Source of the DNA: a virus
Length of the DNA stretch: 64,000 nucleotides
Direction: 5' to 3' (one strand)
Virus record (IMG/VR): IMGVR_UViG_3300047318_000369
Location: 1 to 64,000 of that record
Shown here piece after piece: positions 1 through 64,000 of the stretch (positions are counted from its first letter, which is position 1; each line of letters opens with the position of its first letter). The notes under the pieces are model-generated. The model made no database searches. It saw nothing but the letters and a program-made list of their open reading frames with translations, and had not been told where the DNA came from. The position numbers were made by a program, and so were the translations under genes.

Positions 1-200
1 TGACGGTCTAGATGATCCAACCGGGACCGCCGGGGAGGGCTAGCTGCATTTTGGCAGGTTCAGAGATTTCGTGATCTTGATTGATGATCAATACCTGTCA
101 CTCACTGTGAGCACCCATCGGGGCTCTCCATGCGCAACCGGTCGCGCGCAACGCCGTCCGGGCAATGAGCGCCGCAATGGCGCTGACCGAGGAGACCGAC

Positions 201-671
201 ATGGTGAAGGGTGGAGCACGAGCACGCTCCGGCCCCGCCCCCGACCCGACAGCACTCCGGCGCGAGCGTGATGCCGGCGAGTGGACGATCCTGCCCGCGG
301 AGGGCCGACAGGGCGCAACGCCCGAGTGGCCGCTGATCGAGCAAGGCATCCGCGAAGTCGAGCTGTGGGAGCGTTTGTGGCGGATGCCGCAGGCGCTGAT
401 GTGGGAGCGGTACGGCCAGGATCTTGAGGTGGCGTTGTATGTCCGCCGCTTGTCCGAGGCCGAGCAGATGGACTCGGCGGTGACGCTGACGACGATCGTG
501 AAGCAGATGGCCGACTCGCTGGGGCTGACGACTCCTGGCTTGCGGGCGAATCGGTGGCGGATCGATCGGCCTGAGGAGGCCGTGTCGGAGGGGAGTGCCC
601 CTTCGGTGACGTCGATTGCCCCGAACTCGGCGCGGGCCCGCTTGAAGGCCGTGACCGGTGGCGGCGGCTGA
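201..671 (+). CDS. Terminase small subunit (P27-like)
   Basis: Probable small terminase, which recognises phage DNA and hands it to the large subunit for packaging. The 156-residue protein has an Arg-rich N terminus, then a helical stretch with W-x-R-W-x-x-P-Q-A and a C-terminal LGLTTPGLRANRW segment, typical of actinophage P27-family small terminases. The ATG at 201 follows GAGGAGACC at good spacing; an in-frame ATG at 165 is possible but lacks such a site. It overlaps the large terminase gene by 14 bases. The assignment rests on order and motif feel, not on a search. Confidence 0.75.
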   Translation: MVKGGARARSGPAPDPTALRRERDAGEWTILPAEGRQGATPEWPLIEQGIREVELWERLWRMPQALMWERYGQDLEVALYVRRLSEAEQMDSAVTLTTIVKQMADSLGLTTPGLRANRWRIDRPEEAVSEGSAPSVTSIAPNSARARLKAVTGGGG

Positions 672-2292
672 CGACGGCACTTGGCCGCTGGACTTCCCGA
701 CGCTGTACGTGGTGCCCGACTGGATCGCCCAGCACTGCCGGCTGGAGTCGGTGGGCGGCCTGGACTCCGCGCCACGACCGTTCGAGATGTACGACTGGCA
801 GCTTCGGGCGACCGCGCACTTCTACCGCGTCCGCCCTGAAGCTCAGTTGGGTCAGTTGTCGACGGCATTCCACTACCGCCGCGGGCAGGTCGTCGCACCT
901 CAGAAGTCGGGTAAGGGTCCGTGGACGGCTGGGGTTACGGCGGCCGAGGCGGTCGGGCCGGTTCTGTTCGCGGGCTGGGCTGAGGGCGGCGAGCGATACG
1001 ACTGCCGGAAGTACGGCTGCGGCTGCGGCTGGGTGTACGTCTACGAGCCGGGTGAGGCGATGGGTCGGCCGTGGACGAAGCCGCTCTTGCAGATCACGGC
1101 GACGTCCGAGGACCAGACGGACAACGTCTACCGCCCTCTGCAGGCGATGATCCGTAACGGCCCGCTGGGCGAGTTGATGAAGGTGGGCGAGCAGTTCGTC
1201 CGCCTTCCGAACGACGGCCGCATCGACGTCGTGACGAGCAGCGCGCAGTCCCGCCTCGGCAACCCGATCACGTTCGCCGTACAGGACGAGACCGGAATTT
1301 GGACCGAGGGCAACAAGATGACCAAGGTCGCAACGACGCAGCGCCGCGGCCTCGCGGGCATGTCCGGCCGGTCGTTGGAGACGACGAACGGCTGGGATCC
1401 GTCCGAGAACTCGGTTGCGCAGCGCACGGCAGATTCGAAGGTCAAGGACGTCTACCGGTTCCACCGGCTGCCGCCGGGCGGCCTGTCGTACTCGAACAAG
1501 GCGGAGCGCCGGAAGATCCACCGGCATGTGTACGCGGGCAGCACGCACATCGACCTCGACGCCATCGAGGGTGAGGCCGCCGAGCTGCTGGAGAAGGAGC
1601 CGGCGGAGGCGGAGCGATTCTTCGGCAACCGCATCGTGGCCGGTACGGGTACGTGGCTCCATCGTGATCGGTGGGACGAGCGGGCCCGGCCGCGCGAGGT
1701 TCCGAGCGGGACTGCGGTCGTTCTCGGCTTCGACGGCTCCGATATTGACGACTGGACCGGATGGCGCGCCGAGACGCTGGACGGATACCAGTTCACCCCG
1801 ACGTACAGCTCCCTGTCTTTGCCGACGATCTGGGATCCGGCCGACTGGGGCGGTCAGGTGCCGCGCCTGGAGGTGGATGCGGCGCTGGATGAACTGATGC
1901 GCCGCTACACGGTCGTGCGCGCGTACTGCGATCCGCCTTACTGGGAGACCGAGGTCGACACGTGGGCGGAGAAGTACGGCGAGAAGCGAGTGGTCCGCTG
2001 GTACACGAACCGCATCGTTCAGATGCATGCCGCGTGCGAGCGCCTGCTGACGGATGTGACGAAGGCGGACAGTGCCTTCGCGCACGACGGCTGCGAGGAC
2101 ACGTCCGCGCACGTGGGGCACGCCAGAAAGGCCGCACGCCAGGCCGACCGGTACGTGCTTCGCAAGGCCGCACCCCATCAAAAGATCGACATGGCCGTGG
2201 TGGCCGTTCTCGCCCACGAGGCTGCCGGTGACGCCATCGCTGCGGGCCAGGCCCGGCCGAAGGTTTCCCGGAAAACAACTGTGATGCGCTGA
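658..2292 (+). CDS. terL: Terminase large subunit
   Basis: ATPase-nuclease motor that packages DNA into the prohead. The 544-residue protein has a Walker A-like PQKSGKG at residues 81-87 and an acidic VQDETG that fits Walker B. The C-terminal nuclease-type acidic clusters are GFDGSD, CDPPYWETE and KIDMAVV. A GTG start inside the small terminase gene suggests coupled translation. Odd point: a Cys-rich CRKYGCGCGW segment at about residues 115-124, just after the Walker A region, looks like an insertion in the ATPase domain. The family is confident. Confidence 0.93.
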   Translation: MAAADDGTWPLDFPTLYVVPDWIAQHCRLESVGGLDSAPRPFEMYDWQLRATAHFYRVRPEAQLGQLSTAFHYRRGQVVAPQKSGKGPWTAGVTAAEAVGPVLFAGWAEGGERYDCRKYGCGCGWVYVYEPGEAMGRPWTKPLLQITATSEDQTDNVYRPLQAMIRNGPLGELMKVGEQFVRLPNDGRIDVVTSSAQSRLGNPITFAVQDETGIWTEGNKMTKVATTQRRGLAGMSGRSLETTNGWDPSENSVAQRTADSKVKDVYRFHRLPPGGLSYSNKAERRKIHRHVYAGSTHIDLDAIEGEAAELLEKEPAEAERFFGNRIVAGTGTWLHRDRWDERARPREVPSGTAVVLGFDGSDIDDWTGWRAETLDGYQFTPTYSSLSLPTIWDPADWGGQVPRLEVDAALDELMRRYTVVRAYCDPPYWETEVDTWAEKYGEKRVVRWYTNRIVQMHAACERLLTDVTKADSAFAHDGCEDTSAHVGHARKAARQADRYVLRKAAPHQKIDMAVVAVLAHEAAGDAIAAGQARPKVSRKTTVMR

Positions 2293-2307
2293 CGACGGGG
2301 GTGACCT

Positions 2308-3693
2308 ATGGCCCTCGATCTCGATCCGGATGCGTGGCTGAAGCGGCTGATCCACTGCCACGACGGCGACCTGCCGCAGCTCAGGTTGATGGATTCGTAC
2401 TACGAGGGCACGCAGCCGCTGTCGTATCTGGCGCCGGAGATTCAGTCGGAACTCTCGGACCGGATGCGCCAACTGGTCATCAACTGGCCGCAGTTGGTGG
2501 TGGATGCGCTCGATGAGCGTCTGGACGTGGAGGGCTTCCGGTATGCGGACTCCGAGACGACTGCGGCGGATCTGTGGGACGTGTGGCAGGCCTCCGACAT
2601 GGACGAGGGTTCACAGCAGGCCCACGTGGATGCGCTGGCCCTGAAACGCTCCTATGTGATCATCGGCGCGAATGAGGACGACGAGGCGAACCCGATCGTG
2701 ACCGCGGAGTCGGCGCTGGAGGTGTTCGCGGAGAGGGATCCGCGGACTCGTCAGGTGGTGGCTGCGGTGAAGCGGTGGGATGAGCCGTCGGCGGCCGGGT
2801 CTGCTCCGGTGAAGTGGGCGACGTTGTATCTGCCGCATGCGCGGATGACGTTCGAGCAGCAGAAGGGCGCTTGGGCTGAGGTCGACCGGGATGAGCACAA
2901 CCTCGGTGAGGTGCTCGTCGTGCCGTTGGCGAACCGGCCGCGGCTGCGGCATCTGGACGGCACGTCCGAGCTCCGCTCAGTCATTCCGATCTCGGACGCG
3001 GCCTGCAAGATCGCCTCGGACATGATGGTCAGCGCGGAGTATCACGCGATGCCGCGCCGGTGGGCGACGGGCATGTCCCGTGACGACTTCGCCGACGAGA
3101 ACGGGCAGCCGCTGGGCGCGATGTCCGCGCTGGCAGGCCGCATGTGGACGAACGAGAGCAACGAGGTGAAGTTCGGGCAGTTCCCCGAGGCCCAGCTCAG
3201 CAACTTCCACGACACGATCAACGTTCTCGCCCGACTGGTGGCCGCGATCACGGGCCTGCCTCCCGCGTTCCTGGGCCTGGCGACGGATCAGCCGCCGTCT
3301 GCGGATGCGATCCGCGCGTCGGAGGCCCGGCTGGTGAAGCGCGCGGAGCGCCGTCAGCGGGCGTTCGGTGAGGCCTGGGAGCGGGTCATGCGCCTCGTTC
3401 TTCTGGTGCGGGACGGCCAGTTGGATCCGCGGACCCGCAAGCTCGAAACGGTGTGGCGGGATCCGTCGACACCAACGTTCGCGCAGAAGGCCGACGCGGT
3501 AGTGAAGCTGCACGCGTCCGGCATCCTGCCGACGGAGCAAGCCTGGGAGGACCTCGGCTACAGCGCGGTGCAGCGGGCCCGGATGCGGGGCATGCAGGAC
3601 GATGCCCTGACCCGAATGACGGCCATGGACCTGCATCAGTTGTCGACAGCCCACGAGCCGATGCCCGTTGAGGCGCCTCCCGTCGGCGGCTGA
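2308..3693 (+). CDS. Portal protein (SPP1 gp6-like)
   Basis: Dodecameric portal at the capsid vertex through which DNA enters and leaves. The 461-residue protein starts at ATG 2308 behind a GGGGGTGACC leader. It has the usual portal pattern: an N-terminal helical wing, a central ITGLPPAFLGLATDQPPSADAI-type segment, then the KRAERRQRAFGEAWERV stem helix and a Gly/Pro-rich tail. It lies between large terminase and the MuF-like gene, the standard order. Confidence 0.9.
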   Translation: MALDLDPDAWLKRLIHCHDGDLPQLRLMDSYYEGTQPLSYLAPEIQSELSDRMRQLVINWPQLVVDALDERLDVEGFRYADSETTAADLWDVWQASDMDEGSQQAHVDALALKRSYVIIGANEDDEANPIVTAESALEVFAERDPRTRQVVAAVKRWDEPSAAGSAPVKWATLYLPHARMTFEQQKGAWAEVDRDEHNLGEVLVVPLANRPRLRHLDGTSELRSVIPISDAACKIASDMMVSAEYHAMPRRWATGMSRDDFADENGQPLGAMSALAGRMWTNESNEVKFGQFPEAQLSNFHDTINVLARLVAAITGLPPAFLGLATDQPPSADAIRASEARLVKRAERRQRAFGEAWERVMRLVLLVRDGQLDPRTRKLETVWRDPSTPTFAQKADAVVKLHASGILPTEQAWEDLGYSAVQRARMRGMQDDALTRMTAMDLHQLSTAHEPMPVEAPPVGG

Positions 3694-3695
3694 CC

Positions 3696-4733
3696 GTGGT
3701 CGTCGAGACGCAGGCGCATCAGGACATCATCGACGCCTATGGCCGGTCTCAGCAGCGGGCTGTCATTCAGACGACGGTGACGTTGCAGCGGCTGTGGAAG
3801 GAACTCGCGGCCACGGATCTCTCACGGTCGTGGCTCGGGGGTCTGGGTGCGGCAATGGTGCGGGCCGTGTCGGCCGGCCAGTTGGTGGCGGCGTCGACGG
3901 GCCAGAAGTATGTCGAGGCGATGGTCCGCGGGGATGGGCTGGGCAACAACTACATGGAGCAGGCGTCGCACGTCGACACCCGCTCGTTCTCGGGGGCGGC
4001 GTCGGACGGCCGGGCCCTGGACAGCCTGCTCTATCTGCCGGTGATTCGCACGAAGACGCTGATCGGCAACGGGCTGACGTTGCAGGAGTCGATGACGTCG
4101 GGCCTGTTCCAGTTGCAGCGCATGGCGGCTTCGGAGGTTGCGGACGCCGGGCGGGGCGCGGCCAGCGTGTCGATGATCGCCAATCGGTCGGTGACCGGGT
4201 ACGTCCGGACGGTACGCGCTGGGGCGTGCGCACGATGCGCAATCCTTGCGGGCCGCTGGTACCGGTGGAACGCGGACTTCCAACGTCACAAAAGGTGCGC
4301 CTGTTATGGGGTTCCCGCGACCGAGGCTCGCCCGGGCCGCCACACGAACCCAATGTCGTTCTTCCACGGCCTGTCGCGCGCGGAGCAGGATCGCCGGTTC
4401 ACGATCGGCGGCGCGGCGGCGATCCGGAACGGCGCGGACATCTACTCGGTGGTCAACGCGGGCCGTTCGACGATCACGCTGGACGCCTACGGCAAAAAGG
4501 TCGTCGCCACGCTCGAAGGCACGACGAAGCGTGGGGCGTTCTACCAGCAGATGCTGCGTGAGGCCGAGCAGAAGACGGGGCAGCGGTTCGCAAGGAGCCG
4601 CGTCGACGTCGAACGAGGCCTGCCCCGGTTCCACCTGCGCACGCCGCGGCTGACGCCCGGCGAGATTCTCCGTCTCTCTGGTGACCGCGACGAGCTGATC
4701 AGGCTCTTGAAGCGTTTCGGCTACCTGTCGTAG
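3696..4733 (+). CDS. MuF-like minor head protein
   Basis: Head protein of the MuF/SPP1 gp7 class, usually bound to the portal and found in small numbers inside the capsid. The 345-residue protein is helical at the N terminus. It then has a Cys/His cluster: C-x-x-C-x(2)-L-x-G-x-x-Y near residues 178-190, followed by RHKRCAC. GTG at 3696 begins two bases after the portal stop. No toxin domain is visible at the C terminus. Confidence 0.75.
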   Translation: MVVETQAHQDIIDAYGRSQQRAVIQTTVTLQRLWKELAATDLSRSWLGGLGAAMVRAVSAGQLVAASTGQKYVEAMVRGDGLGNNYMEQASHVDTRSFSGAASDGRALDSLLYLPVIRTKTLIGNGLTLQESMTSGLFQLQRMAASEVADAGRGAASVSMIANRSVTGYVRTVRAGACARCAILAGRWYRWNADFQRHKRCACYGVPATEARPGRHTNPMSFFHGLSRAEQDRRFTIGGAAAIRNGADIYSVVNAGRSTITLDAYGKKVVATLEGTTKRGAFYQQMLREAEQKTGQRFARSRVDVERGLPRFHLRTPRLTPGEILRLSGDRDELIRLLKRFGYLS

Positions 4734-4812
4734 CCCGCAGGCCGCCGCATCACGACCCAAGTTTGGCCGCGCGCAAGGCGTGGTCTCTGATCCCGCAATG
4801 GGAGTTCCATCC

Positions 4813-5577
4813 ATGAGTACGACTCGTACCCGCTGGCTGCCCGCTGCTCAGAGCGTGGGCTGGTTCCGGCTCGACCGTCACGAAGACCCCGACCCCGCCG
4901 ACCCGGAGCCTGCTCCGGACCCGGCAGCCGATCCGGCAGATCCGGACCCCGACCCTGACCCGGCAGGTGACCCGGCGGACCCCGAGCCTGAGGATGACCC
5001 GGAGGGCGCCGACGAACTCGGCGAGGGCGGCAAGCGGGCCCTTGCCGCAATGAAGGCCGAGAAGGCGGCGGCGAAGAAGGAAGCCGCAGCCGCCAAGAAG
5101 CAGGCGGCCGAGGAGCGGCGCAAGGCCGCCGAACTGGCCCGCAAGGTGGCCGATTTCGAGGACCGCGACAAGTCGGAGCTGGAGAAGGCGCAGGCGAAGG
5201 CCGAACGCTCCGAGAAGCAGGCGACCGAGGCGGTTGCCCGCTCGGTGCGGTCCGAGATCAAGGTTGCGGCGAGCGGCACGTTCGCCGACGCCTCGGATGC
5301 CATCGACGTGTTGATGCGCGACCCCTCCAAGTACGTCGACAGCGACGGCGAGATCGACACCGCCGCGATCGAGAGCGACCTCACGGATCTGCTGGAGCGG
5401 AAGCCGCACTGGGCCAAGCCCGAACCGACCGCCCCGGTGGTCGAGCCGAAGCAGAAGCTGAAGCCCGATCCGGGCCAGGGTTCGCGGGGCGCTCCGGCTC
5501 CCGTGGACTACCGCACCGCCTCGAAGGAAGAGGTTGCTGCGGAGCTCGGCAAATTCGGCTACCGGCAGCGCGTGTGA
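4813..5577 (+). CDS. Scaffolding protein with N-terminal WFRLDRH motif
   Basis: Internal scaffold for prohead assembly. The 254-residue protein has an acidic Asp-Pro repeat (about residues 24-70), a long Lys/Ala/Glu coiled coil (about 80-150) and a C-terminal capsid-contact region, the usual scaffold layout. Start ATG 4813 has GGGAG upstream. Residues 17-23 read WFRLDRH; the major capsid protein has WFKLDRH at 19-25. With a Prp-like protease gene immediately downstream (4-base overlap), this shared motif is a good candidate cleavage signal. Confidence 0.85.
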   Translation: MSTTRTRWLPAAQSVGWFRLDRHEDPDPADPEPAPDPAADPADPDPDPDPAGDPADPEPEDDPEGADELGEGGKRALAAMKAEKAAAKKEAAAAKKQAAEERRKAAELARKVADFEDRDKSELEKAQAKAERSEKQATEAVARSVRSEIKVAASGTFADASDAIDVLMRDPSKYVDSDGEIDTAAIESDLTDLLERKPHWAKPEPTAPVVEPKQKLKPDPGQGSRGAPAPVDYRTASKEEVAAELGKFGYRQRV

Positions 5578-5765
5578 TCACGGTCCGGGCCCGGTTGGGC
5601 GGCGGACGCACCTCGATTGAGGTGTCCGGTCACGACGAGCCTGCTGCTGGGGGTCGCGTCTGCGCCGCCGTGACGGCCATCACCCAAACCGCGCTGCTGG
5701 GCCTGGATCAGTACGCCCAGCAGTACCCGGACCAAGTGTCCATAGAGATCATCACTGAGGAGTGA
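5574..5765 (+). CDS. Compact Prp-like cysteine protease
   Basis: A 63-residue protein resembling Prp (YsxB family), the Cys/His protease that trims the N terminus of ribosomal protein L27 in Firmicutes and processes scaffold and capsid of staphylococcal phage 80alpha. Visible features are SGH with His20, then RVCAAVTAITQTA with Cys30, the same order as Prp GH...DIVCA. It is much shorter than bacterial Prp (about 105 residues) and seems to lack the central part. It lies exactly between scaffold and capsid genes, starting at a GTG in a GTGA overlap. A role in prohead maturation is inferred; an inactive relative is possible. Confidence 0.65.
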   Translation: MITVRARLGGGRTSIEVSGHDEPAAGGRVCAAVTAITQTALLGLDQYAQQYPDQVSIEIITEE

Positions 5766-5767
5766 GA

Positions 5768-7099
5768 ATGACCCCCACCATGTCCGCGGTTCGCCCGCGG
5801 CTTCACCGCGCCCCGCGGCCGTGGTTCAAGCTGGACCGGCACGCCGGCGTCCGGCCGTCCCTGCCCGCCGGCATCCAGGCGATGCTGCAGAACGGCATCC
5901 TGGACCGCGTCTTCCGTGACGCGCTGGTGCCGAACTTCCTGTTCCCTCAGATCGCGGACGCCGAGCCGTGGATGGGCGGCCTGGGTGACACGAAGACTTT
6001 CACCCGTAAGGGCCTGCTGGCGCCGGTGACGACTCCGGTGACGGGTTCGGACCCGTCGGCGGCGACGTACTCGATCGAGCAGTGGTCCGTGACGATGGAC
6101 CAGTACGCCAACTCGATGGACACCAACATGCTCGGCTCGGCGATGGCGCTGGCCAGCAAGTTCCTGGCGGACGTCGAGAACCTGGGCATCAACGCCGGGC
6201 AGACCATCAACCAGGTGGCCCGCAACAAGCTGTACAAGGCGTATGCGGGCGGCCGGACCTGGGTGACTACGGCCGGCTCCTCGGACACGTCGATGATCGT
6301 CAACTCGACGGACGGCTTCACCACCGTCATGGTCAACGGCGTCCCGACCGCCGTGAGCGCATCGAACCCGCTGACCGTGTCGATCGCGGGCGTCGCGAAC
6401 ACAGTGACCGGCGTCAACACCGGCACCAGCACGCTGACCCTGGGCACCGCCCGGGTGGACGTCGCTGGTGACTACGTGACCGCGGCGAACGCGCCGGTCT
6501 CGGTCCGGGCGACCGGCAACTCGCCCTACGACCTGTCGTCGTCGAACGTCGTGACGTTCGCGAACTTCCGGGCCGCGGTGGCGCGCCTGCGGAAGATGGC
6601 GGTGCCGACGGTGGGCGGCTACTACGTCGCCCACATCGACCCGGACACCGAGGCACAGCTTTTCGCGGACGCCGACTTCAAGCAGGCCCTTCAGGGCCGC
6701 GTCGACTCCCCGATCTACACGGAGCTGTCCATCGGCCGGTTCGCGGGCATCGACTGGGTCCGCAACCTGGAGGCACCGACGATCGCCAACGGCGGCTCTG
6801 CGGGAACGCTGACGGTGCACCGTCCGATCGTGCTGGGTGCGAACGCGCTGATGTCGGCGCCGTTCGAGGGCACCAACACTCTTCTCGCCGGTACCGGTGT
6901 CGAGGACGTGCCGGAGATCCGCACCATCAACGCGGCGCCCGGGGTGGACGTCACCCTGCTGGTCCGTCCGGCGCAGGACCGGCTGCAGCAGGTCATCGCC
7001 TCGACCTGGTCGTGGGTGGGCGACTACGGCGTTCCGTCGGATGCGGGCACGGGCGACGCGGCGCTGTACAAGCGCGGCGTCGTCATCGAGCACGCCTGA
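5768..7099 (+). CDS. Major capsid protein
   Basis: Main shell subunit. The 443-residue protein starts at ATG 5768 with GAGGAG upstream. N terminus: basic, with WFKLDRH at residues 19-25 matching the scaffold. Central part: a beta-rich Thr/Val/Gly segment (about residues 185-245) that looks like an inserted domain in an HK97-type fold. The C-terminal half has the usual P/A-domain feel (GYYVAHIDPDTEAQLFAD, then a VLLVRPAQDRL strand). Position after scaffold supports the call. Cleavage near the WFKLDRH motif is a prediction. Confidence 0.85.
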   Translation: MTPTMSAVRPRLHRAPRPWFKLDRHAGVRPSLPAGIQAMLQNGILDRVFRDALVPNFLFPQIADAEPWMGGLGDTKTFTRKGLLAPVTTPVTGSDPSAATYSIEQWSVTMDQYANSMDTNMLGSAMALASKFLADVENLGINAGQTINQVARNKLYKAYAGGRTWVTTAGSSDTSMIVNSTDGFTTVMVNGVPTAVSASNPLTVSIAGVANTVTGVNTGTSTLTLGTARVDVAGDYVTAANAPVSVRATGNSPYDLSSSNVVTFANFRAAVARLRKMAVPTVGGYYVAHIDPDTEAQLFADADFKQALQGRVDSPIYTELSIGRFAGIDWVRNLEAPTIANGGSAGTLTVHRPIVLGANALMSAPFEGTNTLLAGTGVEDVPEIRTINAAPGVDVTLLVRPAQDRLQQVIASTWSWVGDYGVPSDAGTGDAALYKRGVVIEHA

Positions 7100-7107
7100 C
7101 CCCGTCT

Positions 7108-7147
7108 CCCTCCGGCGTGGACAACCCTGTCCGTCCACGCCGGAGGG
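7108..7147 (+). terminator. 15-bp hairpin after capsid gene
   Basis: CCCTCCGGCGTGGAC (7108-7122) pairs perfectly with 7133-7147 around a 10-base loop, nine bases after the capsid stop. There is no long T run. Streptomyces often uses such T-less hairpins to stabilise 3' ends or attenuate read-through, which would fit high capsid expression. Confidence 0.75.
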
Positions 7148-7171
7148 CCTTCAGGAAGGAAGGAGAGCAGC

Positions 7172-7540
7172 ATGCGCGTGCGCGTACTGCAGCCGACGCG
7201 GTCGTACTGGAACTACGAGGTCCGCGAGTTCGGCGAGGGCGACGAGTTGGAGGGCGATCTCGCCCGCCATCTCGCCGCGAATGCCCCGGAGGGGGCTGTG
7301 AAGGTCACCGAGGCTGACCCGGATCCCGAGCCGGAGCCGGAGACGCCCCCTGAGGCCCCCGAGGCGTCGGACCCGGGCGGCAATGAGCCGCCGGTGGACG
7401 GCACCATCGACGACCTCATGGCCTGGGTGAACGACGACCGCGAGCGTGCCGCTGCGGCGCTGACGGCGGAGCAGGCGAAGGACAAGCCGCGCAGCACGGT
7501 CGTGAAGCGGCTGACGGCCATGGTGGACACGCAGGAGTAG
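7172..7540 (+). CDS. Small head protein, unknown
   Basis: 122 residues with an excellent GGAAGGAAGGAG site before ATG 7172. The N-terminal 40 residues look like a small beta fold. An acidic Pro/Glu/Asp linker follows (about 48-80), then a helical C-terminal domain with TIDDLMAWVNDD and RSTVVKRLTAM. The C-terminal part resembles Rho-N/SAP-like helix-extended-helix repeats often found in phage head genes. Location between capsid and connector suggests a head or connector accessory role; no firm function. Confidence 0.7.
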   Translation: MRVRVLQPTRSYWNYEVREFGEGDELEGDLARHLAANAPEGAVKVTEADPDPEPEPETPPEAPEASDPGGNEPPVDGTIDDLMAWVNDDRERAAAALTAEQAKDKPRSTVVKRLTAMVDTQE

Positions 7541-7552
7541 AGGGGGCCCGTC

Positions 7553-8182
7553 ATGTCCCCGACTCCTCTCGCCACGCAGGCGGACCTTGAGGCCGCATTG
7601 CAGCGGACGCTGGATCCGGCGCAGGCGGCGATGGCCCTGCGCCGGGCTTCGGCGCGGGTGCGGAAGTACTGCCGCCAGGACTTCACGCTCGTCGAGAACC
7701 AGACCATCACCCTGCCGGGCGGCGGGCGGGTGTTGCGGATTCCGCAGCGCCCCCTGGTCGTCGACGACACGCATCCGCTGACGGTGGTCGAGCTGTTCGG
7801 GATCTCCAACCAGGAGTACACGGCCCTGGAGGGTCGGGACTTTACGCGCGTCGGCGGCGAGCTGACCCGCGGCGAGGCCTGGTGGGCGCCAACCCGGCTG
7901 ATGGGCTGGCCGTTCATGCGGCCCATGGGCATCTGGGCCCAACGCGTCCGGGTCACCCACAGCCACGGTGACGCCGAGGTCCCGGACGATGTCGTCGACG
8001 TAGTGCTCGATCTGGCGCAGATGAACATGACCAACCCGCAGGGCCTGCGGTCGGAGTCGATCGACGACTACAGCCGGACGTTCGCCTCCGAGACCATCGG
8101 CGGCGCGCTGCTGACCGCGGACCACAAAGAGGCGCTGCGGCAGTACCGCGGCGGCTCGTTCTCCGTGGCGCCGGTGACCTGA
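7553..8182 (+). CDS. Head-tail connector (adaptor) protein
   Basis: 209 residues: an N-terminal helical segment rich in Ala/Arg (LATQADLEAALQRTL then RRASARVRKYC), a beta region, and a C-terminal stretch DVVDVVLDLAQMNM. This is the pattern of HK97 gp6/SPP1 gp15-type adaptor proteins that sit under the portal. It overlaps the next gene at TGATG. Confidence 0.7.
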   Translation: MSPTPLATQADLEAALQRTLDPAQAAMALRRASARVRKYCRQDFTLVENQTITLPGGGRVLRIPQRPLVVDDTHPLTVVELFGISNQEYTALEGRDFTRVGGELTRGEAWWAPTRLMGWPFMRPMGIWAQRVRVTHSHGDAEVPDDVVDVVLDLAQMNMTNPQGLRSESIDDYSRTFASETIGGALLTADHKEALRQYRGGSFSVAPVT

Positions 8183-8589
8183 TGACGGCCATCGACATCC
8201 AGCCTCTGCTCGCCGCGGGCCGCAACGCACACAATCAGTTGCTGGTGGACACCTGCACCATCAGCCGGCCCGGGGCGCCGACACTCAACCGCACCACGAG
8301 CGTTCTCACCCCGGGCACACCGACGGTCCTGTACTCGGGTGCCTGCCGGTTGAAGCCCCAGCGCGTCCCGAGGAACGAGGAGGCGGGGGAGCGGCTGACG
8401 GTGGTGGCCCGCTACGAGGTGGCCCTGCCGTTCGCTTCGCTGGCCGCCGACGACTTGCAGACCGGCGACATGGTGACGATCACCGCGTCTGGTGATACGC
8501 GGCTTGTGGATCAGGTGTTCGCGGTGATGGCTGTGGACTTCAGCAGTACCGCGACGGCCTGGCGGATCACCGTCGAAGCCGCCACGTGA
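8182..8589 (+). CDS. Head closure protein
   Basis: 135 residues, mostly beta strand, with a YEVALPFASLAADDLQTGD-type core (shown in part) and a C-terminal TAWRITVEA. Size and order (adaptor, then this, then a tail-terminator-like protein) match SPP1 gp16/HK97 gp7-type stoppers that close the DNA channel. ATG 8182 lies in a TGATG overlap. Confidence 0.6.
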   Translation: MTAIDIQPLLAAGRNAHNQLLVDTCTISRPGAPTLNRTTSVLTPGTPTVLYSGACRLKPQRVPRNEEAGERLTVVARYEVALPFASLAADDLQTGDMVTITASGDTRLVDQVFAVMAVDFSSTATAWRITVEAAT

Positions 8590-8602
8590 CGGGAGGTCGC
8601 CG

Positions 8603-9013
8603 ATGACGACTCCTGCTGTTCTTCCTCACGTCGACGCGGTGACGGCCGCGCTCGAAGCGGCTGGCCTGGTGGTCTATGTCGGCGGGGCACCCCCCGGCGT
8701 TTCCCCGACGACCGACACCCCGTATGTCGTCCTCTACCCCGAGCCGGGCCGCGCAACGACTGCGTCGCTCGGCGACAACCGGACCGATTTCTCTGCCGTC
8801 GTCCAGCTGACGTGTGTGGGTCTGACGGCAGGGCAGGCCATGTCGGTGTCTGACCGGGCCATCGCCGCGCTGTCCGTCGTCCTGACGGTCGCCGGGCGCG
8901 CGTCCTGGAAACCGGAGCCCCTCGACGGGCAGCCGGTACAGCGCGACGACGACGTTGTTCCGCCCTGCTTCTACGCACCCAGCCGGTACCGGCTTCGCTC
9001 AATCCCCCTGTAG
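8603..9013 (+). CDS. Tail terminator-like protein
   Basis: 136 residues, alpha/beta, with VDAVTAALEAAGLVVYVG at the start and TPYVVLYPEPG in the middle, then a C-terminal YRLRSIPL. Size and position fit tail terminators (lambda gpU/SPP1 gp17 class) that cap the tail tube at the head-proximal end. ATG 8603 follows GGGAGGTCGCCG. Confidence 0.6.
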   Translation: MTTPAVLPHVDAVTAALEAAGLVVYVGGAPPGVSPTTDTPYVVLYPEPGRATTASLGDNRTDFSAVVQLTCVGLTAGQAMSVSDRAIAALSVVLTVAGRASWKPEPLDGQPVQRDDDVVPPCFYAPSRYRLRSIPL

Positions 9014-9025
9014 AGGAGTTCCTCC

Positions 9026-9355
9026 ATGGCAACCCTGACCACCCAGGTCATCAGCCTCGGCGGCCTGGCCCCGACCTATGGCGCCGCCGCCGCATCCACG
9101 AAGATCCAGTGTGACGAGCGGACGTTCCTGCACGTCAAGAACGCTGCCGGTTCCAGCATGACCGTCACCCTGTCCTCGACCGCGAAGGTCCGCTCGCAGG
9201 CCGCCGCTGACGTCGTCATCACGGTCCCGGCGACGACCGGCGACATGATGATCGGCCCCATCACGAAGGATCTGTTCGCCGGCCTGTCGGACGGTCTCGC
9301 CGCGGTCGCCTACTCGTCGACCACCTCGGTCACCGTCGCCGCCGTGCGCATCTGA
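9026..9355 (+). CDS. Possible head decoration or tail protein
   Basis: 109 residues, Ala/Thr/Val-rich and beta-predicted, with no Cys other than in KIQCDERTF. ATG 9026 has AGAGGAG upstream. It ends just before a hairpin with a T run, so it closes a transcription unit before the major tail gene. Similar short beta proteins in actinophages serve as capsid decoration or tail accessory proteins; its real role is not visible. Confidence 0.6.
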   Translation: MATLTTQVISLGGLAPTYGAAAASTKIQCDERTFLHVKNAAGSSMTVTLSSTAKVRSQAAADVVITVPATTGDMMIGPITKDLFAGLSDGLAAVAYSSTTSVTVAAVRI

Positions 9356-9379
9356 TCCTCGCCCGCCCCCGTCTCGCCC

Positions 9380-9403
9380 GCCCCGCCGCTCGGGGCTTTT
9401 TTT
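9380..9403 (+). terminator. Intrinsic terminator before major tail gene
   Basis: GCCCCG (9380-9385) and CGGGGC (9391-9396) form a stem, followed by seven T (9397-9403). It is one of the few classical Rho-independent terminators in the window, probably partial, since tail genes follow on the same strand. Confidence 0.8.
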
Positions 9404-9421
9404 GTGCCCTGAGGAGGGTTC

Positions 9422-9901
9422 ATGTCTGACCTGATCAGCGATGGCAACACGAAGGTTTCGTGGGTGCCGTCGATCGCGAACATCAACGCGCCGACTGCGG
9501 CGGAGTTGAACGGCGGCTCCGACTGGACGCTGCGCATCACCCCGGACGGCCTGAAGACGGACCCGGCGACGGCGGACGTCGACACGTCGTCGCTGGGTTC
9601 GACGTTCACGACGAACCAGCCGGGAAGGCGGAGTTACACCGTCGAACTCACCTTCAAGCGGGGCTCGACCACGATCGAGGACCAGCCGTACACGACGCTC
9701 ACCTACAACGCGTCCGGCTACCTGGCGGTGCGCCGCGGCGTGGCCTTCGGGACGGCCTACGCGACCGGCGACAAGGTGGAGATCTACCCGGTGACGGCGG
9801 GTGAGGCGCAGAACATCGCCCCGGCGGCGAACGAGCTCAACAAGTTCATGTCGCCGCTCAAGGTCACGTCGGACCCGGCGACGAGGGCTGTCGTCGCCTG
9901 A
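9422..9901 (+). CDS. Major tail protein
   Basis: Tail tube subunit. The 159-residue beta-rich protein has an SDWTLRITPDG segment, a TVELTFKRG strand and a YPVTAGEAQNIAPAANE C-terminal region, typical of siphophage tube proteins. ATG 9422 follows GAGGAGGG. The stop overlaps the next start. It is directly followed by the tail assembly chaperone pair, the standard order. Confidence 0.8.
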   Translation: MSDLISDGNTKVSWVPSIANINAPTAAELNGGSDWTLRITPDGLKTDPATADVDTSSLGSTFTTNQPGRRSYTVELTFKRGSTTIEDQPYTTLTYNASGYLAVRRGVAFGTAYATGDKVEIYPVTAGEAQNIAPAANELNKFMSPLKVTSDPATRAVVA

Positions 9902-10380
9902 TGCCGGATATTTCGGAGCTCTTGGCAGGGGCGTCGCCGCGCGAGGTCACCGTTCAGGTGTGTCTTGCGGGCGACGTGGGCGCCGAACTGGAGGCGCTGG
10001 AAGCTGAGTTGGGGCAGTTGGGGGAGTGGCATTCGACGTCGCTGGGTGAGGTGAATCCGGCCTACGAGCTTCAGGAGCGTCTCACGGCGGCCCGGGAGCG
10101 GGCGCGGGATGCGGCGGTCGAGTTCCGGTTCCGGGCGTTGGGGCATCGCGCCTACAGCAACCTGCTGGCCGCCCATCCGGCACCGGAGGGTTCGAAGGGG
10201 CAGCCCTACGACGCGGGCACGTTTCTGCCCGCAGTCCTGGCAGTCTGCTGTGTCGAGCCGTCCCTGACCCCGGCGCAGGTGGACCGGCTGTTGGACGTCG
10301 TCAACGACGGCACTGCGCGGACCTTGTTCGCTGCGGCGCTCGCCGTGAACGAGGAGCCGAGCCCGGTCCCTTTCTTGTAG
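9901..10380 (+). CDS. Tail assembly chaperone, short form (gpG-like)
   Basis: 159 residues. The C-terminal half holds the pattern HRAY..L.A.HP.......YD..TF.PA......EPSLT......L.D..NDG seen in actinophage tail assembly chaperones. It ends at TAG 10378, four codons after a canonical slippery heptamer, so a fraction of ribosomes should continue into the -1 frame (see the 9901-10733 entry). It acts with the fusion form to fold and assemble the tape measure and tail tube. Confidence 0.85.
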   Translation: MPDISELLAGASPREVTVQVCLAGDVGAELEALEAELGQLGEWHSTSLGEVNPAYELQERLTAARERARDAAVEFRFRALGHRAYSNLLAAHPAPEGSKGQPYDAGTFLPAVLAVCCVEPSLTPAQVDRLLDVVNDGTARTLFAAALAVNEEPSPVPFL

Positions 10381-10733
10381 CCCGCCTACGGGATCACCGG
10401 CTCCCGTACCGGCGGGAAGTCGAGGCGGCCCGGGCGTGGGGCATTCCCCGCAGCATTCTCCTCGGCCGCCCGCAGCCTGGCCCTGGTGAGCCGTTGTGGC
10501 TGCCGGAGGACCGTTGGTGGGCGATGGCCCTGTTGGAGGCCGAATCCGGCCTGTGCGGGGACTGCGGGCATTCGCTCGCCGAGACGACGCATGCCGACAA
10601 CGAGTACGCCTACGACGCGTCAATCACGAAATGCCACGCCTGCCTGGCCGGTGCACGGCGGGTGGCAGCGCACCAGGAAGACGGCGGCAAGACCGACGGC
10701 CTGAAGGTGTCGGTGTTCCGGAGGGAGTCGTAA
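9901..10733 (+). CDS. Tail assembly chaperone, -1 frameshift fusion (gpGT-like)
   Basis: Predicted 277-residue fusion. Reading starts at ATG 9901, slips back one base at 10368-10374 and continues in the other frame to TAA 10731-10733. The downstream part has RAWGIPRSILLGRP and GEPLWLPEDRWWAMALLEAE, signature of gpT-type segments that have no start of their own. It also has two CxxC pairs (CGDC, CHAC) that suggest a bound zinc. This is a well known arrangement in siphophages; the site here is clear. Confidence 0.85.
10368..10374 (+). promoter_or_regulatory. Slippery heptamer CCCTTTC for -1 frameshift
   Basis: In the frame of the short chaperone the bases read C CCT TTC, which fits X XXY YYZ exactly. 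The stop of that frame follows two codons later (TTG TAG). After slipping, reading continues CCC TTT CTT GTA GCC into the fusion frame. Confidence 0.88.
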
Positions 10734-11110
10734 TGGCTGGCATCGACGTGATTGGCCTCACTGTGGTCGTGGACGACCTGGGGACCTTCGCGGAGCGGCT
10801 GAGGGTGAACGTCGGGAAGGCCGTCACGGTCACCAGCCGGAAGGTGCGGGACGACGCCCGTGGCCGGATCAGGGGCCACAAGTACCTGCCCGCCTACCCG
10901 TATTCGATCACCTACGACGTCAAGGTCACGCCTGTAGGTGTCGAGGGCGAGATCGGCCCGGACAAGGGGCGGTCCCAGGGCCCGCTCGGAAACATCATCG
11001 AGTACGGCACCAGCAAGAACGCACCCATTCCACACCTCGGCCCCGCACTGGATGCGAACGCCGACGATCTGGTCACCGGCATCGAAATCGCCGTGCATCA
11101 GGCCATGTAG
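10733..11110 (+). CDS. HK97 gp10-like tail protein
   Basis: 125 residues. The motif RGHKYLPAYPYSITYDV, then IGPDKGRSQGPLGNIIEYGTSKN (in part) and PHLGPALDAN, is the pattern of HK97 gp10-family proteins (tail component, minor tail or tail completion). Start ATG 10733 is in a TAATG overlap with the chaperone fusion stop. Its place between two chaperone-like genes is unusual; this family normally precedes the major tail protein. Confidence 0.75.
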   Translation: MAGIDVIGLTVVVDDLGTFAERLRVNVGKAVTVTSRKVRDDARGRIRGHKYLPAYPYSITYDVKVTPVGVEGEIGPDKGRSQGPLGNIIEYGTSKNAPIPHLGPALDANADDLVTGIEIAVHQAM

Positions 11111-11134
11111 AAGCACGTGAAGGACAGGGAACCC

Positions 11135-11737
11135 ATGACCACTTCGAGCAGGAAGCCGCCCGCGCGTCGGGCTGCGAAGCCCGCGCTGACGTTCGCTGAC
11201 GTGCGGGCCAAGATCCAGCGCCCCCGACAGATCGTCGACATGGTGCTGGACGCCGAGGCCGCCGCCGAGATCGGCGCCCTTGAGCAGCTCCTGGAGCGGG
11301 CGCAGCGGCACGACGAAGCCAACGGTGCGGAGACCGCCCGTGACGTCGCCAAGCACCTCCAGGAGGTGGAGGAGCAGGCGGAGGCATCAAGGGTGCGGTT
11401 CGCGCTGGAGGCCATCACGCACCGCGCCTACCAGGCGCTGAGGGCCGAGCATCCGCCGACGAAGGAGCAGATCGAGACGGCGGCAAGGCGGGGTGGCAAC
11501 GAAGAGCCCGCCTTCGATCCGGACGCGTTCGCTCCCGCCCTCGTCGAGGCTCAGCTGGTCGAGCCGAAGCCCGAGACGCCGGAGGAGTTCGCCGCGTTCT
11601 GGGATGACCTCTCCGACGGCCAACTCGGCCAGCTCTGGCAGGCCGCGATCAGCGTCCAGTTCCAGACCGGCGAACTCGGGCCGCCCTCACAAGCCGCCGC
11701 CGACATCCTCCGCTCCTTCGGGATGGCCACCGGCTGA
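11135..11737 (+). CDS. Second tail assembly chaperone-like protein
   Basis: 200 residues with a basic N terminus. From about residue 85 the pattern ALEAITHRAYQALRAEHP, then PAFDPDAFAPALVEAQLVEP and LSDGQLGQLWQAAISVQ, runs parallel to the C-terminal half of the chaperone at 9901-10380. It looks like a diverged duplicate sitting directly before the tape measure gene, the usual place for the chaperone. No slippery site is obvious near its end. Start ATG 11135 was chosen over GTG 11117 because of AGGGA upstream. Confidence 0.7.
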   Translation: MTTSSRKPPARRAAKPALTFADVRAKIQRPRQIVDMVLDAEAAAEIGALEQLLERAQRHDEANGAETARDVAKHLQEVEEQAEASRVRFALEAITHRAYQALRAEHPPTKEQIETAARRGGNEEPAFDPDAFAPALVEAQLVEPKPETPEEFAAFWDDLSDGQLGQLWQAAISVQFQTGELGPPSQAAADILRSFGMATG

Positions 11738-11774
11738 CCTGCCTCTACGCAATAACTGAAGATCGGGGGCAGCC

Positions 11775-14700
11775 GTGGCCGACCGTACCGTGCGCGTCCG
11801 CGTGATCGCCGAGATGCCCGGCTTCGGCACCATCGTTCGCACCGGAACCGGCGAACTGATTGCCCTCGGGGATGCCTCCCTGGTCGCTGGGCGCGGCATC
11901 CGGGCCCTCGGCGCGGACGGCGCGGCGGCCCGTACCGGTCTGATGGCGATGGGTGCAGGCGCACGCGGCGGCGCGGCAGGCGTCGGGGAGGCTGACGCGG
12001 CGGCCCTGGCGGCACGCCGCGGCACTCGGGCCTTGCGTGACGAGACCGCGCTCGCGCCCGCAGCCTTCGGACGGATGGGCTCTGCGGCCCGCACCGGCAT
12101 GGGCTCGGTCCGCTCCGGCGTCGAATCCGTTCTCGGCCCCGTCAAGCACCTCGGCGCCCTCCTGGCGGGCGGGGCGATCCTGTTCGGCCTGCACGACATC
12201 GTCCACGCGGGCAACGAGTACACCGACGCGATGAACAAGTTCCTTGAGGTCACGCGGGCCTCAGGGGCACAGATGTCGTCGGCGGGCCGTGAAGCGCAGG
12301 CGCTCGGCGCGGACATGAAACTCCCCAGCGCGAACGCGGCCGAGGCCGCCGACGCGATGGTCGAGTTGGCCAAGGCGGGCCTGTCGGCACAGGACGCCAT
12401 CCGGGCCGCCCGAGGCACCATCCAGCTCTCCGCCGCCGCTCGAACCGACGTCGCGACCGCGGCGAAGATCGAGGGCGACATCATGGACCAGTTCGCCCTC
12501 AAATCCACTGAGGCGACCCATGTCGCGGACGTCCTCGCCAACACGTCGAACTCGGCGTCCGGCGAACTCATGGACATCTACTACGCGATGAAATACGTGG
12601 GCCCCATCGCCCACACCATGGGCATCTCCATCAAGGACACCGCCACCGCAGTCGGCCTCCTCGGCAAGTCCGGCATCATCGGCGAAACCGCCGGTACCGC
12701 CCTGCGGTCGGCGCTGGTCAACATGGCGAAGCCGACGAAACTCGCCTCGAAGGGCCTGCACGAACTCGGCATTGAAGCGTTCGACAGCAAGGGCAACTTC
12801 AAGGGCCTCCAGTACGTCATCACGCAACTCGGCGACGCCTCCCACCACCTGACGACACAGCAGTTCACGGCAGCCGCCGCGATGGCGTTCGGCAAACCCG
12901 CCCTTGCGGGCATGGTGGCGCTCGCCCACCAGGGCGGCACCGCATTCCAGCAGTTCGGCGTCCAGGTCGGCCGCGTAGGCGGCGCCGCAGCCCTGGCGGC
13001 AGCGGAGTCGAAAGGTCTGGGCGGCGCCATGCGCGGCCTCGGCAAGCAGCTCCAATCCGCCTTCCTCCAGGTGTACTTGGGCGTCGCGCCCGGCCTGGAG
13101 AAGATCACCCGGTCGATGACGAAGGGCGTCTCGGACGCCATCCCTTACATCAAGGGCGGCATCCGCATCGCCGGAGACCTGTGGGACATCTACGGGCCAG
13201 CGGTCGAAGCCAAGCTGCATGCGGCGTCGAGCGGCATCGGCAAAGCAGCCGCGAGCCTGGCGAACCCGGTGAAGGCGGCGCTCAGTGGGGCACTCGTCGC
13301 CGCGGTACCGCTGGCCATCACCTCCGTGCAGTCGCTGGAGGAGGTGCTCAGTAACGCCGGTGCTGCAGCTGCACCGCTCGTCGGCGGCATGCATGACCTG
13401 CTCACATCCGTCTCCTCGGGGGCGGGCACCCTCGGCGTGGCCACAGGACGGCTGCAAGTCGGCGTCGGCCTGATCGGCGACATGTCCGGCATCCTGCGGC
13501 CGATCGGCGAGCTGGTGGGCGGCATCGCCCACGCTTTCGCCGGACTCCCCGGACCCATTCAACTGTCCGTCCTTTCGATGATCGCAATGAGGCCGTTCCG
13601 CGGCCAGATCCAGGGAATGCGTGACACGGTTGTCGGCTACGGCCGTTCCGCCGTCACGTCGTTCAACGGCGTGCGCGGCGCCATGCAGACACAGCAGATG
13701 CTTGCCTCGCAGGCCGGGATATCGCTTGGGCGTTGGGGGTCGGGGCTCGCCGCTCTGCAAGCCCGCTCCCCGGCCATCGCCGCTATGGGTGCGAGCTTCC
13801 GCACCGCATCGACCGGCATTCAGGAGGCGGGCGGACGGCTGGTCGGCCTCCGGTCAGCGGCCGGAGGCGCCATGGCCGCCCTCGGAACGGGCGCCGGCCG
13901 CGGCCTGATGGGTGCGGCCCGCGGCCTGTACGGCTTCCTCGGAGGACCGTGGGGTATCGCCATCGCGGGCGCCATGGTCGGCCTCGACATGCTGGCCCAG
14001 AAGCAGCAGGCAGCCGCGGCAGCAACTGCCGCGCATCAGCAGCGTGTCACCGGGCTGGCCCAGGCGCTGCAGGAGTCCGCCGGGGCAATGGATGGCGGTG
14101 TGCGTGCGGCAGCCGTCCAGATCATCTCCGACGCCAAGCTGCGGGACGGCAAGACCCAGCTGCTGGACGTCACCTCAAAGGCCGGTCTCACCGCCCAGCA
14201 GGTGACGGACGCATACCTGGGCGAGGGAACCAGCGTCCAGCAACTGGCGCAGAAGTACAAAGACCTGGCGAAAACCAAGATGGATGAGGCGTTCTCCAAG
14301 GAGTCGCCTAGCGCAAGGAATCACAGCGCCGAATACAACAGCCTCATCGAGCAGGCAAATTCCTACGCTGCGGCGGGCAACGCACTCGGCGGCCTGTCGG
14401 GCGAGTTCGACGCGGCCGGAAAGAAGGCGAAGGACGTGGCCGCCGCCGTCAAGGGGTCGGGTGCTGCAGCGTTGGACGCGACCGACCCCACCGGCAGGCT
14501 GCAGACCGCCATTAAGACCCTCGGCGACTCCGCATCGGATGCGGACACGAAGGCGCGCGCGTTGCACACCGCCCTCGACCTGCTGTCAGGCGGCGAACTC
14601 GACGTGCAGGCAGCGGTCGCCAACATGAACCAGGCGCTCCTCGACCTCAACGGCAGCTACAAGGACGGCGTCGACCACTCCAACGGCTACGGCAAAGCCC

Positions 14701-17090
14701 TGCTACAGGTCGACGGATCACTCAACACGACGTCGGAGAACGGGCAGGGCCTGTGGACCAAGCTGCAGGCCCTGAACGAGCAGACGGCTGGAGCGGCGCA
14801 GTCGACATACGATTTCGCGCGCGCCAACAGCGAAGGCGTCGTCCCGGCCTTGAAGCAGGCCGAGGGCCGCATGCAGAAGTCGTGGGAGGCGGCGGTCACG
14901 GCGGGGGAGAAGTTCGGGCTGACCGCCGATCAGGCGAAGGTGTTGGCGGCACAGATGGGATTCATCCCGTCGTCGCTGGCCATCACCATGTCGACGCCAG
15001 GTCTCAGTGAGACCCAGAAGCAACTGCTGTATGTGCAGGGCCTGGCCGGGCACATGCCGAAGGGGTCGACGATCCGGGTGTCGGCACTCACTGCCGAGGC
15101 GAAGAAGGACATCGAGGACGTCGGCTTCAAGGTGAAGACCCTGCCTGGCGGACGACAGATGGAGATCACCGCGCCGACCGGCAAGGCTGCCGCCGCATTG
15201 GACGCGCTGATCGCGATCAAGTTGCCAGCGAAGACCGTGAGCGTCAATGCGAAGACCGCCGCTACGATCGCCGCTCTCCAGGCAGTCAAGGGCCAGCTCG
15301 CTGGCGTCCCGCGCGGCAAGTCCATCACCATCACGGCACCGTCCGGGGCTGCGATCACCGCGCTCCGCAAGATCGGCTTCAACGTCACATCGCTGCCCCA
15401 CAAGCAAGTCCGGGTCACCGTGCCGACCGGATCAGCATTCAGCTCGACCGCCGCAATCCAGCGGTATATCAACAACCTGCACGGCAAGACCGTCACCAAC
15501 TACGTCAACTCGATCGTGACCACGACGAAGAAGTCCGTCCACGAGGTCGTCGGCAAGGCCGACGGCGGCATCGTCAGCTTCTACGCCGACGGCGGCATGC
15601 ACGAGAACCACGTCGCACAGATCGCCCGCAAGGGCACCTACCGGGTATGGGCGGAGGACGAGGCTGGGGACGAGGCCTACATTCCCCTCAACCCGGCGAA
15701 GCGTGGCCGCTCCCGGCAGATCGCCGCGCAGACCGTCAGCCGTCTCGGCGGGGCTGTCGCCTGGTACGCCAACGGCGGTCTGAGCGGCTTCACGTACACG
15801 CCGAGCGGCCAGCCGGTGCTCGGCGGGCCGTCGGACGCCAAGTCGCGCTACGACCAGGACGTTCAGCGCCTGAAGGACGCCTGGGGTGTCCTCAACACGG
15901 CGCTGAAAGAGCAGAAGAAGGCCGCCGACAGCCTCACCGCAGCCGAGAAGAATTTGTCGAAGGTCCGCCACCAGCACCACACGGCAGCCCAACTGCGGGC
16001 CGCCGAGGACCGTGTCGAGAAGGCGAAGTCGGCGAAGAAGACCAGAGACAAGACGGTCAGCGCCGACCGGCAGAAGGTGTACGCCGCGGATTCGGCCCTC
16101 GGCGTGAAGAGGGGGGCGAAGGCGCCCACCGGCTTCGACCTGAAGGCCTACGAGAAGCAGCTCAACGCGTCCGTCGCGGCAACGGACAAGTGGCGCACCA
16201 ACCTGTCGAAGATCTCCAAGCGGGGCGGTGCTGAGGTTGAATCCCTCCTGGAGAACATGGGCCAGGACGGTTACGCCCTCGTCAACTCGCTGGCTGGAGC
16301 GTCCACCAAACAGTTCAACGACATCGTCAAGAAGCTGCAGAAGACCGGCGACGTCGCCAAGGCCACGCTCGCCGACTTCGACAAGCAGCTCAACGCGTCC
16401 ACCCAGCAGAACCAGCAGTTCGCGGCCGACCTGCAGAAGCTGGCGGCAGAAGGATTCGGCGATCTGGCCTCGGCCCTCGCGGCACAGGGCGACTCCAACG
16501 CGATGACTCTCGCCCACGAGGCGGCAGGCAACAGCAAGAGCGCCTCAGCGGCCAACAAGAACGTCACCAAGGCGCAGGCCACGCTGACCGGCGACGACCT
16601 GACGAACTCGCTGATCCTGCTATCCACGCTGCGTGGCGGGACGGGCCGCGGCTACGCCGACCTCATCGCGGCAGGCCTCGGCACCGACGTCATCAAGGCC
16701 CTCGTGCCGAAAATGACCAAGCAGATCGGCGCGTTGCCCGACGCCAACAAGTCGGCGTTCGTGCGGCAGTGGGTGTCGCAGGGCGGCCAGCCGATGGCGC
16801 TCGGCGGCATCCTCACCCGTCCGACCCCGGTCCTCGCCGGCGAGGCCGGTGTCCCCGAGGCGTTCATTCCGCTCACCGGCACCGTGCGCAGCCGGGCCCT
16901 GCTCGCCGCATCCGCCGCAGCGCTCGGCTACCACCTGGTCCCCGCCAGCCGGTGGGCGAGCCACAGCTACAGCGACATGCGGAGTGGAGGCCAGGGCGAC
17001 CGGATCAACAACATCACCCTCAACGGCGCCAAGCAGACCACCGCCGAACAGGCAATGGACATCGCCCGCCACATGGCATTCGTCGGCTGA
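11775..17090 (+). CDS. Tape measure protein
   Basis: 1771 residues, GTG start with GGGGGCAG upstream. N-terminal half is Ala/Gly-rich and helical. Hydrophobic segments lie around ILFGLHDIVHAG and GGPWGIAIAGAMVGLDML. A TP901-type phage tail tape core surrounds the early AMNKFLEVTRASGAQM region. Coiled-coil Lys/Ala/Asp stretches follow in the C-terminal third. Two related segments, ending in EDEAGDEAYIPLNPAKRGRS and GEAGVPEAFIPLTGT, are typical of actinophage tape measures. By the usual rule of about 0.15 nm per residue the tail would be roughly 0.27 micrometres long. Confidence 0.93.
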   Translation: MADRTVRVRVIAEMPGFGTIVRTGTGELIALGDASLVAGRGIRALGADGAAARTGLMAMGAGARGGAAGVGEADAAALAARRGTRALRDETALAPAAFGRMGSAARTGMGSVRSGVESVLGPVKHLGALLAGGAILFGLHDIVHAGNEYTDAMNKFLEVTRASGAQMSSAGREAQALGADMKLPSANAAEAADAMVELAKAGLSAQDAIRAARGTIQLSAAARTDVATAAKIEGDIMDQFALKSTEATHVADVLANTSNSASGELMDIYYAMKYVGPIAHTMGISIKDTATAVGLLGKSGIIGETAGTALRSALVNMAKPTKLASKGLHELGIEAFDSKGNFKGLQYVITQLGDASHHLTTQQFTAAAAMAFGKPALAGMVALAHQGGTAFQQFGVQVGRVGGAAALAAAESKGLGGAMRGLGKQLQSAFLQVYLGVAPGLEKITRSMTKGVSDAIPYIKGGIRIAGDLWDIYGPAVEAKLHAASSGIGKAAASLANPVKAALSGALVAAVPLAITSVQSLEEVLSNAGAAAAPLVGGMHDLLTSVSSGAGTLGVATGRLQVGVGLIGDMSGILRPIGELVGGIAHAFAGLPGPIQLSVLSMIAMRPFRGQIQGMRDTVVGYGRSAVTSFNGVRGAMQTQQMLASQAGISLGRWGSGLAALQARSPAIAAMGASFRTASTGIQEAGGRLVGLRSAAGGAMAALGTGAGRGLMGAARGLYGFLGGPWGIAIAGAMVGLDMLAQKQQAAAAATAAHQQRVTGLAQALQESAGAMDGGVRAAAVQIISDAKLRDGKTQLLDVTSKAGLTAQQVTDAYLGEGTSVQQLAQKYKDLAKTKMDEAFSKESPSARNHSAEYNSLIEQANSYAAAGNALGGLSGEFDAAGKKAKDVAAAVKGSGAAALDATDPTGRLQTAIKTLGDSASDADTKARALHTALDLLSGGELDVQAAVANMNQALLDLNGSYKDGVDHSNGYGKALLQVDGSLNTTSENGQGLWTKLQALNEQTAGAAQSTYDFARANSEGVVPALKQAEGRMQKSWEAAVTAGEKFGLTADQAKVLAAQMGFIPSSLAITMSTPGLSETQKQLLYVQGLAGHMPKGSTIRVSALTAEAKKDIEDVGFKVKTLPGGRQMEITAPTGKAAAALDALIAIKLPAKTVSVNAKTAATIAALQAVKGQLAGVPRGKSITITAPSGAAITALRKIGFNVTSLPHKQVRVTVPTGSAFSSTAAIQRYINNLHGKTVTNYVNSIVTTTKKSVHEVVGKADGGIVSFYADGGMHENHVAQIARKGTYRVWAEDEAGDEAYIPLNPAKRGRSRQIAAQTVSRLGGAVAWYANGGLSGFTYTPSGQPVLGGPSDAKSRYDQDVQRLKDAWGVLNTALKEQKKAADSLTAAEKNLSKVRHQHHTAAQLRAAEDRVEKAKSAKKTRDKTVSADRQKVYAADSALGVKRGAKAPTGFDLKAYEKQLNASVAATDKWRTNLSKISKRGGAEVESLLENMGQDGYALVNSLAGASTKQFNDIVKKLQKTGDVAKATLADFDKQLNASTQQNQQFAADLQKLAAEGFGDLASALAAQGDSNAMTLAHEAAGNSKSASAANKNVTKAQATLTGDDLTNSLILLSTLRGGTGRGYADLIAAGLGTDVIKALVPKMTKQIGALPDANKSAFVRQWVSQGGQPMALGGILTRPTPVLAGEAGVPEAFIPLTGTVRSRALLAASAAALGYHLVPASRWASHSYSDMRSGGQGDRINNITLNGAKQTTAEQAMDIARHMAFVG

Positions 17091-17105
17091 CAGGGAGGGG
17101 GCGCG

Positions 17106-17978
17106 GTGCCATTCACGGCAGGACAAGACCTCGGCGGAGTCTGGGCCGACCTCGGCGCTATCCAACTCGGCCGGGTCGACGCCAACGGGGTCGCCTGGGC
17201 GTTGCAGGATCTGCAGGGCTGGGACGGCTCCGAGGTCCGGTCCGAATACACCGACCGGGAGGCCGACCATGGATCGTGGGCGTCACCCGTCTACCTCGGG
17301 TCGCGGCCCATCACTCTGGCCGGCAACATCACCGCCCCGGACCGGCCAAGCTTGGAGAGTGCACTGGAGCAGCTGCGGTCGGCGGCTGCGCTGACCGACA
17401 CCACGCTGGTGGTGTACGAACTGACGTCACCAAAGCAAGCCGTGGTGCGCCGGTCCGGGAAACCCCTGTTCGCCTACATCACGGACCGGATCGCCACCTA
17501 CAGCGTGCTCGTGACGGCCGGGGATCCGCGCCGCTACAGCACCACCCTGCAGACCGGAACGACGGGCCTGCCCAGCACGACGGGCGGCCTCACCTTCCCG
17601 ATCACCTTCCCGGTCACGTTCTCGGCGACAACCGTGTCCGGGCAGATCGGCGCCGTCAACTCCGGCTCCATAGAGACCCGGCCGATCCTGACGATCGCCG
17701 GGCCCGTGGTGGCGCCCACCGTGTCCGCCCTATACCCGGACGGCACGGTGCGGCAGCTCATCTACTCACTCGACCTGGCGTCCGGCGACGTCCTGACCAT
17801 CGACACCGACGCCCACACCGTGCTGCTCAACGGCTCCGTATCCCGGCGCCGTTTCATGTCGGTGCCGTCCGGATGGCCCACGATCCCGGCCGGGGCGTCT
17901 GTCAGCTATCAGTTCCAGAGCTCGACCTACAACGCGAGCGCAATGCTGACCGCCCAATGGCGCTCGGCGTGGATGTGA
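17106..17978 (+). CDS. Distal tail protein (Dit-like)
   Basis: 290 residues directly after the tape measure. N-terminal beta domain with RPITLAGNITAPDRPSLESALEQL, then SGKPLFAYITDRI and TAGDPRRYS, the conserved pattern of siphophage distal tail proteins that link tube and tip. The C-terminal part is a beta-sandwich-like Thr/Val-rich region. GTG 17106 has GGGAGGGGGCGC upstream. Confidence 0.8.
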   Translation: MPFTAGQDLGGVWADLGAIQLGRVDANGVAWALQDLQGWDGSEVRSEYTDREADHGSWASPVYLGSRPITLAGNITAPDRPSLESALEQLRSAAALTDTTLVVYELTSPKQAVVRRSGKPLFAYITDRIATYSVLVTAGDPRRYSTTLQTGTTGLPSTTGGLTFPITFPVTFSATTVSGQIGAVNSGSIETRPILTIAGPVVAPTVSALYPDGTVRQLIYSLDLASGDVLTIDTDAHTVLLNGSVSRRRFMSVPSGWPTIPAGASVSYQFQSSTYNASAMLTAQWRSAWM

Positions 17979-17988
17979 GGAGGCGTTC

Positions 17989-19017
17989 ATGCCAATAGAC
18001 CCGTGGGCAATCGACGGTCTGGCGTTTTCGGGCCTGGAAGCCCGGCTCGTCGAATCCCTGGCCGTCATGGGCAACGGAAGCGCCCTCGGCGCCACTTCCG
18101 GCGTCCGGCCCGGCGACCCTGGCCTCACCGTCACGCTGGCCGGCACCACCATCAACTGCTCTGCCGGCGTGGCGGCTGTCGCCTACAGCGGGCAGGGCGT
18201 GTACCGGTGCGCATTCCCCTCGTCCGTGTCGCCCGGCGTCTACACGGCGGCGCACGCGACCCTGAACAGAATCGACCTCGTCTACCTGCGGGTGTGGGAC
18301 AACTCCGTCGACGCGTCCGGCCTCAACAAAGCGGACATCGTCTACCTGGCGGGCACCCCGTCGTCGACACCGGTCGCGCCCACCCCCGCCGGTACGCAGA
18401 TCTACATGCCGCTCGCCACGATCACCGTCCTGTCGGTGTCCAACGGCGGCACGGCCAGCGTGTCGACCGCGGTCCGGCCGTACACCGTGGCGCCGGGCGG
18501 CATCCTGCCCGCCACAACCGCGCCGACGGGCCTGTACGTCGGCCAGTACTACGACAACGCCACCGGCCTGCTGCGCTGGAACGGCAGCGCGTGGCGGCAG
18601 ATCAGCCCCTACACGCCGCTCTCCCAGGCACAGATCAGTCAGCCCGGCTCGTTCACGGCCGGCCCTTTCACGGACTTTCCCTCGGGGAACTGGCCGACGC
18701 TCAGCTTCACCGTGCCACCCAGCGGGCTGGTGTGGATCAGTATCGGGGGCGCCGTCATGAATACGAACACAACCACGTCGTCGGGCTGGATGGCGTGGCG
18801 CGCCTCCGGGGGCGTCACTGAGACCGCGTCCGAAGCCAACGGCCTGTCAACGGTCGGCGCCCGCACCTACGCCACCCGCCGCGTCCTGCGCTCCTGGACA
18901 CCCGGCGCATCCGTGGTGCTCACCCCGCAATACCTGTTCAGCTCGGTCGGCACCCTGACCACCACCACCCGGGCCGACAACGGACTGCTCACCGTCGAAC
19001 CCGTCGCCACCGCATGA
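17989..19017 (+). CDS. Minor tail protein
   Basis: 342 residues, Thr/Ser/Gly-rich and beta-predicted. Segments LNRIDLVYLRVWDNSVDASG and TGLYVGQYYDNATGLLRWNGSAW (each in part) are common in phage tail-tip or baseplate proteins. ATG 17989 follows GAGGAGG and it ends in an ATGA overlap with the next tail gene. Likely part of the tip complex; exact role not visible. Confidence 0.65.
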   Translation: MPIDPWAIDGLAFSGLEARLVESLAVMGNGSALGATSGVRPGDPGLTVTLAGTTINCSAGVAAVAYSGQGVYRCAFPSSVSPGVYTAAHATLNRIDLVYLRVWDNSVDASGLNKADIVYLAGTPSSTPVAPTPAGTQIYMPLATITVLSVSNGGTASVSTAVRPYTVAPGGILPATTAPTGLYVGQYYDNATGLLRWNGSAWRQISPYTPLSQAQISQPGSFTAGPFTDFPSGNWPTLSFTVPPSGLVWISIGGAVMNTNTTTSSGWMAWRASGGVTETASEANGLSTVGARTYATRRVLRSWTPGASVVLTPQYLFSSVGTLTTTTRADNGLLTVEPVATA

Positions 19018-20102
19018 CCGCAACCCCGGTTGAGCTGGCCTGGTTCGGCTGCGACCTGCGGACCGGCGGCATCGTCGAAGACCTCCGCTCGATCAAACCG
19101 ACCGGGGCGCTCACCCGGAAACTCGGCGACTCGACCACCCTGCAGTTCGAGCTCAACATTCCCGGCGCCCCCGCAGGATGGGATGCGGCCACAGCCCAGG
19201 GGCGGAGCATGCTGGTCGCCGTCGACACGGCCACCAATACACCGATCTGGGCGGGCGCCATCCTGACCCGCACAGGCGGCAGCTCACAGACCGTGCAGAT
19301 CGGCGCCATCACCCTTGAGGGCTACCTCAACAGCCGCTACCCGGGCGATCAGACCCTCATCGGCACGGATCAGGCCACCGTCATCGGCGCGCTCGTCACT
19401 CCGGCCCTTACCTCCGGGCCGCCCATCGTCATCGACGCACCCAGCATCGGCGTCACCATGGACTACACGACCGTCGACGGCGACGACAAAACCATCCTGA
19501 CCTGCATACAAGAAGTCATGAGCCTCGACGGTGGCCCCGAATGGACCGTCGATGTCGCATGGAACGGCACCCAGGGATTCCAGTTCCCGCTGCGTGTCCG
19601 CGCCGCGATCGGAACCCAGGCGAGCCCACCCGAAGCCACCTTCGACTTCCCGGGCTGCGTCGACGGCTACACGCTCACCGAATCCTACGAAGCGGGCAAA
19701 GGCGCCACCCGTGTCATCGCCCGAGGTGAGGGTGAAGGCACCTCTCGGCTCACCTCCATCGTCCACGAGGCGACCGCACTGATCGCCAACGGCTGGCCCG
19801 CATGGGACTACCGCTACACGCCCGCGACGGGAATCGACGACCCCGACCAGCTGGACGCGCACGCCACACAGTCCCTGGCCCTCATGCAGTTGGGCGCCCA
19901 AGTCTGGTCCGTTGAAGCCGTCGCCTCCCGCGCGCCACGACTCGGCCGCGACTGGAACCTCGGCGACACCGTCCGCCTCGCCGTCGAAACCGGCCGATCC
20001 CCCCGCCACCCGCAAGGCGCCGACGTCACCGCCCGCTGCTGGTCCTGGGAACTCGACCCCGACGGCGACAAGGTCCGGCCCATCCTCGTAGAGGAGAGCT
20101 GA
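19014..20102 (+). CDS. Tail tip hub protein (Tal-like)
   Basis: 362 residues with ELAWFGCDLRTGGIVEDL at the start, an APAGWDAATA segment, then a long beta region and a C-terminal LGDTVRLAVE followed by RCWSWELDPDGDKVRPIL. This matches actinophage minor tail hub proteins of the Tal/gp27-like class that close the tube. ATGA overlap upstream and TGATG overlap downstream. Confidence 0.68.
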   Translation: MTATPVELAWFGCDLRTGGIVEDLRSIKPTGALTRKLGDSTTLQFELNIPGAPAGWDAATAQGRSMLVAVDTATNTPIWAGAILTRTGGSSQTVQIGAITLEGYLNSRYPGDQTLIGTDQATVIGALVTPALTSGPPIVIDAPSIGVTMDYTTVDGDDKTILTCIQEVMSLDGGPEWTVDVAWNGTQGFQFPLRVRAAIGTQASPPEATFDFPGCVDGYTLTESYEAGKGATRVIARGEGEGTSRLTSIVHEATALIANGWPAWDYRYTPATGIDDPDQLDAHATQSLALMQLGAQVWSVEAVASRAPRLGRDWNLGDTVRLAVETGRSPRHPQGADVTARCWSWELDPDGDKVRPILVEES

Positions 20103-20896
20103 TGCCGCGGCAACTCGACCAACTCCCCACGGATGCAACAACGATGGCCCGGAAAATCGCGACACTGGAACGGCAGGTCAACGAGCTGCGGGCTGCCCGC
20201 CGCCTCAGCTCCGCAACTGCGGGGATCATCCAGACCGCGGCTTCCGGCGCCCGGGTGGCGATGAACGGAGCCAACCAGGCCGTCGACGTGTACGGAGACG
20301 ACGGCACCACCCTGCTGGCTGAACTCGGGCCCGACGCCAGCGGTGGTGGCGGCCTGTGGACCCGCGGCCTGCAAGCCCCCAACAACATCAGCTCCTACCT
20401 GGGCAGCGGCGAGCTGTCCTTCCGGCCCGTCGAAGACGGACTCGTCGAGGTCCCGGCCAACGTCTACTACGACACCGATGCCTTCCAGTACAGCGACCTC
20501 ACCGTCACCTCTGGCGCGGTCGGTGCGACCGACCACCGGGCGCTGCTCATCCTGGAGTCCATCTACGCCGGCGCGACCCCGTACATCTACGTACAGGGCG
20601 AGAACTCGACGCCCTGCAACTTCGATGTTCTCGGCATCATGACCTCGTCGAACTGGGCCTACGGAACCGTCAGCATCACCCCGAGCGCGGCGAACACCCC
20701 GACGTCGTCCGCAGTCACCGGCCTGAGCCTGAAGGGCTCGTCGTTCTACGCGTTCGCCGCGGCGCAGACCGCAGCCCCCGGAACGAACGTGACGGGCGTC
20801 GGCACTACCGCGGTCACCTCGTCCGGGCTGACGGTGTGGGTGACCCGCACCAACACGACCGCCACGATCGTCAACTGGATGGTGATTGGCGTATGA
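20102..20896 (+). CDS. Minor tail protein, possible receptor-binding
   Basis: 264 residues. A short N-terminal coiled coil (MARKIATLERQVNELRAARR) is followed by a repetitive beta-rich domain with many Thr/Ser/Tyr and a C-terminal AAQTAAPGTNVTGVGTTAV-type stretch. An N-terminal trimerising helix plus a beta C terminus fits a tail fibre or receptor-binding protein. It is the last long tail gene before lysis. Confidence 0.6.
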   Translation: MPRQLDQLPTDATTMARKIATLERQVNELRAARRLSSATAGIIQTAASGARVAMNGANQAVDVYGDDGTTLLAELGPDASGGGGLWTRGLQAPNNISSYLGSGELSFRPVEDGLVEVPANVYYDTDAFQYSDLTVTSGAVGATDHRALLILESIYAGATPYIYVQGENSTPCNFDVLGIMTSSNWAYGTVSITPSAANTPTSSAVTGLSLKGSSFYAFAAAQTAAPGTNVTGVGTTAVTSSGLTVWVTRTNTTATIVNWMVIGV

Positions 20897-21105
20897 GCAC
20901 GCCCGTGACGTTCCTGCCGTCCCTCTATTACGAGGTCACGGCCCGCGACAACAACCCGGACTGCCGCAACTACGACCAAGTCTTCGACCTTCCGCAGTTC
21001 TACTCGAACGACGGCGTGCACTGCTACGTCACGTGCGGCATCTGCAGGCAGCGCATGGAGATCCTCACCGCCGTACTGCTCGACCCGCAGCCTGAAGTCT
21101 CCTGA
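20893..21105 (+). CDS. Small Cys-containing tail-region protein
   Basis: 70 residues, ATGA overlap with the tail gene upstream. It contains CRNYDQVFDLPQFYSNDGVHC (in part) followed by CGICRQRME, so four Cys and a His that could bind a metal. It is followed by a hairpin terminator, so it closes the tail operon. Function unknown. Confidence 0.65.
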   Translation: MSTPVTFLPSLYYEVTARDNNPDCRNYDQVFDLPQFYSNDGVHCYVTCGICRQRMEILTAVLLDPQPEVS

Positions 21106-21124
21106 CCTATCGCACCACCGGCCC

Positions 21125-21154
21125 GCGCCCAGCCCCCCATCAGGGCGCATTTTT
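21125..21154 (+). terminator. Intrinsic terminator after tail operon
   Basis: GCGCCC (21125-21130) pairs with GGGCGC (21143-21148) and is followed by ATTTTT. It separates the tail operon from the peptidase and lysis genes. Confidence 0.75.
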
Positions 21155-21171
21155 CATGCCCTGGAGGGCAC

Positions 21172-22020
21172 TTGAGCACGAACGTTTACACCTCGGGCGA
21201 TCCGAGACTCGGCCGCCGCGTCGAACATGATCCCCGCAGCCTCGCCTACGCCCACGGGGTACTACCCAAGGCCGCCATCAAGTCCGTGGACTGGACACGC
21301 CGCGCACCGATCTTCGATCAGGGACAGGTCGGAAGCTGCACTGGCAACGCAGCTGCCGGGCTCGTCGGCACCGACAGCGCGACCCGTAGCGGACTCACCT
21401 CCGTCACCCCGCCGGAGGGTGGCGTCGTCCCCGTCGACGAGGACCTCGCCGTCCGCGTCTACAAGCTGGCCACGCAGCTCGACAGCATCAAGGGCACCTA
21501 CCTACCCGACGACACCGGCTCATCCGGGATCGGCGCGGCGAAGGCCCTCGTCAAGCTGGGGCTGGCCACCAAGTACACCCACGCGTTCAGCATCGACGCG
21601 GTGAAGAGCGCACTCCAGACCGGGCCCGTCATGGTCGGCACCGTGTGGCTGGAGAGCATGTTCAACGTCAGCGCCGCCACCGGCTTCGTCGACGTCATCC
21701 ACAACTCCCCGGTGGCGGGCGGTCACGAGTACGTGATCAGCGCCTACAGCGCCGACACCAAGTCGTTCCGCATGGACAACTCGTGGGGTGAGTCCTGGGG
21801 GTTGAACGGCTCGGCATGGCTCCTCGACACGGACGTGCAGTGGCTGCTCTCCCAGCAGGGCGACGTCACCGTCCCGGCCTGGGCCACGGCCCCGGCGCCG
21901 ACCCCTCCTCCCGCGCCCACTCCTGCTCCGGATTCTCGCCTGGCTGAGGCGGCTGTTGCTGCCCAGCAGGTGGCGGATCTGATGCGGCCGTGGGCGCCCA
22001 GCAAGACGACGGGAGCCTGA
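21172..22020 (+). CDS. Papain-like (C1A) cysteine peptidase
   Basis: 282 residues. DQGQVGSC gives Gln50 and Cys56, spaced as the oxyanion Gln and catalytic Cys of papain. GGHEY carries the His and NSWGESWG the Asn, so the catalytic set looks complete. No signal peptide is visible; an Ala/Pro linker and a short helix end the protein. TTG 21172 behind GGAGGG is the best start. It lies between the tail genes and the endolysin, so it may be a virion-associated or lysis-time peptidase; the substrate is unknown. Confidence 0.75.
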   Translation: MSTNVYTSGDPRLGRRVEHDPRSLAYAHGVLPKAAIKSVDWTRRAPIFDQGQVGSCTGNAAAGLVGTDSATRSGLTSVTPPEGGVVPVDEDLAVRVYKLATQLDSIKGTYLPDDTGSSGIGAAKALVKLGLATKYTHAFSIDAVKSALQTGPVMVGTVWLESMFNVSAATGFVDVIHNSPVAGGHEYVISAYSADTKSFRMDNSWGESWGLNGSAWLLDTDVQWLLSQQGDVTVPAWATAPAPTPPPAPTPAPDSRLAEAAVAAQQVADLMRPWAPSKTTGA

Positions 22021-22022
22021 CC

Positions 22023-23195
22023 ATGGCCACCTTCCACGCCGCGATCGTCCACCCCGACCAGTCGGTCACCTACTGCGGCGAGGTCGACCAAGGCCACGTC
22101 GACACGGTCCGCGCCGTCGCCGCCATCGAGGACGTGCCCCGGTTCGTCAAGGAGCACCCGCGGCAGCCCGGCACGTTCTTCGTGCTGCGCCCGGACGATG
22201 AGGGCGGCGACCTCGACTGGTATGTGCCGACCGGCGCCATCCCGTACACCGTGCGCTCGCCCGACCCCGACCCGGTGGGCGCCGTCGCGACGCTCACGGC
22301 AACGGCCACGACTGGGCGCGCCTACATCGACGGCGTCGAGCGCCTCGGCGGGCAGGTCATCGGCGGCGCTATGGACCACCCGGAGTCCGGGCCCCGGTTC
22401 ACCTGGCACGTCACGGTGTCGCCGCAGGGGTATTTCACTTCGATGGCGTCCTACCTGATCGCCGCCGGGTTCGAGCCGCAGGTGCTGTACGACCCCAAGA
22501 CGGACAGGCTCGGCCAGTTCGGGCCCCTCACCCAGTCGGGCCGCGCGTTGCAGAACGACGGCGCGAGGCGCACCAACCGCGAGGGCAAGGTCAACGTTCA
22601 GGTCGAGGTCGTCGCTATGCCGTCGCCGCCCTGGACGGACGGCTTCGACCCGGCGGCCAAGCCGAACTTCCGCAAACTGCTGGCCGCTGGCAGGGCGCAC
22701 GGCATCCCCGACGTCTGGCCCGCAGGACCCCCGGTCTCCTCGTCGAGCCAGGCGATGCCGCGCACCCGCAGCATCTGGCAGTCCAAGGCCGGGCACTACG
22801 GGCACTGCCACGTTCCGAACAACTCGCACTGGGACCCGGGCGGCATCGACATCAGCAAGGTGCCCGGCAAGGCGGTCACTCCGAAGCCGGCCGCCAAGCC
22901 GAAGGTCAGCGTCGCGCACGTCGCCACCGCGGCCAAGCACGACCCGTCTGCCGCGCAGGGACACACCACCTACCGGGCGGAAGTCCTCCTCGTCGAGAAA
23001 GCCCTGCACGCCGAAGGCCTCCTCGACCAGCAGTACGTCGACGGCAGCTTCGGCAGCCTCACCGTCACCGCCTACAAGGCGTGGCAGCGCTCCAAGGCGG
23101 GCGGCTCGTACACCGGCAGCTCGGCCGACGGCATCCCCGGCCAGACCTCCCTCAGCAAGCTCGCCGCGAGACACGGCTTCACCGTCGTCGCCTGA
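22023..23195 (+). CDS. Endolysin with peptidoglycan-binding domain
   Basis: 390 residues. The N-terminal catalytic part has FTWHVTVSP and, further on, GHYGHCHVPNNSHWDPG, whose His/Asp set fits an N-acetylmuramoyl-L-alanine amidase (Amidase_2-like) zinc site. A Lys/Pro/Ala linker follows. The C-terminal 75 residues (VLLVEKALHAEGLLD to LSKLAARHGF) are a PG_binding_1-type cell-wall-binding domain. ATG 22023 starts two bases after the peptidase stop. It degrades host cell wall at lysis. Confidence 0.82.
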   Translation: MATFHAAIVHPDQSVTYCGEVDQGHVDTVRAVAAIEDVPRFVKEHPRQPGTFFVLRPDDEGGDLDWYVPTGAIPYTVRSPDPDPVGAVATLTATATTGRAYIDGVERLGGQVIGGAMDHPESGPRFTWHVTVSPQGYFTSMASYLIAAGFEPQVLYDPKTDRLGQFGPLTQSGRALQNDGARRTNREGKVNVQVEVVAMPSPPWTDGFDPAAKPNFRKLLAAGRAHGIPDVWPAGPPVSSSSQAMPRTRSIWQSKAGHYGHCHVPNNSHWDPGGIDISKVPGKAVTPKPAAKPKVSVAHVATAAKHDPSAAQGHTTYRAEVLLVEKALHAEGLLDQQYVDGSFGSLTVTAYKAWQRSKAGGSYTGSSADGIPGQTSLSKLAARHGFTVVA

Positions 23196-23212
23196 CCAGA
23201 AACGAGAACATC

Positions 23213-23593
23213 ATGAAGGTATTCGGACGGGAACCCGTCTACATCCTGGCCACCATCGCCGTCTTCCTGAAGCTGGCCTCGGCCTACGGGCTGAACGTCA
23301 CCGCTGCACAGCAGGGCGCCATCATGGCCGCCCTCTCCCTCGTCGTCGCCGTCGTCAGTGCCATCGTCCTCAAGACCGGCGCGGTCGGCGCCGCGATCGT
23401 GAACCTCGCCCAGGGCGCCATCGCCCTCTTCCTCGCCTTCGGCCTGCACATGTCGGCGGACACCCAGTCGCTATGGATGGGCGGCATCGAGGCCCTGGTG
23501 GCACTCTTCCTGCACCGCGAGGTGACCGCCCCGGTGACCGCACTGAAGATCGAAGGGTCGAGCCCCATCAAGTCCGGACCGGCCGCCGCCTGA
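23213..23593 (+). CDS. Holin
   Basis: 126 residues with about three hydrophobic segments (VYILATIAVFLKLASAYG, GAIMAALSLVVAVVSAIVL, AIVNLAQGAIALFLAFGL) and a short charged C terminus. Directly after the endolysin it is the probable holin that opens the membrane for lysis. ATG 23213 has AACGAGAA upstream, a weak site. Confidence 0.8.
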   Translation: MKVFGREPVYILATIAVFLKLASAYGLNVTAAQQGAIMAALSLVVAVVSAIVLKTGAVGAAIVNLAQGAIALFLAFGLHMSADTQSLWMGGIEALVALFLHREVTAPVTALKIEGSSPIKSGPAAA

Positions 23594-23605
23594 GCGGAGT
23601 AGCAC

Positions 23606-23953
23606 GTGCCCGACGATCCGACGAACGGTGAGCTCGCCCACCGCATTGAGGCCATGCGCCTGGACCTCAAGGACGACTTTCGGGAGCTCGCCAAACGGCT
23701 CGACGCCAAGGTGTCGGTCGAACGGTACGAGCTGGAACGCCGGGCCGCCGACGCCGTGCACGTTGCACTCATCGAGCGGGTGGCGGCCATCGAGGCGGCA
23801 CGGATGCAGGAGAAGCGGGACGCAGACGTCGAACGGCGCAAGGTGGAGGACCAGCGCCGCGCCGACAAGCGGCTCATCTTCTCGGCGCTGATCGTGCCCG
23901 TGCTCATCGTGCTGTTGCAGGTGTACCTCTCATCCCGGGGGGCCGGTTCGTGA
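23606..23953 (+). CDS. Coiled-coil membrane protein of lysis cassette
   Basis: 115 residues: a long charged coiled coil (about 5-85, rich in Arg/Glu/Ala/Asp) and one C-terminal membrane span (LIFSALIVPVLIVLLQVYL). GTG 23606 follows GGAGTAGCAC. This layout occurs next to holins in many actinophages, as a second holin or regulator of lysis timing. It overlaps the collagen-like gene by 4 bases. Confidence 0.7.
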   Translation: MPDDPTNGELAHRIEAMRLDLKDDFRELAKRLDAKVSVERYELERRAADAVHVALIERVAAIEAARMQEKRDADVERRKVEDQRRADKRLIFSALIVPVLIVLLQVYLSSRGAGS

Positions 23954-24681
23954 GCGAACATGCATCCCCGGCGAAGGAGCGCCGCAAGGCCGATCTGCGG
24001 TATGCGGCGGTCGCGGTCGCCGCGGTCGGCTCCTTCGCCACCATGGCGATCTGGATGCAAGGCCTCTCCAACGACCTGCGCGTCTCCAACCAGGCCCGCG
24101 ACGCGCTGGCCCGCCAGGTGCAGTCCCTCGGCCACAAGCCGGTCGCGGGCCCGCCCGGGTCGCGCGGCGAGGCGGGCGCATCAGTCGTCGGACCCCGCGG
24201 ACCTCAGGGCGTCGCCGGTTCGCCGGGGCCCACCGGGTCACCCGGCAGTACGGGCAAGACCGGGACGACCGGGGCCAGCGGCGCACCAGGCGTCGCCGGA
24301 TCGCCCGGAGTCGGCGTCACCGGGGCCGCCGGCAGTCCAGGCCCCGCCGGACCTCAAGGCGAAGCAGGGGTGGCCGGGCCCGTCGGCCCCCAGGGCGATC
24401 GGGGCGAGAAGGGCGACACCGGCGCGACAGGCCCGGCACCGTCTGGCTGGACGTTCACGGACAACACCGGGGTCACCCAGGAGTGCGCACCCGACAGTGA
24501 GGGCTCCACCCACTACACCTGCCAGCCCGTCTCGCCGGCGAGCCCGTCACCCACCCCGTCGAATCCCGAGTCCGCGGTGCTGGTGCTCAGTGCCGTGATC
24601 GCCCGCAGGAGGATCGATGCCCCAAGCAGTACCCGCGGCCGACACCGGGCGGTCCGCCGCCGCGGTGGCGCCCATCGCTGA
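23950..24681 (+). CDS. Membrane-anchored collagen-like protein
   Basis: 243 residues. Short basic N terminus, one membrane span (YAAVAVAAVGSFATMAIWM, about 18-36), a short helix, then about 33 Gly-X-Y triplets (about residues 66-165) and a Cys-containing C-terminal region. Collagen-like triplets in phage proteins usually form trimeric stalks. Here the membrane anchor and place in the lysis cassette suggest a host-envelope protein rather than a tail fibre. The last 22 codons overlap the next gene in another frame, unusually long for this phage. Confidence 0.75.
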   Translation: MSEHASPAKERRKADLRYAAVAVAAVGSFATMAIWMQGLSNDLRVSNQARDALARQVQSLGHKPVAGPPGSRGEAGASVVGPRGPQGVAGSPGPTGSPGSTGKTGTTGASGAPGVAGSPGVGVTGAAGSPGPAGPQGEAGVAGPVGPQGDRGEKGDTGATGPAPSGWTFTDNTGVTQECAPDSEGSTHYTCQPVSPASPSPTPSNPESAVLVLSAVIARRRIDAPSSTRGRHRAVRRRGGAHR

Positions 24682-24835
24682 ACCGCCCGCGGCCCGTCAG
24701 CCCCGCCGAGACGACAGTGCGGCGGACGCGGGCAGCCTCGCGCGCATGGGCCGCCTCGACCCGCAGCCGATCCCGGCGCCGTCCATCAGCCCGTTCCTTG
24801 CGCCCGACCTGCCGCCCTTCGAGGAGGACGACTGA
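24617..24835 (+). CDS. Small Pro/Ala-rich protein
   Basis: 72 residues, starting at ATG 24617 with a strong CAGGAGGA site inside the collagen-like gene. Low complexity N terminus (Ala/Pro/Arg) and an acidic end, LAPDLPPFEEDD. It is the last gene of the rightward late operon, before a long hairpin. No function recognised. Confidence 0.55.
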   Translation: MPQAVPAADTGRSAAAVAPIAEPPAARQPRRDDSAADAGSLARMGRLDPQPIPAPSISPFLAPDLPPFEEDD

Positions 24836-24971
24836 CGGGCTCCGTGCCACCGGCCGCCCCAACAGGCCGGTTGCCCTGTCCGCCCCTCGCGTGGTGGGGA
24901 GGTGAACCCGTGCTGCACCTCGTACTCGACCTGCTTGCCAGCCTGTCCGTCTGCCTCTGACCGGCACGACT

Positions 24972-25005
24972 GCGCCCCCGCTGCCCTCCTGGGCGGTGGG
25001 GGCGC
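24972..25005. terminator. Bidirectional hairpin between convergent genes
   Basis: GCGCCCCCGCTGCCC and GGGCGGTGGGGGCGC form a near-perfect 15-base stem with a TCCT loop. It lies between the end of the late operon and the convergent minus-strand gene, so it can serve both. Confidence 0.8.
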
Positions 25006-25009
25006 TTCG

Positions 25010-25618
25010 TCACGTCCCGTCGGTGAACGGCGGATTCTCCAGGTGCCGGGCGAGGATCCATTCCTCGTCGCCGCGGCGGCAGGTCAGGATGAGCCGGATC
25101 GGCTTGCCGACGTACTCGCCTTGCCACATGGCCTGGGACTTGCCCTCCATCCAGCGCCCGGGCCTGGTGCGCTGCATCGCGCGTTGCGTGCCAGTACCCA
25201 CGTCGAGCGGGAAGGCTTCGGGCCCGCGCCCGTGCTCGTCGGTTCCGTTGCTGCCGTGCGAGAAGCGGAAGGGCCCCCAGACGAAGGCGTCGACGTCGGC
25301 CTGCGTCACGTTCCTCTCCGGGTGGAGGACGGTGCGTTCCTTGTCGTCGTCGCCGACGACTATGCGTACCTCGTCGAGGCGGCGCAGCGCGTCAGGCCCG
25401 CCGAGATGCACGTCGAGGAGGGCCTGGCCGTTGCCGGTATCTATCAGCTCAAGGTCGAACTGTGGCGTCAGCTCGGCGTGCCAGCGGTCCTGCTCGATGC
25501 GGGTCATGGTGTCCGCGGTCTTCGCGGACCGATGCGCGGCGAGCCACGCGCCGGCCGTCGCGACCGCGCTGAGGGCGGCTGTGGACAAGGTGGCGACGTC
25601 GCCCCAGTGGATTCTCAT
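25010..25618 (-). CDS. Membrane-anchored protein, unknown
   Basis: 202 residues. One N-terminal membrane segment (about residues 8-30, VATLSTAALSAVATAGAWLAA), a short basic stretch, then a soluble domain with beta-like LTPQFDLELIDTGNGQALLDV (in part) and VRIVVGDDDKERTVL. A minus-strand accessory gene in the lysogeny arm with a membrane anchor could be a superinfection-exclusion or lysogenic-conversion protein, but this is only inference. Confidence 0.65.
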   Translation of the reverse strand: MRIHWGDVATLSTAALSAVATAGAWLAAHRSAKTADTMTRIEQDRWHAELTPQFDLELIDTGNGQALLDVHLGGPDALRRLDEVRIVVGDDDKERTVLHPERNVTQADVDAFVWGPFRFSHGSNGTDEHGRGPEAFPLDVGTGTQRAMQRTRPGRWMEGKSQAMWQGEYVGKPIRLILTCRRGDEEWILARHLENPPFTDGT

Positions 25619-25740
25619 GCGCCGGGAGCGTAGCGGGAGTTGACCGCTGGCGAACCCGGCACGACCGCGCCCCGCCCCTTCGCTGCCATCTGGCGGCGCG
25701 GAGGGCGGGGGCGTTTCGCTGTCCGGCTATCGTTCGGGGA

Positions 25741-25771
25741 GGTCCCCGCCTGTTAACGGCAGGCGGGGACC
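25741..25771 (-). terminator. 12-bp hairpin, leftward terminator
   Basis: GGTCCCCGCCTG (25741-25752) pairs perfectly with 25760-25771 around TTAACGG, three bases past the stop of the 25774-26037 minus gene. A further G/C-rich inverted repeat lies at about 25667-25713. Confidence 0.8.
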
Positions 25772-25773
25772 AC

Positions 25774-26037
25774 TCACGTCTCCGTGCTGTGCGTGAATTC
25801 GACGACGGCGAGCGTCTGACCGTCGCCGAGGTCCGTGGCGGTCGCCCGGAACGTCTCGTCGCGGATGCCGCCTGCTACCCGGTCAACCCACTCGGGGCCG
25901 ATGTTCTGCAGCCACATCTCCCAGTCGCCGCCGTAGTTGCCGATGTGCCACGGGTACACCTGCATGTCGCCCTCGAAGAACCGGGCGTCGGCCTTGGTGA
26001 TCTGCACGCGGATGGTCTGAGGCTTGGTCACGGTCAC
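25774..26037 (-). CDS. Hypothetical protein
   Basis: 87 residues, GTG start at 26037 behind GAGGGAC. It begins MTVTKPQTIRVQITKADARF and contains two Trp-rich turns (YPWHIGNYGGDWEMWLQ). It looks like a small alpha/beta protein. Last gene of a four-gene leftward operon ending in a strong hairpin. No family recognised. Confidence 0.6.
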   Translation of the reverse strand: MTVTKPQTIRVQITKADARFFEGDMQVYPWHIGNYGGDWEMWLQNIGPEWVDRVAGGIRDETFRATATDLGDGQTLAVVEFTHSTET

Positions 26038-26042
26038 GTCCC

Positions 26043-26273
26043 TCACTTCCCACTGTCGCGGTTGTCGCGCCACGGCCGCTCCGACCGTGGCTGTTCGGTG
26101 TCCCGTTCCGCCGCACGCTTCCCTGCGGTGGCCACCCACAGGCCGACGAACGCGGCGACCAGCAGGACCCACACGATGACGGGCAGGCCGACGAAGAAAC
26201 CGAAGACGAAGACGACGATCAAGGCGGCGAAGAAACCGCCCGCTGCGGTGATGGCTCTAGGGGGCTGCGGCAT
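26043..26273 (-). CDS. Small two-span membrane protein
   Basis: 76 residues. Two adjacent hydrophobic segments (about 8-28 and 29-50: AAGGFFAALIVVFVFGFF, then LPVIVWVLLVAAFVGLWV) followed by a charged tail of Arg/Glu/Asp. Six-base spacing to the next minus gene. Function unknown; small membrane proteins in lysogeny arms may alter the host envelope. Confidence 0.6.
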   Translation of the reverse strand: MPQPPRAITAAGGFFAALIVVFVFGFFVGLPVIVWVLLVAAFVGLWVATAGKRAAERDTEQPRSERPWRDNRDSGK

Positions 26274-26275
26274 GG

Positions 26276-26887
26276 TCAGTTCTCCTCGCCGGAGCCGTTG
26301 GCGGCGTAGTCCACGGCGGCCCCCTGTGCGCCACCGATCGTCTCCGGGGTGGCCAACAGCACCCAGTTGCTCGCCCAGCCGGTCCGGTCTGCGTTCCAGC
26401 AGCGGCCGATCAGCGCGTACTCGGTGCCGCCCGCGCTGTTGCCGACGGCGAGCACCTGCCCCCACTTGCCGACCTCGCTGCGGAGGACGCTGTCTGTCAG
26501 CTTGTCGTAGGCGTCCCAGAGCTTGGGGAAAACCTTGGCGCGGAGTTCGGTGGCGTCGTAGGCGGTCAGGATGGACAAGGTGGTCTCCTGGTTCTGGTGG
26601 GGCTTCTTCTCGTGGTTGCGCATGCTGGCGGGGGCGCCGACGTAGCCGCAGCCGCGCGGGCACGTCTCCCAGCTTCCCGCCTCGACGGCCGCCTGGGTCA
26701 CGGACTCGTCCGGGCCGAAGCCGTGCTCGGCGAGCAGTCGGGGCACGGACGCCTCGTAGCGGACGGCCATCAACGCGGCCTCCGCCACCTTGTCGTGGCC
26801 CTGGGCGAAGAAGCGGCCGATGCCGATCTCCCTGCCGCAGCCGCACCAGCAGAAGCCATTCGGGATCAGGCGGTTGTTGTTCGTCAT
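26276..26887 (-). CDS. Cys-rich putative metal-binding protein
   Basis: 203 residues. Start FCWCGCGREIGIGRFFAQGHD, with clustered Cys and a His, then CPRGCGYVGAPASMRNHEKK, a C2H2-like finger. The C-terminal half is a small alpha/beta domain. The N-terminal pattern recurs in uncharacterised actinobacterial proteins. It sits in the same leftward operon as the membrane protein at 26043. DNA or RNA binding is possible but not shown. Confidence 0.65.
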   Translation of the reverse strand: MTNNNRLIPNGFCWCGCGREIGIGRFFAQGHDKVAEAALMAVRYEASVPRLLAEHGFGPDESVTQAAVEAGSWETCPRGCGYVGAPASMRNHEKKPHQNQETTLSILTAYDATELRAKVFPKLWDAYDKLTDSVLRSEVGKWGQVLAVGNSAGGTEYALIGRCWNADRTGWASNWVLLATPETIGGAQGAAVDYAANGSGEEN

Positions 26888-26898
26888 GTCTGGCCGCC

Positions 26899-27108
26899 TC
26901 AGAGCTTGTTGGACTGGACGTCGAAGGCGATGACCGCGCCACGCACACTGCTGGGGTAGTCGCGCTCGATCTCCTGGCGGATCCTGTTGAACAGGTCGAT
27001 ACGCGTCTCTCCTCGCTCCGGTGTCGTCAGGCCCTGGTAGCTGCCGATGGAGTTGCTCGGCTCCTGGATGACCATCAGCCAGAAGTGGCTTCCTTGCTTG
27101 TTCGTCAT
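26899..27108 (-). CDS. Small protein, leaderless mRNA
   Basis: 69 residues, starting MTNKQGSHFWLMVIQEP and ending AVIAFDVQSNKL. The middle, RIDLFNRIRQEIERDYP, is helical. The -10-like TACCTT (27120-27115) ends six bases before the ATG, so the transcript probably starts on the A of the start codon. First gene of the leftward operon. No family recognised. Confidence 0.6.
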   Translation of the reverse strand: MTNKQGSHFWLMVIQEPSNSIGSYQGLTTPERGETRIDLFNRIRQEIERDYPSSVRGAVIAFDVQSNKL

Positions 27109-27114
27109 GAACCC

Positions 27115-27142
27115 AAGGTAGCAAGTCTTGGGATGTGGTCAA
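27115..27142 (-). promoter_or_regulatory. Leftward promoter, leaderless start
   Basis: On the minus strand TTGACC (27142-27137), a 16-base spacer and TACCTT (27120-27115) form a good -35/-10 pair, six bases before ATG 27108. A 7-base inverted repeat (TAGCAAG at 27118 and CTTGCTA near 27183-27189) flanks the region and could bind a regulator. Confidence 0.65.
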
Positions 27143-27252
27143 GGGTGAATGTCAAGACTGAAGTGAGGAGTAGCGCATAACGTCTTGCTATGTGCGGGGA
27201 GTTGATCTCCCATCAGCCCGTCGATCCCGAGACGTTACCCACGGTAGCCCGG

Positions 27253-27258
27253 TATAAT
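27253..27258 (+). promoter_or_regulatory. Rightward -10 TATAAT
   Basis: A perfect TATAAT lies 34 bases before GTG 27292; no good -35 is seen at 16-18 bases. It is the likely promoter for the unknown gene and recombinase that follow. Confidence 0.5.
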
Positions 27259-27291
27259 TTCCCATATACAAGCCTACTTTGAGGGGGAGTC

Positions 27292-27714
27292 GTGAGCGGT
27301 AAAACGGTGGTGCGGGATGCCCGCCGCTGGTGGGTGGTTGGCTGTGACGGATCGATGCTGCACTTCTATGAAGCGCCGACCAGCCGCAGTGCGGTCGCGG
27401 CATTCAGGGCCAACCTGGTCGAGATGGAGCGTGGATCTGGCGTCAGCATTCGCGACGCACAGTTCATCGTGCGCGGGCTCCAGCCGCACGTCGTCGAGGG
27501 ACCCCTGACGACGCAACAGGCATACGAGCTGGACCTCGGCTGGACGTGGGCCATTTGCTGGGCGGACGGATTCCACGGAACCTCAGTGTCTCCCGTCGGC
27601 CCGATTGACCGCGCAACTGCCGCGTCTCGGCTCGGCGAGCAGACCACGGCGCGACTGGAACGCTCCGCGCGGGTGCGGTACGGCCTCGACCTGATAGGCG
27701 GCAAGGCTGCATGA
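27292..27714 (+). CDS. Hypothetical protein upstream of recombinase
   Basis: 140 residues with a strong GAGGGGGAG before GTG 27292. Segments include RDARRWWVVGCDGSMLHFYEA (in part) and LDLGWTWAICWADGFHG, a Trp-rich alpha/beta protein. It overlaps the recombinase start by 4 bases, so the two are likely co-translated; a partner role (for example a directionality factor) is possible but there is no recognised fold. Confidence 0.6.
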   Translation: MSGKTVVRDARRWWVVGCDGSMLHFYEAPTSRSAVAAFRANLVEMERGSGVSIRDAQFIVRGLQPHVVEGPLTTQQAYELDLGWTWAICWADGFHGTSVSPVGPIDRATAASRLGEQTTARLERSARVRYGLDLIGGKAA

Positions 27715-28853
27715 ACGAATCCGACGAGGTGGTCGACGCCGAACTGGTGGACGACGACCACCTCCCCGCCCGGGTCGAACCCAGCCCCGCCGCCCGGCCG
27801 CTGGTCGACAGGCACACAGTGCTCGCACCCGGCGAACTGCTCGCCCTCGCAGGCGACGGCCCGACGTACACCGAGGCCGACTTCTACATCTCGCAGGACA
27901 CTGCCGACCGAGCCGCACGCGCCAAATCCGAGAACACCCGCCGAAACCGCGACTACACCGTCGAACGCTTCCAGACGTGGTGCCAGCAGCAAGGCCGAGT
28001 CGCGCAGCCGTGCACCACCGCCACCTACACCGAATACGGCGCCCACCTCATCCGCCAAGGCCTCAAAGCCACCAGCATCAGCGCCTACATGAGCCACATC
28101 CGCATGTGGCAGCCCGTCGGCCAACGTCCCGACGCCACCCGCTTCCGCGACCAGCTCGCCACCTACCGGCGCGAACAGCCGCGCACCAACCGAAAGAAGC
28201 AGTCCGAGCCGATCCGGCTGCCCGACCTGATGGCCATGCTCGCCACCTGCGACCGCAGCCCCGCCGGACTCCGCGACGCCGCCCTGCTCGCCTGCGGATA
28301 CGGAACCCTCGCCCGCCGCATCGAACTCGCCGACCTCCTCATCGAAGACCTCACCATCAGCGACAAGCGGATCGTCGTCGACTTCATCATCGACAAGACC
28401 CACCAAGACGGCGACCTCCCACCGACCCCCATCCCTGACCGGCCCGACATCAAGCCCGTACAGCGGCTGCGCGACTGGCTGGCGACGCTCGCCAAGCTCG
28501 GTGCCACCACCGGACCCGTATTCCGTGCGCTCACCTCCGGCGGCACACTCCAGACCCGCACCCTCGCCACAGAACGCGGCGACCACATGACCGGCGACGC
28601 CATCAACGCCATCGTCAAGAAGCGGGCCATCGCCGCCGGACTGGAGAACGCGGCCAAGATGACCGCCCACGGCCTCCGCGCCGGACCCACCACCGACCTC
28701 CGCAAGGCAGGCGTCACCGGCAAGCGCCTGAACAGGGCGGGCCGATGGGCAGACGACTCCCGCATGCCCGAGGTCGTCTACGTGCGCTACGGGGAGGACG
28801 AAGAAGGCGATGCCCTGTCAGCGATCCCCGTGTACGAGGAGACCACCGAGTAG
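27711..28853 (+). CDS. Tyrosine recombinase 1
   Basis: 380 residues. Acidic N-terminal extension (about 50 residues), a core-binding helical domain (NTRRNRDYTVERFQTWC), then the catalytic domain. Visible catalytic boxes are GTLARRIELADL (Arg), TAHGLRAG (His-x-x-Arg) and GRWADDSRMPEVVYVRY (Trp/His position and nucleophile Tyr). This looks like a complete Cre/Xer-type recombinase, distinct from the integrase at 32008. Role: integration, multimer resolution or an acquired element. Confidence 0.85.
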   Translation: MNESDEVVDAELVDDDHLPARVEPSPAARPLVDRHTVLAPGELLALAGDGPTYTEADFYISQDTADRAARAKSENTRRNRDYTVERFQTWCQQQGRVAQPCTTATYTEYGAHLIRQGLKATSISAYMSHIRMWQPVGQRPDATRFRDQLATYRREQPRTNRKKQSEPIRLPDLMAMLATCDRSPAGLRDAALLACGYGTLARRIELADLLIEDLTISDKRIVVDFIIDKTHQDGDLPPTPIPDRPDIKPVQRLRDWLATLAKLGATTGPVFRALTSGGTLQTRTLATERGDHMTGDAINAIVKKRAIAAGLENAAKMTAHGLRAGPTTDLRKAGVTGKRLNRAGRWADDSRMPEVVYVRYGEDEEGDALSAIPVYEETTE

Positions 28854-28879
28854 GCCCCGCCCCGTGCCACACTGGCCGT

Positions 28880-28913
28880 GCCCCTGCCGCGCATCCCCCG
28901 TCGCGACAGGGGC
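28880..28913. terminator. Hairpin between convergent genes
   Basis: GCCCCTG (28880-28886) pairs with CAGGGGC (28907-28913), with an inner CGCG/CGCG pairing. It separates recombinase 1 from the convergent gene at 28921. Confidence 0.65.
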
Positions 28914-28920
28914 TCAGTCG

Positions 28921-29118
28921 TCACCGCCCCCACGGCCGCCGCTCGTCGCCCTGCGCCTGCCTCTCGGCGCCGACCCGACGCCAGCACCCCACGGCCCCCG
29001 CCCCGAGCGCGATGACGATGACCAGCTCAACCGGATCCCCGTGCCCAACGACGCTCATGACGCCGCCGATGGTGAGCGCGGTCAGGAGCAGGGCGAGCAG
29101 CAGCCAGACGAATTTCAC
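28921..29118 (-). CDS. Small membrane protein
   Basis: 65 residues with two hydrophobic segments (KFVWLLLALLLTALTIGGVM and PVELVIVIALGAGAVGC) and a short charged tail. GTG start at 29118 behind GGGGGTCCC. Function unknown. Confidence 0.55.
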   Translation of the reverse strand: MKFVWLLLALLLTALTIGGVMSVVGHGDPVELVIVIALGAGAVGCWRRVGAERQAQGDERRPWGR

Positions 29119-29146
29119 GGGACCCCCAAGTGGTGAGGGTGGGAAT

Positions 29147-29356
29147 CTAGCGGACGAGGCATGAGTTTTCCCGGCCGCGTTCTGCCAGACTGATGGTGCG
29201 ATCGTCGTCTGCTCGTGGGAAACCCGAGCGCCCGGTGTCCCCGGGTCTTAGCCGACGGCGCAGTCTGGTCGGCACGCCGGTAAGGGCCAGGTACAGGAGC
29301 GTGAACACAATCCTGGCCACCAGCACACCGCCTGGCGCCAACCGGGCACGGGACAT
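29147..29356 (-). CDS. Small membrane-associated protein
   Basis: 69 residues; one hydrophobic segment (GVLVARIVFTLLYLALTGV) then an Arg-rich tail. ATG 29356 follows GGGAGCACTC. It lies alone between hairpins. Weak case. Confidence 0.4.
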   Translation of the reverse strand: MSRARLAPGGVLVARIVFTLLYLALTGVPTRLRRRLRPGDTGRSGFPRADDDRTISLAERGRENSCLVR

Positions 29357-29373
29357 CTGCTGAGTGCTCCCTT

Positions 29374-29408
29374 GAACGCCCGGCCGGGCTGATACCGGCC
29401 GGGCGTTC
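29374..29408. terminator. 14-bp perfect hairpin
   Basis: GAACGCCCGGCCGG (29374-29387) pairs exactly with 29395-29408. It can terminate leftward transcription entering from 29539, and is one of the most stable hairpins in the window. Confidence 0.75.
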
Positions 29409-29538
29409 GTGTGCGCCGGCTAGTACTCGCTGAGCCCCGCGTTGTCGGCGACGCCCCGTAGCATGGCCAGCATCCATCTTTGGTGGCTATTCGAATGACG
29501 CCTCGTCCGGTACAGCGCCCGGGCGGGGCGTCGCGCTG

Positions 29539-29748
29539 TCAGCCCTCCCCGTGCCGCACGGCCTTCTTGAGCCCCATCTCGACGTCGATCCGCGCCACCG
29601 GGTTGCCCGCCTCTTTCGCCTGCTGGACGAACTCGTCGATGCCTTGATGCACGGCCTGCGCGGTGTCGACGGTCAACGCTCCGGCCTGGATCTCCTCCCA
29701 GGCGCGGGCTTCGAGGGCGAGCAGGTCGGGAGGGAAGTCGATGGTCAC
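29539..29748 (-). CDS. Small helical protein
   Basis: 69 residues, GTG start at 29748, sequence IDFPPDLLALEARAWEEI then VHQGIDEFVQQAKEAG, almost wholly helical and acidic. Typical of small actinomycete phage or host genes near repressors. No function recognised. Confidence 0.55.
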   Translation of the reverse strand: MTIDFPPDLLALEARAWEEIQAGALTVDTAQAVHQGIDEFVQQAKEAGNPVARIDVEMGLKKAVRHGEG

Positions 29749-29852
29749 CGGGGGATCCTACGTCGAACATGAAAGCGCCCCCGGGCACCACCCCGAGGGC
29801 ATGTCGCGTGGACCCACCAGGGCGCCGTCAACCCTGCCAGCGTACCGGCGCC

Positions 29853-30032
29853 CTACGCCGCCTCGGTTACATCCCCGCGCTCGACCTGACGCAGCTCGGC
29901 CAGCAGCAGCCGGTACTTCTCCCGCTGCTCGTCCGTCAGCCGCGCATCCCGATGCGTGAAAAGGGCACGGATCTCCTCGTTCACCACAGCGGCAGGGCGT
30001 AGAGAGCCCGGAGTGGGGGGAGGTGGGGGCAT
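29853..30032 (-). CDS. Short protein (59 aa)
   Basis: 59 residues from ATG 30032: a Pro-rich start, then VVNEEIRALFTHRDARLTD and a helical EQREKYRLLLAELRQVER. Codon third positions are mostly G/C, which supports coding. An internal GTG at 29987 is an alternative start that drops the Pro-rich part. Function unknown. Confidence 0.5.
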   Translation of the reverse strand: MPPPPPTPGSLRPAAVVNEEIRALFTHRDARLTDEQREKYRLLLAELRQVERGDVTEAA

Positions 30033-30097
30033 GGTCTGATCCTACCGAGGACCACTGTCAGAGCGTCTGTTCGGGCGGCTCTGCCATGCTGTACGGC

Positions 30098-30310
30098 ATG
30101 AGCGCCGACACCTACAAGGCCCGCTACTGGCGGTACTCCAAGCGGTACGAGGAAGAGTGCCCCACGCTCGACGAGGCGGTCACCTTCCTCGCCTACGGCT
30201 GCATGGACACCGGCGCGTGCGCAGCGGCCGACGTCGTCAGCCCCGACGGAACAGTCGTCCTGGAGGGCGAGGAACTGTTTCAGCGCATGTTCGCCCTACT
30301 CGACGACTGA
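30098..30310 (+). CDS. Hypothetical acidic protein
   Basis: 70 residues from ATG 30098 (an ATG at 30086 is also possible). Contains YKARYWRYSKRYEEECPTLD and a C-terminal VVLEGEELFQRMFALLDD. It overlaps the 3' end of the convergent GntR gene by 15 bases. Function unknown. Confidence 0.5.
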   Translation: MSADTYKARYWRYSKRYEEECPTLDEAVTFLAYGCMDTGACAAADVVSPDGTVVLEGEELFQRMFALLDD

Positions 30311-30574
30311 TCCGCCCTCCGGCGGCTGTCGGGCGACGAACGATCCGAGCCCCGGTTCCGTGTAGATGAGCCCTTCGTCCCTCAGCCCGCCGTGCACCTT
30401 CTGCGCTGTCGCCTGGGCGATGCCGAACTCGGCACTCAACTGGATGACCGAGGGCACGCGCGTGCGGGGCGGATAGGTGCCATCGGCAATCCGCTGCCGG
30501 ATCACCGCAGCTACCTGCTTCCACCTGGGCACATCCGCCTCGAATTCGATCACACCGTCAACGTGACACGCCAT
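30296..30574 (-). CDS. GntR-family transcriptional regulator
   Basis: 92 residues. EADVPRWKQVAAVIRQRIADG, then PSVIQLSAEFGIAQATAQKVHGGL and GLGSFVARQPP make a complete GntR winged helix-turn-helix, but there is no ligand domain, as in small actinomycete GntR proteins. Start ATG 30574 was chosen as it begins just before the domain. A perfect palindrome lies about 35 bases upstream. Confidence 0.75.
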   Translation of the reverse strand: MACHVDGVIEFEADVPRWKQVAAVIRQRIADGTYPPRTRVPSVIQLSAEFGIAQATAQKVHGGLRDEGLIYTEPGLGSFVARQPPEGGSVVE

Positions 30575-30609
30575 CCCATGCCACGCGAGCTGTCGCATAC
30601 GAGGCACGG

Positions 30610-30623
30610 CATAGCATGCTATG
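30610..30623. promoter_or_regulatory. Palindrome CATAGCATGCTATG, candidate GntR operator
   Basis: A perfect 14-base palindrome between the divergent GntR gene and the gene at 30703. It is A/T-rich compared with its surroundings and lies where a promoter would be expected; autoregulation by the GntR protein is inferred. Confidence 0.5.
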
Positions 30624-30702
30624 GCTAAGCTGCTGAAACGAAGCCCCCGCGACCGCTCGCACGGCAGTCCGGGGGCGTGGACGACACCGCAGGAGCGCCG
30701 CC

Positions 30703-30933
30703 ATGGAAGAGCGTAGAGACGGACCACCCGAGCCGGTAACCCGGCCGCCCGTCATAGCCTCCGGCGCCGGGACGCTCAGCCCCCTCCAGCAGGCCTACAG
30801 CGCCTACGTCACCCACGCCACCGGCTGCGACGACTGCCGGGACATCGACAGTGCGGCGTGCGAGACCGCGGGGGAGCTGTGGCGGGCCTATCAGGCGACA
30901 GGTGATGAGGCGTACCGGCAGATGCCCCGCTGA
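30703..30933 (+). CDS. Small Cys-containing protein
   Basis: 76 residues with CAGGAGCGCC before ATG 30703. LSPLQQAYSAYVTHATGCDDCRDIDSAAC (in part) gives a CxxC plus a third Cys within a helical region, suggesting metal or redox chemistry. Similar short proteins are common in Streptomyces. No function assigned. Confidence 0.6.
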   Translation: MEERRDGPPEPVTRPPVIASGAGTLSPLQQAYSAYVTHATGCDDCRDIDSAACETAGELWRAYQATGDEAYRQMPR

Positions 30934-31152
30934 TCGCCCGGCCGCCGCCCAGACCCCGCGGCGGTACGGGTCGCACGGGGTGCGAACCGGAACGCTCTGG
31001 CCAGAGGGTCGCGGTGGGCTAGATGTTCACATGGGGCGTACAGATTCCACGCAGATATATGCAGTGGGCACACTTCCCTTACCGTGGGTTTACCTGTTGA
31101 CTCGAATTCAGCAACGCCGTGCAGCCCAGACCCCGCCGCGCGTCCCCGCAGG

Positions 31153-31392
31153 TCAATTGAGAAGGTCAGTGACGTGGACGCGAAGCGCCTGTGCAAGCAG
31201 CAGCAGGTCGGCATACCGGGGATCGGTGACCGCGTTCTCGTACCGCTGCACGGTCCGCCGCTCGACGCCCATCCGGTCGGCTAACTGCTCCTGGGAGAGT
31301 TCGGCGGCGCGGCGGAGGTCGGCGATGCGGTTACCGAGCTGGCGTTGGCGCTGGCGGATCCAGTCAGGTCTGACGTTGCGGCGGGCTGGCAC
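31153..31392 (-). CDS. XRE-family helix-turn-helix protein
   Basis: 79 residues, GTG start at 31392. RIADLRRAAELSQEQLADRMG, then RRTVQRYENAVTDPRYADL, is a Cro/C1-type helix-turn-helix filling the protein. It lies 600 bases from the integrase, on the same strand as the repressor. Could be a host-derived or phage regulator; no ligand domain. Confidence 0.75.
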   Translation of the reverse strand: MPARRNVRPDWIRQRQRQLGNRIADLRRAAELSQEQLADRMGVERRTVQRYENAVTDPRYADLLLLAQALRVHVTDLLN

Positions 31393-31526
31393 CCGGCAAA
31401 CGGTCTCGGCCAGGTGATCTTGCGTCAGTACCTAAACTGTCGCTTCCGACCCTCGTGTACACATGCAGCCTTGCGGGTGTGGCATATGCCGCAGGGCTCG
31501 ATGTAGTGTCCTAGATTCGAACAGGT

Positions 31527-31546
31527 GTTCACTCGAAAGAGTGAAC
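31527..31546. promoter_or_regulatory. Inverted repeat GTTCACTC-N4-GAGTGAAC
   Basis: A perfect 8-base inverted repeat with a GAAA spacer, about 135 bases upstream of the divergent XRE gene start. Its size and symmetry suit a dimeric repressor. The half-site core GTTCAC recurs once near 31024. Confidence 0.5.
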
Positions 31547-31907
31547 AACCGCATTGACCTGCAACCGTTAGGCAATACGGAAGGTCAGGCACCCAGGAAC
31601 GTGCCGGGCCCCGTCGACTGGAGCTAGCCCCCCCTCGTTGACGGACCCGGCACTCGGGGCGGCCCCCCGCACCCTCGCCAGCGTGGGGCGCGGGGGGTCG
31701 CCTGCATCATCTGACGTGCATCAATGAGTAGATCACTTAGGGGATCGATAGGGGATGACACAGACGCCTAGCAAGGATCTCCGAAGGTTCCGCCAAGGAA
31801 CTGCCACGGCGAAAGACGGCCCCGCCCACTCCTCGTCGAGGCCGTGATCTGCGAATATGCACACTCGCCGACTGGTCAGCGCGCTGGTGCAGTAGGGCCC
31901 TTCAGCT

Positions 31908-31936
31908 AACGGGTGTCTCGATTTGAGACACCCGTT
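31908..31936. terminator. 12-bp hairpin, bidirectional terminator
   Basis: AACGGGTGTCTC and GAGACACCCGTT pair around GATTT, with a T after the stem on the plus strand. It lies about 70 bases beyond the integrase stop on the leftward strand and likely ends that transcript. Confidence 0.75.
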
Positions 31937-32007
31937 TCAGCCTGGCTTGCCTTATGCAGGGCGGTTCGAGGCGCCCGACGGAGATCATTTAGGAGAGATT
32001 CCGGAGA

Positions 32008-33234
32008 TCAACTCTCCCAGACATCCCGCCACCCCAGACTCCCCAGCGCCCTTACGAACAGCTCCTGCAGGCCATCCAGCCGCTCCTGCCGCATCGGCGG
32101 CGTCGCATGCTGGTAAGTGCCCTTGATGCCAGGGTACTTGTGCCCCGCCTGCTCGAACGCCAACACTGCCTTCACCCCGATCTGCGCCTGGTAGGTGTCG
32201 TGCGAGTGTCGGAGATCCCGCAGTGTCAGCCCCGGCTTGATCGGCTCCCACGCATCGGTACGGCCGTCCGCCACCTTGCGGATAAGTTCGGTCAACGTTC
32301 CCCGCGGCCACCAGCTGCCGTCCTTGCGCGCGAAGACGAAGTCGTGCGGCCACTGGGTCAGGCGCGCTTCCAGCAGGGAGGCCAGGAACGGCGGAACGTC
32401 GATATCGCGGGCACTCTGCGCATTCTTCGTGGGCTCCACCCCGCGGAACCTGATGCGCCGGCCGTCGTCGCCGTACTTGTAGTACTCGACGAGCGCGCCT
32501 GCGTCTTTGTCGATGCGCACGATGGGACAGGTGAACACACCGTCGTCGTGCCGCTGCCTGCGCTCCAGGAGGGTGTTGTGCCGGCGCAGCCCCAAGGCCT
32601 CCTCCACCCGGAGCCCGAGGAAGCCGATCGACAGCACGAGCATCCCGTCGATCGGCCCCATCCGCCGCGCCATCTGCAGTACTTCCTCGGGGCGCGCCCA
32701 CATCTCTTCGTGCTCGGTCTTGCGCTTCTTCGCCGCCTCTGCGGGCAGGCCGGTCAGGCGGCGCCCCTGAAGCGGGTTGACGGCCAGACAGCGTGCGTCG
32801 ACGGCACCCATGAGGATCTGCGACATGAGCCTCACGCATATCTTCGTCGTGACGTGAGCGCACGTCAGGCTGCGGGCCCACGCCTCTATTTCGAACCAGG
32901 TGATGGCGGCCAGCGGAACGTTCTCCCAGCGCGGCAGGACGGTCTGCGTCAGCCGTTCGCGCCGGTTCATGACGGTCTGGCCACGCGGCCTCTGGGCGGC
33001 CATCCACTCCTCGGCGAACTCGCCGAACGTCTTGCGTGAGAGCGCGGGGTCGATCCACCGGCCGGCCCGCATGGCGGCCTCCTGCTCCTCGCCCCACTTC
33101 TCCGCGGTCCCCTTGGTGGGGAATCCGGGCTCGCTGCCCCACGTGCCGTCAGGTTTCTTGTACCTGGCACGCCAGGTGTACTTGGTGGTCCTCTTCCCGT
33201 CCCTGACCTTGTGGACCTTCTCGGCGTAGGCCAT
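32008..33234 (-). CDS. int: Tyrosine integrase 2
   Basis: 408 residues. N-terminal AP2-like arm-binding domain (RARYKKPDGTWGS, then FPTKGTAEKWGEE), SAM-like core-binding domain (TFGEFAEEWMAAQ) and catalytic domain. The active-site boxes are GLRVEEALGL (Arg), LTLRDLRHSH (His-x-x-Arg), EQAGHKYPGIKGTYQH (His and Tyr). This is a standard actinophage tyrosine integrase beside the repressor, so it is the more likely enzyme for prophage integration. Confidence 0.92.
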   Translation of the reverse strand: MAYAEKVHKVRDGKRTTKYTWRARYKKPDGTWGSEPGFPTKGTAEKWGEEQEAAMRAGRWIDPALSRKTFGEFAEEWMAAQRPRGQTVMNRRERLTQTVLPRWENVPLAAITWFEIEAWARSLTCAHVTTKICVRLMSQILMGAVDARCLAVNPLQGRRLTGLPAEAAKKRKTEHEEMWARPEEVLQMARRMGPIDGMLVLSIGFLGLRVEEALGLRRHNTLLERRQRHDDGVFTCPIVRIDKDAGALVEYYKYGDDGRRIRFRGVEPTKNAQSARDIDVPPFLASLLEARLTQWPHDFVFARKDGSWWPRGTLTELIRKVADGRTDAWEPIKPGLTLRDLRHSHDTYQAQIGVKAVLAFEQAGHKYPGIKGTYQHATPPMRQERLDGLQELFVRALGSLGWRDVWES

Positions 33235-33255
33235 GGTGCCCCCTCGCGCGCTCGG

Positions 33256-33660
33256 CTACTCGGCGCCGGTTTCGCCGTCGTGGTAGCCCTTGGGTACACG
33301 CTGCCAGTACGGAGATCGCTCAGTGTCGAGATGGCCGAGGAAGTCGCCGGCGCGCTGGCTGAGGATCGACGAGTCGATGGTGTATGTGATCGCGTCGGGG
33401 CCGTCGTCGACCCCTATGGCGAAGGGGTCGGGCAGGTCGGGTACGCACATCCAGCGCACTGGGATGACGGGGCCGAGGGGTGATTCGGGAGGGCGGGGGG
33501 CCCAGCGTTGCGCCTGCTCGGTGAGGAGCTCGGCGAGCATCTTCGGCCCGTCTTCGCTGATGTCGTCCGCGTGGATTCTGAACAGGCAGCCGCCTTCGAG
33601 ATCCACGATCTCTGGCGCTATGTAGTCACCTTGGACGCGCTCAACTTCCATGACCCACAT
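33256..33660 (-). CDS. Hypothetical protein between integrase and repressor
   Basis: 134 residues from ATG 33660 (GGGGAATTGAGC upstream). Alpha/beta, with YIAPEIVDLEGGCLFRIHADD (in part) and YTIDSSILSQRAGDFLGHLD. It lies in the leftward lysogeny operon after the repressor. Function unknown; a role in maintaining lysogeny is possible. Confidence 0.6.
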   Translation of the reverse strand: MWVMEVERVQGDYIAPEIVDLEGGCLFRIHADDISEDGPKMLAELLTEQAQRWAPRPPESPLGPVIPVRWMCVPDLPDPFAIGVDDGPDAITYTIDSSILSQRAGDFLGHLDTERSPYWQRVPKGYHDGETGAE

Positions 33661-33759
33661 GCTCAATTCCCCGATCCGAGCAGTGCCCCCCCTCGGTGAC
33701 GGTCCGTGCATCGAAGCACAGTTTTGAGTCACCGTCGACCGTCTGGGACCGGATCAGGG

Positions 33760-34284
33760 TCAGGATTCTTGTGGGGTGTCTGATTCGCCGGGGATTGCCT
33801 GCAACTGGCGGCGCATCTTCCGCCACTTCTGCCAGAGCTCGTCGAGTTGCTCTTCGCTGAGATCCTCGGACCCCTTGAGGAGAACGATCAACCGGGTGTC
33901 GTCGTCGTTCTCGCCGCCGAGATTCACGACGGCGTGGTCGAGGGTCTTGCCGGAGCGGAGTTCCCGGTCGACGGCCGCCGGCAGGTCCGACTTAGGGTCG
34001 GCATCCCACTCGGAAACGGGCTGGGTGGCCGGTTCTGGCTCCTCGCCGCGCAGGATTCGGGCAGGGGAGTCCTCGGTCCAGCCGACGAGTCGAGCGTAGG
34101 CCCGCATAGTGCTGGTGACCTTGCCGTAGGGATTGCCATTGGGCTGCTTGCCCCGCTCGATGGCCTGGATGGGTGTGCGGGTCACAGACAGGCGTGTGGC
34201 GACCTCGACCTGCGTGAGGTCGGCCGCTTTGCGCGCTTCGGCGAACGCCGCACCCAGGCGTTCCCAGTCTCGCTCTGACTCCAT
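33760..34284 (-). CDS. XRE-family phage repressor
   Basis: 174 residues from ATG 34284, with GGGGAGAC upstream. WERLGAAFAEARKAADLTQVEVATRLSVTRTPIQAIERG (in part) is a Cro/C1 helix-turn-helix, then a linker and a C-terminal helical region (SEEQLDELWQKWRKMRRQL) instead of a LexA-type peptidase domain, so RecA-dependent self-cleavage is not expected. It is divergent from the early operon across an operator-rich gap and is the probable immunity repressor. Confidence 0.85.
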   Translation of the reverse strand: MESERDWERLGAAFAEARKAADLTQVEVATRLSVTRTPIQAIERGKQPNGNPYGKVTSTMRAYARLVGWTEDSPARILRGEEPEPATQPVSEWDADPKSDLPAAVDRELRSGKTLDHAVVNLGGENDDDTRLIVLLKGSEDLSEEQLDELWQKWRKMRRQLQAIPGESDTPQES

Positions 34285-34306
34285 GTCTCCCCATCTTGCC
34301 CTACCT

Positions 34307-34493
34307 CCATGCAACCACCTAGCCGGGTTCAGGCCTTTTGACCTGCGACTGAGCGCACAAAAAGAGCGTTTGGGTTGCATGGGGCGTGTTACGCGTAACG
34401 CCACGTGAGCGACAGATGGCCCACCGTGGGCACTAAAAAAGTGCTATCAAGGCACTCGCAAGGCTTGCCCAAAGCACTCACAGGGGCTAGCTT
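34307..34493. promoter_or_regulatory. Immunity control region: operators and early promoter
   Basis: The gap between repressor and early operon holds a 10-base inverted repeat CCATGCAACC (34307-34316) and GGTTGCATGG (34373-34382), the palindrome GTTACGCGTAAC (34388-34399), and four GCACT half-sites (34430, 34440 inverted, 34452, 34474). The rightward promoter is TTGCCC (34465-34470), 17-base spacer, TAGCTT (34488-34493), so two half-sites lie in or next to it. TSS would fall at about 34500-34501, the GTG start itself. Confidence 0.7.
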
Positions 34494-34500
34494 TTGAGGC

Positions 34501-34701
34501 GTGAGACCGCACTCCAGCGCTATCCGCTTCAGAAGGAGGGCTCTAAAAATGAGCCTGCCCACGCTCTCCGTCAAGACGGGGATCCACAAGTCGCACCTCT
34601 CCCGAGTCGAACGCGGACTCGTCGGCCTGAGCGACAAGAACATCGAGAAAGTCGCGGACGCACTGGGTGTCACCCCCAACGACATCACCCACCAGGAGTA
34701 A
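34501..34701 (+). CDS. Cro-like HTH protein, leaderless
   Basis: 66 residues. IRFRRRALKMSLPTLSVKTG and HKSHLSRVERGLVGLSDKN form a full XRE helix-turn-helix; only GTG 34501 gives the whole domain, though ATG 34549 with AAGGAGGGCTC upstream would start within it. The promoter predicts transcription starting at the GTG. First gene of the early operon, in the position of Cro. Confidence 0.75.
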   Translation: MRPHSSAIRFRRRALKMSLPTLSVKTGIHKSHLSRVERGLVGLSDKNIEKVADALGVTPNDITHQE

Positions 34702-34703
34702 CC

Positions 34704-34967
34704 GTGGCCCCCCGCAAGCTTCCCCCGGTCCGGGAGAACCTTCCCGCACCCAGCAGTCCCGAGGGCGAGCTCTTCCACTACCAGCCCACTGAGGCTGCGC
34801 TCTGGCTCCCCTTCAGCGCTCGCCAGCTCGCCCTGAAGGCGTTCGCCCGCGAAATCCCCCACGTGAACAACGGCAACAAGATCTGGTTCTCCGGGCTCAA
34901 CATCCGGGCGATCACGGAGCAGTTCACGGTCCAGCCGTTCAACAAGCCGGCCCGCGCCGCCGCATGA
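34704..34967 (+). CDS. Possible excisionase-like winged helix protein
   Basis: 87 residues, GTG 34704 three bases after the Cro-like stop. PTEAALWLPFSARQLALKAFAREIPHVNNGN (in part) and IWFSGLNIRAITEQFTV look like the MerR/excisionase fold in which the second half contacts DNA. Together with the Cro-like gene it forms a lysogeny-switch pair. Assignment moderate. Confidence 0.6.
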   Translation: MAPRKLPPVRENLPAPSSPEGELFHYQPTEAALWLPFSARQLALKAFAREIPHVNNGNKIWFSGLNIRAITEQFTVQPFNKPARAAA

Positions 34968-35047
34968 CCGGCAAGGAGAAGGCCGGCCACCAGAGGCGAC
35001 CGGCCGAAGCGACCCACCTGAACTCACCACAAGAAAGGAGGGGCCGC

Positions 35048-35608
35048 GTGTCCAGTGTGACAGACCGCGACTTCATCACCGAGATGGCCGAGGCGGTCGA
35101 GGGTGCGATTCCCGCAGGTGACTACGTGGCGTCGATGGTTGCCGCCGACCTCGTGGAGCACCTGAGGGCGCAGGACCCGGAACTGCTGGCCGGGTGGCTG
35201 GACTTGAAGGCGGCGGTGATCCTCGCGGACGTCGTGGCCCGCAGGTCGAACAGCAAGCGGCAGGCGGCCCGGATCGGCGCCCCGCGCAGGGCGTTCGCCG
35301 AGGCGGCCCGCAGTTTCGCCGGTGGTGACGTCACGGCGTTGCACCCCTTCGCCGCCGAGTACGTGGTCGACGAGGACAACACCCGTCGGACGGTGGCGAA
35401 CATGACCGCCGACGACTGCCGGTTCGTCGCCTCGAAGTACGAGGACGCGGCGCGGATCTCGAAGTTGGAGGCGGCGTTCCACCGGGCGGTCGGCAAGAAG
35501 ATCGGCGGCCAGTTGGTCGGCGAGGTCTTCACAGAGGCGCAGTACCTGGAGATGTACCGCTCCGTCACCCAGCAGGGACCGCGAGCGATGCCGCGAGCAG
35601 CGGCATGA
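35048..35608 (+). CDS. Helical early protein, unknown
   Basis: 186 residues from GTG 35048, which has AAGAAAGGAGG upstream; ATG 34964 in an ATGA overlap is an alternative that would add 28 low-complexity residues. Almost all helix (AVEGAIPAGDYVASMVAADLVEHL in part, and AAFHRAVGKKIGGQLVG). A G/C hairpin lies at 34981-35005 in the leader. It is immediately upstream of the repeat array and Cas7-like gene, so a link is possible but unproven. Confidence 0.65.
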   Translation: MSSVTDRDFITEMAEAVEGAIPAGDYVASMVAADLVEHLRAQDPELLAGWLDLKAAVILADVVARRSNSKRQAARIGAPRRAFAEAARSFAGGDVTALHPFAAEYVVDEDNTRRTVANMTADDCRFVASKYEDAARISKLEAAFHRAVGKKIGGQLVGEVFTEAQYLEMYRSVTQQGPRAMPRAAA

Positions 35609-36369
35609 CGAAGAGCACCGGCCGACACACCGCGCCTCACACCTCCTCGACTATTCACGCCCAGGCGTTTCCACCCCACTCGGAACGACTTCCCGACGCC
35701 ACGCGACCGCACCTCATCCCAACTCTTGCCGACTTTTCTTTTCGCCACCGCGCCAGCCTCCACACCCCATGCCGACGGATCAACCCGGGCCGTTACTTCC
35801 CGCCCCTCGTCGACTACGCGCCCCTACGCAGGGCTTCCCGCTGCCGCCCCACCCAGCCGACTTTTCTGCCCCCTCCTGCCCCGCGCAGTTCAGCGCTACC
35901 CATGCCGACTATCCGTCGCTTCACCAACCAGCCCGCTCTGACTCGCGTCGACGTGCCAAGCCCACCCTCACCACGCCGTACCGACTGCCCGACACGAGGC
36001 CCGGCCACCCACCCCATCCCGTGCCGACTTCCCAATCCGGCTCGTCGCCGCACAGTCCGAGCCAAGCCCTCCGACACCCCCGCCCCGGCCTGGACCAGCC
36101 ACCCCGGCCCAGCTCCGACCGACTACCCGGTCCGGCTCGCCACCTCGCCACACATCACGACTCGCTCCAACCGACATGCCATCTCGATCCGCCTCGACCC
36201 GAGCCCGCCCGCAACGACTGCTCTTCCCGTCTCGCCTCGGCGCCCACCGTCCCATGACGACTTGCCAACCCTCCGCAGGCCAGGCCTAGCCGACTACCCA
36301 TTCCAACTCAGCCCACTCCGCCGCAGCCCACACGACCGCCCAGGTCACCGAAAGGAACTCACCACATGA
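35605..36369 (+). other. Open frame across the array, probably not a gene
   Basis: A 254-codon open frame starts in an ATGA overlap with the stop of 35048-35608 and ends in an ATGA overlap with the RAMP start, which looks gene-like. Against coding: the product is low-complexity Pro/Arg/Ser/Thr, GC at third positions is about 72% against about 95% in neighbours, and the repeat units fall in all three frames. Stop codons are simply rare in C-rich sequence. I treat it as non-coding. Confidence 0.3.
35648..36337 (+). repeat. Degenerate CGACT array, about 18 units, C-rich
   Basis: About 690 bases of strongly C-rich, G-poor plus-strand sequence (about half C by eye). CGACT occurs 13 times at 35648, 35686, 35730, 35811, 35858, 35906, 35982, 36025, 36120, 36158, 36215, 36258 and 36291. 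Variants CGACG/CGACA/CGACC lie at 35773, 35949, 36072, 36172 and 36333. Best consensus CCCATGCCGACTWYCC. Of 17 intervals, 16 are within one base of 33, 38, 43 or 48. As spacings are not multiples of three, no single frame preserves the motif. It is directly upstream of the RAMP gene. Confidence 0.8.
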
Positions 36370-37037
36370 CCAGCATCTTCGCCAGCTTCACCGACAAGGC
36401 GTGGCCCCACCGCTTCCACGGCACCATCCGCGTGAAGAACATCGCAGGCGGCACGCCGACTGACCCGAAGGTCGCCGAGGGCTGGCTGCGAACCAAACTC
36501 GCCGACAAGGACGACCTGATCCGCGAGATGGTCGCCCAGACCATGGTCGACCGAGGCGTCACCGCCGACGAGGCCGCGAAGCTCGTCGACACCAACAAGC
36601 ACCTCAACGGCTTCCGTCGCGACGAGGACGGCTTGTACATCGAAGGCCGCCAGTTGAAGGCCGCGATCAAGGAAGCCGCGTCCGTCGCCCGCTCCGTCGA
36701 CAAGCTGAAGTCCCGCTGGGGCTCCACCAACAAGGGCGTCCAAGGCTTCGTCGCCGAACACATCATGGTCGTCGAGGACAAGCTCCACCTCGGCGTCACC
36801 GAGCCCACCGGCGTCCTCCAGTCCTTCCCGAAGAACCCGCGCACCGGCCAAACCGGTATCCAGTACACGGAGTTCATCGAGACCGCCGAGTTCGACTTCA
36901 CGGTCATCTCCGACTACGCGTTCACCGACGAAGAGTGGGCCATGCTCTGGCTCACCGGCGAACAGCAGGGCGTCGGCGCTTCCCGCTCGCAGGGCTTCGG
37001 CAGGTACGAGGTCATCAAGTGGGAGGCCACCGCATGA
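36366..37037 (+). CDS. Cas7-like RAMP-family protein
   Basis: 223 residues; ATG 36366 follows AAAGGA (36351-36356). C-terminal GVGASRSQGFGRYEV (202-216) is the glycine-rich loop typical of RAMP proteins (Cas5/6/7, Csm3, Cmr4). LYIEGRQLKAAIKEAA (90-105) matches the iPGSSLKGalR helix of Cas7/Csm3-type RAMPs. Length fits a single Cas7-like domain. No Cas10, Cas5, Cas6, Cas1 or Cas2 is nearby. Its position behind the repeat array suggests it binds the array RNA; this is inference. A known alternative is a RAMP fold used for another RNA function. Confidence 0.7.
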   Translation: MTSIFASFTDKAWPHRFHGTIRVKNIAGGTPTDPKVAEGWLRTKLADKDDLIREMVAQTMVDRGVTADEAAKLVDTNKHLNGFRRDEDGLYIEGRQLKAAIKEAASVARSVDKLKSRWGSTNKGVQGFVAEHIMVVEDKLHLGVTEPTGVLQSFPKNPRTGQTGIQYTEFIETAEFDFTVISDYAFTDEEWAMLWLTGEQQGVGASRSQGFGRYEVIKWEATA

Positions 37038-37273
37038 GCGACCAGACCCCCGCGTCGGACGACACCACCGCCGTGATCAAGCACCTGTGTGCCGAGCTCG
37101 GCATCAACACCATCCCCTATACGGACGAGGCGGGTGTCTCGCACGTCGAGATCGACGTGATTCACGTGGCCAGCCTGATCGAGGCCGGCACTCTCGCCGC
37201 CCGCGCCGAAGACCACCCGCCGTTCGTGGAGTTCGCCCGCCGCCTCGGCATCACGCTCGGTGGTGCGGCATGA
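37034..37273 (+). CDS. Small protein downstream of RAMP
   Basis: 79 residues, ATGA overlap with the RAMP gene and with the next gene. TAVIKHLCAELGINTIPY, then a short beta stretch and FVEFARRLGITLGG. Could be a small helical partner of the RAMP protein as they are translationally coupled; no family recognised. Confidence 0.6.
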   Translation: MSDQTPASDDTTAVIKHLCAELGINTIPYTDEAGVSHVEIDVIHVASLIEAGTLAARAEDHPPFVEFARRLGITLGGAA

Positions 37274-37701
37274 GCGACACCCAGATGACGCCGGAGCGCA
37301 TCGCCGAGATCAAGGACTTGCTCAAGTACGAGTCCTCCATCGCCTTCTACAGCAGCCGGGCGAAGGAGTCGATGCTCCTGCTCGTCGAGGAGGCCGAGGA
37401 GGCTGCACGTCTCCGCAAGCAGGCGGCGATCGTCGAGAAGTTCGTGGCCGACCGCGCCGACTACATCACCGCGATCCGTAACTGCCACCCCGACAACGGC
37501 CACGACTACGACCGCTGGCAGGGGCACGCCGAATCCCGACGGCAGCTCGCCGAGCAGCTCGGCCTGCCCGTCGCATGGCCCGCCAAGGAGGCTCCCGCGC
37601 CGCAGCACTACGACAAGACGCCGGACCCGCTGGACGGATGCCACTGGTGCGCGTGCGGCAACCCCTGGCCCTGCGAGCACGCCAAGGCGGTGACGGTATG
37701 A
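37270..37701 (+). CDS. Coiled-coil protein with Cys cluster
   Basis: 143 residues. Helical N-terminal two thirds (ESMLLLVEEAEEAARLRKQAA), then a C-terminal CHWCACGNPWPCEH, a compact Cys/His cluster that may bind zinc. Overlaps both neighbours by 4 bases. Unknown function. Confidence 0.6.
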   Translation: MSDTQMTPERIAEIKDLLKYESSIAFYSSRAKESMLLLVEEAEEAARLRKQAAIVEKFVADRADYITAIRNCHPDNGHDYDRWQGHAESRRQLAEQLGLPVAWPAKEAPAPQHYDKTPDPLDGCHWCACGNPWPCEHAKAVTV

Positions 37702-38009
37702 CCGCCATCATCTCGGCCGAGGTCGTTGCGAAGCTCCGCGCGCTGCGCAAGATCCGGAAGGTCTCGGCGCAGCAGCTATCCGACCGGATGGCGGAACTCG
37801 GTTACCCGGTCGCGCGCACGGTGATCGCCAATCTGGAGAATGGCCGCCGCGCCGAGGTCTCTATCGACCACGTAGTCATCGCGGCGCAGGCGCTCGACAC
37901 GACAGTCGAGGCCCTCCTTACCGAGCCGGTTCGCTGCCCGTCTTGCAAGGGTGAGCCGCCCGCCGGGTTCACCTGCAACACCTGCGGCCAGGGCGGTGAG
38001 GCCGCATGA
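37698..38009 (+). CDS. XRE HTH with C-terminal zinc ribbon
   Basis: 103 residues. KLRALRKIRKVSAQQLSDRM and RTVIANLENGRRAEVSI make an XRE-type helix-turn-helix; the end, CPSCKGEPPAGFTCNTCG, is a four-Cys ribbon. It is clearly related to the protein at 58629-58958, which has the same layout. Likely an early transcription regulator. Confidence 0.75.
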   Translation: MTAIISAEVVAKLRALRKIRKVSAQQLSDRMAELGYPVARTVIANLENGRRAEVSIDHVVIAAQALDTTVEALLTEPVRCPSCKGEPPAGFTCNTCGQGGEAA

Positions 38010-38476
38010 ACGCCGAGACCTTCAACGCCCTGCACCCGGTCGGCACTCCGGTGCTCGCCTACCCCGGCGCCCGGCCGCATGGCGGCCCGAGTGACGAGAT
38101 GCTGATCACCCGCACCCGTACCGAGGCCCTGCACTCCGCCAGCGGCGACGGCGTCGTCTGGGTCGACGGCCACGGCGCCTACATCGCCCTCACCCACGTC
38201 GACCCGGTCACCGAGGAGGAGTGGCAGCAGGCGCGGATCGACCGCGATGCGACCACGGCGGCCCGGCGCGCCTCTCTCCTCGACGCCATCCGCGCCTACC
38301 CGGGCGGTGGTTGGACGCCGGACCGTGCGGCCTTCGCTGCGAAGCGGGCCGGATTCGGCTGGGCCGGTACGCGCACAGCGACCGCCGACCTTGAAGCCCT
38401 GGTCGCCGAGGGGCACCTGACGCCGGTCACCAAGGTGGTCATCAGCCACTACGACCTGACGGCGGCCACGTCATGA
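38006..38476 (+). CDS. Hypothetical protein with HTH-like C terminus
   Basis: 156 residues. N-terminal beta-like part (GTPVLAYPGARPHGGP, VVWVDGHGAYIALTHV) and a C-terminal segment GGGWTPDRAAFAAKRAGF...TATADLEALVAEGHL that looks like a winged helix. Four-base overlaps both sides. Function unknown. Confidence 0.6.
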   Translation: MNAETFNALHPVGTPVLAYPGARPHGGPSDEMLITRTRTEALHSASGDGVVWVDGHGAYIALTHVDPVTEEEWQQARIDRDATTAARRASLLDAIRAYPGGGWTPDRAAFAAKRAGFGWAGTRTATADLEALVAEGHLTPVTKVVISHYDLTAATS

Positions 38477-38727
38477 CCCGCCCGATCGAAGACCTCGACG
38501 CCCCGCCGACGCTGCGCGACCGGATGGCCGCCCTGGTGGCCCGGCAGAAGGTCGACGCCTCAGCCGAGCGCCTCCGTCTGCTGCTGGCCGACCCGCAGGC
38601 CGGTGTTCACGGCCAGCACGCCACATCCGGTGAGGGCGCCGAAATGCGGCATCTGCTCTACGACGCCGACTCCGACGCCAGCGTCCCCGCCTTCCCCTAC
38701 CCGACCGCCCAGGAGGCGTCGAAGTGA
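38473..38727 (+). CDS. Small hypothetical protein
   Basis: 84 residues, ATGA overlap. Helical start (LRDRMAALVARQKVDASAERLRLLLAD), then a loop-rich C terminus with two His. Conserved-looking codon use; no function. Confidence 0.55.
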   Translation: MTRPIEDLDAPPTLRDRMAALVARQKVDASAERLRLLLADPQAGVHGQHATSGEGAEMRHLLYDADSDASVPAFPYPTAQEASK

Positions 38728-38933
38728 CTGCGATCTCGCTCCTCTCCATCAAGGTCGACTCACCGCCCGAGCAGCTCAGCCTCGACCCCGAGTACGGGCT
38801 GCTGCTGCGCCTCGAAGTCGGCGTCCACCTCAACCTGTCGGACGCGTCGGAAGCGACCTGCCGCACCATGGCCCGGCTCCTCATGCAGGCCGCCCGCATC
38901 AAGGCCAGCCAGACGCTGAAGCAGGTGGCCTGA
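38724..38933 (+). CDS. Small hypothetical protein
   Basis: 69 residues, GTG start in a GTGA overlap. Beta-like ISLLSIKVDSPPEQLSLDPEYG, then LRLEVGVHLNLSD and a helical tail. Unknown. Confidence 0.5.
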   Translation: MTAISLLSIKVDSPPEQLSLDPEYGLLLRLEVGVHLNLSDASEATCRTMARLLMQAARIKASQTLKQVA

Positions 38934-38934
38934 C

Positions 38935-39126
38935 ATGGCGACCGCCGTGGACCCCCGCCCGCTGGCCGACCTGGAGATGGACGCCCTCGTCCGCGTCGAG
39001 CAGGAGATGGAGCGCCGCGCGCACGGCGTCCGGCCGTGGTCGATCGCCGACTACCTCGACCAGAACGCCGCCGAACACGCACGGTTCGAAGTCGCACGCC
39101 GGGTCCGGCTCGGGCGGGTGGCGTGA
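38935..39126 (+). CDS. Small hypothetical protein
   Basis: 63 residues; ATG one base after the previous stop. RPLADLEMDALVRVEQEMERRAHG, then WSIADYLDQNAAEHARFEV, wholly helical. Unknown. Confidence 0.5.
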   Translation: MATAVDPRPLADLEMDALVRVEQEMERRAHGVRPWSIADYLDQNAAEHARFEVARRVRLGRVA

Positions 39127-39323
39127 TGACCGCTTCCCTTGACGCGATCCTCGCCGCCTCCTCAGAGACGGGCGCCGTGGTCACGATCCCCGGCCTCCTC
39201 CACTGGCTCGGCCGTGAAGCCAGCACCCCCGACCCCGACTTCACGGCCTCGATCGAGAGCGGATTGACCGAGGGCTATGAGGCCTACTGCGAGCGCATCA
39301 GCCGGACGGAGGCGACGTCATGA
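39126..39323 (+). CDS. Small hypothetical protein
   Basis: 65 residues in a TGATG overlap. Helical, with TIPGLLHWLGREASTPDPDF. Unknown. Confidence 0.5.
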   Translation: MTASLDAILAASSETGAVVTIPGLLHWLGREASTPDPDFTASIESGLTEGYEAYCERISRTEATS

Positions 39324-39571
39324 GCGGCCGGGAACTGGACCAGTACGTGCTGGCCGTCGGCGCCCCCACCGCCCGGCAAACCCGTGCCGCAGCCGTGCAC
39401 GTCGCGGACCGGATCGCCGCCGAGCACCCGCACCCGCTCGACGACGTCATGCCGAAGCTCGCCGGCAGGCAGCTCGCCAAGGACCCGGCCATCGCCGCCG
39501 GGGTGCTCGAACTCCTCGACGTGCTCGGGCTCATCACCACACGGCGGCAACCGGAAGGGGCCGAGTCGTGA
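39320..39571 (+). CDS. Small helical protein
   Basis: 83 residues, ATGA overlap both ends. QTRAAAVHVADRIAAEHPHPLDDVMPKL, then VLELLDVLGLITTRRQ (both partial), suggests a small winged helix or helical bundle. Unknown. Confidence 0.55.
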   Translation: MSGRELDQYVLAVGAPTARQTRAAAVHVADRIAAEHPHPLDDVMPKLAGRQLAKDPAIAAGVLELLDVLGLITTRRQPEGAES

Positions 39572-39684
39572 CCTCCGCCTTCCTCGCATGCGTCATCGCC
39601 GCCCTGCTGTGGGCCGCCGCCTACGACGCCTGCCGCAACAACGACCAACGCATTGCCGCCGAGAACGACGAGGAGCAGCAGTGA
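39568..39684 (+). CDS. Single-span membrane peptide (38 aa)
   Basis: 38 residues from GTG 39568: a hydrophobic segment FLACVIAALLWAAAYDA, then a polar acidic tail ending EEQQ. Overlaps both neighbours by 4 bases, supporting a real coupled gene despite its size. Confidence 0.5.
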   Translation: MTSAFLACVIAALLWAAAYDACRNNDQRIAAENDEEQQ

Positions 39685-40130
39685 CCCTCACCGACCTGAT
39701 CCCTTCCCTGACCGGCAAGCCGAGGCCCCGCAAGGCGAACCGCATCGAGGCCAGGCTGCGCAAGGCCCAACTCCACCTGGCTGCCGTCCGCGAGGACAAC
39801 GCCAAACTCCTCGACCGGCAGACCGCCGCCGACGACTTCTTCGCGATCCTCATGCACGACGTCGTCACCACCAACGCCGCGCTCGGCCTGGAACAGCAGT
39901 TGCGCGCCGAAGCCGAAATCGACCGCGACGAGTGGCGGGACGAAGCGCTCGCCCTGCATGCCCGGTTCAGTGCGCAGATCGCCGCCGAGGCCAACGCAAC
40001 CGCGGTCGACGTGCCGCCCCTGAAGCGCATCGGCTGCGACGACGACACCGCATCCGTCGACGTCACCACGCTCTGGGAAGCCGCCGAAGCGGGCCTGCTG
40101 CCCGGCTGCGGTCCAGGGCGCCTCACCTGA
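39681..40130 (+). CDS. Coiled-coil early protein
   Basis: 149 residues, GTG in a GTGA overlap. Basic start (PRKANRIEARLRKAQLHL), then a long coiled coil to about residue 95 and an acidic loop-rich end. Last gene before a hairpin spacer. Unknown. Confidence 0.6.
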   Translation: MTLTDLIPSLTGKPRPRKANRIEARLRKAQLHLAAVREDNAKLLDRQTAADDFFAILMHDVVTTNAALGLEQQLRAEAEIDRDEWRDEALALHARFSAQIAAEANATAVDVPPLKRIGCDDDTASVDVTTLWEAAEAGLLPGCGPGRLT

Positions 40131-40184
40131 ACCCGCCGGCGCGGGCGATGACTCGCTCTCGCCTCGCTGGCGCCCAAGAAGAAA

Positions 40185-40209
40185 CCCCGCACGCGGCTGG
40201 CATGCGGGG
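40185..40209 (+). terminator. Hairpin in leader of 40240 gene
   Basis: CCCCGCA (40185-40191) and TGCGGGG (40203-40209) form a 7-bp stem. No T run; it may be an RNA processing or stability element between operon segments. Confidence 0.5.
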
Positions 40210-40239
40210 GCCCACCACCAGCATCTCAGAAGGAATCCG

Positions 40240-41037
40240 ATGCCCCAGATCAGCTTCCCCCTCGACAAGGCGCACCAGGCGCTCGACGAGTTCCTGACCG
40301 GCGAGGACGCCGTCGACCACCTCGGCAACCGGTACAGCCGCCACATCTACGACGACAAGGAGAACGGCGTCGCCGTCATCCTCAGCGACGAGGAGTACCG
40401 CACCTACCTGACCGGCTACCAGGCCTGGCAGGACTCGCAGGAGCCCACCGACTCCCCGGACCTTGAGCCCGGCTACCGGCCCTACGTCCACTCGCCCGAG
40501 GCGACCGTCAACCGGCTCCTGCCGCATGAGCCGCTCCACGCGCCCCTCGCCCACGCCATCTACAAGAAGGACTACGACGAGCTGGAGCAGCGCGACCAGG
40601 ACTTCATCGTCGGCGTCGCCATCAACTGCCTGCTCCGCACCACCCTCGACCCCGACACCCAGGGCGCCGTACCGATCCTCATGCTCAGCCACAACGGCGA
40701 CGACCCCGAGTCCCGCACGTTCTGGCAGCTCGCCTACAAGACCGACGTCGACGGTCTGTTCCTGCGCGCCACCGGCAACGGCTTCTTCGGCGACGAGTGG
40801 GCCATCGTCACCGGCTCCGGATTGCGCCTCGCCAAGGGCTGGTGGTCGAAGGACGACGCGGCCCGCGCCGCTGCTGCGATCGCACGGGTCCTGCCCTACA
40901 TCGACTGGATGTCCGCGGACGCCGCGAACTTCACCGACAAGTCGAAGGCGGCACTGAAGGCGACGATCCGCCGCTACCACTTCGCTGGCCTCCGCGAGGA
41001 CGCGCCGGAGCCCGAGCCGCTCACGGCCGAAGTCTGA
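40240..41037 (+). CDS. Hypothetical early protein
   Basis: 265 residues with AGAAGGAATCC before ATG 40240. N-terminal part resembles a small antitoxin-like fold (VDHLGNRYSRHIYDDKENGVAVILSDEEY in part). The rest is helical with WWSKDDAARAAAAIARVLPYIDWMSADAANF (in part). Pfam-type family not recognised. One of the longest unknowns in the early operon. Confidence 0.65.
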   Translation: MPQISFPLDKAHQALDEFLTGEDAVDHLGNRYSRHIYDDKENGVAVILSDEEYRTYLTGYQAWQDSQEPTDSPDLEPGYRPYVHSPEATVNRLLPHEPLHAPLAHAIYKKDYDELEQRDQDFIVGVAINCLLRTTLDPDTQGAVPILMLSHNGDDPESRTFWQLAYKTDVDGLFLRATGNGFFGDEWAIVTGSGLRLAKGWWSKDDAARAAAAIARVLPYIDWMSADAANFTDKSKAALKATIRRYHFAGLREDAPEPEPLTAEV

Positions 41038-41049
41038 GGAGGGACCGCC

Positions 41050-41391
41050 ATGTCATCCACCACCCACGAAGTCCGCGCCAGCCAGACGGATGCCCCGGTC
41101 CTCGTCCAGGCCATCGAGCCCGTGCCCGGCCTGTTCGTGTACGAGCAGCCCGAGGAACTCCGCAGGCCTCTCGACGACTGGTATCCGTGGCGCCTCGGCC
41201 ACCACTCCGGGCTGATCGTCGCCGCCGCCATGTATGAGGACGACGCCATCCGCGGCGCACAGAAGATCGCCGACCGGGCCGACTGGACGCAGGACGTCGA
41301 GGAGTTGCGGACCGCGATCGACGCCGACGGCCTGTACACGGACCTCAGCTGGTCCTCCTGCGAGCACCCCACACTCGCCCGCCTCATCTGA
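41050..41391 (+). CDS. Hypothetical early protein
   Basis: 113 residues, GAGGAGGGACCGCC before ATG. Central VLVQAIEPVPGLFVYEQPEE and AAAMYEDDAIRGAQKIADRADW. Mixed alpha/beta. Unknown; followed by a large hairpin. Confidence 0.6.
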   Translation: MSSTTHEVRASQTDAPVLVQAIEPVPGLFVYEQPEELRRPLDDWYPWRLGHHSGLIVAAAMYEDDAIRGAQKIADRADWTQDVEELRTAIDADGLYTDLSWSSCEHPTLARLI

Positions 41392-41442
41392 CCAACAACC
41401 CCACAGCCGCGGCGCGTTGAGCCCCCACTCCGCGCCGCACCA

Positions 41443-41487
41443 GGGCAGCTCGCCCCGCACCACCCCCCTGGTCGGGGCGAGCTGCCC
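41443..41487 (+). terminator. 14-bp perfect hairpin between operon segments
   Basis: GGGCAGCTCGCCCC (41443-41456) pairs exactly with 41474-41487. No T run follows. Similar T-less perfect hairpins separate other parts of this operon. Confidence 0.65.
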
Positions 41488-41516
41488 GCCCATTACGACA
41501 CCCGAAAGCGAGTCCC

Positions 41517-41744
41517 ATGAGCACCGAAAGCACCACAAAGCCTGTCACGCCACTGCGGTGCACCCGCTGCGGCGACGAGGACGGGCCGTTCACCGCCGAC
41601 GGCCTGTGCGAGGAGTGCGACCCCGAGGCGCGGCTGCTGTCCGCACTGGAAGACGGCGGCTGGCTGGGGGACAACGCCCGCCGGCTCATCGACGCCTACG
41701 CGGCAGTTGTCGTCCACCGGGCGCGGGCGGGGGCTGCGCGATGA
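41517..41744 (+). CDS. Zinc-finger-like small protein
   Basis: 75 residues. CTRCGDEDGPFTADGLCEEC gives two CxxC pairs, a treble-clef-like or ribbon zinc site; the C-terminal half is a helix. Overlaps the HNH gene by 4 bases. Confidence 0.65.
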   Translation: MSTESTTKPVTPLRCTRCGDEDGPFTADGLCEECDPEARLLSALEDGGWLGDNARRLIDAYAAVVVHRARAGAAR

Positions 41745-42235
41745 CCGCCGCGGTGGAGCAAAGTCTGCGCGCCTGGGTGGAGGTCCCGGCATTGGACTCG
41801 GGAACCCAAGTGACAGTCCTTGTGGACGTCGATGACTACATAGCCCTCGATGGGCGGCGCCTGTCCATCGGCTCGCACGGCTATGCCCAGATCTGGGCGC
41901 GCCCCGGGCTGCGCCTTCTGCACAAGTGGATCATGGGCGTCCCAACCGGCACCCGGTACCGCGTAATCGTCGACCACATCAACCGCGACACGCTCGACTG
42001 CCGCCGTTCGAACTTGCGCCTAGTCACCCCGACGCAATCGAACCTCAACAGGGTGGTCGCGGCCCGGGATCTTCCCATCGGCGTCTATCGCACCCGCAAT
42101 GGCAAGTTCGACGCCCGCATCAAGCGGGCGGGCGTCGCGCATCACCTCGGAGTCTTCGATAGCCCGGAACAGGCCGCCGACGCGGTCAGTGTCGCTCGCG
42201 CCCTTTTCGACGCCCCTGCGGAGCGTGCCGCATGA
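41741..42235 (+). CDS. HNH endonuclease with AP2-like domain
   Basis: 164 residues. The N-terminal part (GYAQIWARPGLRLLHKWIMG, then VIVDHINRDTLDCRRSNLRLV) is an HNH core with the D-H-I-N-R...N-L-R pattern. The C-terminal GVYRTRNGKFDARIKRAGVAHHLGVFDS (in part) is the AP2-like module of phage homing endonucleases. Unlike most mobile HNH genes it overlaps both neighbours by 4 bases, so it is fully integrated in the operon. Confidence 0.85.
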   Translation: MTAAVEQSLRAWVEVPALDSGTQVTVLVDVDDYIALDGRRLSIGSHGYAQIWARPGLRLLHKWIMGVPTGTRYRVIVDHINRDTLDCRRSNLRLVTPTQSNLNRVVAARDLPIGVYRTRNGKFDARIKRAGVAHHLGVFDSPEQAADAVSVARALFDAPAERAA

Positions 42236-43065
42236 CCGCCGCAGTGGAGGCGCCGGCCGAGGTCGAGCCCGGCGTGTACGACATCGACGCCGAGCTGTAC
42301 CACTCGGACCCAGTTCCGGGCGGCAGTCTCTCCTCGACCGGAGCCCGCACGCTGGTCTCTCAGTGCCCGGCGAAGTTCCGGCACAGCCTGGACCACGCCG
42401 AGCCCTACAAGGCCGCCTTCGACTTCGGCACCGCCGCACACAAGGTCGTCCTCGGCGACGGGCCCGAACTGGTCCTGGTCGACGCTGCCCGCTGGGACAC
42501 CAACGCCATCAAGGCCAAGGTCGCGGAGATCCGCGAAGCCGGAAACATCCCGCTCAAGCGGCCCGACCTCGAACGCGTCCACGACATGGCGACCGTCCTC
42601 AGCCAGAACGCCGAGGCCGCCGACCTTCTCGCCCCGGGCAGCGGCACCGCAGAGCAGTCCCTGTTCTGGAAGGTCGGCAACGTCTGGTGCCGGGCCCGCA
42701 TCGACTGGCTCCGCCCCGACGACTTCGTCGACTACAAGTCCTGCCGCTCAGCCCACCCGGACGCCATCCAAAAGGCGGTCCAGGACCACGGCTACCACAT
42801 CCAGGACTACTGGTACCGGCGCGGCGCCATCGCCCTCGGCCTGATCCACCCCCAGGCGCCGTCCCACTTCATTTTTCAGGAGAAGGAACCGCCCTATCTG
42901 GTGACGGTTGCCCGCCTCGACCTCTGGCACCCCATCGCCTACCAGGCCTGCGAGCGCGCCCTGTTCCTCTACGAGACCTGCCGCGCCGCCGACGACTGGC
43001 CGGCCTACACCACCGAAACCGCATACATCTCGCCGCCCGCCTGGCTTGAGCGCCAGTTCGCCTAG
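42232..43065 (+). CDS. RecB-like PD-(D/E)XK exonuclease
   Basis: 277 residues. DFGTAAHKVVLGD, RARIDWLRPDD and FVDYKSC make the RecB-type motifs (acidic D, then D-x-K), followed by HIQDYWYRRGA with the trailing QxxxY. It matches the PDDEXK domain of exonuclease VIII-type phage recombination nucleases. With the ATPase at 43076 it makes a two-gene recombination module, which degrades DNA ends to give single strands. Confidence 0.85.
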   Translation: MTAAVEAPAEVEPGVYDIDAELYHSDPVPGGSLSSTGARTLVSQCPAKFRHSLDHAEPYKAAFDFGTAAHKVVLGDGPELVLVDAARWDTNAIKAKVAEIREAGNIPLKRPDLERVHDMATVLSQNAEAADLLAPGSGTAEQSLFWKVGNVWCRARIDWLRPDDFVDYKSCRSAHPDAIQKAVQDHGYHIQDYWYRRGAIALGLIHPQAPSHFIFQEKEPPYLVTVARLDLWHPIAYQACERALFLYETCRAADDWPAYTTETAYISPPAWLERQFA

Positions 43066-43075
43066 GAGAAACCAG

Positions 43076-44032
43076 ATGAGTCAGCTTCCCCCGCCCGTCC
43101 GCACCGGCCGCCAGCAGCCACAGGCCGACCAGTACGACGACGCCCCGTTCACCTTCCGCCCGGCCACCAAGGACGGCTTCACCGCCACCGTCGCCATCCA
43201 GGGCCCCTCCGGATCCGGCAAAACCTGGACCGGCCTCTCCATCGCCAGCGGTCTCGCCGAAGGGCAGCGGTTCGGGGTCATCGACACCGAACGCCGCGCC
43301 GCCAGCCTCTACATGCGCGACATCGACGCCACCTTCGACACCCTGCCGATGCACCGTTACGACCCGCGAGACCTCCAGAAGGCGCTCGCCGCCGCCGCCC
43401 AAAACGGCTATCCCGTCGTGATGGTCGACTCCCTCAGCCACTTCTGGAAGGGCACCGACGGCACCCTCGACCAGGTCGACAAGGCCAAGTCGAAGTACGG
43501 CGGCAACAAGTTCGCGGGGTGGAAAGACGGCACCCCCATGCAGAACGAAATGATCGAAGCGCTCATGTCCTACCCGGGGCACGTCGTCGTCACGATGCGG
43601 TCCTACGTCGACTGGGTCCTCGTCGACAAGAGCCCCGTCAACCAGGGCATGCGCGCAGAGCAGCGCCGTGGCATCGAGTTCGAGTTCGGTGTCGCCGCAG
43701 AGATGGACTCGGCCAACCGCCTGCGGTTCATCAAGTCCCGCTGCCCCGCCTTCCGTGGCCTGCTCCTCGACCAGCCGCACGGGGCGCGCGACATCGCCAA
43801 GCCGTACCTGGACTGGCTACGCGACGGCGGCAAGGAAACCGACTCCAGCGTCTGGATCGACGCGGCCAGCTCGTCCGAGGCCACCGCCGACAGCCTCCTG
43901 TCGCTGTACCGCGACGTCGAAGCGGCCAGCGCCCTCGCCACCCCACTGATGCACCCGCAGACCGGCCAGCCGACCAATCTCGGCGACTTCATCAAGGAGC
44001 GCGGCAAGGCGCTCAAGAACGCCCAGCAGTAG
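43076..44032 (+). CDS. Sak4-like RecA-fold ATPase
   Basis: 318 residues. Walker A GPSGSGKT at 43-50, then VIDTERRAASLY and a Walker B-type YPVVMVDSLSHFW. It resembles the short RecA-like (Sak4/AAA_24) single-strand annealing proteins of phage; 11 bases downstream of the exonuclease with GAGAAACCAG before ATG. Likely the annealing or loading partner in recombination and replication. A hairpin follows. Confidence 0.85.
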   Translation: MSQLPPPVRTGRQQPQADQYDDAPFTFRPATKDGFTATVAIQGPSGSGKTWTGLSIASGLAEGQRFGVIDTERRAASLYMRDIDATFDTLPMHRYDPRDLQKALAAAAQNGYPVVMVDSLSHFWKGTDGTLDQVDKAKSKYGGNKFAGWKDGTPMQNEMIEALMSYPGHVVVTMRSYVDWVLVDKSPVNQGMRAEQRRGIEFEFGVAAEMDSANRLRFIKSRCPAFRGLLLDQPHGARDIAKPYLDWLRDGGKETDSSVWIDAASSSEATADSLLSLYRDVEAASALATPLMHPQTGQPTNLGDFIKERGKALKNAQQ

Positions 44033-44044
44033 CCCACCCCGTTC

Positions 44045-44079
44045 GGCGGCCGGCCCTACCCGAAATAGGGCCGGCCGCC
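44045..44079 (+). terminator. 14-bp perfect hairpin after recombination genes
   Basis: GGCGGCCGGCCCTA (44045-44058) pairs exactly with 44066-44079; no T run. It may end or protect the recombination segment of the operon. Confidence 0.65.
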
Positions 44080-44099
44080 ACCAGACAGGAGACCACAGC

Positions 44100-44393
44100 A
44101 TGCCTGACCTTCTCGTTCAGATCGGCGGCGAGACCTTGCCGCTCCGGTCCTGCCACTGGGTTCTCTTCGGCCCGAACGACTGCGCCTACGGCTCCGAGTA
44201 CGGAGACGGCGCGGTCGATGCCGAGCAGGCCCACAAGAACCTGCGGCCCTACAAGCGCGACCGCGACCGGGAGATCAAGCAGGGCTACCGGATCGAACTC
44301 CTCAGCAAGACGCAGTGGCAGGACCAGGCCGCGGCCTGCTTCTACGGCACCTGCACCCACCAGCCCCTCCGACGTGCGGCGGTGGCCCAGTGA
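44100..44393 (+). CDS. Hypothetical early protein
   Basis: 97 residues, AGGAGACCACAGC before ATG 44100. Beta-like QIGGETLPLRSCHWVLFGP, then a basic helical stretch and two Cys near the end. Unknown. Confidence 0.55.
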   Translation: MPDLLVQIGGETLPLRSCHWVLFGPNDCAYGSEYGDGAVDAEQAHKNLRPYKRDRDREIKQGYRIELLSKTQWQDQAAACFYGTCTHQPLRRAAVAQ

Positions 44394-44785
44394 AGGCCCT
44401 CACCGTCCGGCAACCGTGGGCCGGCGCGATCGCCCATCAGACGAAGAGGGTCGAGAACCGCACCTGGCAGCTTCCGTCGAAGCACTGGGGTGCCCGCATC
44501 CTCATCCACGCCGGAGCGCAGCGGGACCGGTTCGCGGTCGTCTACGGAGACCACCTCGACGTGTACTCCGCGATCGTCGCCGTCGCCACGGTCACCGGCT
44601 GCCACTACTCGGAGGACGGCCGCTGCTGCGGTCCGTGGGGCGAGGAGAACGTCTACCACTGGGAGCTGGCCGACGTCACCGCGCTGCCCGAGCCCGTCCC
44701 GGCCAAGGGGGCGCTCGGGTTCTGGACGCCCGACGAGGAGACCGTCAACGCCGCACTCCGGCAGGACACGGGGGTGGCGTGGTGA
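44390..44785 (+). CDS. ASCH-domain protein
   Basis: 131 residues from GTG 44390. Start KALTVRQPWAGAIAHQTKRVENRTW is the ASCH signature (RQPWA...G.K..E.R); then ILIHAG and VATVTGCH. ASCH domains bind RNA or modified nucleotides and in phages may read or edit RNA. The CC near the middle (DGRCCG) is unusual. Overlaps the next gene. Confidence 0.85.
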   Translation: MKALTVRQPWAGAIAHQTKRVENRTWQLPSKHWGARILIHAGAQRDRFAVVYGDHLDVYSAIVAVATVTGCHYSEDGRCCGPWGEENVYHWELADVTALPEPVPAKGALGFWTPDEETVNAALRQDTGVAW

Positions 44786-45543
44786 GCCGCTGGTACGTCC
44801 GCCAGTCGACGAAGCGCGGCGGCATCCACCCGCCTCGCACCGCCCTCAACCGCGTCGGTGAGCCGTCGTCGGCGATGCGCCGCCAGGAAGGGCGCATCCG
44901 CGAAAAGCAGATCCTCGCCAACTATGTGCAGCTCAAGCCCGGCGTCCTCGTCATCTGGGACCGGCAGCCGCACCGCGTTGTCGAACTCGCCGAACGCCCC
45001 CTCGACCTGTGGGGCGACAAGCACGAGATGCGGTACGCCACCGCCCTTGAACGCTGGGAGCGTCTCGGACATAGGGGCGATCGGCCCGAGAAGGCCACCT
45101 GGGACGGCCGCCCCTATGTCTTCGTCCTCCAGCCCGACGGCAAGCCGCACGAGGAGCCCATCCACCTCATCGGCCCGGCCGACACATCGTGGGACGTCCT
45201 CCCCGAGCACTACGCGATCTGCTCGGCCTGCGGCGAACTCCCGCCCTGCCGCGACGAGCTGAACGAACGCGAAGCCGACCAGCAGGCAGCCAAAGCAGAC
45301 GTCGTCATGGACATCCCGCCCGGCCACTGCCTCGGCTGCGGCGAGTTCGTCACCACCCGCCAGAACGCGGCCCGCTTCCCCGGCCCCAACCTGTGGCGCC
45401 CCGACCTGCCCGAAAACTCCGCGGTGTTCCACGCCCGGCAGGAGTGCTCCGGCGAAGTCGAACGCTACCGGCGCCAGTGGGAAGCCCGCGGCAACAACGA
45501 CACCCAGCCCAGCCTCTTCGCCGACGAGGAGCCCACCTCATGA
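44782..45543 (+). CDS. Hypothetical protein with Cys clusters
   Basis: 253 residues from GTG 44782. Basic N terminus (SRWYVRQSTKRGGIHPPR), a WDRQPHRVVELAERPLDLWG segment, then CSACGELPPC and CLGCGEFV pairs that suggest zinc. Middle and C terminus helical. ATGA overlap with the next gene. Function unknown, maybe nucleic-acid binding. Confidence 0.6.
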   Translation: MSRWYVRQSTKRGGIHPPRTALNRVGEPSSAMRRQEGRIREKQILANYVQLKPGVLVIWDRQPHRVVELAERPLDLWGDKHEMRYATALERWERLGHRGDRPEKATWDGRPYVFVLQPDGKPHEEPIHLIGPADTSWDVLPEHYAICSACGELPPCRDELNEREADQQAAKADVVMDIPPGHCLGCGEFVTTRQNAARFPGPNLWRPDLPENSAVFHARQECSGEVERYRRQWEARGNNDTQPSLFADEEPTS

Positions 45544-45947
45544 CCCACATCCAGCCCGCCTTCGACGGCCCGCACCTCGCCGCCGCAGCCCCGGCCGCCA
45601 CCCGCCGCGTCATGGACGACTACGAGGCGTGGATCGACGAGGTCACACCGTTCTACGAGGCCGCCGCCGACACCCGCCAGCCGTTCACGATCGACGAGGT
45701 CGCGAGCCGCCACCACCTGCCGGATCCGCCGAAGCCGAAGAGTATGTGGGGCAGTCTGCCGCGGCGCCTCCTCGACGCCGGGATCATCCAGCACGCCGGC
45801 GCCTCCACCTCCGCCCGCGCCGGCTACTCCATGGTCCACCGGTGGATCGGCGTACCCGCCGCCCACCGCGAAGCCGTCGCCCGGCTGCGGAAAGAGCAGA
45901 AGAAGGCCGCCCGGACCGCACGCATGGACGGGCGGAGGGCCGCCTGA
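45540..45947 (+). CDS. Winged helix-like protein
   Basis: 135 residues. PFTIDEVASRHHLPDPP, then SLPRRLLDAGIIQHAG looks like an N-terminal wHTH (helix, loop, helix, wing). C-terminal half is an Arg/Lys/Ala helix. DNA binding is likely but weakly supported. Confidence 0.5.
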   Translation: MTHIQPAFDGPHLAAAAPAATRRVMDDYEAWIDEVTPFYEAAADTRQPFTIDEVASRHHLPDPPKPKSMWGSLPRRLLDAGIIQHAGASTSARAGYSMVHRWIGVPAAHREAVARLRKEQKKAARTARMDGRRAA

Positions 45948-46306
45948 TGAAGAAGACCATCCGCGACAACTACCGCCTCGAAGTCACCCCCGAAACCTGG
46001 GGCTACGGCACCCGCGTCACCGACAGCCACGAAGCCATGCAGCGCCTGCTCACCGACCTGGCGAAGGCCGTGACACGGCACGTCGACGGCGTCGAGCAGA
46101 CCGTGCCGCGCTGGGACACCCGCCAGGAGTGCTCCTTCTGCGGCCTCGGCTGGGAGGTGCTCACCGCCAAGGAAGCGGCGGACCCGCGCAGCCAGGAAGA
46201 CGAGCACTCGGTTGAGGGCGAGCCCGTCTGCTGCGAGAAGGCCATCGACGAGTTCCGGGCCGAGCGCGGGATTCCGGCGCTCGCCGAGACGGGCGGTGCG
46301 GCATGA
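45947..46306 (+). CDS. Cys-containing small protein
   Basis: 119 residues in a TGATG overlap. Helical middle (HEAMQRLLTDLAKAVTRHV), then CSFCGLGWEVL and VCCEKAID, four Cys that could bind a metal. Unknown. Confidence 0.6.
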   Translation: MKKTIRDNYRLEVTPETWGYGTRVTDSHEAMQRLLTDLAKAVTRHVDGVEQTVPRWDTRQECSFCGLGWEVLTAKEAADPRSQEDEHSVEGEPVCCEKAIDEFRAERGIPALAETGGAA

Positions 46307-46437
46307 GCCTCGCCGCACACATCGACCCCACCGACCCGCTGCTGGTCGCCATCGCCGTCGGCGCCTGCTTCGCCGCCGGTGCAGGCCTCGGCTGGCTCAT
46401 CAACTGGGCGTACAGGGCCGTCGGGAGGCGGACGTGA
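46303..46437 (+). CDS. Single-span membrane peptide (44 aa)
   Basis: 44 residues, ATG 46303 in an ATGA overlap and stop overlapping the next GTG. Hydrophobic LLVAIAVGACFAAGAGLGWLI spans the membrane; basic tail AYRAVGRRT. First of three consecutive small membrane genes. Confidence 0.55.
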   Translation: MSLAAHIDPTDPLLVAIAVGACFAAGAGLGWLINWAYRAVGRRT

Positions 46438-46583
46438 GCCACAACGGCACCCTCCCCACCGTCGCCAACTGGTACGTCAACCAGCTCGCCACCTACGGCT
46501 GGCCCGTCCTCGTCGTCACCGCCATCGCGTGGACCGCCGCCTGGTGCGGCCTCGGCGTCCTCCTCAACGGGGGGCGGTCATGA
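46434..46583 (+). CDS. Single-span membrane peptide (49 aa)
   Basis: 49 residues from GTG 46434; hydrophobic TYGWPVLVVTAIAWTAAWCG plus a short tail. Four-base overlaps at both ends. Unknown role. Confidence 0.55.
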   Translation: MSHNGTLPTVANWYVNQLATYGWPVLVVTAIAWTAAWCGLGVLLNGGRS

Positions 46584-46882
46584 ACCCCGACCTGTACGGC
46601 GCGTGGCTCACCGCCGGCAACAACCTGCAGCCCGTCGGGGCGTGGCTCGGCCGGAACTGGATCTGGCTCGCCGCCGCAGTGGTGGCCGCCGGATTCGCCT
46701 GGTGGGCGCTGCGGCGGGAACTCCGGGCCGCTGGCGAGCACGTCGCGGCCATCCTCGCCGGTCAGCGGCAGCCCGGCACCGACACGGGGCTGTACCTCAA
46801 ATGCGTCGCCATCTACGGCGACTGCGACGAACTCGACCGACTCCGCGATGCCATCGACCAGCACCGGAAGGACATGCCGTGA
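46580..46882 (+). CDS. Small membrane protein
   Basis: 100 residues. One span (WIWLAAAVVAAGFAWWAL), then a helical soluble tail with CVAIYGDCDELDRLRDAID. Third of three adjacent membrane genes. ATGA overlap before the WhiB gene. Confidence 0.55.
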   Translation: MNPDLYGAWLTAGNNLQPVGAWLGRNWIWLAAAVVAAGFAWWALRRELRAAGEHVAAILAGQRQPGTDTGLYLKCVAIYGDCDELDRLRDAIDQHRKDMP

Positions 46883-47262
46883 GCCGCTACGACTGGATGG
46901 ACAGCGCGGCCTGCGCGCAAGTCGACCCCGAAATCTTCCACCCCACCGGCAACCCCACCCGGCAGGCCAAGAACGTGTGCGCCCGCTGCCCCGTCCAACG
47001 CCAATGCGCCAGCTTCGCCCACGCCGTCGAAGGCGAAGTCAGCCACCCCCACCGGCACGGACTGTGGGCCGGAATGTCCGCCCGCGACCGGGCCGGCCGC
47101 GCCGTCGAAGACGCCCGGCTCAAGCGCGACGACACCATCTGGCGGCTCCACACCCGCGGCGGCATGACCGCCGACGAAATCGGGGTGGCCGTCGGCTGCG
47201 ACGCACGCACCGTCTACCGCGTCCTCAAGCAGACCCGCGGCTCCTACAAGGAGGCCGCGTGA
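46879..47262 (+). CDS. WhiB-family regulator with C-terminal HTH
   Basis: 127 residues. SAACAQVDPEIFHP, CARCPVQRQC and GLWAGMS are the WhiB features: four Cys for a 4Fe-4S cluster and the G-[VIL]-W-x-G turn that contacts sigma factor. Beyond the usual end is RTRGGMTADEIGVAVGC followed by RTVYRVLKQTRG, a helix-turn-helix not found in typical WhiB proteins. Likely takes over host sigma-dependent transcription. Tandem with the next WhiB gene. Confidence 0.88.
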   Translation: MSRYDWMDSAACAQVDPEIFHPTGNPTRQAKNVCARCPVQRQCASFAHAVEGEVSHPHRHGLWAGMSARDRAGRAVEDARLKRDDTIWRLHTRGGMTADEIGVAVGCDARTVYRVLKQTRGSYKEAA

Positions 47263-47636
47263 ACACCGCCGACTGGCGCCACCTCGCGGCCTGCCTCGAC
47301 CACGACCCCGAACTCTTCTTCCCCGTCGGCGACTCCAATGCCGCCCGCCTACAGGCAGAGGACGCCAAGAGGATCTGCCACACCTGCCCCGTCGTCGAGC
47401 AGTGCGCCCAGTGGGCCATCGACAACCGCATGGAGACCGGCGTGTGGGGCGGCCTCGACGAAACCCAGCTCCGCAACATCCGCCGCCACCGCACCCCATC
47501 ACGACGCACACCCGCCCGCTGCGGCACACGGCCCGGCTACAAGCGCCACCACCGCGAAGGCACACCCGTCTGCCAGCCCTGCAACGACGCCAACCGGGCT
47601 TACGCCAACCAACGACTCCAGAAGGAAGCCGCCTGA
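47259..47636 (+). CDS. WhiB-family regulator with C-terminal zinc knuckle
   Basis: 125 residues. LAACLDHDPELFFP, CHTCPVVEQC and GVWGGLDE give a canonical WhiB domain. The C-terminal extension is CGTRPGYKRHHREGTPVC then QPCNDANR, a Cys/His knuckle. GTG start in a GTGA overlap with the first WhiB gene and overlap with the methyltransferase start. Two WhiB genes side by side with different extensions suggests divided roles. Confidence 0.88.
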   Translation: MNTADWRHLAACLDHDPELFFPVGDSNAARLQAEDAKRICHTCPVVEQCAQWAIDNRMETGVWGGLDETQLRNIRRHRTPSRRTPARCGTRPGYKRHHREGTPVCQPCNDANRAYANQRLQKEAA

Positions 47637-49105
47637 TGATCACCCTGACCGACCTGTTCTGTGGGGCTGGCGGCTCCTCCACGGGCGCCATCCAGATCCC
47701 GGGCGTGGAAGTCGTCATGGCTGCGAACCACTCCCGGCACGCCATCGACACCCACCAGGCCAACCACCCCGAAACCCGACACGACTGCGCCGACATCAGC
47801 CAGGTCGTCCCCGGCCGCTACCCCGCCACGGACATCCTGTGGGCCTCCCCGGAGTGCACCAACCACTCCGTCGCGAAGGGCAAGAAGCGGGACCACGGCG
47901 AGTGGGACGACGGCCTGTTCGCCCCCGACGGCGTCAGCGAGGCAGAGATCCGCTCCCGCGCCACCATGTGGGACGTCCCACGCTTCTGCGAAGAGCACGC
48001 ATACCGCATCGTCATCGTCGAGAACGTCGTCGACTCCCGCTGGTGGGGACCCAAGTCACGGCCCGGAGCGATCTACGAGTCGTGGCTGCACACCATGCGG
48101 CACGGCCTCGGCTACTCCCACAAAGCCGTCTACCTCAACAGCATGTTCGCCGCCATGCTCGGCGACGGCGCCGCCCAGTCCCGCGACCGCAAGTACGACG
48201 TGTTCTGGCTCCCCGAGAAGGTCGAGCACGCCCCCGACTTCGACAAGTGGCTGCGGCCCACCGCCAGCTGCCCCATGCACGGTCCAGTCCGGGCGATCCA
48301 GTCCTGGAAGACAACGAAGATGTGCTCGCCAACCCGACCGTGGGGCCGGTACGGCAAGACCGGCCAGTACATGTGGCGCTGCCCGCAAGTCGCCTGCCGC
48401 AACGCCATCGTCACCCCCACAGTCCGGGCCGCCTCCCAGATCATCGACTGGGGACTGCCCGCCCGCACCATCGGCGAACGCAAGGGCACCAAAGACGAGT
48501 TGGCGGCCAACACCCTGCGCCGCATCAACGCCGGATACGAGAAGTTCTCCCGCCCATTCCTCGTCCCGAACGAGGGCCGCGAGAAGCCCCCGATGGACAT
48601 CCTCGACCCGCTGCGCACCGTCACCACCCGCAACGAGACCGGCGTCGCCCTGCCGCCCTACATGGTGGAACTCCGCGGCGGCGGATCCTCCCACCGCGCC
48701 ATCACCGAACCGCTGTCCACAGTCACCGCAGGCGGCAACCACCACTTCCTGGTGAGCGCCCCCGACATGGTCCTGCCGTACTACAGCAGCAGCATCGCCC
48801 AGCCGGCCGCGCAACCACTCGGCACCGTCACAACCGTCGAGGGCCACGCCGCGGTGTATGGGGGCCGGGTGCGATCGGTCGACGACTGCCGCTACCGGAT
48901 GTTGGAGCCGCACGAGTACCAGGCGGCGATGCACTTCCCCAAGGGGTACATCCTCACCCCGGCCGATAAGCGCACCAAGGTCAAGATGCTCGGCAATGCC
49001 GTCACGCCGAACGCCGCCCGCGACCTAGTCGCGATGGCCGTCGAAGCACTCACCGGCGAAGACATCGAGTGCCCCACCGCGCCGCAACTCGCAGCCGCCG
49101 CATGA
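47636..49105 (+). CDS. Cytosine-5 DNA methyltransferase
   Basis: 489 residues. Motif I DLFCGAGGSS at 6-15; motif IV reads SPECTNHS with Cys74 in place of the usual PPC; motif VI IVIVENV at 125-131. A target-recognition region contains two Cys pairs (CPMHG, CPQVACRNA). The C-terminal YRMLEPHEYQAAMHFP and GNAVTP complete motifs IX and X. It likely protects phage DNA from restriction. No cognate nuclease is next to it. Confidence 0.9.
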   Translation: MITLTDLFCGAGGSSTGAIQIPGVEVVMAANHSRHAIDTHQANHPETRHDCADISQVVPGRYPATDILWASPECTNHSVAKGKKRDHGEWDDGLFAPDGVSEAEIRSRATMWDVPRFCEEHAYRIVIVENVVDSRWWGPKSRPGAIYESWLHTMRHGLGYSHKAVYLNSMFAAMLGDGAAQSRDRKYDVFWLPEKVEHAPDFDKWLRPTASCPMHGPVRAIQSWKTTKMCSPTRPWGRYGKTGQYMWRCPQVACRNAIVTPTVRAASQIIDWGLPARTIGERKGTKDELAANTLRRINAGYEKFSRPFLVPNEGREKPPMDILDPLRTVTTRNETGVALPPYMVELRGGGSSHRAITEPLSTVTAGGNHHFLVSAPDMVLPYYSSSIAQPAAQPLGTVTTVEGHAAVYGGRVRSVDDCRYRMLEPHEYQAAMHFPKGYILTPADKRTKVKMLGNAVTPNAARDLVAMAVEALTGEDIECPTAPQLAAAA

Positions 49106-49188
49106 CCGCCCGCCCCCCACCGGCGCGCCGGGCCCTGACACCCATCCCGCACACCAGCCGGACATGCACCCCAAGGCAGACATAGCGA

Positions 49189-49208
49189 AGCCCCGCCGAG
49201 GCGGGGCT
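49189..49208. terminator. Hairpin between convergent methyltransferase and antitoxin
   Basis: AGCCCCGC (49189-49196) and GCGGGGCT (49201-49208) with CGAG loop. It is near the stops of both convergent genes. Confidence 0.75.
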
Positions 49209-49227
49209 GGGAGGAGACGAGGTGACG

Positions 49228-49515
49228 TCAGTCGGAAGTGCCGGCCATGACGCCGTCGTACAGGTCGGCGTAGTGCGCGCGGAAGGTGTTCGCGACCGAC
49301 GTGTCCTCGTCGAAGACGGTGCGGAGCTGGGCAACCAGGGCCGCTTGAGCCTTCGCCTGCTCGTAGAAGTCCATGCCGACCAGGACGACGACCTGCTTGC
49401 CGCGGGACGTGAGCACGGTCGTCTCGTCGAAGTAGCGGGCCCTCTCGATCGCCTCAGCGAGCGAGTTCCGTACCTCGGCGATCGACTTCTGGTGCTCCTT
49501 CTTCGGCGCGGTCAT
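49228..49515 (-). CDS. Phd/YefM-type antitoxin-like protein
   Basis: 95 residues on the minus strand inside a rightward operon. SIAEVRNSLAEAIERARYFDETTVLTSRGKQVVVLVGMDFYE (in part) is the Phd/YefM fold: N-terminal DNA-binding region and a C-terminal tail that would bind a toxin. No toxin gene lies beside it. ATG 49515 is six bases after the -10 (leaderless). It may be a stand-alone regulator or an anti-toxin against host systems. Confidence 0.75.
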   Translation of the reverse strand: MTAPKKEHQKSIAEVRNSLAEAIERARYFDETTVLTSRGKQVVVLVGMDFYEQAKAQAALVAQLRTVFDEDTSVANTFRAHYADLYDGVMAGTSD

Positions 49516-49521
49516 GTCCGG

Positions 49522-49577
49522 AGTGTACCTCAGGATCATGGTGTACATGAGCGCGTTCAACGCTATGATGTACATGA
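49522..49577. promoter_or_regulatory. Divergent promoters with TGTAC operators
   Basis: Three GTGTAC/ATGTACAT sites at 49523-49528, 49541-49548 and 49568-49577. The leftward -10 TACACT (49527-49522) lies six bases before the antitoxin ATG and overlaps the first site. The rightward -10 TATGAT (49564-49569) has TGTACA 16 bases upstream (49542-49547) as its -35-like element and lies next to the third site. Autoregulation by the Phd-like protein is inferred. Confidence 0.6.
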
Positions 49578-49672
49578 ACCCGTGATGCATGGGACGGGAG
49601 TCCTCATGCCCCCGTAGGCGGCGCAACTTTCCCTGCCCTACGACCAATGCGAACTCCCGAGAGAAGAGACAG

Positions 49673-50575
49673 ATGGGTTACGAGCTGCGCCGGCAAATGC
49701 GCGAAGCGCTGGGGCCGGAGATCACTGGTCTTCAGCGTGCTGTCGCGCTGGAGATCGCCGACGACGCGAATGAGCGGACGCGGCGCAGCTGGGTGGCCCT
49801 TGAAGACCTTGCCCGCTGGACCGGCGCCAAGGACGGCAGCGTCGTCCGCAACGCCCTCAAGCGGCTCGCCGCAGCCGGATGGGAGTTCCGCGTGCCGATC
49901 GGAAAGGGGAAAGACGGACGCGCGCTGTACGCCGTACCCGGCACCCGGATGACCTTCTTGGTGCCTCACTTCGAAGGGGGAGCAGGGGCTACCCCTTCCG
50001 TGAATAAGGGAGAGCCAGGGCTACCCCAAGGGGGAGCCGCCGCTACCCCTTCGAAGCCACAAGGGGGAGCAGGGGCTCACTCAGAAGGTGCCACGGCTCC
50101 TTCAGAAGGTGCCGTGGCTCCCCCCTTCTCCTCAGACTCCTCAGACTCAAAGAAGCTAGCTAGCCAGCAGGCCGCCGCGAGTGAACCCGACTACGGCATC
50201 CCGGATGAGGTCCGGCCGCTCATCAACGGCATCGCCGCCGCAGGAGTCAACGTTCGCTGGCCCTTCCGCGGCAACGACTGGTTCCCGCTGATCGCGCTCA
50301 TCCGGAAATCCGGCGCCAGCGCGATGGTCGACGTTGCAATCAAGATCGCCAAGCGCACATCCGTCGACTCGGCCCGCTACTTCCTCCCCGCCTGGACGGA
50401 CCTGGCGCCGCTGCCCCCCGCCGACTTCCCCCGGCCAGTCCTGCATGCCGTACCCGACGAGCACCTGTCCACAGCAGACCAGCGTGTCGCTGTCGGCCAG
50501 GCCCTCGCCGCCAAGTTCCGCGAGGAAGAACGCCTCGCCCTAGAAGCCGGCCACGCCAATCAGGAGCCCGCATGA
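49673..50575 (+). CDS. Replication initiator with internal repeats
   Basis: 300 residues. N-terminal winged helix-turn-helix (TGLQRAVALEIADDANERTRRSWVALEDLARWTG in part). The central linker is built from repeats GGAGATPS, GEPGLPQ, GGAAATPS and GGAGAHSEGATAPS encoded by direct DNA repeats. The C-terminal domain, HAVPDEHLSTADQRVAVGQALA, is probably the helicase-loader contact. This layout is that of lambda O-type initiators. Start ATG 49673. Confidence 0.75.
   Translation: MGYELRRQMREALGPEITGLQRAVALEIADDANERTRRSWVALEDLARWTGAKDGSVVRNALKRLAAAGWEFRVPIGKGKDGRALYAVPGTRMTFLVPHFEGGAGATPSVNKGEPGLPQGGAAATPSKPQGGAGAHSEGATAPSEGAVAPPFSSDSSDSKKLASQQAAASEPDYGIPDEVRPLINGIAAAGVNVRWPFRGNDWFPLIALIRKSGASAMVDVAIKIAKRTSVDSARYFLPAWTDLAPLPPADFPRPVLHAVPDEHLSTADQRVAVGQALAAKFREEERLALEAGHANQEPA
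49974..50128 (+). repeat. Iteron array inside initiator gene, candidate origin
   Basis: Six direct repeats: 49974-49998 AAGGGGGAGCAGGGGCTACC..., 50006-50030, 50028-50052, 50061-50080, 50085-50103 and 50106-50128. Each contains an AAGG...GGCT...CC(T)TTC partial dyad. Position is between the DNA-binding and the C-terminal domains, where lambda has oriLambda. Coding for GGAGATPS-like units explains part of the conservation; the DNA dyads suggest it is also functional as DNA. Confidence 0.65.
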
Positions 50576-50814
50576 CCCTCGCCGAAACCGCCGACCTGCT
50601 GTCGATCGCAGCCGCAGTCGATAAGCGCACGCTCGGCGAATCCGACGTCCGCGCCTGGCAGATGGTCCTCGACGACATCCCCCTTGACGCCGCGAAGGAA
50701 GCCCTCCGCGCCCACTACCGCGAGACCACGAAGCACGTCATGCCGGCCGACATCGTCCGCCGCGTGAAGCCCAAGTCCGGTTACGAGTCCAACGTCGAGA
50801 AGGGGATCTTCTAA
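50572..50814 (+). CDS. Helicase loader/inhibitor (G39P-like)
   Basis: 80 residues, ATGA overlap with the initiator gene and GTG of the helicase right after. TLAETADLLSIAAAVDKRTLGESDVRAWQMVLDD (in part), then AKEALRAHYRETTKHVMPADIVRRV resembles phage G39P/DnaC-like helicase loaders: a short helical domain that holds the helicase hexamer. Its place between initiator and helicase supports this. Confidence 0.65.
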   Translation: MTLAETADLLSIAAAVDKRTLGESDVRAWQMVLDDIPLDAAKEALRAHYRETTKHVMPADIVRRVKPKSGYESNVEKGIF

Positions 50815-52137
50815 GTGCCCGACGATCTCGACTCCGACTTCGGCGTCCCGTTCGAACGTGTCCCGCCGCACGACGCTTACGCCGAACAGGCAGCGCTCGG
50901 CGCCTGCATGCTTTCGCCGGCCGCCTGCGCCGAAGTCCTTGCCGCCGTCGCGCCGGAAGCGTTCTACCGGCCGCAGCACGTCACGATCTACCACGCGGTC
51001 GCCAACCTGTTCCTGGCCGGCGAGCCAGTCGATCAGATCACCCTGGCGAAATACCTCGGCGACTGCGGGGACCTCACCCGGATCGGCGGCCCCGCCTACC
51101 TGTCCGAGCTGGTGCGGGCCGTACCAACCGCAGCGAACGGCGAGTACTACGCCGACATCGTTCAGGACCGCGGCCTGCGCAGGTCCGTGATCGAACTCGG
51201 TGCGCGTCTCGTACAGATGGGCTACAGCCCTGACGGCGAGACCGCCGAGATCATCGAACGCGCCGTGACGATGTCCCGCGAACTCCGTGACCGCAGCGGC
51301 GAGGACGACGACCTTCCGGCCGAGGACATCCTCGACTTCGTCCAGCACGAGGACACCTACGACTGGATCGTGCCCGGGCTGCTGGAGCGCATGGATCGCA
51401 TGATCCTTACGGCGGGCGAGGGTGGCGGGAAAAGTGTTTTGCTTCGGCAGATCGCCGTCACGCTCGCCGCGGGCATCCACCCGTTCGAGACGTGGAAGAC
51501 GATCGACCCGATCAGGGTGCTGGCTCTCGACTGTGAGAACGGTGAGGCCGCGTCCCGCCGCAAGTTTCGGCCGCTGCTCGACGCCGCCGCCAGCCTTGAG
51601 CGCCCCGTCGGCCGCGGCCAGTTCCACATCCGCTGCCGGCCCGAAGGCCTCGACCTCACGCGCCCGCAGGACCGGTCGTGGGTGATGCGCCGTGTCGAGG
51701 ACTTCAAGCCCGACCTGCTGATCGTCGGCCCGATCTACCGCCTGCACGCCGGCGACCCCAACTCGGAAGAGCTCGCCCGCAAGGTGTCCGTCGTCCTCGA
51801 CGAAGCCCGCGCCACCGCGGGCTGCGCCGTGTTCATGGAGGCCCACAGCCCGCACCACAACGGCTTCGGGCAGCACCGCACCCTGCGCCCCGTCGGCTCC
51901 TCGCTGTGGATGCGCTGGCCCGAGTTCGGCTTCGGGCTGCGGCCCGTCGAGGACGCGAAGTCCGCCGAAGACGGCGACGGCGCCCGCGGCCGGCGCTTCC
52001 TGCCCTGGCGCGGCATGCGCGACGAGCGCAACTGGCCGCAATTCATCAAGCAGGGCGAGAAGTGGCCCTGGATGTCCTACCGCCCCGTCGACACCAACGA
52101 ATTCACGGGCCACTCCGAGACAGGAGCCATCTGGTGA
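50815..52137 (+). CDS. DnaB-like replicative helicase
   Basis: 440 residues from GTG 50815, directly after the loader stop. N-terminal DnaB_N domain (AEQAALGACMLS..., to about residue 120), then an RecA-like core with Walker A GEGGGKS at 201-207, ALDCENGE, and DLLIVGPI as Walker B. The core is closer to RepA/AAA_25 type than to classical DnaB. It is fused to a DnaB-type N domain, an unusual mix. Likely the fork helicase. Confidence 0.85.
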   Translation: MPDDLDSDFGVPFERVPPHDAYAEQAALGACMLSPAACAEVLAAVAPEAFYRPQHVTIYHAVANLFLAGEPVDQITLAKYLGDCGDLTRIGGPAYLSELVRAVPTAANGEYYADIVQDRGLRRSVIELGARLVQMGYSPDGETAEIIERAVTMSRELRDRSGEDDDLPAEDILDFVQHEDTYDWIVPGLLERMDRMILTAGEGGGKSVLLRQIAVTLAAGIHPFETWKTIDPIRVLALDCENGEAASRRKFRPLLDAAASLERPVGRGQFHIRCRPEGLDLTRPQDRSWVMRRVEDFKPDLLIVGPIYRLHAGDPNSEELARKVSVVLDEARATAGCAVFMEAHSPHHNGFGQHRTLRPVGSSLWMRWPEFGFGLRPVEDAKSAEDGDGARGRRFLPWRGMRDERNWPQFIKQGEKWPWMSYRPVDTNEFTGHSETGAIW

Positions 52138-52403
52138 CCGACTTTCCGCCCTACAGCGACACCTGCGAGGAATGCCTCGCCGCCACCCGCACCGTCGTGC
52201 GACCCGCCATGGCACTGCCGGACGGTGACGGCGGGCTCATAGCCGCCTACCGCTGCCCGGCCTGCGGCCACACCTGGACCTGCTCCTGGGGGCTCCAGGC
52301 CGGCCCCCGCCCACCGGAAGTGCCCGCGGACCCGGTCGGCCTGGAAGACCTCGTCGCGCAGCTCCACATCCGACTGGCCACCCAACCGCCGCGCACCGCC
52401 TGA
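52134..52403 (+). CDS. Zinc-ribbon-like protein
   Basis: 89 residues from GTG 52134. CEECLAATRTVVRP, then YRCPACGHTWTCSWG gives several CxxC pairs as in a zinc ribbon. Last residues helical. GTG-overlap with the helicase gene. Unknown function. Confidence 0.6.
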   Translation: MTDFPPYSDTCEECLAATRTVVRPAMALPDGDGGLIAAYRCPACGHTWTCSWGLQAGPRPPEVPADPVGLEDLVAQLHIRLATQPPRTA

Positions 52404-52413
52404 GAGGGATGCC

Positions 52414-53136
52414 ATGACCGACACGATCATCACCTGGCCCGCCCACACGCTGGAGCCGATCCCCGTCCCGCTGCCACGTCTCGGCTTGTGCGGCCCGTGC
52501 GGGCAGGAGGTCCGCCTCCGCAACAACGGCCTGCTGTACGCGCACCCCTGCTACGACGACACCCAGCGCATGCCCACCGCGGTCCTGCGGCCGACGTTCG
52601 CCCGCTGGCTGCACGCCCAGTCGAAGCGCCGCGACGACTACACGAACCGGCTGACGCTGCTCGCCGGCCGCCTCTTCCGGGGCTGCACCCGGGCGCGCAA
52701 GTTGGACCCGGGCGACATGGAGTGGGCGACCGCCGAGGAGCTGCACGGCCACATGCACCTCGTGCAGCTGGCCCGGACTGGCAGCGATCTGCGCAGTCCT
52801 CAGGCGGGGGAGCGATGCGACTCGATGTGCCGGGACATCGTCGAAGCTGACGCCGTCTACCAGCAGTTGATTGCCGACGCCGGTGACTCGATCGACGTCG
52901 CAGCCGGCCCGATCGTCCGCGTCCGCTACCACCCGACCGGCTGGGTGATGCGCGACTACACCGACCTGGAGTCGTGCACCAGCAACCACTTCCGCGCCCA
53001 GGACGGCCGCCCGGCCTGCACCACCCGAGCCGTGTGGAAGGTCGTCGAGGACCACGGCATGCACCTGACCCTCAGCTTCTGGTGCGACGCCGACCTGCCC
53101 GAGCAGCACAAGGCGCAGCAAGGGGTGGCCGCATGA
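52414..53136 (+). CDS. Hypothetical early protein with Cys pairs
   Basis: 240 residues. CGPCGQEVRL near the start, ARKLDPGDMEWATAEELHGHMHL in the middle (in part), and DSMCRDIVEADAVYQQL. Mixed alpha/beta with several His and Cys; maybe metal-binding. ATG 52414 follows GAGAGGGATGCC. Unknown. Confidence 0.6.
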   Translation: MTDTIITWPAHTLEPIPVPLPRLGLCGPCGQEVRLRNNGLLYAHPCYDDTQRMPTAVLRPTFARWLHAQSKRRDDYTNRLTLLAGRLFRGCTRARKLDPGDMEWATAEELHGHMHLVQLARTGSDLRSPQAGERCDSMCRDIVEADAVYQQLIADAGDSIDVAAGPIVRVRYHPTGWVMRDYTDLESCTSNHFRAQDGRPACTTRAVWKVVEDHGMHLTLSFWCDADLPEQHKAQQGVAA

Positions 53137-53381
53137 CCGACCAGCCCACCGTGGCCATGAGCCCCGACGAACTCGCCATCGAACTCTTCACCACCAGCCA
53201 AGTCGTCACCGGCCGAGGCGAAGCCGAACGCCTGCTGAGGCAGGTCAAGAACCGGCACGCGCACGAACTCGCCGAGCAGCAGCGGACCGATGCCGCGCTC
53301 CGCGGCACCGAAGGCGAGACCGAACTCGCCGAGTACGGCCGCGAACTGGCCGACCTCATCGACCCGGAGGCCGCCCGATGA
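53133..53381 (+). CDS. Small acidic helical protein
   Basis: 82 residues; ATGA overlap. MSPDELAIELFTTSQVV, then a Glu/Arg-rich helix. Unknown. Confidence 0.55.
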   Translation: MTDQPTVAMSPDELAIELFTTSQVVTGRGEAERLLRQVKNRHAHELAEQQRTDAALRGTEGETELAEYGRELADLIDPEAAR

Positions 53382-53449
53382 CCCCCGCCACCCCCGCCCC
53401 GCACCGCGACAGCACCGCCGCCTGACCACCCACCGAAGGAGAAATCCGC

Positions 53450-53872
53450 ATGGCCGAGACCGAGACCACACCCCGCCTCGCTACAGCCCTCACCGTCTGG
53501 CAGGCGTGGTGGGAGGACCGCGACATGTGGGACGGCAACGAGATGTACCTCGACTTCGACACCGCCAAGACTCATGCCGCGTTCAGCTACGAGGCCGACG
53601 AATACCCCGAGCCCGAGGACCGCGACGAGACCGTCCGGCCCGACTTCTCGTGGGAGTTCGGCTACGGCCAGTGGATGCTCCTCGACCACGGCAAAGACAC
53701 CCTCGTCCGCGTCTCCCGCCGAACCGTGTACCGCCCGGCAACCGAGCGGGAGGTTCAGCAGCAGGACGCGCTGATGGCTGCCGAGCGTGACGCCCGGGTC
53801 GCCTACCCGCACCTGCCGACACGCGAGGCGATGGCGGCCATGCAGCCGACAAGGCGGCTTGCTGATGCCTGA
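53450..53872 (+). CDS. Hypothetical early protein
   Basis: 140 residues; GAAGGAGAAATCC before ATG. Trp-rich (VWQAWWEDRDMWDGNEMYLDF in part) and acidic, then SWEFGYGQWMLLDHGKD. Overlaps the next gene by 8 bases. Unknown. Confidence 0.6.
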   Translation: MAETETTPRLATALTVWQAWWEDRDMWDGNEMYLDFDTAKTHAAFSYEADEYPEPEDRDETVRPDFSWEFGYGQWMLLDHGKDTLVRVSRRTVYRPATEREVQQQDALMAAERDARVAYPHLPTREAMAAMQPTRRLADA

Positions 53873-54071
53873 CCGCGCAACCCGCACCCCGCCTCCCCGC
53901 CGCCAGTCGACGCGCAAGTACTTGACGCCCGCAGCCGAGCGGATCATCGCCGACTGCCACCCCGGCCAGGTGCTGGCTGCCGTCATCGAGCGGGCGGTGC
54001 GCCTGATGGCGGTGCGGGACGGGCTGCTGACGCCGAAGACGGGCAAACCGCGGGCGAAGGGCGGCGCTTGA
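53865..54071 (+). CDS. Basic small protein
   Basis: 68 residues. TRKYLTPAAERIIADCHPGQVLAAVIERAVRL is helical with a basic N and C terminus, compatible with a small DNA-binding or RHH-like protein. Weak evidence. Confidence 0.5.
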   Translation: MPDRATRTPPPRRQSTRKYLTPAAERIIADCHPGQVLAAVIERAVRLMAVRDGLLTPKTGKPRAKGGA

Positions 54072-54292
54072 TGGCCGGCCGCGCGTGGCTGCGTCACCCC
54101 CCGTTGACGGTCGGCCGCCCCGCGCGGTGCCCGATAGCCCTGCCGCGGTTCGCGTCGGTGGGGGTGGCGTCGCAGGCGGAGATCACGTCGGCGTTCGCGT
54201 CGGGGTGGCGGCGGGACGTGGTGGCGTGCGGGCGTTGCGGTGGCGCGCACATCGTGCCGGTGGCCGTCGAAGCCCCGTCCGCGCCGCCGTAG
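54071..54292 (+). CDS. Small hypothetical protein with CGRCG
   Basis: 73 residues in a TGATG overlap. Short beta-like sequence and CGRCGGAHIVPV at the end. Unknown. Confidence 0.45.
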   Translation: MAGRAWLRHPPLTVGRPARCPIALPRFASVGVASQAEITSAFASGWRRDVVACGRCGGAHIVPVAVEAPSAPP

Positions 54293-54426
54293 CGGGGTCA
54301 GGAGCGCCGCGCAGGCCGTCGAGGCCCCCCGCGTCCTCCCGGACGCTCCTGGCGGCTCCTAGGGCCGCCTGCTGGCTTCCAGTCCCGATCTGAAACCCCG
54401 ATCAACTCACCGACAGGAGAGGCCCA

Positions 54427-54723
54427 ATGACCACAAACCCGAGCATCACCACCGACCGAGTCCTGCAGGAAGTCCTCGCCGAACGCATCCAGCAGGACGG
54501 CAAGTGGGGCGAGCAGAACGGCCACGACTTCGAGTGGGTGTCGATCCTGACCGAGGAGGTCGGCGAGTCGGCCCAGGCGGCGAACGAGGCGAACTTCAAG
54601 TCCGGCAAGACGCGCGGCGACTTCAGTCACCTGCGCGCCGAACTCGTGCAGGTCGCCGCCGTGGCCGTGGCGTGGATCGAAGCCATCGACCGTCGTACCG
54701 CCCGCACGACCGAGGCCGCCTGA
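54427..54723 (+). CDS. MazG-like nucleotide pyrophosphohydrolase
   Basis: 98 residues. VLQEVLAERIQQDGKWGEQNGHDFEWVSILTEEVGESAQAANE (in part) has the EExxE-type metal site of MazG-like proteins; then LRAELVQVAAVAVAWIEAID. It likely hydrolyses NTP or ppGpp-type nucleotides and may blunt host stress signalling. ATG after ACAGGAGAGGCCCA. Confidence 0.8.
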   Translation: MTTNPSITTDRVLQEVLAERIQQDGKWGEQNGHDFEWVSILTEEVGESAQAANEANFKSGKTRGDFSHLRAELVQVAAVAVAWIEAIDRRTARTTEAA

Positions 54724-54995
54724 TGGCCCGCCACATCCGCGCCGCCGACGTCGACGCCGTCCTCGCCTACAACGGCTACGAGCCCTCCGAGTACGACCCC
54801 GGCACGCAGACGTGGGATCCCGGCTACCGCACCGCCCAGGAAGGCCGGCGGCAGGTCAACGTCTTCCACGACGGGCCCGGCGAGACGGACGGCCTGGAGC
54901 GGTACCGGCTGGAGTTGCAAGCCGCCGGATTCTGCGTGATCCCCGACCAGCAGCCCGGCGGGGGTCGGCGACGGCTGCACGTCAGCAAGCCGTGA
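54723..54995 (+). CDS. Small hypothetical protein
   Basis: 90 residues; TGATG overlap with the MazG-like gene. Short beta-rich fold (VNVFHDGPGETDGLERYRLEL in part, GGGRRRLHVSKP). Unknown. Confidence 0.55.
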   Translation: MARHIRAADVDAVLAYNGYEPSEYDPGTQTWDPGYRTAQEGRRQVNVFHDGPGETDGLERYRLELQAAGFCVIPDQQPGGGRRRLHVSKP

Positions 54996-55062
54996 GCCGA
55001 GCCCGCCCCCGCAGCCCACACCACCCCGCCCCACCCACCCGACAGAACGGAAACACGGACAA

Positions 55063-55434
55063 ATGACCGCCGCTCCCGAGCCCACCATCCAACCCACCCG
55101 CTACGTCATCTCCTGCCTGCCCGAAGGCCACGACGAGCGGTTCACGTACACCGTGCAGGTCGAGTACCGGTGCGACGACCTGTGGGCCGTGCGCTGCCGC
55201 AGCCGATTCCTCGGCGCCGACGGCACCTGGTCGCACGGCTTCGCCTGGAGCGAGGGCCCCGACGAGCCCGCCACCGAGGCCGAGATGGACAGCTTCGACA
55301 CGGAGCAGGCCGTCTGGCTGGCCGCGCACCGCTTCGACCACGACACGGCACTACGGCTGGCCAGGGAGCAGGCGCCGCTGCTCGTGTACTGCGGACGCAC
55401 CGTTGCCGACGCCCTCGCCGCCACCCCCGTCTGA
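55063..55434 (+). CDS. Hypothetical early protein
   Basis: 123 residues. RYVISCLPEGHDERFTYTVQVEY is beta-like, then WAVRCRSRFLG and a helical C terminus. Unknown. Ends before a short gap. Confidence 0.55.
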   Translation: MTAAPEPTIQPTRYVISCLPEGHDERFTYTVQVEYRCDDLWAVRCRSRFLGADGTWSHGFAWSEGPDEPATEAEMDSFDTEQAVWLAAHRFDHDTALRLAREQAPLLVYCGRTVADALAATPV

Positions 55435-55488
55435 GCCTGTTCCCGTCGCACCCCAACCCGCCCAACCAGCCGGAAGGAACCACCCACC

Positions 55489-55815
55489 ATGACCAGCACG
55501 CCCGCTCCCGACACGTCGCTCGCCGCCGCAGTCTCCGAAGGCCTCGCCCACGCCGCCCACCTCGTCGGCCGCTTCGGCTGGCACCCGCCCGGCCCGAACG
55601 ACAGCCACCTCAACATCGGCACCACGCTGAACCTGGCCGCCTGCAAGACCGCCCCACTGCATGGCCAGCCGGTGCACGACGTGCAGGCGGTCATGGCCCA
55701 CAGGCTCAGCCGCCATCTCGGCTGCGGCCTTGTCGAGTGGGAGGACAGCGACGGCCTGAACGTGGCCCGCGTGGTTGAGGCGCTCCGGGATGCCAGCCGG
55801 AAAGCCCCCGCCTGA
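55489..55815 (+). CDS. Hypothetical early protein
   Basis: 108 residues; GAAGGAACC before ATG 55489. Helical start (SLAAAVSEGLAHAAHLVGRFGW), then VMAHRLSRHLGC. Unknown. Confidence 0.55.
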   Translation: MTSTPAPDTSLAAAVSEGLAHAAHLVGRFGWHPPGPNDSHLNIGTTLNLAACKTAPLHGQPVHDVQAVMAHRLSRHLGCGLVEWEDSDGLNVARVVEALRDASRKAPA

Positions 55816-55876
55816 CCCACACCCCGCCCCAACCGTCGTCTTCCCGGCGGCGGCCGGCCCCACCCGAAGGAGCAGC

Positions 55877-57574
55877 ATGACCACCGACCCGCAGACCGCC
55901 CGCTTCCGCCACCGCACCGCCGAAGTCGAAGCCGTCCAGTGGACCGGCAGCAACGCCGACCAGTTGCGGGCCTTCTGTGGCCGCGACTTCGACGGCATGG
56001 ACCCGATGGAGCCCGGCGACTGGGTGGTGAAAGCCGACGAGGACTTCCTCGTGTTCAGCCCGGTCGACTTCGCCACGTACTACGAGCCCGCCCCCGCCGT
56101 GGCCGCACCCGCAGAGACCGCACTACGCGACCGGATCGCCGCGCTCGCGGAAGACCTCCGGTACGTCCTCGACTACCGGGGCCCCCGCCACGCCCACGAA
56201 CGCCCCGGCGTGTGGGACACCTCCGGTAAGCCGTGCGAGCACTGCGCCCGGCTTGCTGTCGTGCGGAAGAATTTGGACGCCTACGACGCGGACCCGGATG
56301 CGGTCCTGGCCGCGCTGCCCACCGCCGACCGGCCCGCCGGGGAGGCGTACCGTCTCGCCGTCTCGGCTGCGCTCCGTCTCGGTACGGGGGCGACCTGGGA
56401 GGCGATCCGCGACCGGGCCGAAGATTTGGCGGCCGAGGTCGAGGGGCTCACCGAGGCGAGCCGTCGACTCCTGGAGCAGCGGCAGGAGATGGCTGCCGAG
56501 CGGTTCGCGTGGCAGGAGCGTGGCGATCGGGCGGAGGCTCGCGTCCGGCAGTTGGAGGCCGCCGCGTCCGTCGACCGCGCCCGCATCCTCAACGAAGCCG
56601 CTGACCATCTGGCCCGCCAGGCGGCTGACGCGTCGCCAAGCGCGCGGGACGTGATCCTCGCGGACGCCGACGAGTTGCGTCGCATGGCCGTCGAGGCGCA
56701 GCAGCAGACCGGTTCGGGCTCGCTTGAACTTCCTGGCCTGAAGTTCAAGGAAAACGCCGAAAGCTTGAATGGGGCCATCGAGACGCCGGACTGCCCCGAC
56801 CCGATCGAGTGCGGGCACGAAGCCGCACTCGGACAGGCCCGCGCCACCAACCGCCGTCTCAACCTGCGTGCCCAGGGCCTGGAGTCCGAACTCGCCGCCT
56901 ACCGTCGCGCGGTCGGCCAGTGGGAAGTCGGCAAGCGCGGGACCTACGTGCCGCTGCGCACGATCGCCGCCATCGCGAAGGCGGCAGGCCGGGACATCGA
57001 GACCCCGCAGTGGCTGCTGCACTACCAGCGCGTCGAGCAGGCCGAAGCGGCAATCGAGCGAGTGCGTCGACTGCATGACTCACTGGAGCAGGAGACCGAC
57101 CTGAGCGAGCCCGACGACCTGATCACCAAGGGGTCGGCCGCCCGCCGGATCGCGACCGCGCTCGACGGACCGAACCCTGCCGGGCTCCCGTCCTGCGACG
57201 TCGAGTTCGAGGGCGGCGGCCACTGCGCGAAGCCTGCCGGGCATCGGCCGCCGGGCAGCGACGACCCGCACGCGCCCGCCGTTGTCCCGGCCGGGGCTGG
57301 CGAGGAACCGGCAGACGAGACGCGCGAGGCCGAGGGCGAGTGCACCGAGAGCGTCGTCTACGAGGTTGTCGGTGACTGGGGTGTCGACGGCGCGGACAGC
57401 GCCGAGGGTGCGCGCGCGGCCGTGGCCAAGTGGCTGCGCGCCTACCCGAAGTGCGGGGCGTATGCGCAGCAGCGGATCGTCCGCATGTGGGACGACGGGT
57501 CGGAGTTCTACGGCCCGTGGACCGACTTGCCGGAGCCCACCGACGCCGTGTCCCAGCCCGGCAAGGAGCACTGA
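55877..57574 (+). CDS. Large coiled-coil early protein with PGDW-type domain
   Basis: 565 residues. N-terminal EVEAVQWTGSN...GDWVVKADEDFLVF...FATYYEP (in parts) is a common phage domain of unknown function. A CEHC pair follows near residue 117, then a long coiled coil (about 170-275) and more helices. The end, SVVYEVVGDWGVDGADSAEGARAAVAKW (in part), is an alpha/beta segment. Probably several modules. GAAGGAGCAGC before ATG 55877. Confidence 0.65.
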   Translation: MTTDPQTARFRHRTAEVEAVQWTGSNADQLRAFCGRDFDGMDPMEPGDWVVKADEDFLVFSPVDFATYYEPAPAVAAPAETALRDRIAALAEDLRYVLDYRGPRHAHERPGVWDTSGKPCEHCARLAVVRKNLDAYDADPDAVLAALPTADRPAGEAYRLAVSAALRLGTGATWEAIRDRAEDLAAEVEGLTEASRRLLEQRQEMAAERFAWQERGDRAEARVRQLEAAASVDRARILNEAADHLARQAADASPSARDVILADADELRRMAVEAQQQTGSGSLELPGLKFKENAESLNGAIETPDCPDPIECGHEAALGQARATNRRLNLRAQGLESELAAYRRAVGQWEVGKRGTYVPLRTIAAIAKAAGRDIETPQWLLHYQRVEQAEAAIERVRRLHDSLEQETDLSEPDDLITKGSAARRIATALDGPNPAGLPSCDVEFEGGGHCAKPAGHRPPGSDDPHAPAVVPAGAGEEPADETREAEGECTESVVYEVVGDWGVDGADSAEGARAAVAKWLRAYPKCGAYAQQRIVRMWDDGSEFYGPWTDLPEPTDAVSQPGKEH

Positions 57575-57575
57575 C

Positions 57576-58046
57576 ATGGCCACCGGACTGCCCGACCACT
57601 TCGTCGACTACCTGATCAAGCGGGACGCCCAACGAGCCGACCGTGTCCGCGACTTCCTCGACAGCCTCACCAGCTACGAGCGCGGCCTCGTCCACGACGT
57701 CGCCGTCATGGGCTACGTCCAAGGCCTCATGCGCGACCGCAGCGAGGGCGTACCGAAGGACTCGCAGATCATGGCCCTGGTCATCGACGCCTGCTTCGCA
57801 CACGACGACATGTACCCGACCGTCAACGGCGAGTTCGACAAGCGCGACAGCGTCGTCGAGTACTTCGTCCAGTGCCAGCAGCCCGACGGTTCGTGGGCGC
57901 AGTGCAGCAGCAACTCGCCAGCCGCCGACTACATCGTCCAGCAGCGGGACGCGCACCGCCGTAAGCATCCCGAGTTCGCCTACCGGCTCGCCCGCCGCAC
58001 TACTCGCTTCGTCGTTGAGGCCGAGCGCACCCCGGAGTCGGAGTGA
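57576..58046 (+). CDS. Hypothetical early protein
   Basis: 156 residues. Helical with HFVDYLIKRDAQRADRVRDFL and YERGLVHDVAVMGYVQGLM. ATG 57576 lies two bases after the previous stop. Unknown. Confidence 0.6.
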   Translation: MATGLPDHFVDYLIKRDAQRADRVRDFLDSLTSYERGLVHDVAVMGYVQGLMRDRSEGVPKDSQIMALVIDACFAHDDMYPTVNGEFDKRDSVVEYFVQCQQPDGSWAQCSSNSPAADYIVQQRDAHRRKHPEFAYRLARRTTRFVVEAERTPESE

Positions 58047-58366
58047 CCACCCCGCAGCTCGTCGCCGAGGCTCTCGCCACGATCCCTGTCCTGCTGCGTG
58101 CGGGTGCGATCTGGCTGCTCCTGCTGTGCGGGGTAGCAGGGCTGGCCGTGTACGCGGCCGGTGTTGTGGCGTGGTGCGGCTGCCGGTGGGTGTGGCGGGC
58201 CGTTCGCGGTATCTGGGCGCCCGCTGGGGGGCCTGAGGGGGGCTCGGGGCTCCCGGGCGACCTCCGGGCGGCTCCTGAGCCCGCAGAGACGCTCTCAGGG
58301 CGTCCAGGGCCGAGCTGGGCGCGCTGCGACACCGATGACCAACCCGAGATTGAGGAAGCCGCATGA
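58043..58366 (+). CDS. Membrane protein
   Basis: 107 residues from GTG 58043. One or two spans (AGAIWLLLLCGVAGLAVYAAG, VVAWCGCRWVWRAV) and a Pro/Gly-rich tail. Unknown. Confidence 0.6.
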   Translation: MTTPQLVAEALATIPVLLRAGAIWLLLLCGVAGLAVYAAGVVAWCGCRWVWRAVRGIWAPAGGPEGGSGLPGDLRAAPEPAETLSGRPGPSWARCDTDDQPEIEEAA

Positions 58367-58632
58367 CCGACATCCCGCCCGCCATCCTGGCCTTCGCCGA
58401 AGGCAAGAACGCCGAAATCGAACGCCATCACCTCGCAGCCCGCATCGGCGACTACCAGGGCACGCGCGTCCAGAACGTGCGCGACATCCTCGATGGCTGG
58501 GCGCCGACCGAAGGAACCCCGCTCCACGCCCTCTGGACCCAAATCCACACCGCCATCACTCAGTACCAGACCGAGATCAACAACATCCGGCAGGAAGCAG
58601 ACCGCGACATCCCCGGCATCGAGGCGCCATGA
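58363..58632 (+). CDS. Small helical protein
   Basis: 89 residues; ATGA overlap at both ends. IERHHLAARIGDYQGTRVQNVRDILDGW (in part), helical. Unknown. Confidence 0.55.
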   Translation: MTDIPPAILAFAEGKNAEIERHHLAARIGDYQGTRVQNVRDILDGWAPTEGTPLHALWTQIHTAITQYQTEINNIRQEADRDIPGIEAP

Positions 58633-58958
58633 CCGACACCCGCCGCGACGCCGTCTCCCTGATCGTCGCCAACAACATCACCGCCGCCCGACGACGCCTC
58701 GGATGGCGACTCGCAGACGTCTCCGACCGCACCGAGAAAGCCGGAAAACGCGTCGGCGTCAGCACCCTCTCCCGCATCGAGAACGGCCGCGACGGACACC
58801 GCACCGTCGTCATCTCCGTCGACGACCTCGCAGCCCTCGCCGCCGCATTCGAGACCAGCCCCGAAGACCTGCTCACCGAACGGACACCGAACTGCGCCGC
58901 CTGCATGGACGCCCCGCCACCCGGGTTCGCATGCCGAACCTGCGGAGCCGAAGCGTGA
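58629..58958 (+). CDS. XRE HTH with C-terminal zinc ribbon (paralogue)
   Basis: 109 residues. VANNITAARRRLGWRLADVSDRTEKAGKR (in part), then STLSRIENGRDGHRTVVI and CAACMDAPPPGFACRTCG. Same design as 37698-38009. Early regulator or HTH of a two-component pair in one genome. Confidence 0.75.
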   Translation: MTDTRRDAVSLIVANNITAARRRLGWRLADVSDRTEKAGKRVGVSTLSRIENGRDGHRTVVISVDDLAALAAAFETSPEDLLTERTPNCAACMDAPPPGFACRTCGAEA

Positions 58959-59185
58959 GCGCCGAAGACGACCTCCGCGCCCAGGTTCGCGCCGAGCTCG
59001 GGAAGGCCAACCTCAGCCAGGCCGAAGCCTGTTACCGGCTCTGCTGCTCCACCAAGCACATGAACCAGATGCTCCAAGGCCACGCGCCGCTGAGCCTCAG
59101 CTGGGCCGAACGCATCCTCGCCCTCTGCGGCAAACGTCTTGTCATCACCGTCCGACGGGCGCCGAGGGAAGCCCCCGATGCGTGA
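58955..59185 (+). CDS. XRE-like HTH protein
   Basis: 76 residues from GTG 58955. NLSQAEACYRLCCSTKHMNQMLQG is an XRE-type helix-turn-helix, then LSWAERILALCGKRLVI. Coupled to the previous regulator. Likely DNA-binding. Confidence 0.7.
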   Translation: MSAEDDLRAQVRAELGKANLSQAEACYRLCCSTKHMNQMLQGHAPLSLSWAERILALCGKRLVITVRRAPREAPDA

Positions 59186-59354
59186 GCCGCCCCCGGACTG
59201 CGAGCCCCTCTGGCACGACGACGACCGGGACCTCGCCCCCGTCGACCCCCGCCTCCACGACCTACGCGGACAAGGACGCCACGGCGAACCGCTCACCGAA
59301 GACGAGCTCCGCGCCATCACCGACATCACGATCAGCCGACAGGAGTACCTGTGA
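59178..59354 (+). CDS. Small acidic protein
   Basis: 58 residues. Asp/Pro-rich, helical end (EDELRAITDITISRQEYL). Overlaps the HTH gene by 8 bases. Unknown. Confidence 0.5.
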   Translation: MREPPPDCEPLWHDDDRDLAPVDPRLHDLRGQGRHGEPLTEDELRAITDITISRQEYL

Positions 59355-59638
59355 CCAGCGCCAGCGACGAACTCCGAGCCGCAGCAACCCGGTTGCGTGA
59401 GCGTGCCCAACGAGCCGGACAGGGGATCGGCACCGTGATCCGCAAAGGCACCCGCGACCTCTTCGGAAACGTGCGCCCCGACCCGGCAGCCATGGACCCC
59501 CACGTCGGCACACTCCTCGCCGACGTCTTCGAAGCATGGGCGCGCATCGGCGAACTCGACCCCGACCTCCTCAACCGCGTCGGCGGACCCGAGACACTCG
59601 CCATCGCCCGCGCCATCAACACCGGAGGCCAGCCGTGA
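59351..59638 (+). CDS. Hypothetical early protein
   Basis: 95 residues, GTG start. SDELRAAATRLRERAQRAGQG, then LADVFEAWARIGELDPDLLNRVGG, helical and acidic. Unknown. Confidence 0.55.
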   Translation: MTSASDELRAAATRLRERAQRAGQGIGTVIRKGTRDLFGNVRPDPAAMDPHVGTLLADVFEAWARIGELDPDLLNRVGGPETLAIARAINTGGQP

Positions 59639-60144
59639 CCGTCACCAGCAGCCCGGCCGGCGAACACGCCAACTCGGGCCAGTTCCGGTCTTCAGCAACG
59701 CCTGAAGAGAGATTTCGTAACCTGACCAACAAGACCGACACTTGCTGGCTGTGGACCGGGCGTCCGACCCCTCAGGGCTACGGCAGTTTCCAAATCGCCG
59801 GTAAGTACATACCGCCGCACCGGTGGGCCTACGAGCACTTCATTGGACCTATACCTGATGGATTGCAGATAGACCACGTGTGCCACAGCGAGGACTCAAC
59901 ATGCCCAGGCGGCAACGTTTGCAGCCATCGGCGGTGTGTGAATCCCGCGCACCTCGAAGCCGTCACCGCTGCGGAAAACTCGCGAAGGGCGCGGTCGGCG
60001 AACCGTGACAAGACGCACTGCCCACGTGGACACGAGTACTCGTCGGCAAACACATACGTCAATCCGCGCACGCGTAGGCGGTTCTGCCGAACCTGCAAGC
60101 AAATACGCGGAAGGAAGGCGAAGGTGGCAGGCCGTGAAATCTGA
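59635..60144 (+). CDS. HNH endonuclease
   Basis: 169 residues from GTG 59635. CWLWTGRPTPQGYGSFQIAGK, HRWAYEHFIGPIPDGLQIDHVCHSED (in part), VCSHRRCVNPAHLEAV is the HNH_3 type phage nuclease with a zinc knuckle; C-terminal second Cys pair CPRGHEYSS...CRTC. Codons TTT CGT AAC and other A/T-richer choices differ from the neighbours, a sign of separate origin (mobile HNH). Confidence 0.85.
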   Translation: MTVTSSPAGEHANSGQFRSSATPEERFRNLTNKTDTCWLWTGRPTPQGYGSFQIAGKYIPPHRWAYEHFIGPIPDGLQIDHVCHSEDSTCPGGNVCSHRRCVNPAHLEAVTAAENSRRARSANRDKTHCPRGHEYSSANTYVNPRTRRRFCRTCKQIRGRKAKVAGREI

Positions 60145-60370
60145 GCACACCCCGAAGCCCGGCACCCACTGGGAACGCCGCCTCGTCACCAACGGCGAAC
60201 AGCACGTCCCCGAGTGCACAGCCTCCATCCGCGGCACGTGCCTCGCCGAAGCCCAGTCCGAGACGGCATGCGACACCGAGGCCGGCGAGTGCATCCACGC
60301 CGCCCCCATGCCGTCGTTCGTGCCGCCAGCCAACCGGGAGACACGACGCGCAGCACGGAGGATTCGATGA
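60134..60370 (+). CDS. Cys-rich small protein
   Basis: 78 residues from GTG 60134, overlapping the HNH end by 11 bases. HVPECTASIRGTCLAEAQSE, CDTEAGECIH: four Cys in two pairs. Unknown. Confidence 0.5.
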   Translation: MKSEHTPKPGTHWERRLVTNGEQHVPECTASIRGTCLAEAQSETACDTEAGECIHAAPMPSFVPPANRETRRAARRIR

Positions 60371-61560
60371 CCGACCCGCGCCAGCTCGCCTACGACGCCG
60401 TGTACGAGTACATCCGCAGCCAGCCCCGCGGCTTCCTGCCGACGACCGTCGTCGGCCGCAACGCCATGATCTGGCGGTCCGTGAATGCCGCCCTCGATGC
60501 CCAGCACAGGAGCGCGGAGGTCACCCTCGCCCGCGTCCGCGATCTGGCCGTCCAGGCCCGTGACCACACCGCGGTCGGTATCGACGAACGCCGCGAGAAA
60601 GCCGAGACGGACATGCTCGCCGTGCACCCGCCGGACCAACCCAGCGCCCGCGCCGACGCCATCGCCTACCGGATCCGCGCCGAACTCGTCTGCTGCCACA
60701 TCTACGACCGCGTCAACGACACCCACGAACTCACCATCCAGCAGGCCATGGAAAGCCGAGACTGGCACGACCTCTGCTACTGGGGAGAAGCGTCAGCACG
60801 GATCGCCGAAGGTCGCTGCCCCGGCTACAAGACCGAGCCGAACATCTGCCGCTGCTCGTGCGATGGCTGCAAGAGCAACTGCTCCGCCCACCAAGAAGCG
60901 GGGCCCGAATCTTCAGACACAGACCTCACCGCCGAGGAGGCCCGCGATCTCGCCGACGACCTCGGCCTCCAGCTCTACCGGGCGCAGGACGCCCTCGCGT
61001 TCGTCGAAGAATGCTGCGTCATTGCCGAGCGGGAAGGGCGGCCGATCACCGTGGCCGACGTCCGGACGTGGCTGAAGGGTGCGCAATGCGGGCGGCAGCT
61101 GGCGGCCGGCGGGCAGCTGGACGTCGGCCCGGCCTCGCCGCCCGTGCACCTCGTCACCTGGACCGGGGCCGCGAACAACGCCGAACAATCGCCGCGAACA
61201 ACTGCGGACAACTCGCCGACCAGCAGCGATACGCCGGACAACTCGGCGCTGCACGGCCTCATCCGGCAGGCCATTCACGACGCCGACGAACACTCCTGCC
61301 AGGAGCAGGACGGCGTCGACTACGACCAGCTCACCGCCGCAGCCCTCGCCGCGATCCACCCTCTCGGCAAGTTCCTCGGCGACATGCACCGCGACGCCGA
61401 AGCCGACCTGTCCCGCGTCATCGACTTGTACGAGCAGTGGTGCAAGGCCGGACCGCCACCCCTCGGCATATCCGTCAGCCGGTGGTGGGATCGGCGGCTC
61501 GTCGAACTCCGGCAGGCGATCGTTGAGCCCGTCGAACAGATCGAACAGGAGGGCGAGTGA
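60367..61560 (+). CDS. Large hypothetical early protein
   Basis: 397 residues. Helical N-terminal half (YEYIRSQPRGFLPTTVVGRN), then a Cys/His cluster CPGYKTEPNICRCSCDGCKSNC (in part) and a long helical C terminus (LHGLIRQAIHDADEHSC). Unknown. Longest gene in the last part of the operon. Confidence 0.6.
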   Translation: MTDPRQLAYDAVYEYIRSQPRGFLPTTVVGRNAMIWRSVNAALDAQHRSAEVTLARVRDLAVQARDHTAVGIDERREKAETDMLAVHPPDQPSARADAIAYRIRAELVCCHIYDRVNDTHELTIQQAMESRDWHDLCYWGEASARIAEGRCPGYKTEPNICRCSCDGCKSNCSAHQEAGPESSDTDLTAEEARDLADDLGLQLYRAQDALAFVEECCVIAEREGRPITVADVRTWLKGAQCGRQLAAGGQLDVGPASPPVHLVTWTGAANNAEQSPRTTADNSPTSSDTPDNSALHGLIRQAIHDADEHSCQEQDGVDYDQLTAAALAAIHPLGKFLGDMHRDAEADLSRVIDLYEQWCKAGPPPLGISVSRWWDRRLVELRQAIVEPVEQIEQEGE

Positions 61561-61778
61561 TGGTCAATCTCGACGAGTACCACGTCACCGGCGACGACCC
61601 CACCGGCGGACACCCAACCGTCGCCCTCACCTGCGACGCCTGCAACAACAACCTGATCGGCGTCGGCGACGTCGGCACCTGGGACACCAACGACGACATC
61701 CCGTCCCTCGCCATCCTCATCGCCGCAGCAGAACGCCACGAGAAGAACGGGCACCGAGCCGGACAAGGCGGCAAGTGA
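61557..61778 (+). CDS. Small hypothetical protein
   Basis: 73 residues; TGATG overlap. VALTCDACNNNLIGVGDVG, with CxxC, then ILIAAAERHEKNGHRA. Possible metal site. Unknown. Confidence 0.5.
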   Translation: MMVNLDEYHVTGDDPTGGHPTVALTCDACNNNLIGVGDVGTWDTNDDIPSLAILIAAAERHEKNGHRAGQGGK

Positions 61779-61996
61779 GTACCGCCGACTGGATCGCCCT
61801 GGCCGTCGGCATCATCCTCGGACCCTCGGCGTATGCCGCCGCCCACACCGCCAGGCGCTGGATACGGGACGCCATCAACGCCCGGATCTGCCCACTCTGC
61901 GGACACGACTGCCCTGCTGGAGCGCCCGAGCGCAGCTTCAGCGACGGGGTACGGCAGCTCGGGGAACAACTCGACCAGCAGAAGGAGCAGCAGTGA
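61775..61996 (+). CDS. Membrane protein with CxxC
   Basis: 73 residues from GTG 61775. Hydrophobic DWIALAVGIILGPSAYAAA, then CPLCGHDC, then helix. Unknown. Confidence 0.55.
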   Translation: MSTADWIALAVGIILGPSAYAAAHTARRWIRDAINARICPLCGHDCPAGAPERSFSDGVRQLGEQLDQQKEQQ

Positions 61997-62235
61997 CCGA
62001 CTGGACCCCGCCACCACCCGGCGACCGCCGTGAGCAACTCCCCGACGAAGTGCTCGCCGCGATCAGCCCTACGGCCTACCTGTCCACCGCATGCCACACC
62101 GCGTTCCTCTGCGAGACCACCGAGCCAGCCGCGGTGCTCGACGGCTGGTCCGAACGCCTCCATGCGCGCTGCCGGACCAACAACAAGTTCACCGGCAAAC
62201 TGTGCGTCTGCGGATGCCACCGGCAGACGAAGTGA
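61993..62235 (+). CDS. Small protein, last of early operon
   Basis: 80 residues from GTG 61993. Helical with several Cys near the end (LCVCGCH). It is followed by a hairpin and a convergent minus-strand gene. Unknown. Confidence 0.55.
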   Translation: MTDWTPPPPGDRREQLPDEVLAAISPTAYLSTACHTAFLCETTEPAAVLDGWSERLHARCRTNNKFTGKLCVCGCHRQTK

Positions 62236-62251
62236 CCGCGGTGAGACGGCG

Positions 62252-62279
62252 AAGCCCCGCACCTGATGATGCGGGCCTT
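62252..62279. terminator. Hairpin ending the early operon
   Basis: AAGCCCCGCA pairs with TGCGGGCCTT (one mismatch), between convergent genes. Confidence 0.6.
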
Positions 62280-62291
62280 CGTCACGTCCGG

Positions 62292-62612
62292 CTACGGCAC
62301 GAACAGGTGGTACCCGGCCTTGCAAATCAGCGAGGCGTTGTAGTCCCCCAACGCCACCTGGTACCGCTGCACCTGTGCCGCCATCCACAGGCCCCACAGC
62401 AGGCCTGCCAGGGCGATCAGCAGGCCGTATCCGAGGCTGCCCGTGACCGCCACGTAGATCCCGAAGAAGATGGCGAGCACGCCCAGCCACTGCCGGACGT
62501 CCACTTCGTCCGGAGGGGCGTACTTGCTCTTGTTCGGCGACTCCGCCGGAAGATCTTGCCAGTAGCCGCGCAGTTGCTGCACGTGCATCGACTTGCAGAT
62601 CGGGCACTGCAT
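62292..62612 (-). CDS. Membrane protein with zinc-ribbon-like N terminus
   Basis: 106 residues from ATG 62612 (an upstream TTG at 62633 is possible). MQCPICKSMHVQQLRGYW carries one CxxC. Then two spans (WLGVLAIFFGIYVAVTG and GLLIALAGLLWGLWMAA). Unknown; may be an envelope or regulator protein. Confidence 0.6.
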   Translation of the reverse strand: MQCPICKSMHVQQLRGYWQDLPAESPNKSKYAPPDEVDVRQWLGVLAIFFGIYVAVTGSLGYGLLIALAGLLWGLWMAAQVQRYQVALGDYNASLICKAGYHLFVP

Positions 62613-62771
62613 CCCCAACACCCCCAAGGTCAAAGCGAGTTGACCGGGGGAGCGTCGCCGGAGGGGCGCGTTCCAGCAAGCCGTGCGCCGGGGTTGTGAG
62701 CGGGCTCACCGAGGGCGCGCAACAGGCGGGACGTGTGGGGCGTCAGCTCGCCCATCACAGCAGGAAGCGCG

Positions 62772-63056
62772 TCACTCGGCGACGGTGATGTAGCCGGCCG
62801 CCTCCAGCTCGCTCAGCAACTCGTCGACGTCTTCCGGCTCAAGCCCCGTAGCCCGCCGCTGCAACTCCTGCGCCCGCGCGGCTTCCACGTCGAAGTCGCC
62901 TTCGGTCGCGGTCAGTTCCAGCAGCAGCCCGAGTGCCGACATGCTGATGTCTCGGCGGTGGATCAACTCGTTGGGGAAGTACGTCATGTCCTCGATTGGG
63001 TCGCGGAGGACGCTGTCGAGGATGTCCGGCCGTACTCGAACGATCTTCTTCGTCAT
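62772..63056 (-). CDS. Winged-helix protein A
   Basis: 94 residues, ATG 63056 with AAAGGA upstream. IVRVRPDILDSVLRDPIEDM, then ELIHRRDISMSALGLLLEL and DELLSELEAAGYITV form a winged helix of the type at the N terminus of actinomycete plasmid and phage replication/transfer regulators (R-D-x-S...A-x-G-L-L motif). Paralogous to 63252-63596. Confidence 0.65.
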   Translation of the reverse strand: MTKKIVRVRPDILDSVLRDPIEDMTYFPNELIHRRDISMSALGLLLELTATEGDFDVEAARAQELQRRATGLEPEDVDELLSELEAAGYITVAE

Positions 63057-63251
63057 CGGTTTCCTTTCGATCGCCTCGCGCACGCACGCACTGAGGCCGG
63101 GCTGCGCCCTGGAATATTGCTAGCCAGCAGGTTTGGTGGATCCGTATTAGGTAGCCCGTGTTCTTAATAGGGACCCGCTGGCGGACTGTCCGCGGCGGGC
63201 TACCTCCAGCCCGGAGGGTCCGACTCGCGAGGGGTCCGCTGACCGCGTCCT

Positions 63252-63596
63252 CTAATTGTCTGCTTTGCGAGGAAGGTCGTATGCGGTGAGTACCGTGACG
63301 AAGCCGCCCCCGCCAGGCTCTCCGGCAGGAATCTTCTTGGTCTCCCGCGTCATGTAGCCGTACTCCTCCAGCTCCGCGAATGCCGTCCGGTAGGCGCGCT
63401 TGCCCTCGGCTCGCGGGCCACGGTTCCGGCACGCCTTCTCCCACATCTGCTGTGCATTCGTCTGCCAGCCGGGCGACCTCGCGATGATCTCGACCAGAAC
63501 CATCCTGGCCAGCATGCTCAGCCGCTCGTCGAACACCATCTCGTTCGGTGGCTGTGAAAAACCCTTACGCAGCTTCGAGCGGCGGACTATCAGCAC
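63252..63596 (-). CDS. Winged-helix protein B
   Basis: 114 residues from GTG 63596. LIVRRSKLRKGFSQPPNEMVFDERLSMLARMVLVEIIARSPGW (in part) shares the R-L-S-x-x-A-R core with protein A, then a wing region EELEEYGYMTRETKKI. A DNA-binding role in replication or partition control is likely. Start is uncertain; MVFDER at 63489 is an alternative. Confidence 0.6.
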   Translation of the reverse strand: MLIVRRSKLRKGFSQPPNEMVFDERLSMLARMVLVEIIARSPGWQTNAQQMWEKACRNRGPRAEGKRAYRTAFAELEEYGYMTRETKKIPAGEPGGGGFVTVLTAYDLPRKADN

Positions 63597-63750
63597 TCGC
63601 CCGCCCCCGTCTGGCAGGCGCGGGCGCAGTTCGCTATCGTCATGGGTAGTGCTCGGCTTTCTGCTAGGTCGGGAGGCTGCTCGGCTATCTGGCGACGGTC
63701 GGTCAGCAGGTGATTGGTGGCAGCGGGCCGGTAACCCGCTCAAAGCGAAA

Positions 63751-63780
63751 ACGGCCGGACGGTTAACCCCGTCCGGCCGT
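63751..63780. terminator. 12-bp hairpin after right-edge gene
   Basis: ACGGCCGGACGG (63751-63762) pairs perfectly with 63769-63780 around TTAACC. On the minus strand it follows the gene ending at 63850. Confidence 0.75.
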
Positions 63781-63849
63781 CGCCGTATTGCTGCCAATTC
63801 TAGGTGACGCCTGTGTCTTAAGTGGCCTATTCAGGGCGCCAATTGGACG

Positions 63850-64000
63850 TCAGAACTCGGTGAGTTCGAACGGCTTCGGAAGATCCGGAAGCGGAACCCG
63901 GAGCGCCCGCCCGAGCATCGCCCGTGCCGTCAGCTCCCACTCGGCCGCCGGGCGGTTGGTCGGCTTTACGAAGAACACGGCGTTGTCGCCGCGCACGTAG
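63850..64000 (-). CDS. Hypothetical protein, cut by window edge
   Basis: C-terminal 49 codons of a minus-strand gene that continues beyond 64000. It includes NAVFFVKPTNRPAAEWELTA and ends LPDLPKPFELTEF. Codon third positions are nearly all G/C, supporting coding. The start and function are outside the window. Confidence 0.6.
   Translation of the reverse strand, partial: YVRGDNAVFFVKPTNRPAAEWELTARAMLGRALRVPLPDLPKPFELTEF

What the first reader, a model, noticed from the sequence alone, without database searches (positions are those of the whole stretch)
35609..37037. Array plus RAMP: candidate undescribed RNA-guided or RNA-binding system
The repeat array ends 29 bases before the RAMP ATG, on the same strand, in one operon. 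A transcript of it would be C-rich and poor in G, so mostly unstructured, which suits coating by a Cas7-type filament. The 33-48-base periodicity is in the size range of CRISPR repeat-spacer units, though the repeats are short and degenerate. A speculative reading is a phage-carried guide array without Cas1/2, coated by the RAMP, for interference with other phages, host transcripts or immunity. The step of 5 might reflect the 5-6-nt footprint of Cas7 subunits.
Basis: inference. Interest (0 to 1): 0.9.

Follow-up and report, generated by a model that had tools for sequence, protein, structure and literature searches.

The report
Phage-borne RNA-guide array of VIPR kind
A phage, probably of streptomycete-like bacteria, carries a small CRISPR-like protein with an array of short guides that store their targets as separated base pairs, and two of these guides spell out parts of integrase genes of other mobile elements.

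Summary
The array is real, longer and more regular than reported: a C-rich tract (about 35620-36345) of pentamers NN-N-Y-C, punctuated by GAC (core CCGACTNCCC). Across 33 loci the core spacings are quantised as 5k+3 (181 of 350). It accompanies a Cas7/Csm3-fold RAMP, usually with a helical accessory gene, in a Streptacidiphilus isolate, a Microcystis phage record and AT-rich viruses. This is the anatomy of VIPR (2026 preprint, PMC13142463): RAMP, vap gene, and guide RNAs whose pentamer NN dinucleotides pair with DNA, skipping every third target base. The preprint's rule works here. A guide shared by two related phages decodes to the HELGHLVMH motif of ImmA/IrrE proteins (84 viral stretches, 59 with the motif; 0 matches with a 2-nt skip). 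Of eight guides of the window tried, two match integrase genes exactly (18/18 bases in three distinct integrases, 16/16 in two), with the skipped base at the wobble position. Transcription, binding and silencing are inferred, not shown. It is a VIPR-like system with a C-type code; whether it is one of the preprint's seven types could not be checked.

The parts
35048..35608 (+). accessory gene (vap-like), about 186 aa, GTG start inferred; helical, no known fold
   Evidence: homologue near the RAMP in 33 of 45 loci (window and its duplicate included) at E 8e-30 or better with a profile built from these same proteins, one more weak (L113, E 0.007); of the eleven without it six have the RAMP within 400 nt of a contig end. 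Alignment; AlphaFold mean pLDDT 85.6; no PDB match below E 3.5
35620..35643 (+). leader-like stretch GGCCGAYRCACCGCGCCYCRCACC at the array start in close relatives
   Evidence: read by eye in the window, L003, L006, L007 and, with one deviation, L111
35648..36345 (+). guide array: about 17 units of pentamers NN-N-Y-C separated by GAC (core CCGACTNCCC), last core just before the RAMP ribosome-binding site
35859..35906 (+). unit decoded to Tyr-integrase codons (antisense reading M/I-Y-L-L-R-H/Q-G-H/Q-K/N)
   Evidence: 18 of 18 NN bases match in L225, L226 (same sequence as L227) and L228
36216..36258 (+). unit decoded to codons of a second integrase group (antisense I/M-T-G-P-A-T-K/N-H/Q)
   Evidence: 16 of 16 NN bases match in L230 and L231
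36026..36068 (+). unit whose NN string is nearly shared (14 of 16) with a unit of another phage (L018) while most third and fourth pentamer bases differ; target not found
   Evidence: 14 viral matches without a common gene; 0 of 200 genomes
36366..37037 (+). RAMP (Vipr-like) protein, 223 aa, Cas7/Csm3 fold, C-terminal G-loop GVGASRSQGFGRY

Best explanation
This is a VIPR-like inter-phage weapon of a temperate, probably actinobacterial phage. The operon vap - array - RAMP is transcribed from left to right; the C-rich array RNA is cut into guide RNAs, one per GAC-bounded unit of mostly 6-10 pentamers (inferred). RAMP subunits coat each guide, one per pentamer; the conserved N-Y-C bases are held by the protein and the two variable bases NN pair with target DNA, with one unpaired target base between pairs. 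Because the step in the target is three bases, guides can lie on codon positions 1 and 2 and ignore the wobble base, so synonymous changes do not help the target. Two guides in this window fit integrase genes of other prophages or integrative elements; two related phages aim at ImmA/IrrE genes of the lysogeny switch. Binding most likely blocks transcription of these genes. Shown by computation here: array, code, fold, co-occurrence, decoded matches. Inferred: transcription, processing, binding, silencing, the role of the accessory protein.
For: Array statistics. In 170 regular units (kept if at least 80% of pentamers end in C; 6 failed that) pentamer base 5 is C in 98%, while bases 1 and 2 are close to even. 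RAMP fold: all 50 Foldseek rows shown are chains of CRISPR effector complexes, mostly types VII and III, best E 8.5e-7; VIA Z 11.4, rmsd 4.5, 162 residues, and the singly solved chains named Csm3 score Z 10.0-10.6; PADLOC weak hits to Csm3 and Cas6. Link to Vipr: the weak best PHROG of the family, phrog_4652 (7 of 33 members, best E 0.0023), is the family of the protein I take to be Vipr of phage SUSP1 (E 1.4e-96); profile comparison E 0.0039 over 131 columns including the G-loop, though with a probability of only 8.7%. The tract beside that SUSP1 gene shows NNGGY pentamers with a like lag-5 signal. Code: an ImmA guide of L025/L028 read with 1-nt skip has 84 viral stretches, the same guide with 2-nt skip 0, and another guide of like length 3. 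59 of the 84 carry HELGH[LIM]V[IM]H in an open frame of at least 120 aa (56 of 80; 3 of the other 4); Pfam names Peptidase_M78 in the 3 proteins tested, one viral and two genomic. The one NN difference between the two guides (AG/AT) is L versus I/M, variants seen among the matches. In 150 genomes of the Streptacidiphilus host's family: 5 with a match, pattern-backwards control 0. Window guides: 35859 and 36216 hit five distinct integrases, all antisense with the skip at the wobble base; for 18 bases 0.002-0.04 matches were expected in 150 genomes. The phage's own two integrases read differently at the box.
Against: Of eight window guides tried against 150-200 genomes each (14 units were parsed; six short ones were not tried), five found nothing and one gave a single hit in a Ser/Thr kinase that looks like chance. 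Searches of all guides against 0.7-1.4 Mb of local phage DNA showed no clear excess for any skip rule. 25 of the 84 viral matches of the ImmA guide lie elsewhere: 11 and 9 of them in two other gene families in other codon phases, so clustering alone is not proof. Genome searches used 16 bases for both decoded window guides, for which about 0.6 chance matches are expected in 150 genomes at even composition (my estimate); for 36216 the case rests on both hits being homologous integrases. The direct sequence link to SUSP1 Vipr is weak. The array is C-rich on the RAMP strand whereas SUSP1 is G-rich, so the consensus is not GGY/NN. No RNA data.
Confidence: 0.9

Rival explanations
1. The array is a CRISPR-like array with contiguous spacers (minimal type III/IV-like system without adaptation genes).
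For: Cas7/Csm3 fold of the RAMP; unit length of 33-58 nt overlaps that of CRISPR units.
Against: Every fifth base is C in 98% of pentamers of regular units, which contiguous spacers would not show; decoded matches need a 1-nt skip; none of the seven neighbouring ORFs searched matched a cas family in Pfam.
Confidence: 0.03
2. Same system, but the guide is transcribed from the opposite strand, giving a G-rich RNA (G-R-N-NN) like the GGY/NN guides of the preprint.
For: The complement of the array resembles GGY/NN more than the sense strand does; target matches cannot tell the strands apart.
Against: In a scan of both strands every core cluster listed lies on the RAMP strand, whether upstream, downstream or split by the accessory gene. 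In L037 a second array is inverted exactly where the neighbouring gene is divergent. SUSP1 guides are sense to vipr. In the window the last core lies just before the RAMP ribosome-binding site.
Confidence: 0.25
3. The tract is a DNA-level element (replication iterons, binding sites of the accessory protein) or a Rho-loading C-rich leader that controls RAMP expression.
For: C-rich, G-poor RNA is what Rho binds (recalled knowledge); the accessory protein could bind DNA.
Against: Neither predicts hypervariable NN, exact pentamer register, NN strings shared between phages or decoded gene targets.
Confidence: 0.03
4. The 254-aa ORF 35605-36369 running through the array is a real Pro/Arg-rich protein.
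For: Open frame with ATGA overlaps at both ends.
Against: No family match; period 5, not 3; relatives L009, L010, L045 have arrays in other places.
Confidence: 0.02

Closest known systems
VIPR (Viral Interference Programmable Repeat; preprint PMC13142463, seven types; type II = phage SUSP1)
   Same: Single small RAMP with G-loop in phages, one accessory gene, long non-coding tracts of pentamers in which NN is hypervariable, 1-nt skip rule, skip at wobble base, matches in prophage genes including lysogeny genes.
   Different: Consensus is NN-N-Y-C (C-rich) on the RAMP strand, not YNNGG; units are punctuated by GAC with core CCGACTNCCC, mostly 6-10 pentamers each, often 10-20 or more units in one array; no structured tail seen; kinship of the accessory protein to SUSP1 vap was not tested. 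The main text does not describe such a core or code; the supplement (figs S16-S18) was not available.
Class 1 CRISPR-Cas Cas7 (Csm3, type VII Cas7)
   Same: RAMP fold (Z about 11), G-loop, presumably filament on guide RNA.
   Different: No cas operon seen beside it, no near-identical repeats, no contiguous spacers.
Cas system-associated RAMP superfamily protein of Siphoviridae sp. ctcMb1 (A0A8S5R426)
   Same: Closest named viral fold match (E 1.3e-8; an unnamed entry ranks first at 1.1e-10).
   Different: Sequence and locus not examined here.

Membership tests
VIPR | RAMP homologue with RRM-type core, G-loop and thumb | tested here: met
   Fold match to Cas7/Csm3 chains; G-loop GVGASRSQGFGRY nearly invariant. 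Residues 44-80, the likely thumb, are low confidence in the model.
VIPR | Sequence kinship to a described Vipr (SUSP1) | tested here: inconclusive
   Shared weak PHROG (7 of 33 members, best E 0.0023) and hhalign E 0.0039 but probability 8.7%. That L050:28474-29061 is the Vipr of the preprint is inferred from size, position and the flanking pentamer tracts.
VIPR | Accessory vap gene in the locus | tested here: met
   33 of 45 loci at E 8e-30 or better; which of vap1-6, if any, is unknown.
VIPR | Tandem pentamers with hypervariable NN and conserved trinucleotide (GGY or a related consensus) | tested here: met
   NN-N-Y-C, base 5 C in 98% of pentamers of 170 regular units (selected for at least 80%); GGY itself is not met on the RAMP strand.
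VIPR | 1-nt skip rule in targets | tested here: met
   84 vs 0 viral stretches for 1-nt vs 2-nt skip of one guide; two of eight window guides. 0- and 3-nt skip were tested only on local DNA, without a clear result for any rule.
VIPR | Guide RNAs expressed and bound by the RAMP; dsDNA silencing | not testable with these tools
   needs RNA sequencing, pull-down, reporter assay
VIPR type II | YNNGG repeats with structured 3' tail | tested here: not met
   consensus differs; no inverted repeats in 35400-37300, no Rfam match above threshold; the RNA was not folded
CRISPR-Cas class 1 | Array of near-identical repeats with contiguous spacers, cas operon | tested here: not met

The most novel reading that the evidence does not exclude
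An undescribed VIPR type, spread over actinobacterial phages, a phage recorded from Microcystis and AT-rich viruses, that uses a C-type code (NN-N-Y-C) punctuated by GAC, packs often 10-20 or more guides into one array, and aims them at codons of conserved motifs (integrase Arg-His box, ImmA HELGH) so that one guide covers a whole gene family of rivals whatever their synonymous codons; guides persist between related phages with mainly the NN bases kept.
Probability: 0.5. Interest if true: 0.88.

Novelty: new variant of a known kind. Interest (0 to 1): 0.78.

Why it matters
It tests the VIPR rule independently, in another virus group and with a different repeat consensus, and the rule predicts real genes. 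Targets at conserved codons suggest family-wide rather than strain-wide warfare between phages, and integrase and ImmA targets make a direct prediction: superinfecting or resident elements should fail to integrate or change their lysis-lysogeny choice. A cultured actinomycete (Streptacidiphilus carbonis NBRC 100919) carries a close relative (86% identical RAMP), so this can be tested at the bench. It also bears on how RAMP proteins came to read RNA guides before CRISPR.

Tried and rejected
CRISPR-like contiguous spacers: rejected by the pentamer code. Modulo 6 or 3 spacing (Cas7 footprint, codons): no comparable excess, only modulo 5. Protein reading of the array ORF: no family. Rfam: only a sub-threshold hit on the other strand inside the RAMP gene. 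Plasmids: no match to the RAMP. Genome contigs with the first alignment: none; with the wider one, six loci. Local target searches over all guides: nothing clear above shuffled controls for any skip rule (one 16 of 16 match under 1-nt skip against 0 in the shuffle, not followed up). A first phase-conservation test used tracts in mixed register and was uninformative (151 pairs against 133 in shuffles). The in-register version gave 13 unit pairs against 4.8 per shuffled run, held-out identity 0.80 and 0.80 for NN against 0.57 and 0.70 for bases 3 and 4 (p 0.014; the pairs are not independent; L048/L049 and L017/L018 left out): suggestive only. Guide L022/L025: three viral matches in proteins with no evident relation, so not decoded. 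Guide 36026: 14 viral matches without a common gene. A link of that guide to AP2 endonucleases rests on recalled motifs only and was not confirmed. Pfam recognises the matched integrases L225, L227, L228 poorly (best E 2.7e-4); PHROGs does so clearly. Vap fold: no PDB match. The RAMP alignment A2 holds the window and 32 loci; near-duplicates and L032, L039 were left out. Among papers only the VIPR preprint fits (searches; other papers seen as listings only).

Full report
What is there. The window lies in a 90.5-kb virus record. At 35048-35608, 35620-36345 and 36366-37037, on one strand, follow an accessory gene, a C-rich non-coding tract and a 223-aa RAMP gene. The tract is 49% C and 20% G and holds 24 CGAC words where shuffles give 5.8 on average and 15 at most in 2000.

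The array is a pentamer code. Aligning units at the core shows an exact register: after GAC come k pentamers NN-N-Y-C, then the next GAC. Of 449 core-to-core stretches, 170 were regular (172 had another residue modulo 5, 101 a length outside 28-80, 6 too few C at base 5). In these, leaving out the first, core-like pentamer of each, base 5 is C in 98.0% of 1138 pentamers (units had to show at least 80%), bases 3 and 4 are C in 51% and 66%, and bases 1 and 2 are close to even. Core spacings are 33, 38, 43, 48, 53 and so on: 181 of 350 fall in class 3 modulo 5.

It travels with the RAMP. A first scan found 8 viral loci, all with the array on reading. An alignment scan found 40, the first 8 among them, and a genome scan 6 more (the earlier scan with a narrower alignment found none). 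Cores in a C-rich stretch near the RAMP: 34 of 39 rows. Period-5 C signal within 3 kb: 41 of 45 rows, duplicates L011 and L043-L045 included, against 2 of 5368 control values; each row is the best of several hundred values, so the weakest rows (L031) are doubtful. The array may lie upstream, downstream (L010, L045) or be split by the accessory gene (L009/L042). In the AT-rich viruses L043-L045 (L045 read) the core CCGAC and the fifth-base C persist while base 4 is often A, so the pattern is not a by-product of high G+C. The accessory gene is found in 33 of 45 loci, plus one weak case; six of the eleven without it are cut off by the contig end close to the RAMP.

The RAMP. AlphaFold model, mean pLDDT 77; all 50 Foldseek rows shown are chains of CRISPR effector complexes, VIA Z about 11. 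The C-terminal G-loop is nearly invariant in 33 relatives. Pfam gives no consistent family, PADLOC weak Csm3/Cas6 hits.

Comparison with the literature. A search of the library led to the preprint PMC13142463, whose main text I read whole; its supplement was not open to me. It describes VIPR: a phage RAMP, a vap gene and guide RNAs of YNNGG pentamers whose NN pair with DNA under a 1-nt skip. I fetched phage SUSP1 and found, at L050:27500-29510, two genes flanked by NNGGY tracts on the gene strand. The larger protein belongs to phrog_4652, the same family that is the weak best hit of the window's RAMP family. So the anatomy is VIPR; the sequence kinship alone is thin.

Does the skip rule work here? 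A guide shared by L025 and L028, with NN kept 17 of 18 while some bases 3 and 4 differ, was turned into a 1-nt-skip pattern. It matches 84 viral stretches; with a 2-nt skip it matches none; a different guide of like length matches 3. 59 of the 84 have HELGH[LIM]V[IM]H, the zinc motif of ImmA/IrrE proteins, in an open frame, read antisense with the skipped base at the wobble position; Pfam names Peptidase_M78 in the three tested. The two guides differ in one NN that turns L into I/M, both present among the matches. The other 25 include two gene families of 11 and 9 loci in other codon phases, most likely chance. In 150 genomes of the Streptacidiphilus host's family the pattern is found in 5 and its backwards control in none.

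Guides of the window itself. Unit 35859 matches 18 of 18 in L227 and L228 (viral) and in L225 and L226 (genomes, searched with 16 bases; all 18 checked); L226 and L227 are the same sequence. All are integrases by PHROGs (E 5e-25 to 8e-33 for L225, L227, L228), hit at MYLLRHGHK, antisense, wobble skipped. Unit 36216 matches 16 of 16 in L230 and L231, two homologous integrases (E 3.3e-43 and 1.5e-43), again antisense with the wobble base skipped. The phage's own integrases read LRHSHDTYQ and HGLRAG at the box. In the 64-kb window with the array masked, the best self-matches of its guides are 14 of 18, 13 of 16, 11 of 14 and 10 of 12, none exact. Five other guides gave no genome match and one gave a single, probably chance, match; six shorter units were not tried.

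Which strand is the guide? The target search cannot say. Every core cluster listed in a scan of both strands lies on the RAMP strand, and in L037 a second, inverted array sits beside a divergent gene, so the transcribed strand is most likely C-rich. The opposite, a G-rich guide closer to GGY/NN, is the main open alternative.

Verdict. It is a VIPR-like system with a C-type, GAC-punctuated code, not CRISPR-like spacers. Code and targets are supported by sequence; expression, processing, binding and effect are inferred.

Noticed in passing
window 35605-36369: A spurious 254-aa ORF spans the whole array with ATGA overlaps at both ends; gene callers may annotate it as a hypothetical protein and hide such arrays.
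   Followed up: yes
L010:6715-7110: Microcystis phage Mae-JY09 (PP395641) carries an unannotated array of the same kind downstream of its RAMP.
   Followed up: partly
L037:9541-9880 (a like G-type signal in L034): A second array in inverted orientation upstream of the RAMP, beside a divergent gene.
   Followed up: partly
L111:9504-9790: The Streptacidiphilus carbonis array contains a run of N (masked or assembly gap), with sequence before the gap repeated after it.
   Followed up: no
window 27711-28853 (+) and 32008-33234 (-): Two different tyrosine integrases in one phage record, neither an exact match to its own guides.
   Followed up: partly
window 41234-42235 (+): ORF whose C-terminal part looks like an HNH endonuclease with an AP2-like domain (recalled motif, not searched).
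   Followed up: no
L113, L114, L115, L116: Distant RAMP relatives (24-32% identity) in Polyangiaceae, Actinomycetes and Acidimicrobiaceae metagenome bins; L116 has a clear period-5 tract, L113 a weak one, L114/L115 fall just under the cut-off.
   Followed up: partly

Follow-up and report, generated by a model that had tools for sequence, protein, structure and literature searches.

Two adjacent phage WhiB proteins with different C-terminal tails, one an apparent fusion of a two-gene WhiB/helix-turn-helix pair

Introduction

How might a phage use two overlapping genes that both encode a WhiB domain, one followed by a helix-turn-helix (HTH) and the other by a Cys/His knuckle? The pair, which an earlier note had correctly placed at 46879-47636, lies in the window analyzed here, a stretch of 64,000 nucleotides that forms part of a virus record of 90,552 bases (IMGVR_UViG_3300047318_000369). 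Its phage gene set includes a terminase, portal, protease, major head protein, tape measure, endolysin, and two integrase-like genes, marking the source virus as a tailed phage that is probably temperate; it is an actinobacterial phage, probably of the Streptomyces group. The integrase-like genes (27711-28853, forward strand, and 32008-33234, reverse strand) are separated by ~3 kb, are encoded on different strands, and match phrog_1 with E values of 4e-11 and 6e-30, respectively.

Results

Organization of the WhiB locus

WhiB-A and WhiB-B are part of a tightly packed forward gene run, with the following features.

46580..46882, forward strand: open reading frame 5' of WhiB-A, 100 aa, one hydrophobic stretch by eye
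46879..47262, forward strand: WhiB-A coding sequence, GTG start, 127 aa (PF02467, 65 bits, E 8.4e-18)
46894..47094, forward strand: WhiB domain of A, residues 6-72 (Cys 12, 34, 37, 43; GLWAG turn)
47116..47247, forward strand: helix-turn-helix tail of A, residues ~80-123 (HTH_23, AlphaFold, structural matches)
47259..47636, forward strand: WhiB-B coding sequence, GTG start, 125 aa (PF02467, 80 bits, E 2.1e-22)
47274..47468, forward strand: WhiB domain of B, residues 6-70 (Cys 12, 40, 43, 49; GVWGG turn)
47520..47582, forward strand: Cys/His knuckle of B (C88, H97, C105, C108), a sequence motif and predicted metal site
47636..49105, forward strand: C5 cytosine DNA methyltransferase (PF00145, E 1.4e-18; phrog_116, E 1e-62)
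49673..50575, forward strand: replication-initiation-like protein (HTH_36, E 9e-4, below cut-off; phrog_6643, E 3e-4)
50815..52137, forward strand: DnaB-like helicase, marker of the replication module (PF00772, E 2e-29; phrog_19, E 6e-33)

The first open reading frame, which has no credible family match among Pfam and PHROG profiles, ends in a 4-base overlap (GTGA) with the start of WhiB-A, and the stop of WhiB-A overlaps the start of WhiB-B in the same way, with the methylase beginning directly after B. A Phd/YefM-type antitoxin gene is found on the reverse strand of the replication region (49228-49647; PF02604, E 1.4e-9). A promoter and terminator scan of the WhiB locus gave no signal above chance and no promoter target, and a DNA-level search of the locus against phages returned matches mostly to the adjoining methylase.

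WhiB-A combines a WhiB domain with a helix-turn-helix

Both proteins score far above the curated PF02467 (WhiB) cut-off of 23.6 bits and, as the earlier note had claimed, keep all four cysteines, here in the spacing C-xn-C-x2-C-x5-C, and the G-x-W-x-G turn, so that sequence evidence identifies A as a WhiB protein. The fold model of A is confident in one part only. Its WhiB portion, modeled from a shallow alignment and without the cluster, is poor (block pLDDT mostly 56-66, pTM 0.47); the model did not recover the WhiB fold, and with Foldseek it gave no hit of significance, nor any to WhiB, which we read as a limit of model quality. Residues ~80-120 are modeled at a block pLDDT of 85-93, as part of three helices (68-93, 98-105, and 109-123).

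The HTH_23 profile falls below its cut-off on the tail of the window copy taken alone (E 5e-4), and it matches all seven tailed members of the A family, with a best E value of 3e-7. In a structural search with the A model, residues ~80-127 align to HTH domains, among them SigD region 4 and those of the DeoR and Lrp types, at ~1.2-2.5 A, many at 1.2-1.6 A over 41-49 residues, with low Z scores of ~3.5-5. Profile and model together identify the tail as a helix-turn-helix domain, in agreement with what had been proposed from the sequence.

WhiB-B combines a WhiB1-like domain with a Cys/His knuckle

The nearest solved structure to WhiB-B is Mycobacterium tuberculosis WhiB1 (5oay, 6ono/6onu), which it matches both by sequence (chain 5oay, E 1.7e-25) and in modeled fold (the WhiB1:SigA complex 6onu, E 3.3e-6). 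The tail of WhiB1 is merely short and basic and, unlike that of B, lacks a knuckle. The tail of B carries the motif CGT-x2-GY-x2-H-x7-C-x2-C (C88-G-T, Y94, H97, C105-x2-C108), bearing out the predicted knuckle, and AlphaFold models residues 91-124 as two helices with a pLDDT of ~82-87. The four putative ligands (C88, H97, C105, C108) do not vary between the window copy and the three relatives closest to it; in distant relatives C88 is replaced by His or one ligand is lost.

A Pfam search found no match for this tail. The profile phrog_12112, however, aligns with WhiB-B end to end, tail included (residues 2-123 to positions 3-126 of 130, E 3.2e-27), which indicates that the B architecture belongs to an existing phage family that is already catalogued. 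The WhiB-like protein of Streptomyces phage mu1/6 likewise has a tail of B's length and layout, and both it and phrog_12112 have diverged from B in sequence. Used alone as a query, the B tail finds WhiB-like proteins of phages mu1/6 (E 4e-3), Obliviate, BaileyBlu, and ArV2, as well as phage HTH proteins, an HNH homing endonuclease, and a small terminase. The shortness of the query keeps all of these matches weak (E 4e-3 to 0.6), but from their spread over WhiB-like, HTH, HNH, and terminase proteins the knuckle appears to be a small, promiscuous module found on proteins that handle DNA in phages. It would bind zinc and probably helps bind nucleic acid.

The tails are conserved while the second gene turns over

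Both genes are present in the contig closest to the window (L003/L066), at 98% (A) and about 87% (B) identity, and again in L004/L069, at 50% (A) and 88% (B). Homologues of A in L003/L066, L067, L068, L069, L070, L072, and L094 are of similar length and have the same tail, in which the HTH core residues are kept at ~50% overall identity. Tails are retained in relatives down to ~46% identity, which excludes a chance origin. Disordered or chance tails are also ruled out by the confident models, by HTH_23 in all tailed relatives, and by selection on the B tail; structure prediction, the check that the earlier note had named, and comparison with relatives thus show extensions that are folded in models and kept in close relatives.

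In L067, L068, L070, L072, and the Streptomyces-group genome locus L094/L106, the A architecture is kept and the second gene is changed. What it encodes varies: an HTH protein that ends in an HNH-like part (L067, L068, and L072), an HTH-knuckle protein (L106), or a WhiB-HNH-like-knuckle protein (L005 and L070). The HNH label of the middle parts comes from inspecting the sequence and from a single weak Pfam match (E 0.004). In L008, a different small protein precedes the WhiB-knuckle gene. Viral contig L070 (3001-4762) has a whiB triplet consisting of WhiB-HTH, WhiB-HNH-like-knuckle, and a variant of the latter.

WhiB-B is under purifying selection relative to its three relatives, with dN much smaller than dS for both the core and the tail (tail, dN 0.04-0.12 and dS 0.27-0.46). 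For A, the two closest copies differ in few positions, mainly silently. Between the window and L069, dN is about equal to dS for A (core, 0.39 and 0.38), in contrast to B (dN 0.07, dS 0.16). This difference, like that in protein identity to the same contig, suggests that A diverges much faster than B or has been exchanged. We do not claim positive selection on A, since a third-position GC content of 91% depresses dS.

Outside viral contigs, a strong full-length A relative occurs in one of 296 sampled genomes (the genus of the Streptomyces prasinopilosus record), and a scan of genome contigs yielded just two distant WhiB proteins. Further WhiB-HTH fusions are encoded on phage-sized Streptomyces plasmids and in Streptomyces genomes. 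L020 and L021 are circular non-mobilizable Streptomyces plasmids of ~86-88 kb, the size of a phage genome, that carry RusA, SSB, and WhiB-HTH genes and are perhaps phage-plasmids; the plasmid gene table omits several whiB genes of this type.

WhiB pairs and tails are widespread in actinobacterial phages

The earlier note had regarded phage WhiB proteins as usually single and without such tails. The first part holds to the extent that most phages have one WhiB copy, but two homologues occur in 182 phages (Sharma et al. 2021, PMC8612146), and two sampled cluster F mycobacteriophages have two whiB genes together with an HTH gene. The second part is not supported by our census of 90 distinct WhiB frames from the fetched loci: tails of at least 40 residues beyond the WhiB domain occur in 37 of them and shorter ones in 53, although the set was collected by similarity to A and B, and these counts are therefore not population frequencies. 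Among the tails, 13 are labeled HTH (nine A-type tails recognized by profile and another four recognized by inspection or Pfam), 11 knuckle, three HNH-like plus knuckle, three zinc-ribbon-like, and seven other. WhiB pairs and WhiB tails are thus already widespread in actinobacterial phages.

In a poorly resolved WhiB tree of 77 columns, A and B fall in different parts, and the HTH label needs six changes, of which the starred branches force at least two. A recent tandem duplication of A and B is ruled out, since the two share 35% identity over 72 residues and are separated in the tree.

A split form of WhiB-A in cluster F mycobacteriophages

A tblastn search with the HTH tail of A alone gave only weak matches (E 0.3 or more; 271 of 283 records from Mycobacterium phages), so homologous HTH genes had to be found by profile. 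The A-tail profile detects an HTH gene in the neighborhood of whiB in each of DeadP, GigiOuiOui, and Fruitloop, with E values of ~1e-8 to 1e-6 overall and ~1e-8 for the first two. Like the window, the cluster F1 mycobacteriophages (Cheoctovirus) DeadP and GigiOuiOui have two whiB genes and an HTH homologous to the A tail. In these phages a tailless WhiB (gp65 and gp55, respectively) is followed directly by the HTH gene (gp66 and gp56), so that, unlike in A, WhiB and HTH belong to two proteins, the latter of which has a second HTH. Their other WhiB, one gene away, differs from the window proteins in its zinc-ribbon-like tail. In Fruitloop, the homologous HTH gene is separated from whiB by another gene, and direct adjacency is therefore not universal.

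Since the HTH of A is homologous to a separate gene that follows whiB in some cluster F phages, the window carries this known two-gene whiB/HTH pair in fused form. The existence of fused and split forms suggests that WhiB and HTH act together. No account of WhiB-HTH fusions came up in the open literature searched, itself only part of the whole literature.

Sigma-A contact residues in A and B

WhiB1, WhiB3, and WhiB7 dock on region 4 of sigma-A via conserved aromatic residues, and in WhiB3 a Phe-to-Ala change at the equivalent of WhiB1 F18 abolishes sigma binding (PMC10245118). WhiB-B keeps all four sigma-contact aromatics of WhiB1 (W3, F17, F18, and W60, corresponding to W6, F20, F21, and W63). 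WhiB-A is aromatic at W6, F20, and W63 but has His at the F18 position, as do most members of its family; L094, of the same architecture, has the standard Phe. His occupies this position in nine of the 90 WhiB frames, and those individually identified are WhiB-HTH proteins; one of them, L108, lies outside the A clade. Given the loss of binding in the WhiB3 mutant, A may dock on sigma weakly, differently, or not at all. Residue conservation thus appears to fit sigma-A binding for B, and less well for A.

Discussion

The pair can be read as a phage regulatory cassette beside the replication module. Each WhiB core would bind a [4Fe-4S] cluster and, like WhiB1, WhiB3, and WhiB7, contact the principal sigma factor of the host at region 4, and each tail would add a second contact, the HTH of A binding DNA beside the -35 element. 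WhiB-A would then do in one chain the job that a WhiB and a neighboring HTH protein may share in some cluster F mycobacteriophages, and A and B would regulate phage or host promoters. For the two proteins as a pair, we lean toward a role as adaptors in the style of WhiB1 and WhiB7 that act on region 4 of host sigma-A. Sigma-factor adaptors with promoter specificity of their own were what the earlier note had suggested, which is a sensible mechanism. That A redirects promoter choice through its own HTH is a more doubtful proposition. Equally tentative is the combined view in which WhiB-A is a single-chain sigma-A adaptor whose HTH re-targets the holoenzyme to phage promoters, and the locus a cassette that exchanges tails (HTH, knuckle, HNH-like) on WhiB cores for promoter choice.

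There is precedent for parts of this adaptor reading. WhiB7, with its AT-hook, and WhiB3, with its Arg-rich motif, sit on sigma-A region 4 and add DNA contacts of their own (PMC10245118), although they do so in the minor groove and have no helix-turn-helix domain. Structure searches also matched the Streptomyces WhiA-WhiB complex (8dy7/8dy9), in which WhiB on RNA polymerase works with a separate DNA-binding partner, the logic proposed here for A. That partner role is filled by WhiA, which, unlike the A tail, is an unrelated, larger protein that is not fused to WhiB. The reported cytotoxicity of Girr gp57, a cluster F counterpart, in M. smegmatis (PMC11075535) also counts in favor of the adaptor reading. 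Weighing against it are the His of A at the F18 position, the model of A, in which no WhiB fold appeared, and the promoter scan, which showed no target.

A different outcome is suggested by what phage WhiB proteins are reported to do to their hosts. The TM4 protein (WhiBTM4, gp49) is reported to have a regulatory effect in its host, where it acts on whiB2 as a dominant negative (PMC8612146), and Girr gp57 (a cluster F counterpart), Hammy gp53, and TM4 gp49 are reported to be cytotoxic, the first in M. smegmatis (PMC11075535). By analogy, A and B could be inhibitors that displace host WhiB from sigma-A, as WhiBTM4 would with WhiB2, and block, for example, division; their tails would serve stability or recruitment to DNA only and confer no new promoter specificity. 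The closeness of B to WhiB1 and its intact sigma contacts would suit such an inhibitor, but this account alone leaves unexplained the repeated gain of HTH tails, forced at least twice by the tree, and the split WhiB/HTH pair, and we consider it rather unlikely.

Less probable still is that the WhiB part of A has lost sigma binding and become redox- or NO-responsive, making A an Fe-S-gated HTH repressor or activator and otherwise an ordinary DNA-binding regulator. The replacement of the key Phe by His in nearly all A-type proteins, with cluster cysteines and HTH conserved, is what such a switch might leave behind, yet the positions of W3, F17, and W60 are still aromatic in A, and L094 retains the Phe. 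Finally, similar modules do occur on neighboring or unrelated genes of this mosaic locus (the HTH-knuckle protein of L106, the HTH proteins with an HNH-like end in L067 and L068, and the WhiB-HNH-like-knuckle proteins of L005 and L070), and the tails might be functionless leftovers of shuffling with HNH and HTH genes; purifying selection on the B tail and the retained HTH core of A make this very improbable.

With WhiB pairs and tails already common, what is new is the fusion of WhiB to an HTH, together with the homologous split form, and the way in which the second gene turns over. Returning to the adaptor reading, the pair resembles a modular device for steering host RNA polymerase, and the fused protein with its cluster F counterpart yields a testable prediction, namely, that WhiB and HTH form one unit on that polymerase. 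If this is true, tail exchange would offer phages a simple route for redirecting the same sigma factor to new promoters.

Follow-up and report, generated by a model that had tools for sequence, protein, structure and literature searches.

The window analysed here comprises the first 64,000 bases of the IMG/VR record IMGVR_UViG_3300047318_000369, which is 90,552 bases long. Its gene content includes a terminase, a major head protein, a tape-measure protein and an integrase, and is thus that of a temperate tailed phage. Genomes of Streptomyces, Kitasatospora and Catenulispora hold relatives of the initiator gene considered below, and the phage appears to be temperate and of the Streptomyces type. 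A megablast search of the 24 kb flank against phages returned nothing but methylase fragments.

The initiator gene is located on the plus strand at 49673–50575 and encodes 300 aa (MGYELRRQ...), predicted to form a winged-helix N-domain, a disordered linker and a helical C-domain. The start at 49673 is the best placement, favoured over a longer ORF start at 49589, because relatives begin with MGYELRRQ or similar at that point. A Phd/YefM-type antitoxin gene (PF02604, E 5e-10) lies divergently just upstream, at 49228–49515 on the minus strand. Two direct repeats of ATGRTGTACATGAR (TGTACA palindromes) are located between the two genes at 49538–49583 and are possibly the operator of the antitoxin gene.

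In AlphaFold predictions (35 sequences) the winged helix spans residues 3–88, with a moderate N-domain pLDDT of 73 and the elements H3-12, H19-31, H43-50, H55-67, E74-78 and E84-88; the model of the whole initiator is weak (pLDDT 59). The predicted DNA-binding domain corresponds to codons 1–88 (49673–49936, plus strand). Linker residues 84–173 are predicted to be disordered, coinciding with the iteron array, and residues 178–242 of the C-domain are predicted to be helical. The C-domain, of type I (50189–50572, plus strand), is also found joined to unrelated N-domains with other iterons and is proposed as a putative contact site for loader and helicase. An HTH_36 match to the initiator falls below the Pfam cut-off (E 1e-4). 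The N-domain lies weakly near PHROG replication-initiation and O-like families (E 1e-4 to 1e-3), ‘replication initiation O-like’ being matched by the initiator only at about 1e-3 to 1e-4. Phage_rep_O is absent from the Pfam matches of the initiator at E up to 1, and the RepA_N N-terminal domain is not among its Pfam matches. Family assignment by Foldseek, tried with full-length and N-domain models, gave generic winged-helix matches in the PDB, none with E below 0.04, and was set aside.

The stop codon of the initiator gene is overlapped by an 80 aa gene (50572–50814, plus strand), a candidate helicase loader by position, and this is followed by a replicative helicase gene (50815–52137, plus strand). 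The helicase combines a DnaB N-terminal domain (PF00772, E 2e-29) with an AAA_25/RecA-like ATPase domain (PF13481, E 1e-21) and matches the PHROG DnaB-like helicase (E 6e-33). It has no DnaB_C match; the helicase of one relative, L197, has a normal DnaB_C. PHROG matches of the 80 aa gene are to families of unknown function, with helicase loader appearing only at E 0.16, and no relevant match was found among solved structures, including the SPP1 gp39 loader, at E up to 10. The gene is conserved in relatives, and the next gene in the relatives tested encodes either an IstB/DnaC-like ATPase or a DnaB helicase. Where the initial annotation had read a helicase loader followed by a helicase, the helicase stands, as one of the DnaB type, while the loader label is drawn from position and from the relatives rather than from a family match.

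Six dyad repeats, with an 18 bp core of RRGKWGC-N4-GCWMCYY, occupy 49977–50123. Allowing up to 1 mismatch, the cores start at 49977, 50009, 50031, 50064, 50085 and 50106. Iteron 1, AAGGGGGAGCAGGGGCTACCCCTT (49974–49997, core 49977–49994), encodes EGGAGATP. Iteron 2, AAGGGAGAGCCAGGGCTACCCCAA (50006–50029), carries the dyad of the other units in a different reading frame, KGEPGLPQ, and abuts iteron 3, AAGGGGGAGCCGCCGCTACCCCTT (50028–50051). Iteron 4 is AAGGGGGAGCAGGGGCTCACTCAG (50061–50084, core 50064–50081), iteron 5 is GAAGGTGCCACGGCTCCTTC (50084–50103) and iteron 6 is GAAGGTGCCGTGGCTCCCCC (50105–50124); all six are listed on the plus strand. There are two subtypes, with arms of AAGGGGKAGC in units 1–4 and of GAAGGWGC in units 5–6. 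Six direct repeats with internal dyads had been described between the DNA-binding and C-terminal domains in the initial annotation; the degenerate dyad finds exactly six there, and both the AlphaFold layout and the site scan bear out the placement.

Outside the array, the 64 kb window holds only two scattered sites of this pattern (≤1 mismatch). Chance would give 2.5 sites in the window, and the total of 8 was reached in 0 of 100 shuffles; the consensus was itself derived from the array. A pattern-free test is described below. In pattern searches of the whole 90.5 kb record the core dyad GGGNAGC-N4-GCTNCCC (≤1 mismatch) is confined to the initiator gene, and no second iteron array or oriR-like second origin was seen. 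Elsewhere in the window, at 4900–5013, there are tandem repeats of 18–27 bp rich in GACCCGGA/CCC units, which would encode a DPEPDP-like peptide.

Domain-by-domain searches recovered about 90 distinct related phage or prophage genes, in which N-domain classes are accompanied by iteron cores of their own. In the A group these are GCTACCCC (A), GGCCCAAC (A2) and GAAGGAGC (A3); in the other classes they are GTCCCGGA/CAGTGTC (B), CCGGATTC (C), GTCACGCA (E) and GACGTACC (F). Of 87 genes, 79 have the iteron core that belongs to their N-class. The rest comprise three A genes assigned to the related A3 core, together with divergent genes of B, C and E. In N-classes E and F (L202–L258; VSTEAVxWAMD..., VRIRRSRLT...) the arrays, of GTCACGCA and GACGTACC, are long.

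Start-to-start distances between the six units are 32, 22, 33, 21 and 21 bp, each close to a whole number of helical turns. Spacings cluster at 21–23 and 32–33 bp, with a mean vector of 0.71 at 10.5 bp. This phasing bears on whether the dyads form hairpins in the mRNA that serve in attenuation or in the pausing of translation, or else provide short homology that eases domain-swap recombination. Perfect dyads could make stems of 8–10 bp, and single motif matches elsewhere look terminator-like: an exact-dyad scan of viral contigs gave more than 120 stretches, mostly single palindromic, terminator-like matches, and was thus not specific, the recognised multi-copy loci being initiator genes. However, the arms are often mismatched (G opposite A) with the half-site still kept, and helical phasing and class-specific sequence suit protein binding. 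Domain swapping is indeed frequent at the linker, but swapping between classes needs no class-specific arrays. Hairpins or recombination tracts as the basis of the array are therefore judged very improbable. Among the viral contigs scanned, the dyad AAGGGGNAGC-N4-GCTNCCCCTT is single-copy in many (L022–L100), where such single dyads are perhaps terminator hairpins.

The array could instead be a feature of the protein only, a disordered GGAGATPS linker grown by tandem duplication with no role as DNA, and protein-level selection of this kind had been offered as an alternative in the initial annotation. Five of the six units are in one frame with similar peptides, and the linker is predicted to be disordered. 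However, whereas units 1 and 3 read GAA GGG GGA GCN NNN GCT ACC CCT (unit 3 with the AA of a CAA codon), unit 2 reads AAG GGA GAG CCA GGG CTA CCC CAA, a one-frame shift that leaves the dyad unchanged. Among 30 full-length class-A genes, with the one in the window counted, 29 retain such a frame-shifted unit when up to 3 mismatches are allowed. The class E core uses all three codon phases, as does the core in one B gene (L180). In a Streptomyces tuirus prophage (L193, from 4001) the class-A ORF stops at 117 codons within the array; despite the shortened ORF, the second dyad of the array has been preserved, in the third reading frame.

Codon choice points the same way. Across class A, 73 dyads are observed vs 21.6 after within-linker synonymous permutation (sd 3.8, max 34 of 500), and the number falls to 3.7 with codon usage drawn from the rest of the genes. 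In the pattern-free test, 8-mer counts were compared with those obtained after the codons of the linker had been permuted synonymously. Taken by itself, the window gene has 13 inverted 8-mer pairs vs 4.1 permuted (p about 0.018), 5 repeats in another codon phase vs 0.7 (p about 0.013) and 37 direct repeats vs 3.7 (p about 0.0025). Pooled over the 30 class-A genes, inverted 8-mers number 716 vs 147 permuted (max 216) and off-phase repeats 393 vs 38 (max 74). In the N- and C-domain controls, inverted repeats do not depart from the null; off-phase repeats in the N-domain one lie barely above theirs (26 vs max 25), showing that shared ancestry slightly inflates the pooled counts. Class A3 (L165, L166, L169, L198) fits its motif in the pattern-based test with no special choice of codons, which makes that test uninformative for this class; its pattern-free test is positive. 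Within the linker GC3 is 0.55 vs about 0.88 elsewhere, and the linker strongly prefers GCT, GGG, CCT, TCA and GTA, codons that are normally rare.

The frame-shifted unit, the excess over codon permutation and the drop in GC3 together indicate that the array is maintained as DNA; judged from the sequences, the iterons are kept beyond the needs of the encoded protein. The examination of synonymous sites proposed at the outset thus had a clear outcome, codon choice keeping the dyads and permutation failing to reproduce the array. Selection on the protein does not by itself explain the repeats, and a purely protein-level origin for them is extremely improbable. The linker would rather serve two codes, a floppy peptide and codons chosen to preserve DNA binding sites.

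Between the array and the C-domain lies an A+T-richer segment (50123–50172, plus strand; ...TTCTCCTCAGACTCCTCAGACTCAAAGAAGCTAGCTAGC...), a weak candidate for an unwinding element. It contains the lowest-GC 40-mer of the gene (0.50, within the lowest 1 % of the window), and is only mildly A+T-rich, with GC of 0.50–0.56 vs a window mean of 0.69. The lowest-GC 50-mer is located just before the C-domain in 25 of 30 class A, 23 of 25 class E and 7 of 7 class F genes. Class F has a strong A+T-rich tract after the array (mean minimum GC 0.43). GC skew does not turn near 50 kb and is uninformative for origin location.

Considered together, the sites, their conservation at the DNA level, their spacing, the gene order and the cassette behaviour described below suggest that the array is most probably the initiator-binding part of a theta origin inside the initiator gene, an intragenic origin of the lambda O or SPP1 gp38 type. 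The N-terminal winged helix, probably as a dimer, would bind each dyad, and the six sites, phased on one helix face 21–33 bp apart, would build an O-some-like complex. The A+T-richer DNA downstream, at about 50123–50172, might then open. The C-domain, tethered by the linker, would recruit the 80 aa protein and the DnaB-type helicase, a step suggested by the gene order and by the relatives with IstB/DnaC-type loaders.

Iteron-binding initiators often autoregulate, and these sites lie 300 bp inside a transcription unit, where they could form an operator or roadblock by which the protein restrains transcription of its own gene or limits copy number, with the start of replication at another site. 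Such a role is unlikely to account for the array, since there are no matching sites near the promoter, helicase and putative loader genes lie downstream, and the 90.5 kb record is without a second array to act as origin. The inter-domain position and the swapping of N-domain with array also fit known intragenic origins.

The lambda-O-like layout suggested by the initial annotation holds at each part, from predicted winged helix, iteron-bearing linker and helical C-domain to small gene and DnaB-type helicase. Lambdoid phages have their origin midway along the O gene, with iterons and an A+T-rich region (PMC7466680). Ori-lambda and the six-iteron origins of Stx phages resemble the present locus in having mid-initiator iterons; the A+T-rich region adjoining them (PMC7466680, PMC6022878) has a candidate counterpart here. 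Iteron number differs among relatives in lambda and Stx phages, altering the encoded protein (PMC7466680, PMC6022878), and a similar variation is seen among the present relatives. However, there is no Phage_rep_O match here, the A+T-rich tract is much weaker, and the helicase is phage-encoded, whereas lambda borrows that of its host through P.

The order of initiator, small gene and DnaB helicase is closer to SPP1 38-39-40 than to lambda O-P. In SPP1 the oriL repeats, located within gene 38, are bound by gp38, and helicase loading is carried out by gp39/gp40 (PMC6316719). The gene for the origin-binding protein carries its own direct repeats, and a small gene and one for a DnaB-family helicase come next (PMC6316719), as here; the A+T-rich element beside the SPP1 repeats has a candidate counterpart at 50123–50172. 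SPP1 differs in having a second origin, oriR, none being seen in the 90.5 kb record; additionally, the 80 aa gene lacks a sequence match to the solved loader and the setting here is GC-rich and actinobacterial. Mycobacteriophage RepA replicons likewise belong to actinobacterial phages with an HTH initiator, and their origin has been suggested, by analogy to lambda, to lie just upstream of or within repA, with no repeats identified (PMC7157519). RepA replicons keep the prophage extrachromosomal (PMC7157519), whereas the present record carries an integrase. The Streptomyces phages Eklok, Darolandstone and Raleigh share the type I C-domain at about 40 % identity, but their N-domains are unrelated and their repeat sequences different. 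Eklok has six direct linker repeats with a GTCGGGAATCCCGGAC core in two reading frames; the records of the three phages show no repeat annotation.

Among the relatives, N-classes A, B, C and D occur with C-type I, whereas those found with C-type II are A, B, C, E and F. The simplest reading of the match between class and core is that each N-domain recognises its array, which we infer from sequence comparison. The N-domain adjoins the array and co-inheritance could partly reflect physical linkage; linkage could yield part of the class/core pattern, but not the codon-level conservation. N-domain and array would travel between phages as one specificity cassette, with the C-domain belonging to the loader/helicase side. 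On balance, streptomycete temperate phages seem to share a combinatorial initiation module, in which at least seven unrelated or diverged N-domains with their own dual-coded arrays are exchanged against at least four C-domains and loader/helicase partners. The architecture is already known in kind; what is of interest, and most deserves testing, is that cassettes are swapped among at least seven N-domain/iteron classes. No earlier description of the cassette swapping or of the streptomycete arrays was found in the literature searched, the coverage of which was incomplete, and no mapped origin for this group of phages is given there.

For a large group of streptomycete phages, the likely origin is thereby narrowed to about 150 bp. 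The array also provides a clean natural case of a dual code, in which a single binding site is preserved across two or three frames. If the combinatorial module is real, it would amount to a natural series of intragenic origins that are orthogonal and exclude one another. The matching of N-domain and array within each cassette could be the reason for exclusion between phages by replication type, and such cassettes could supply orthogonal replicons for Streptomyces vectors.
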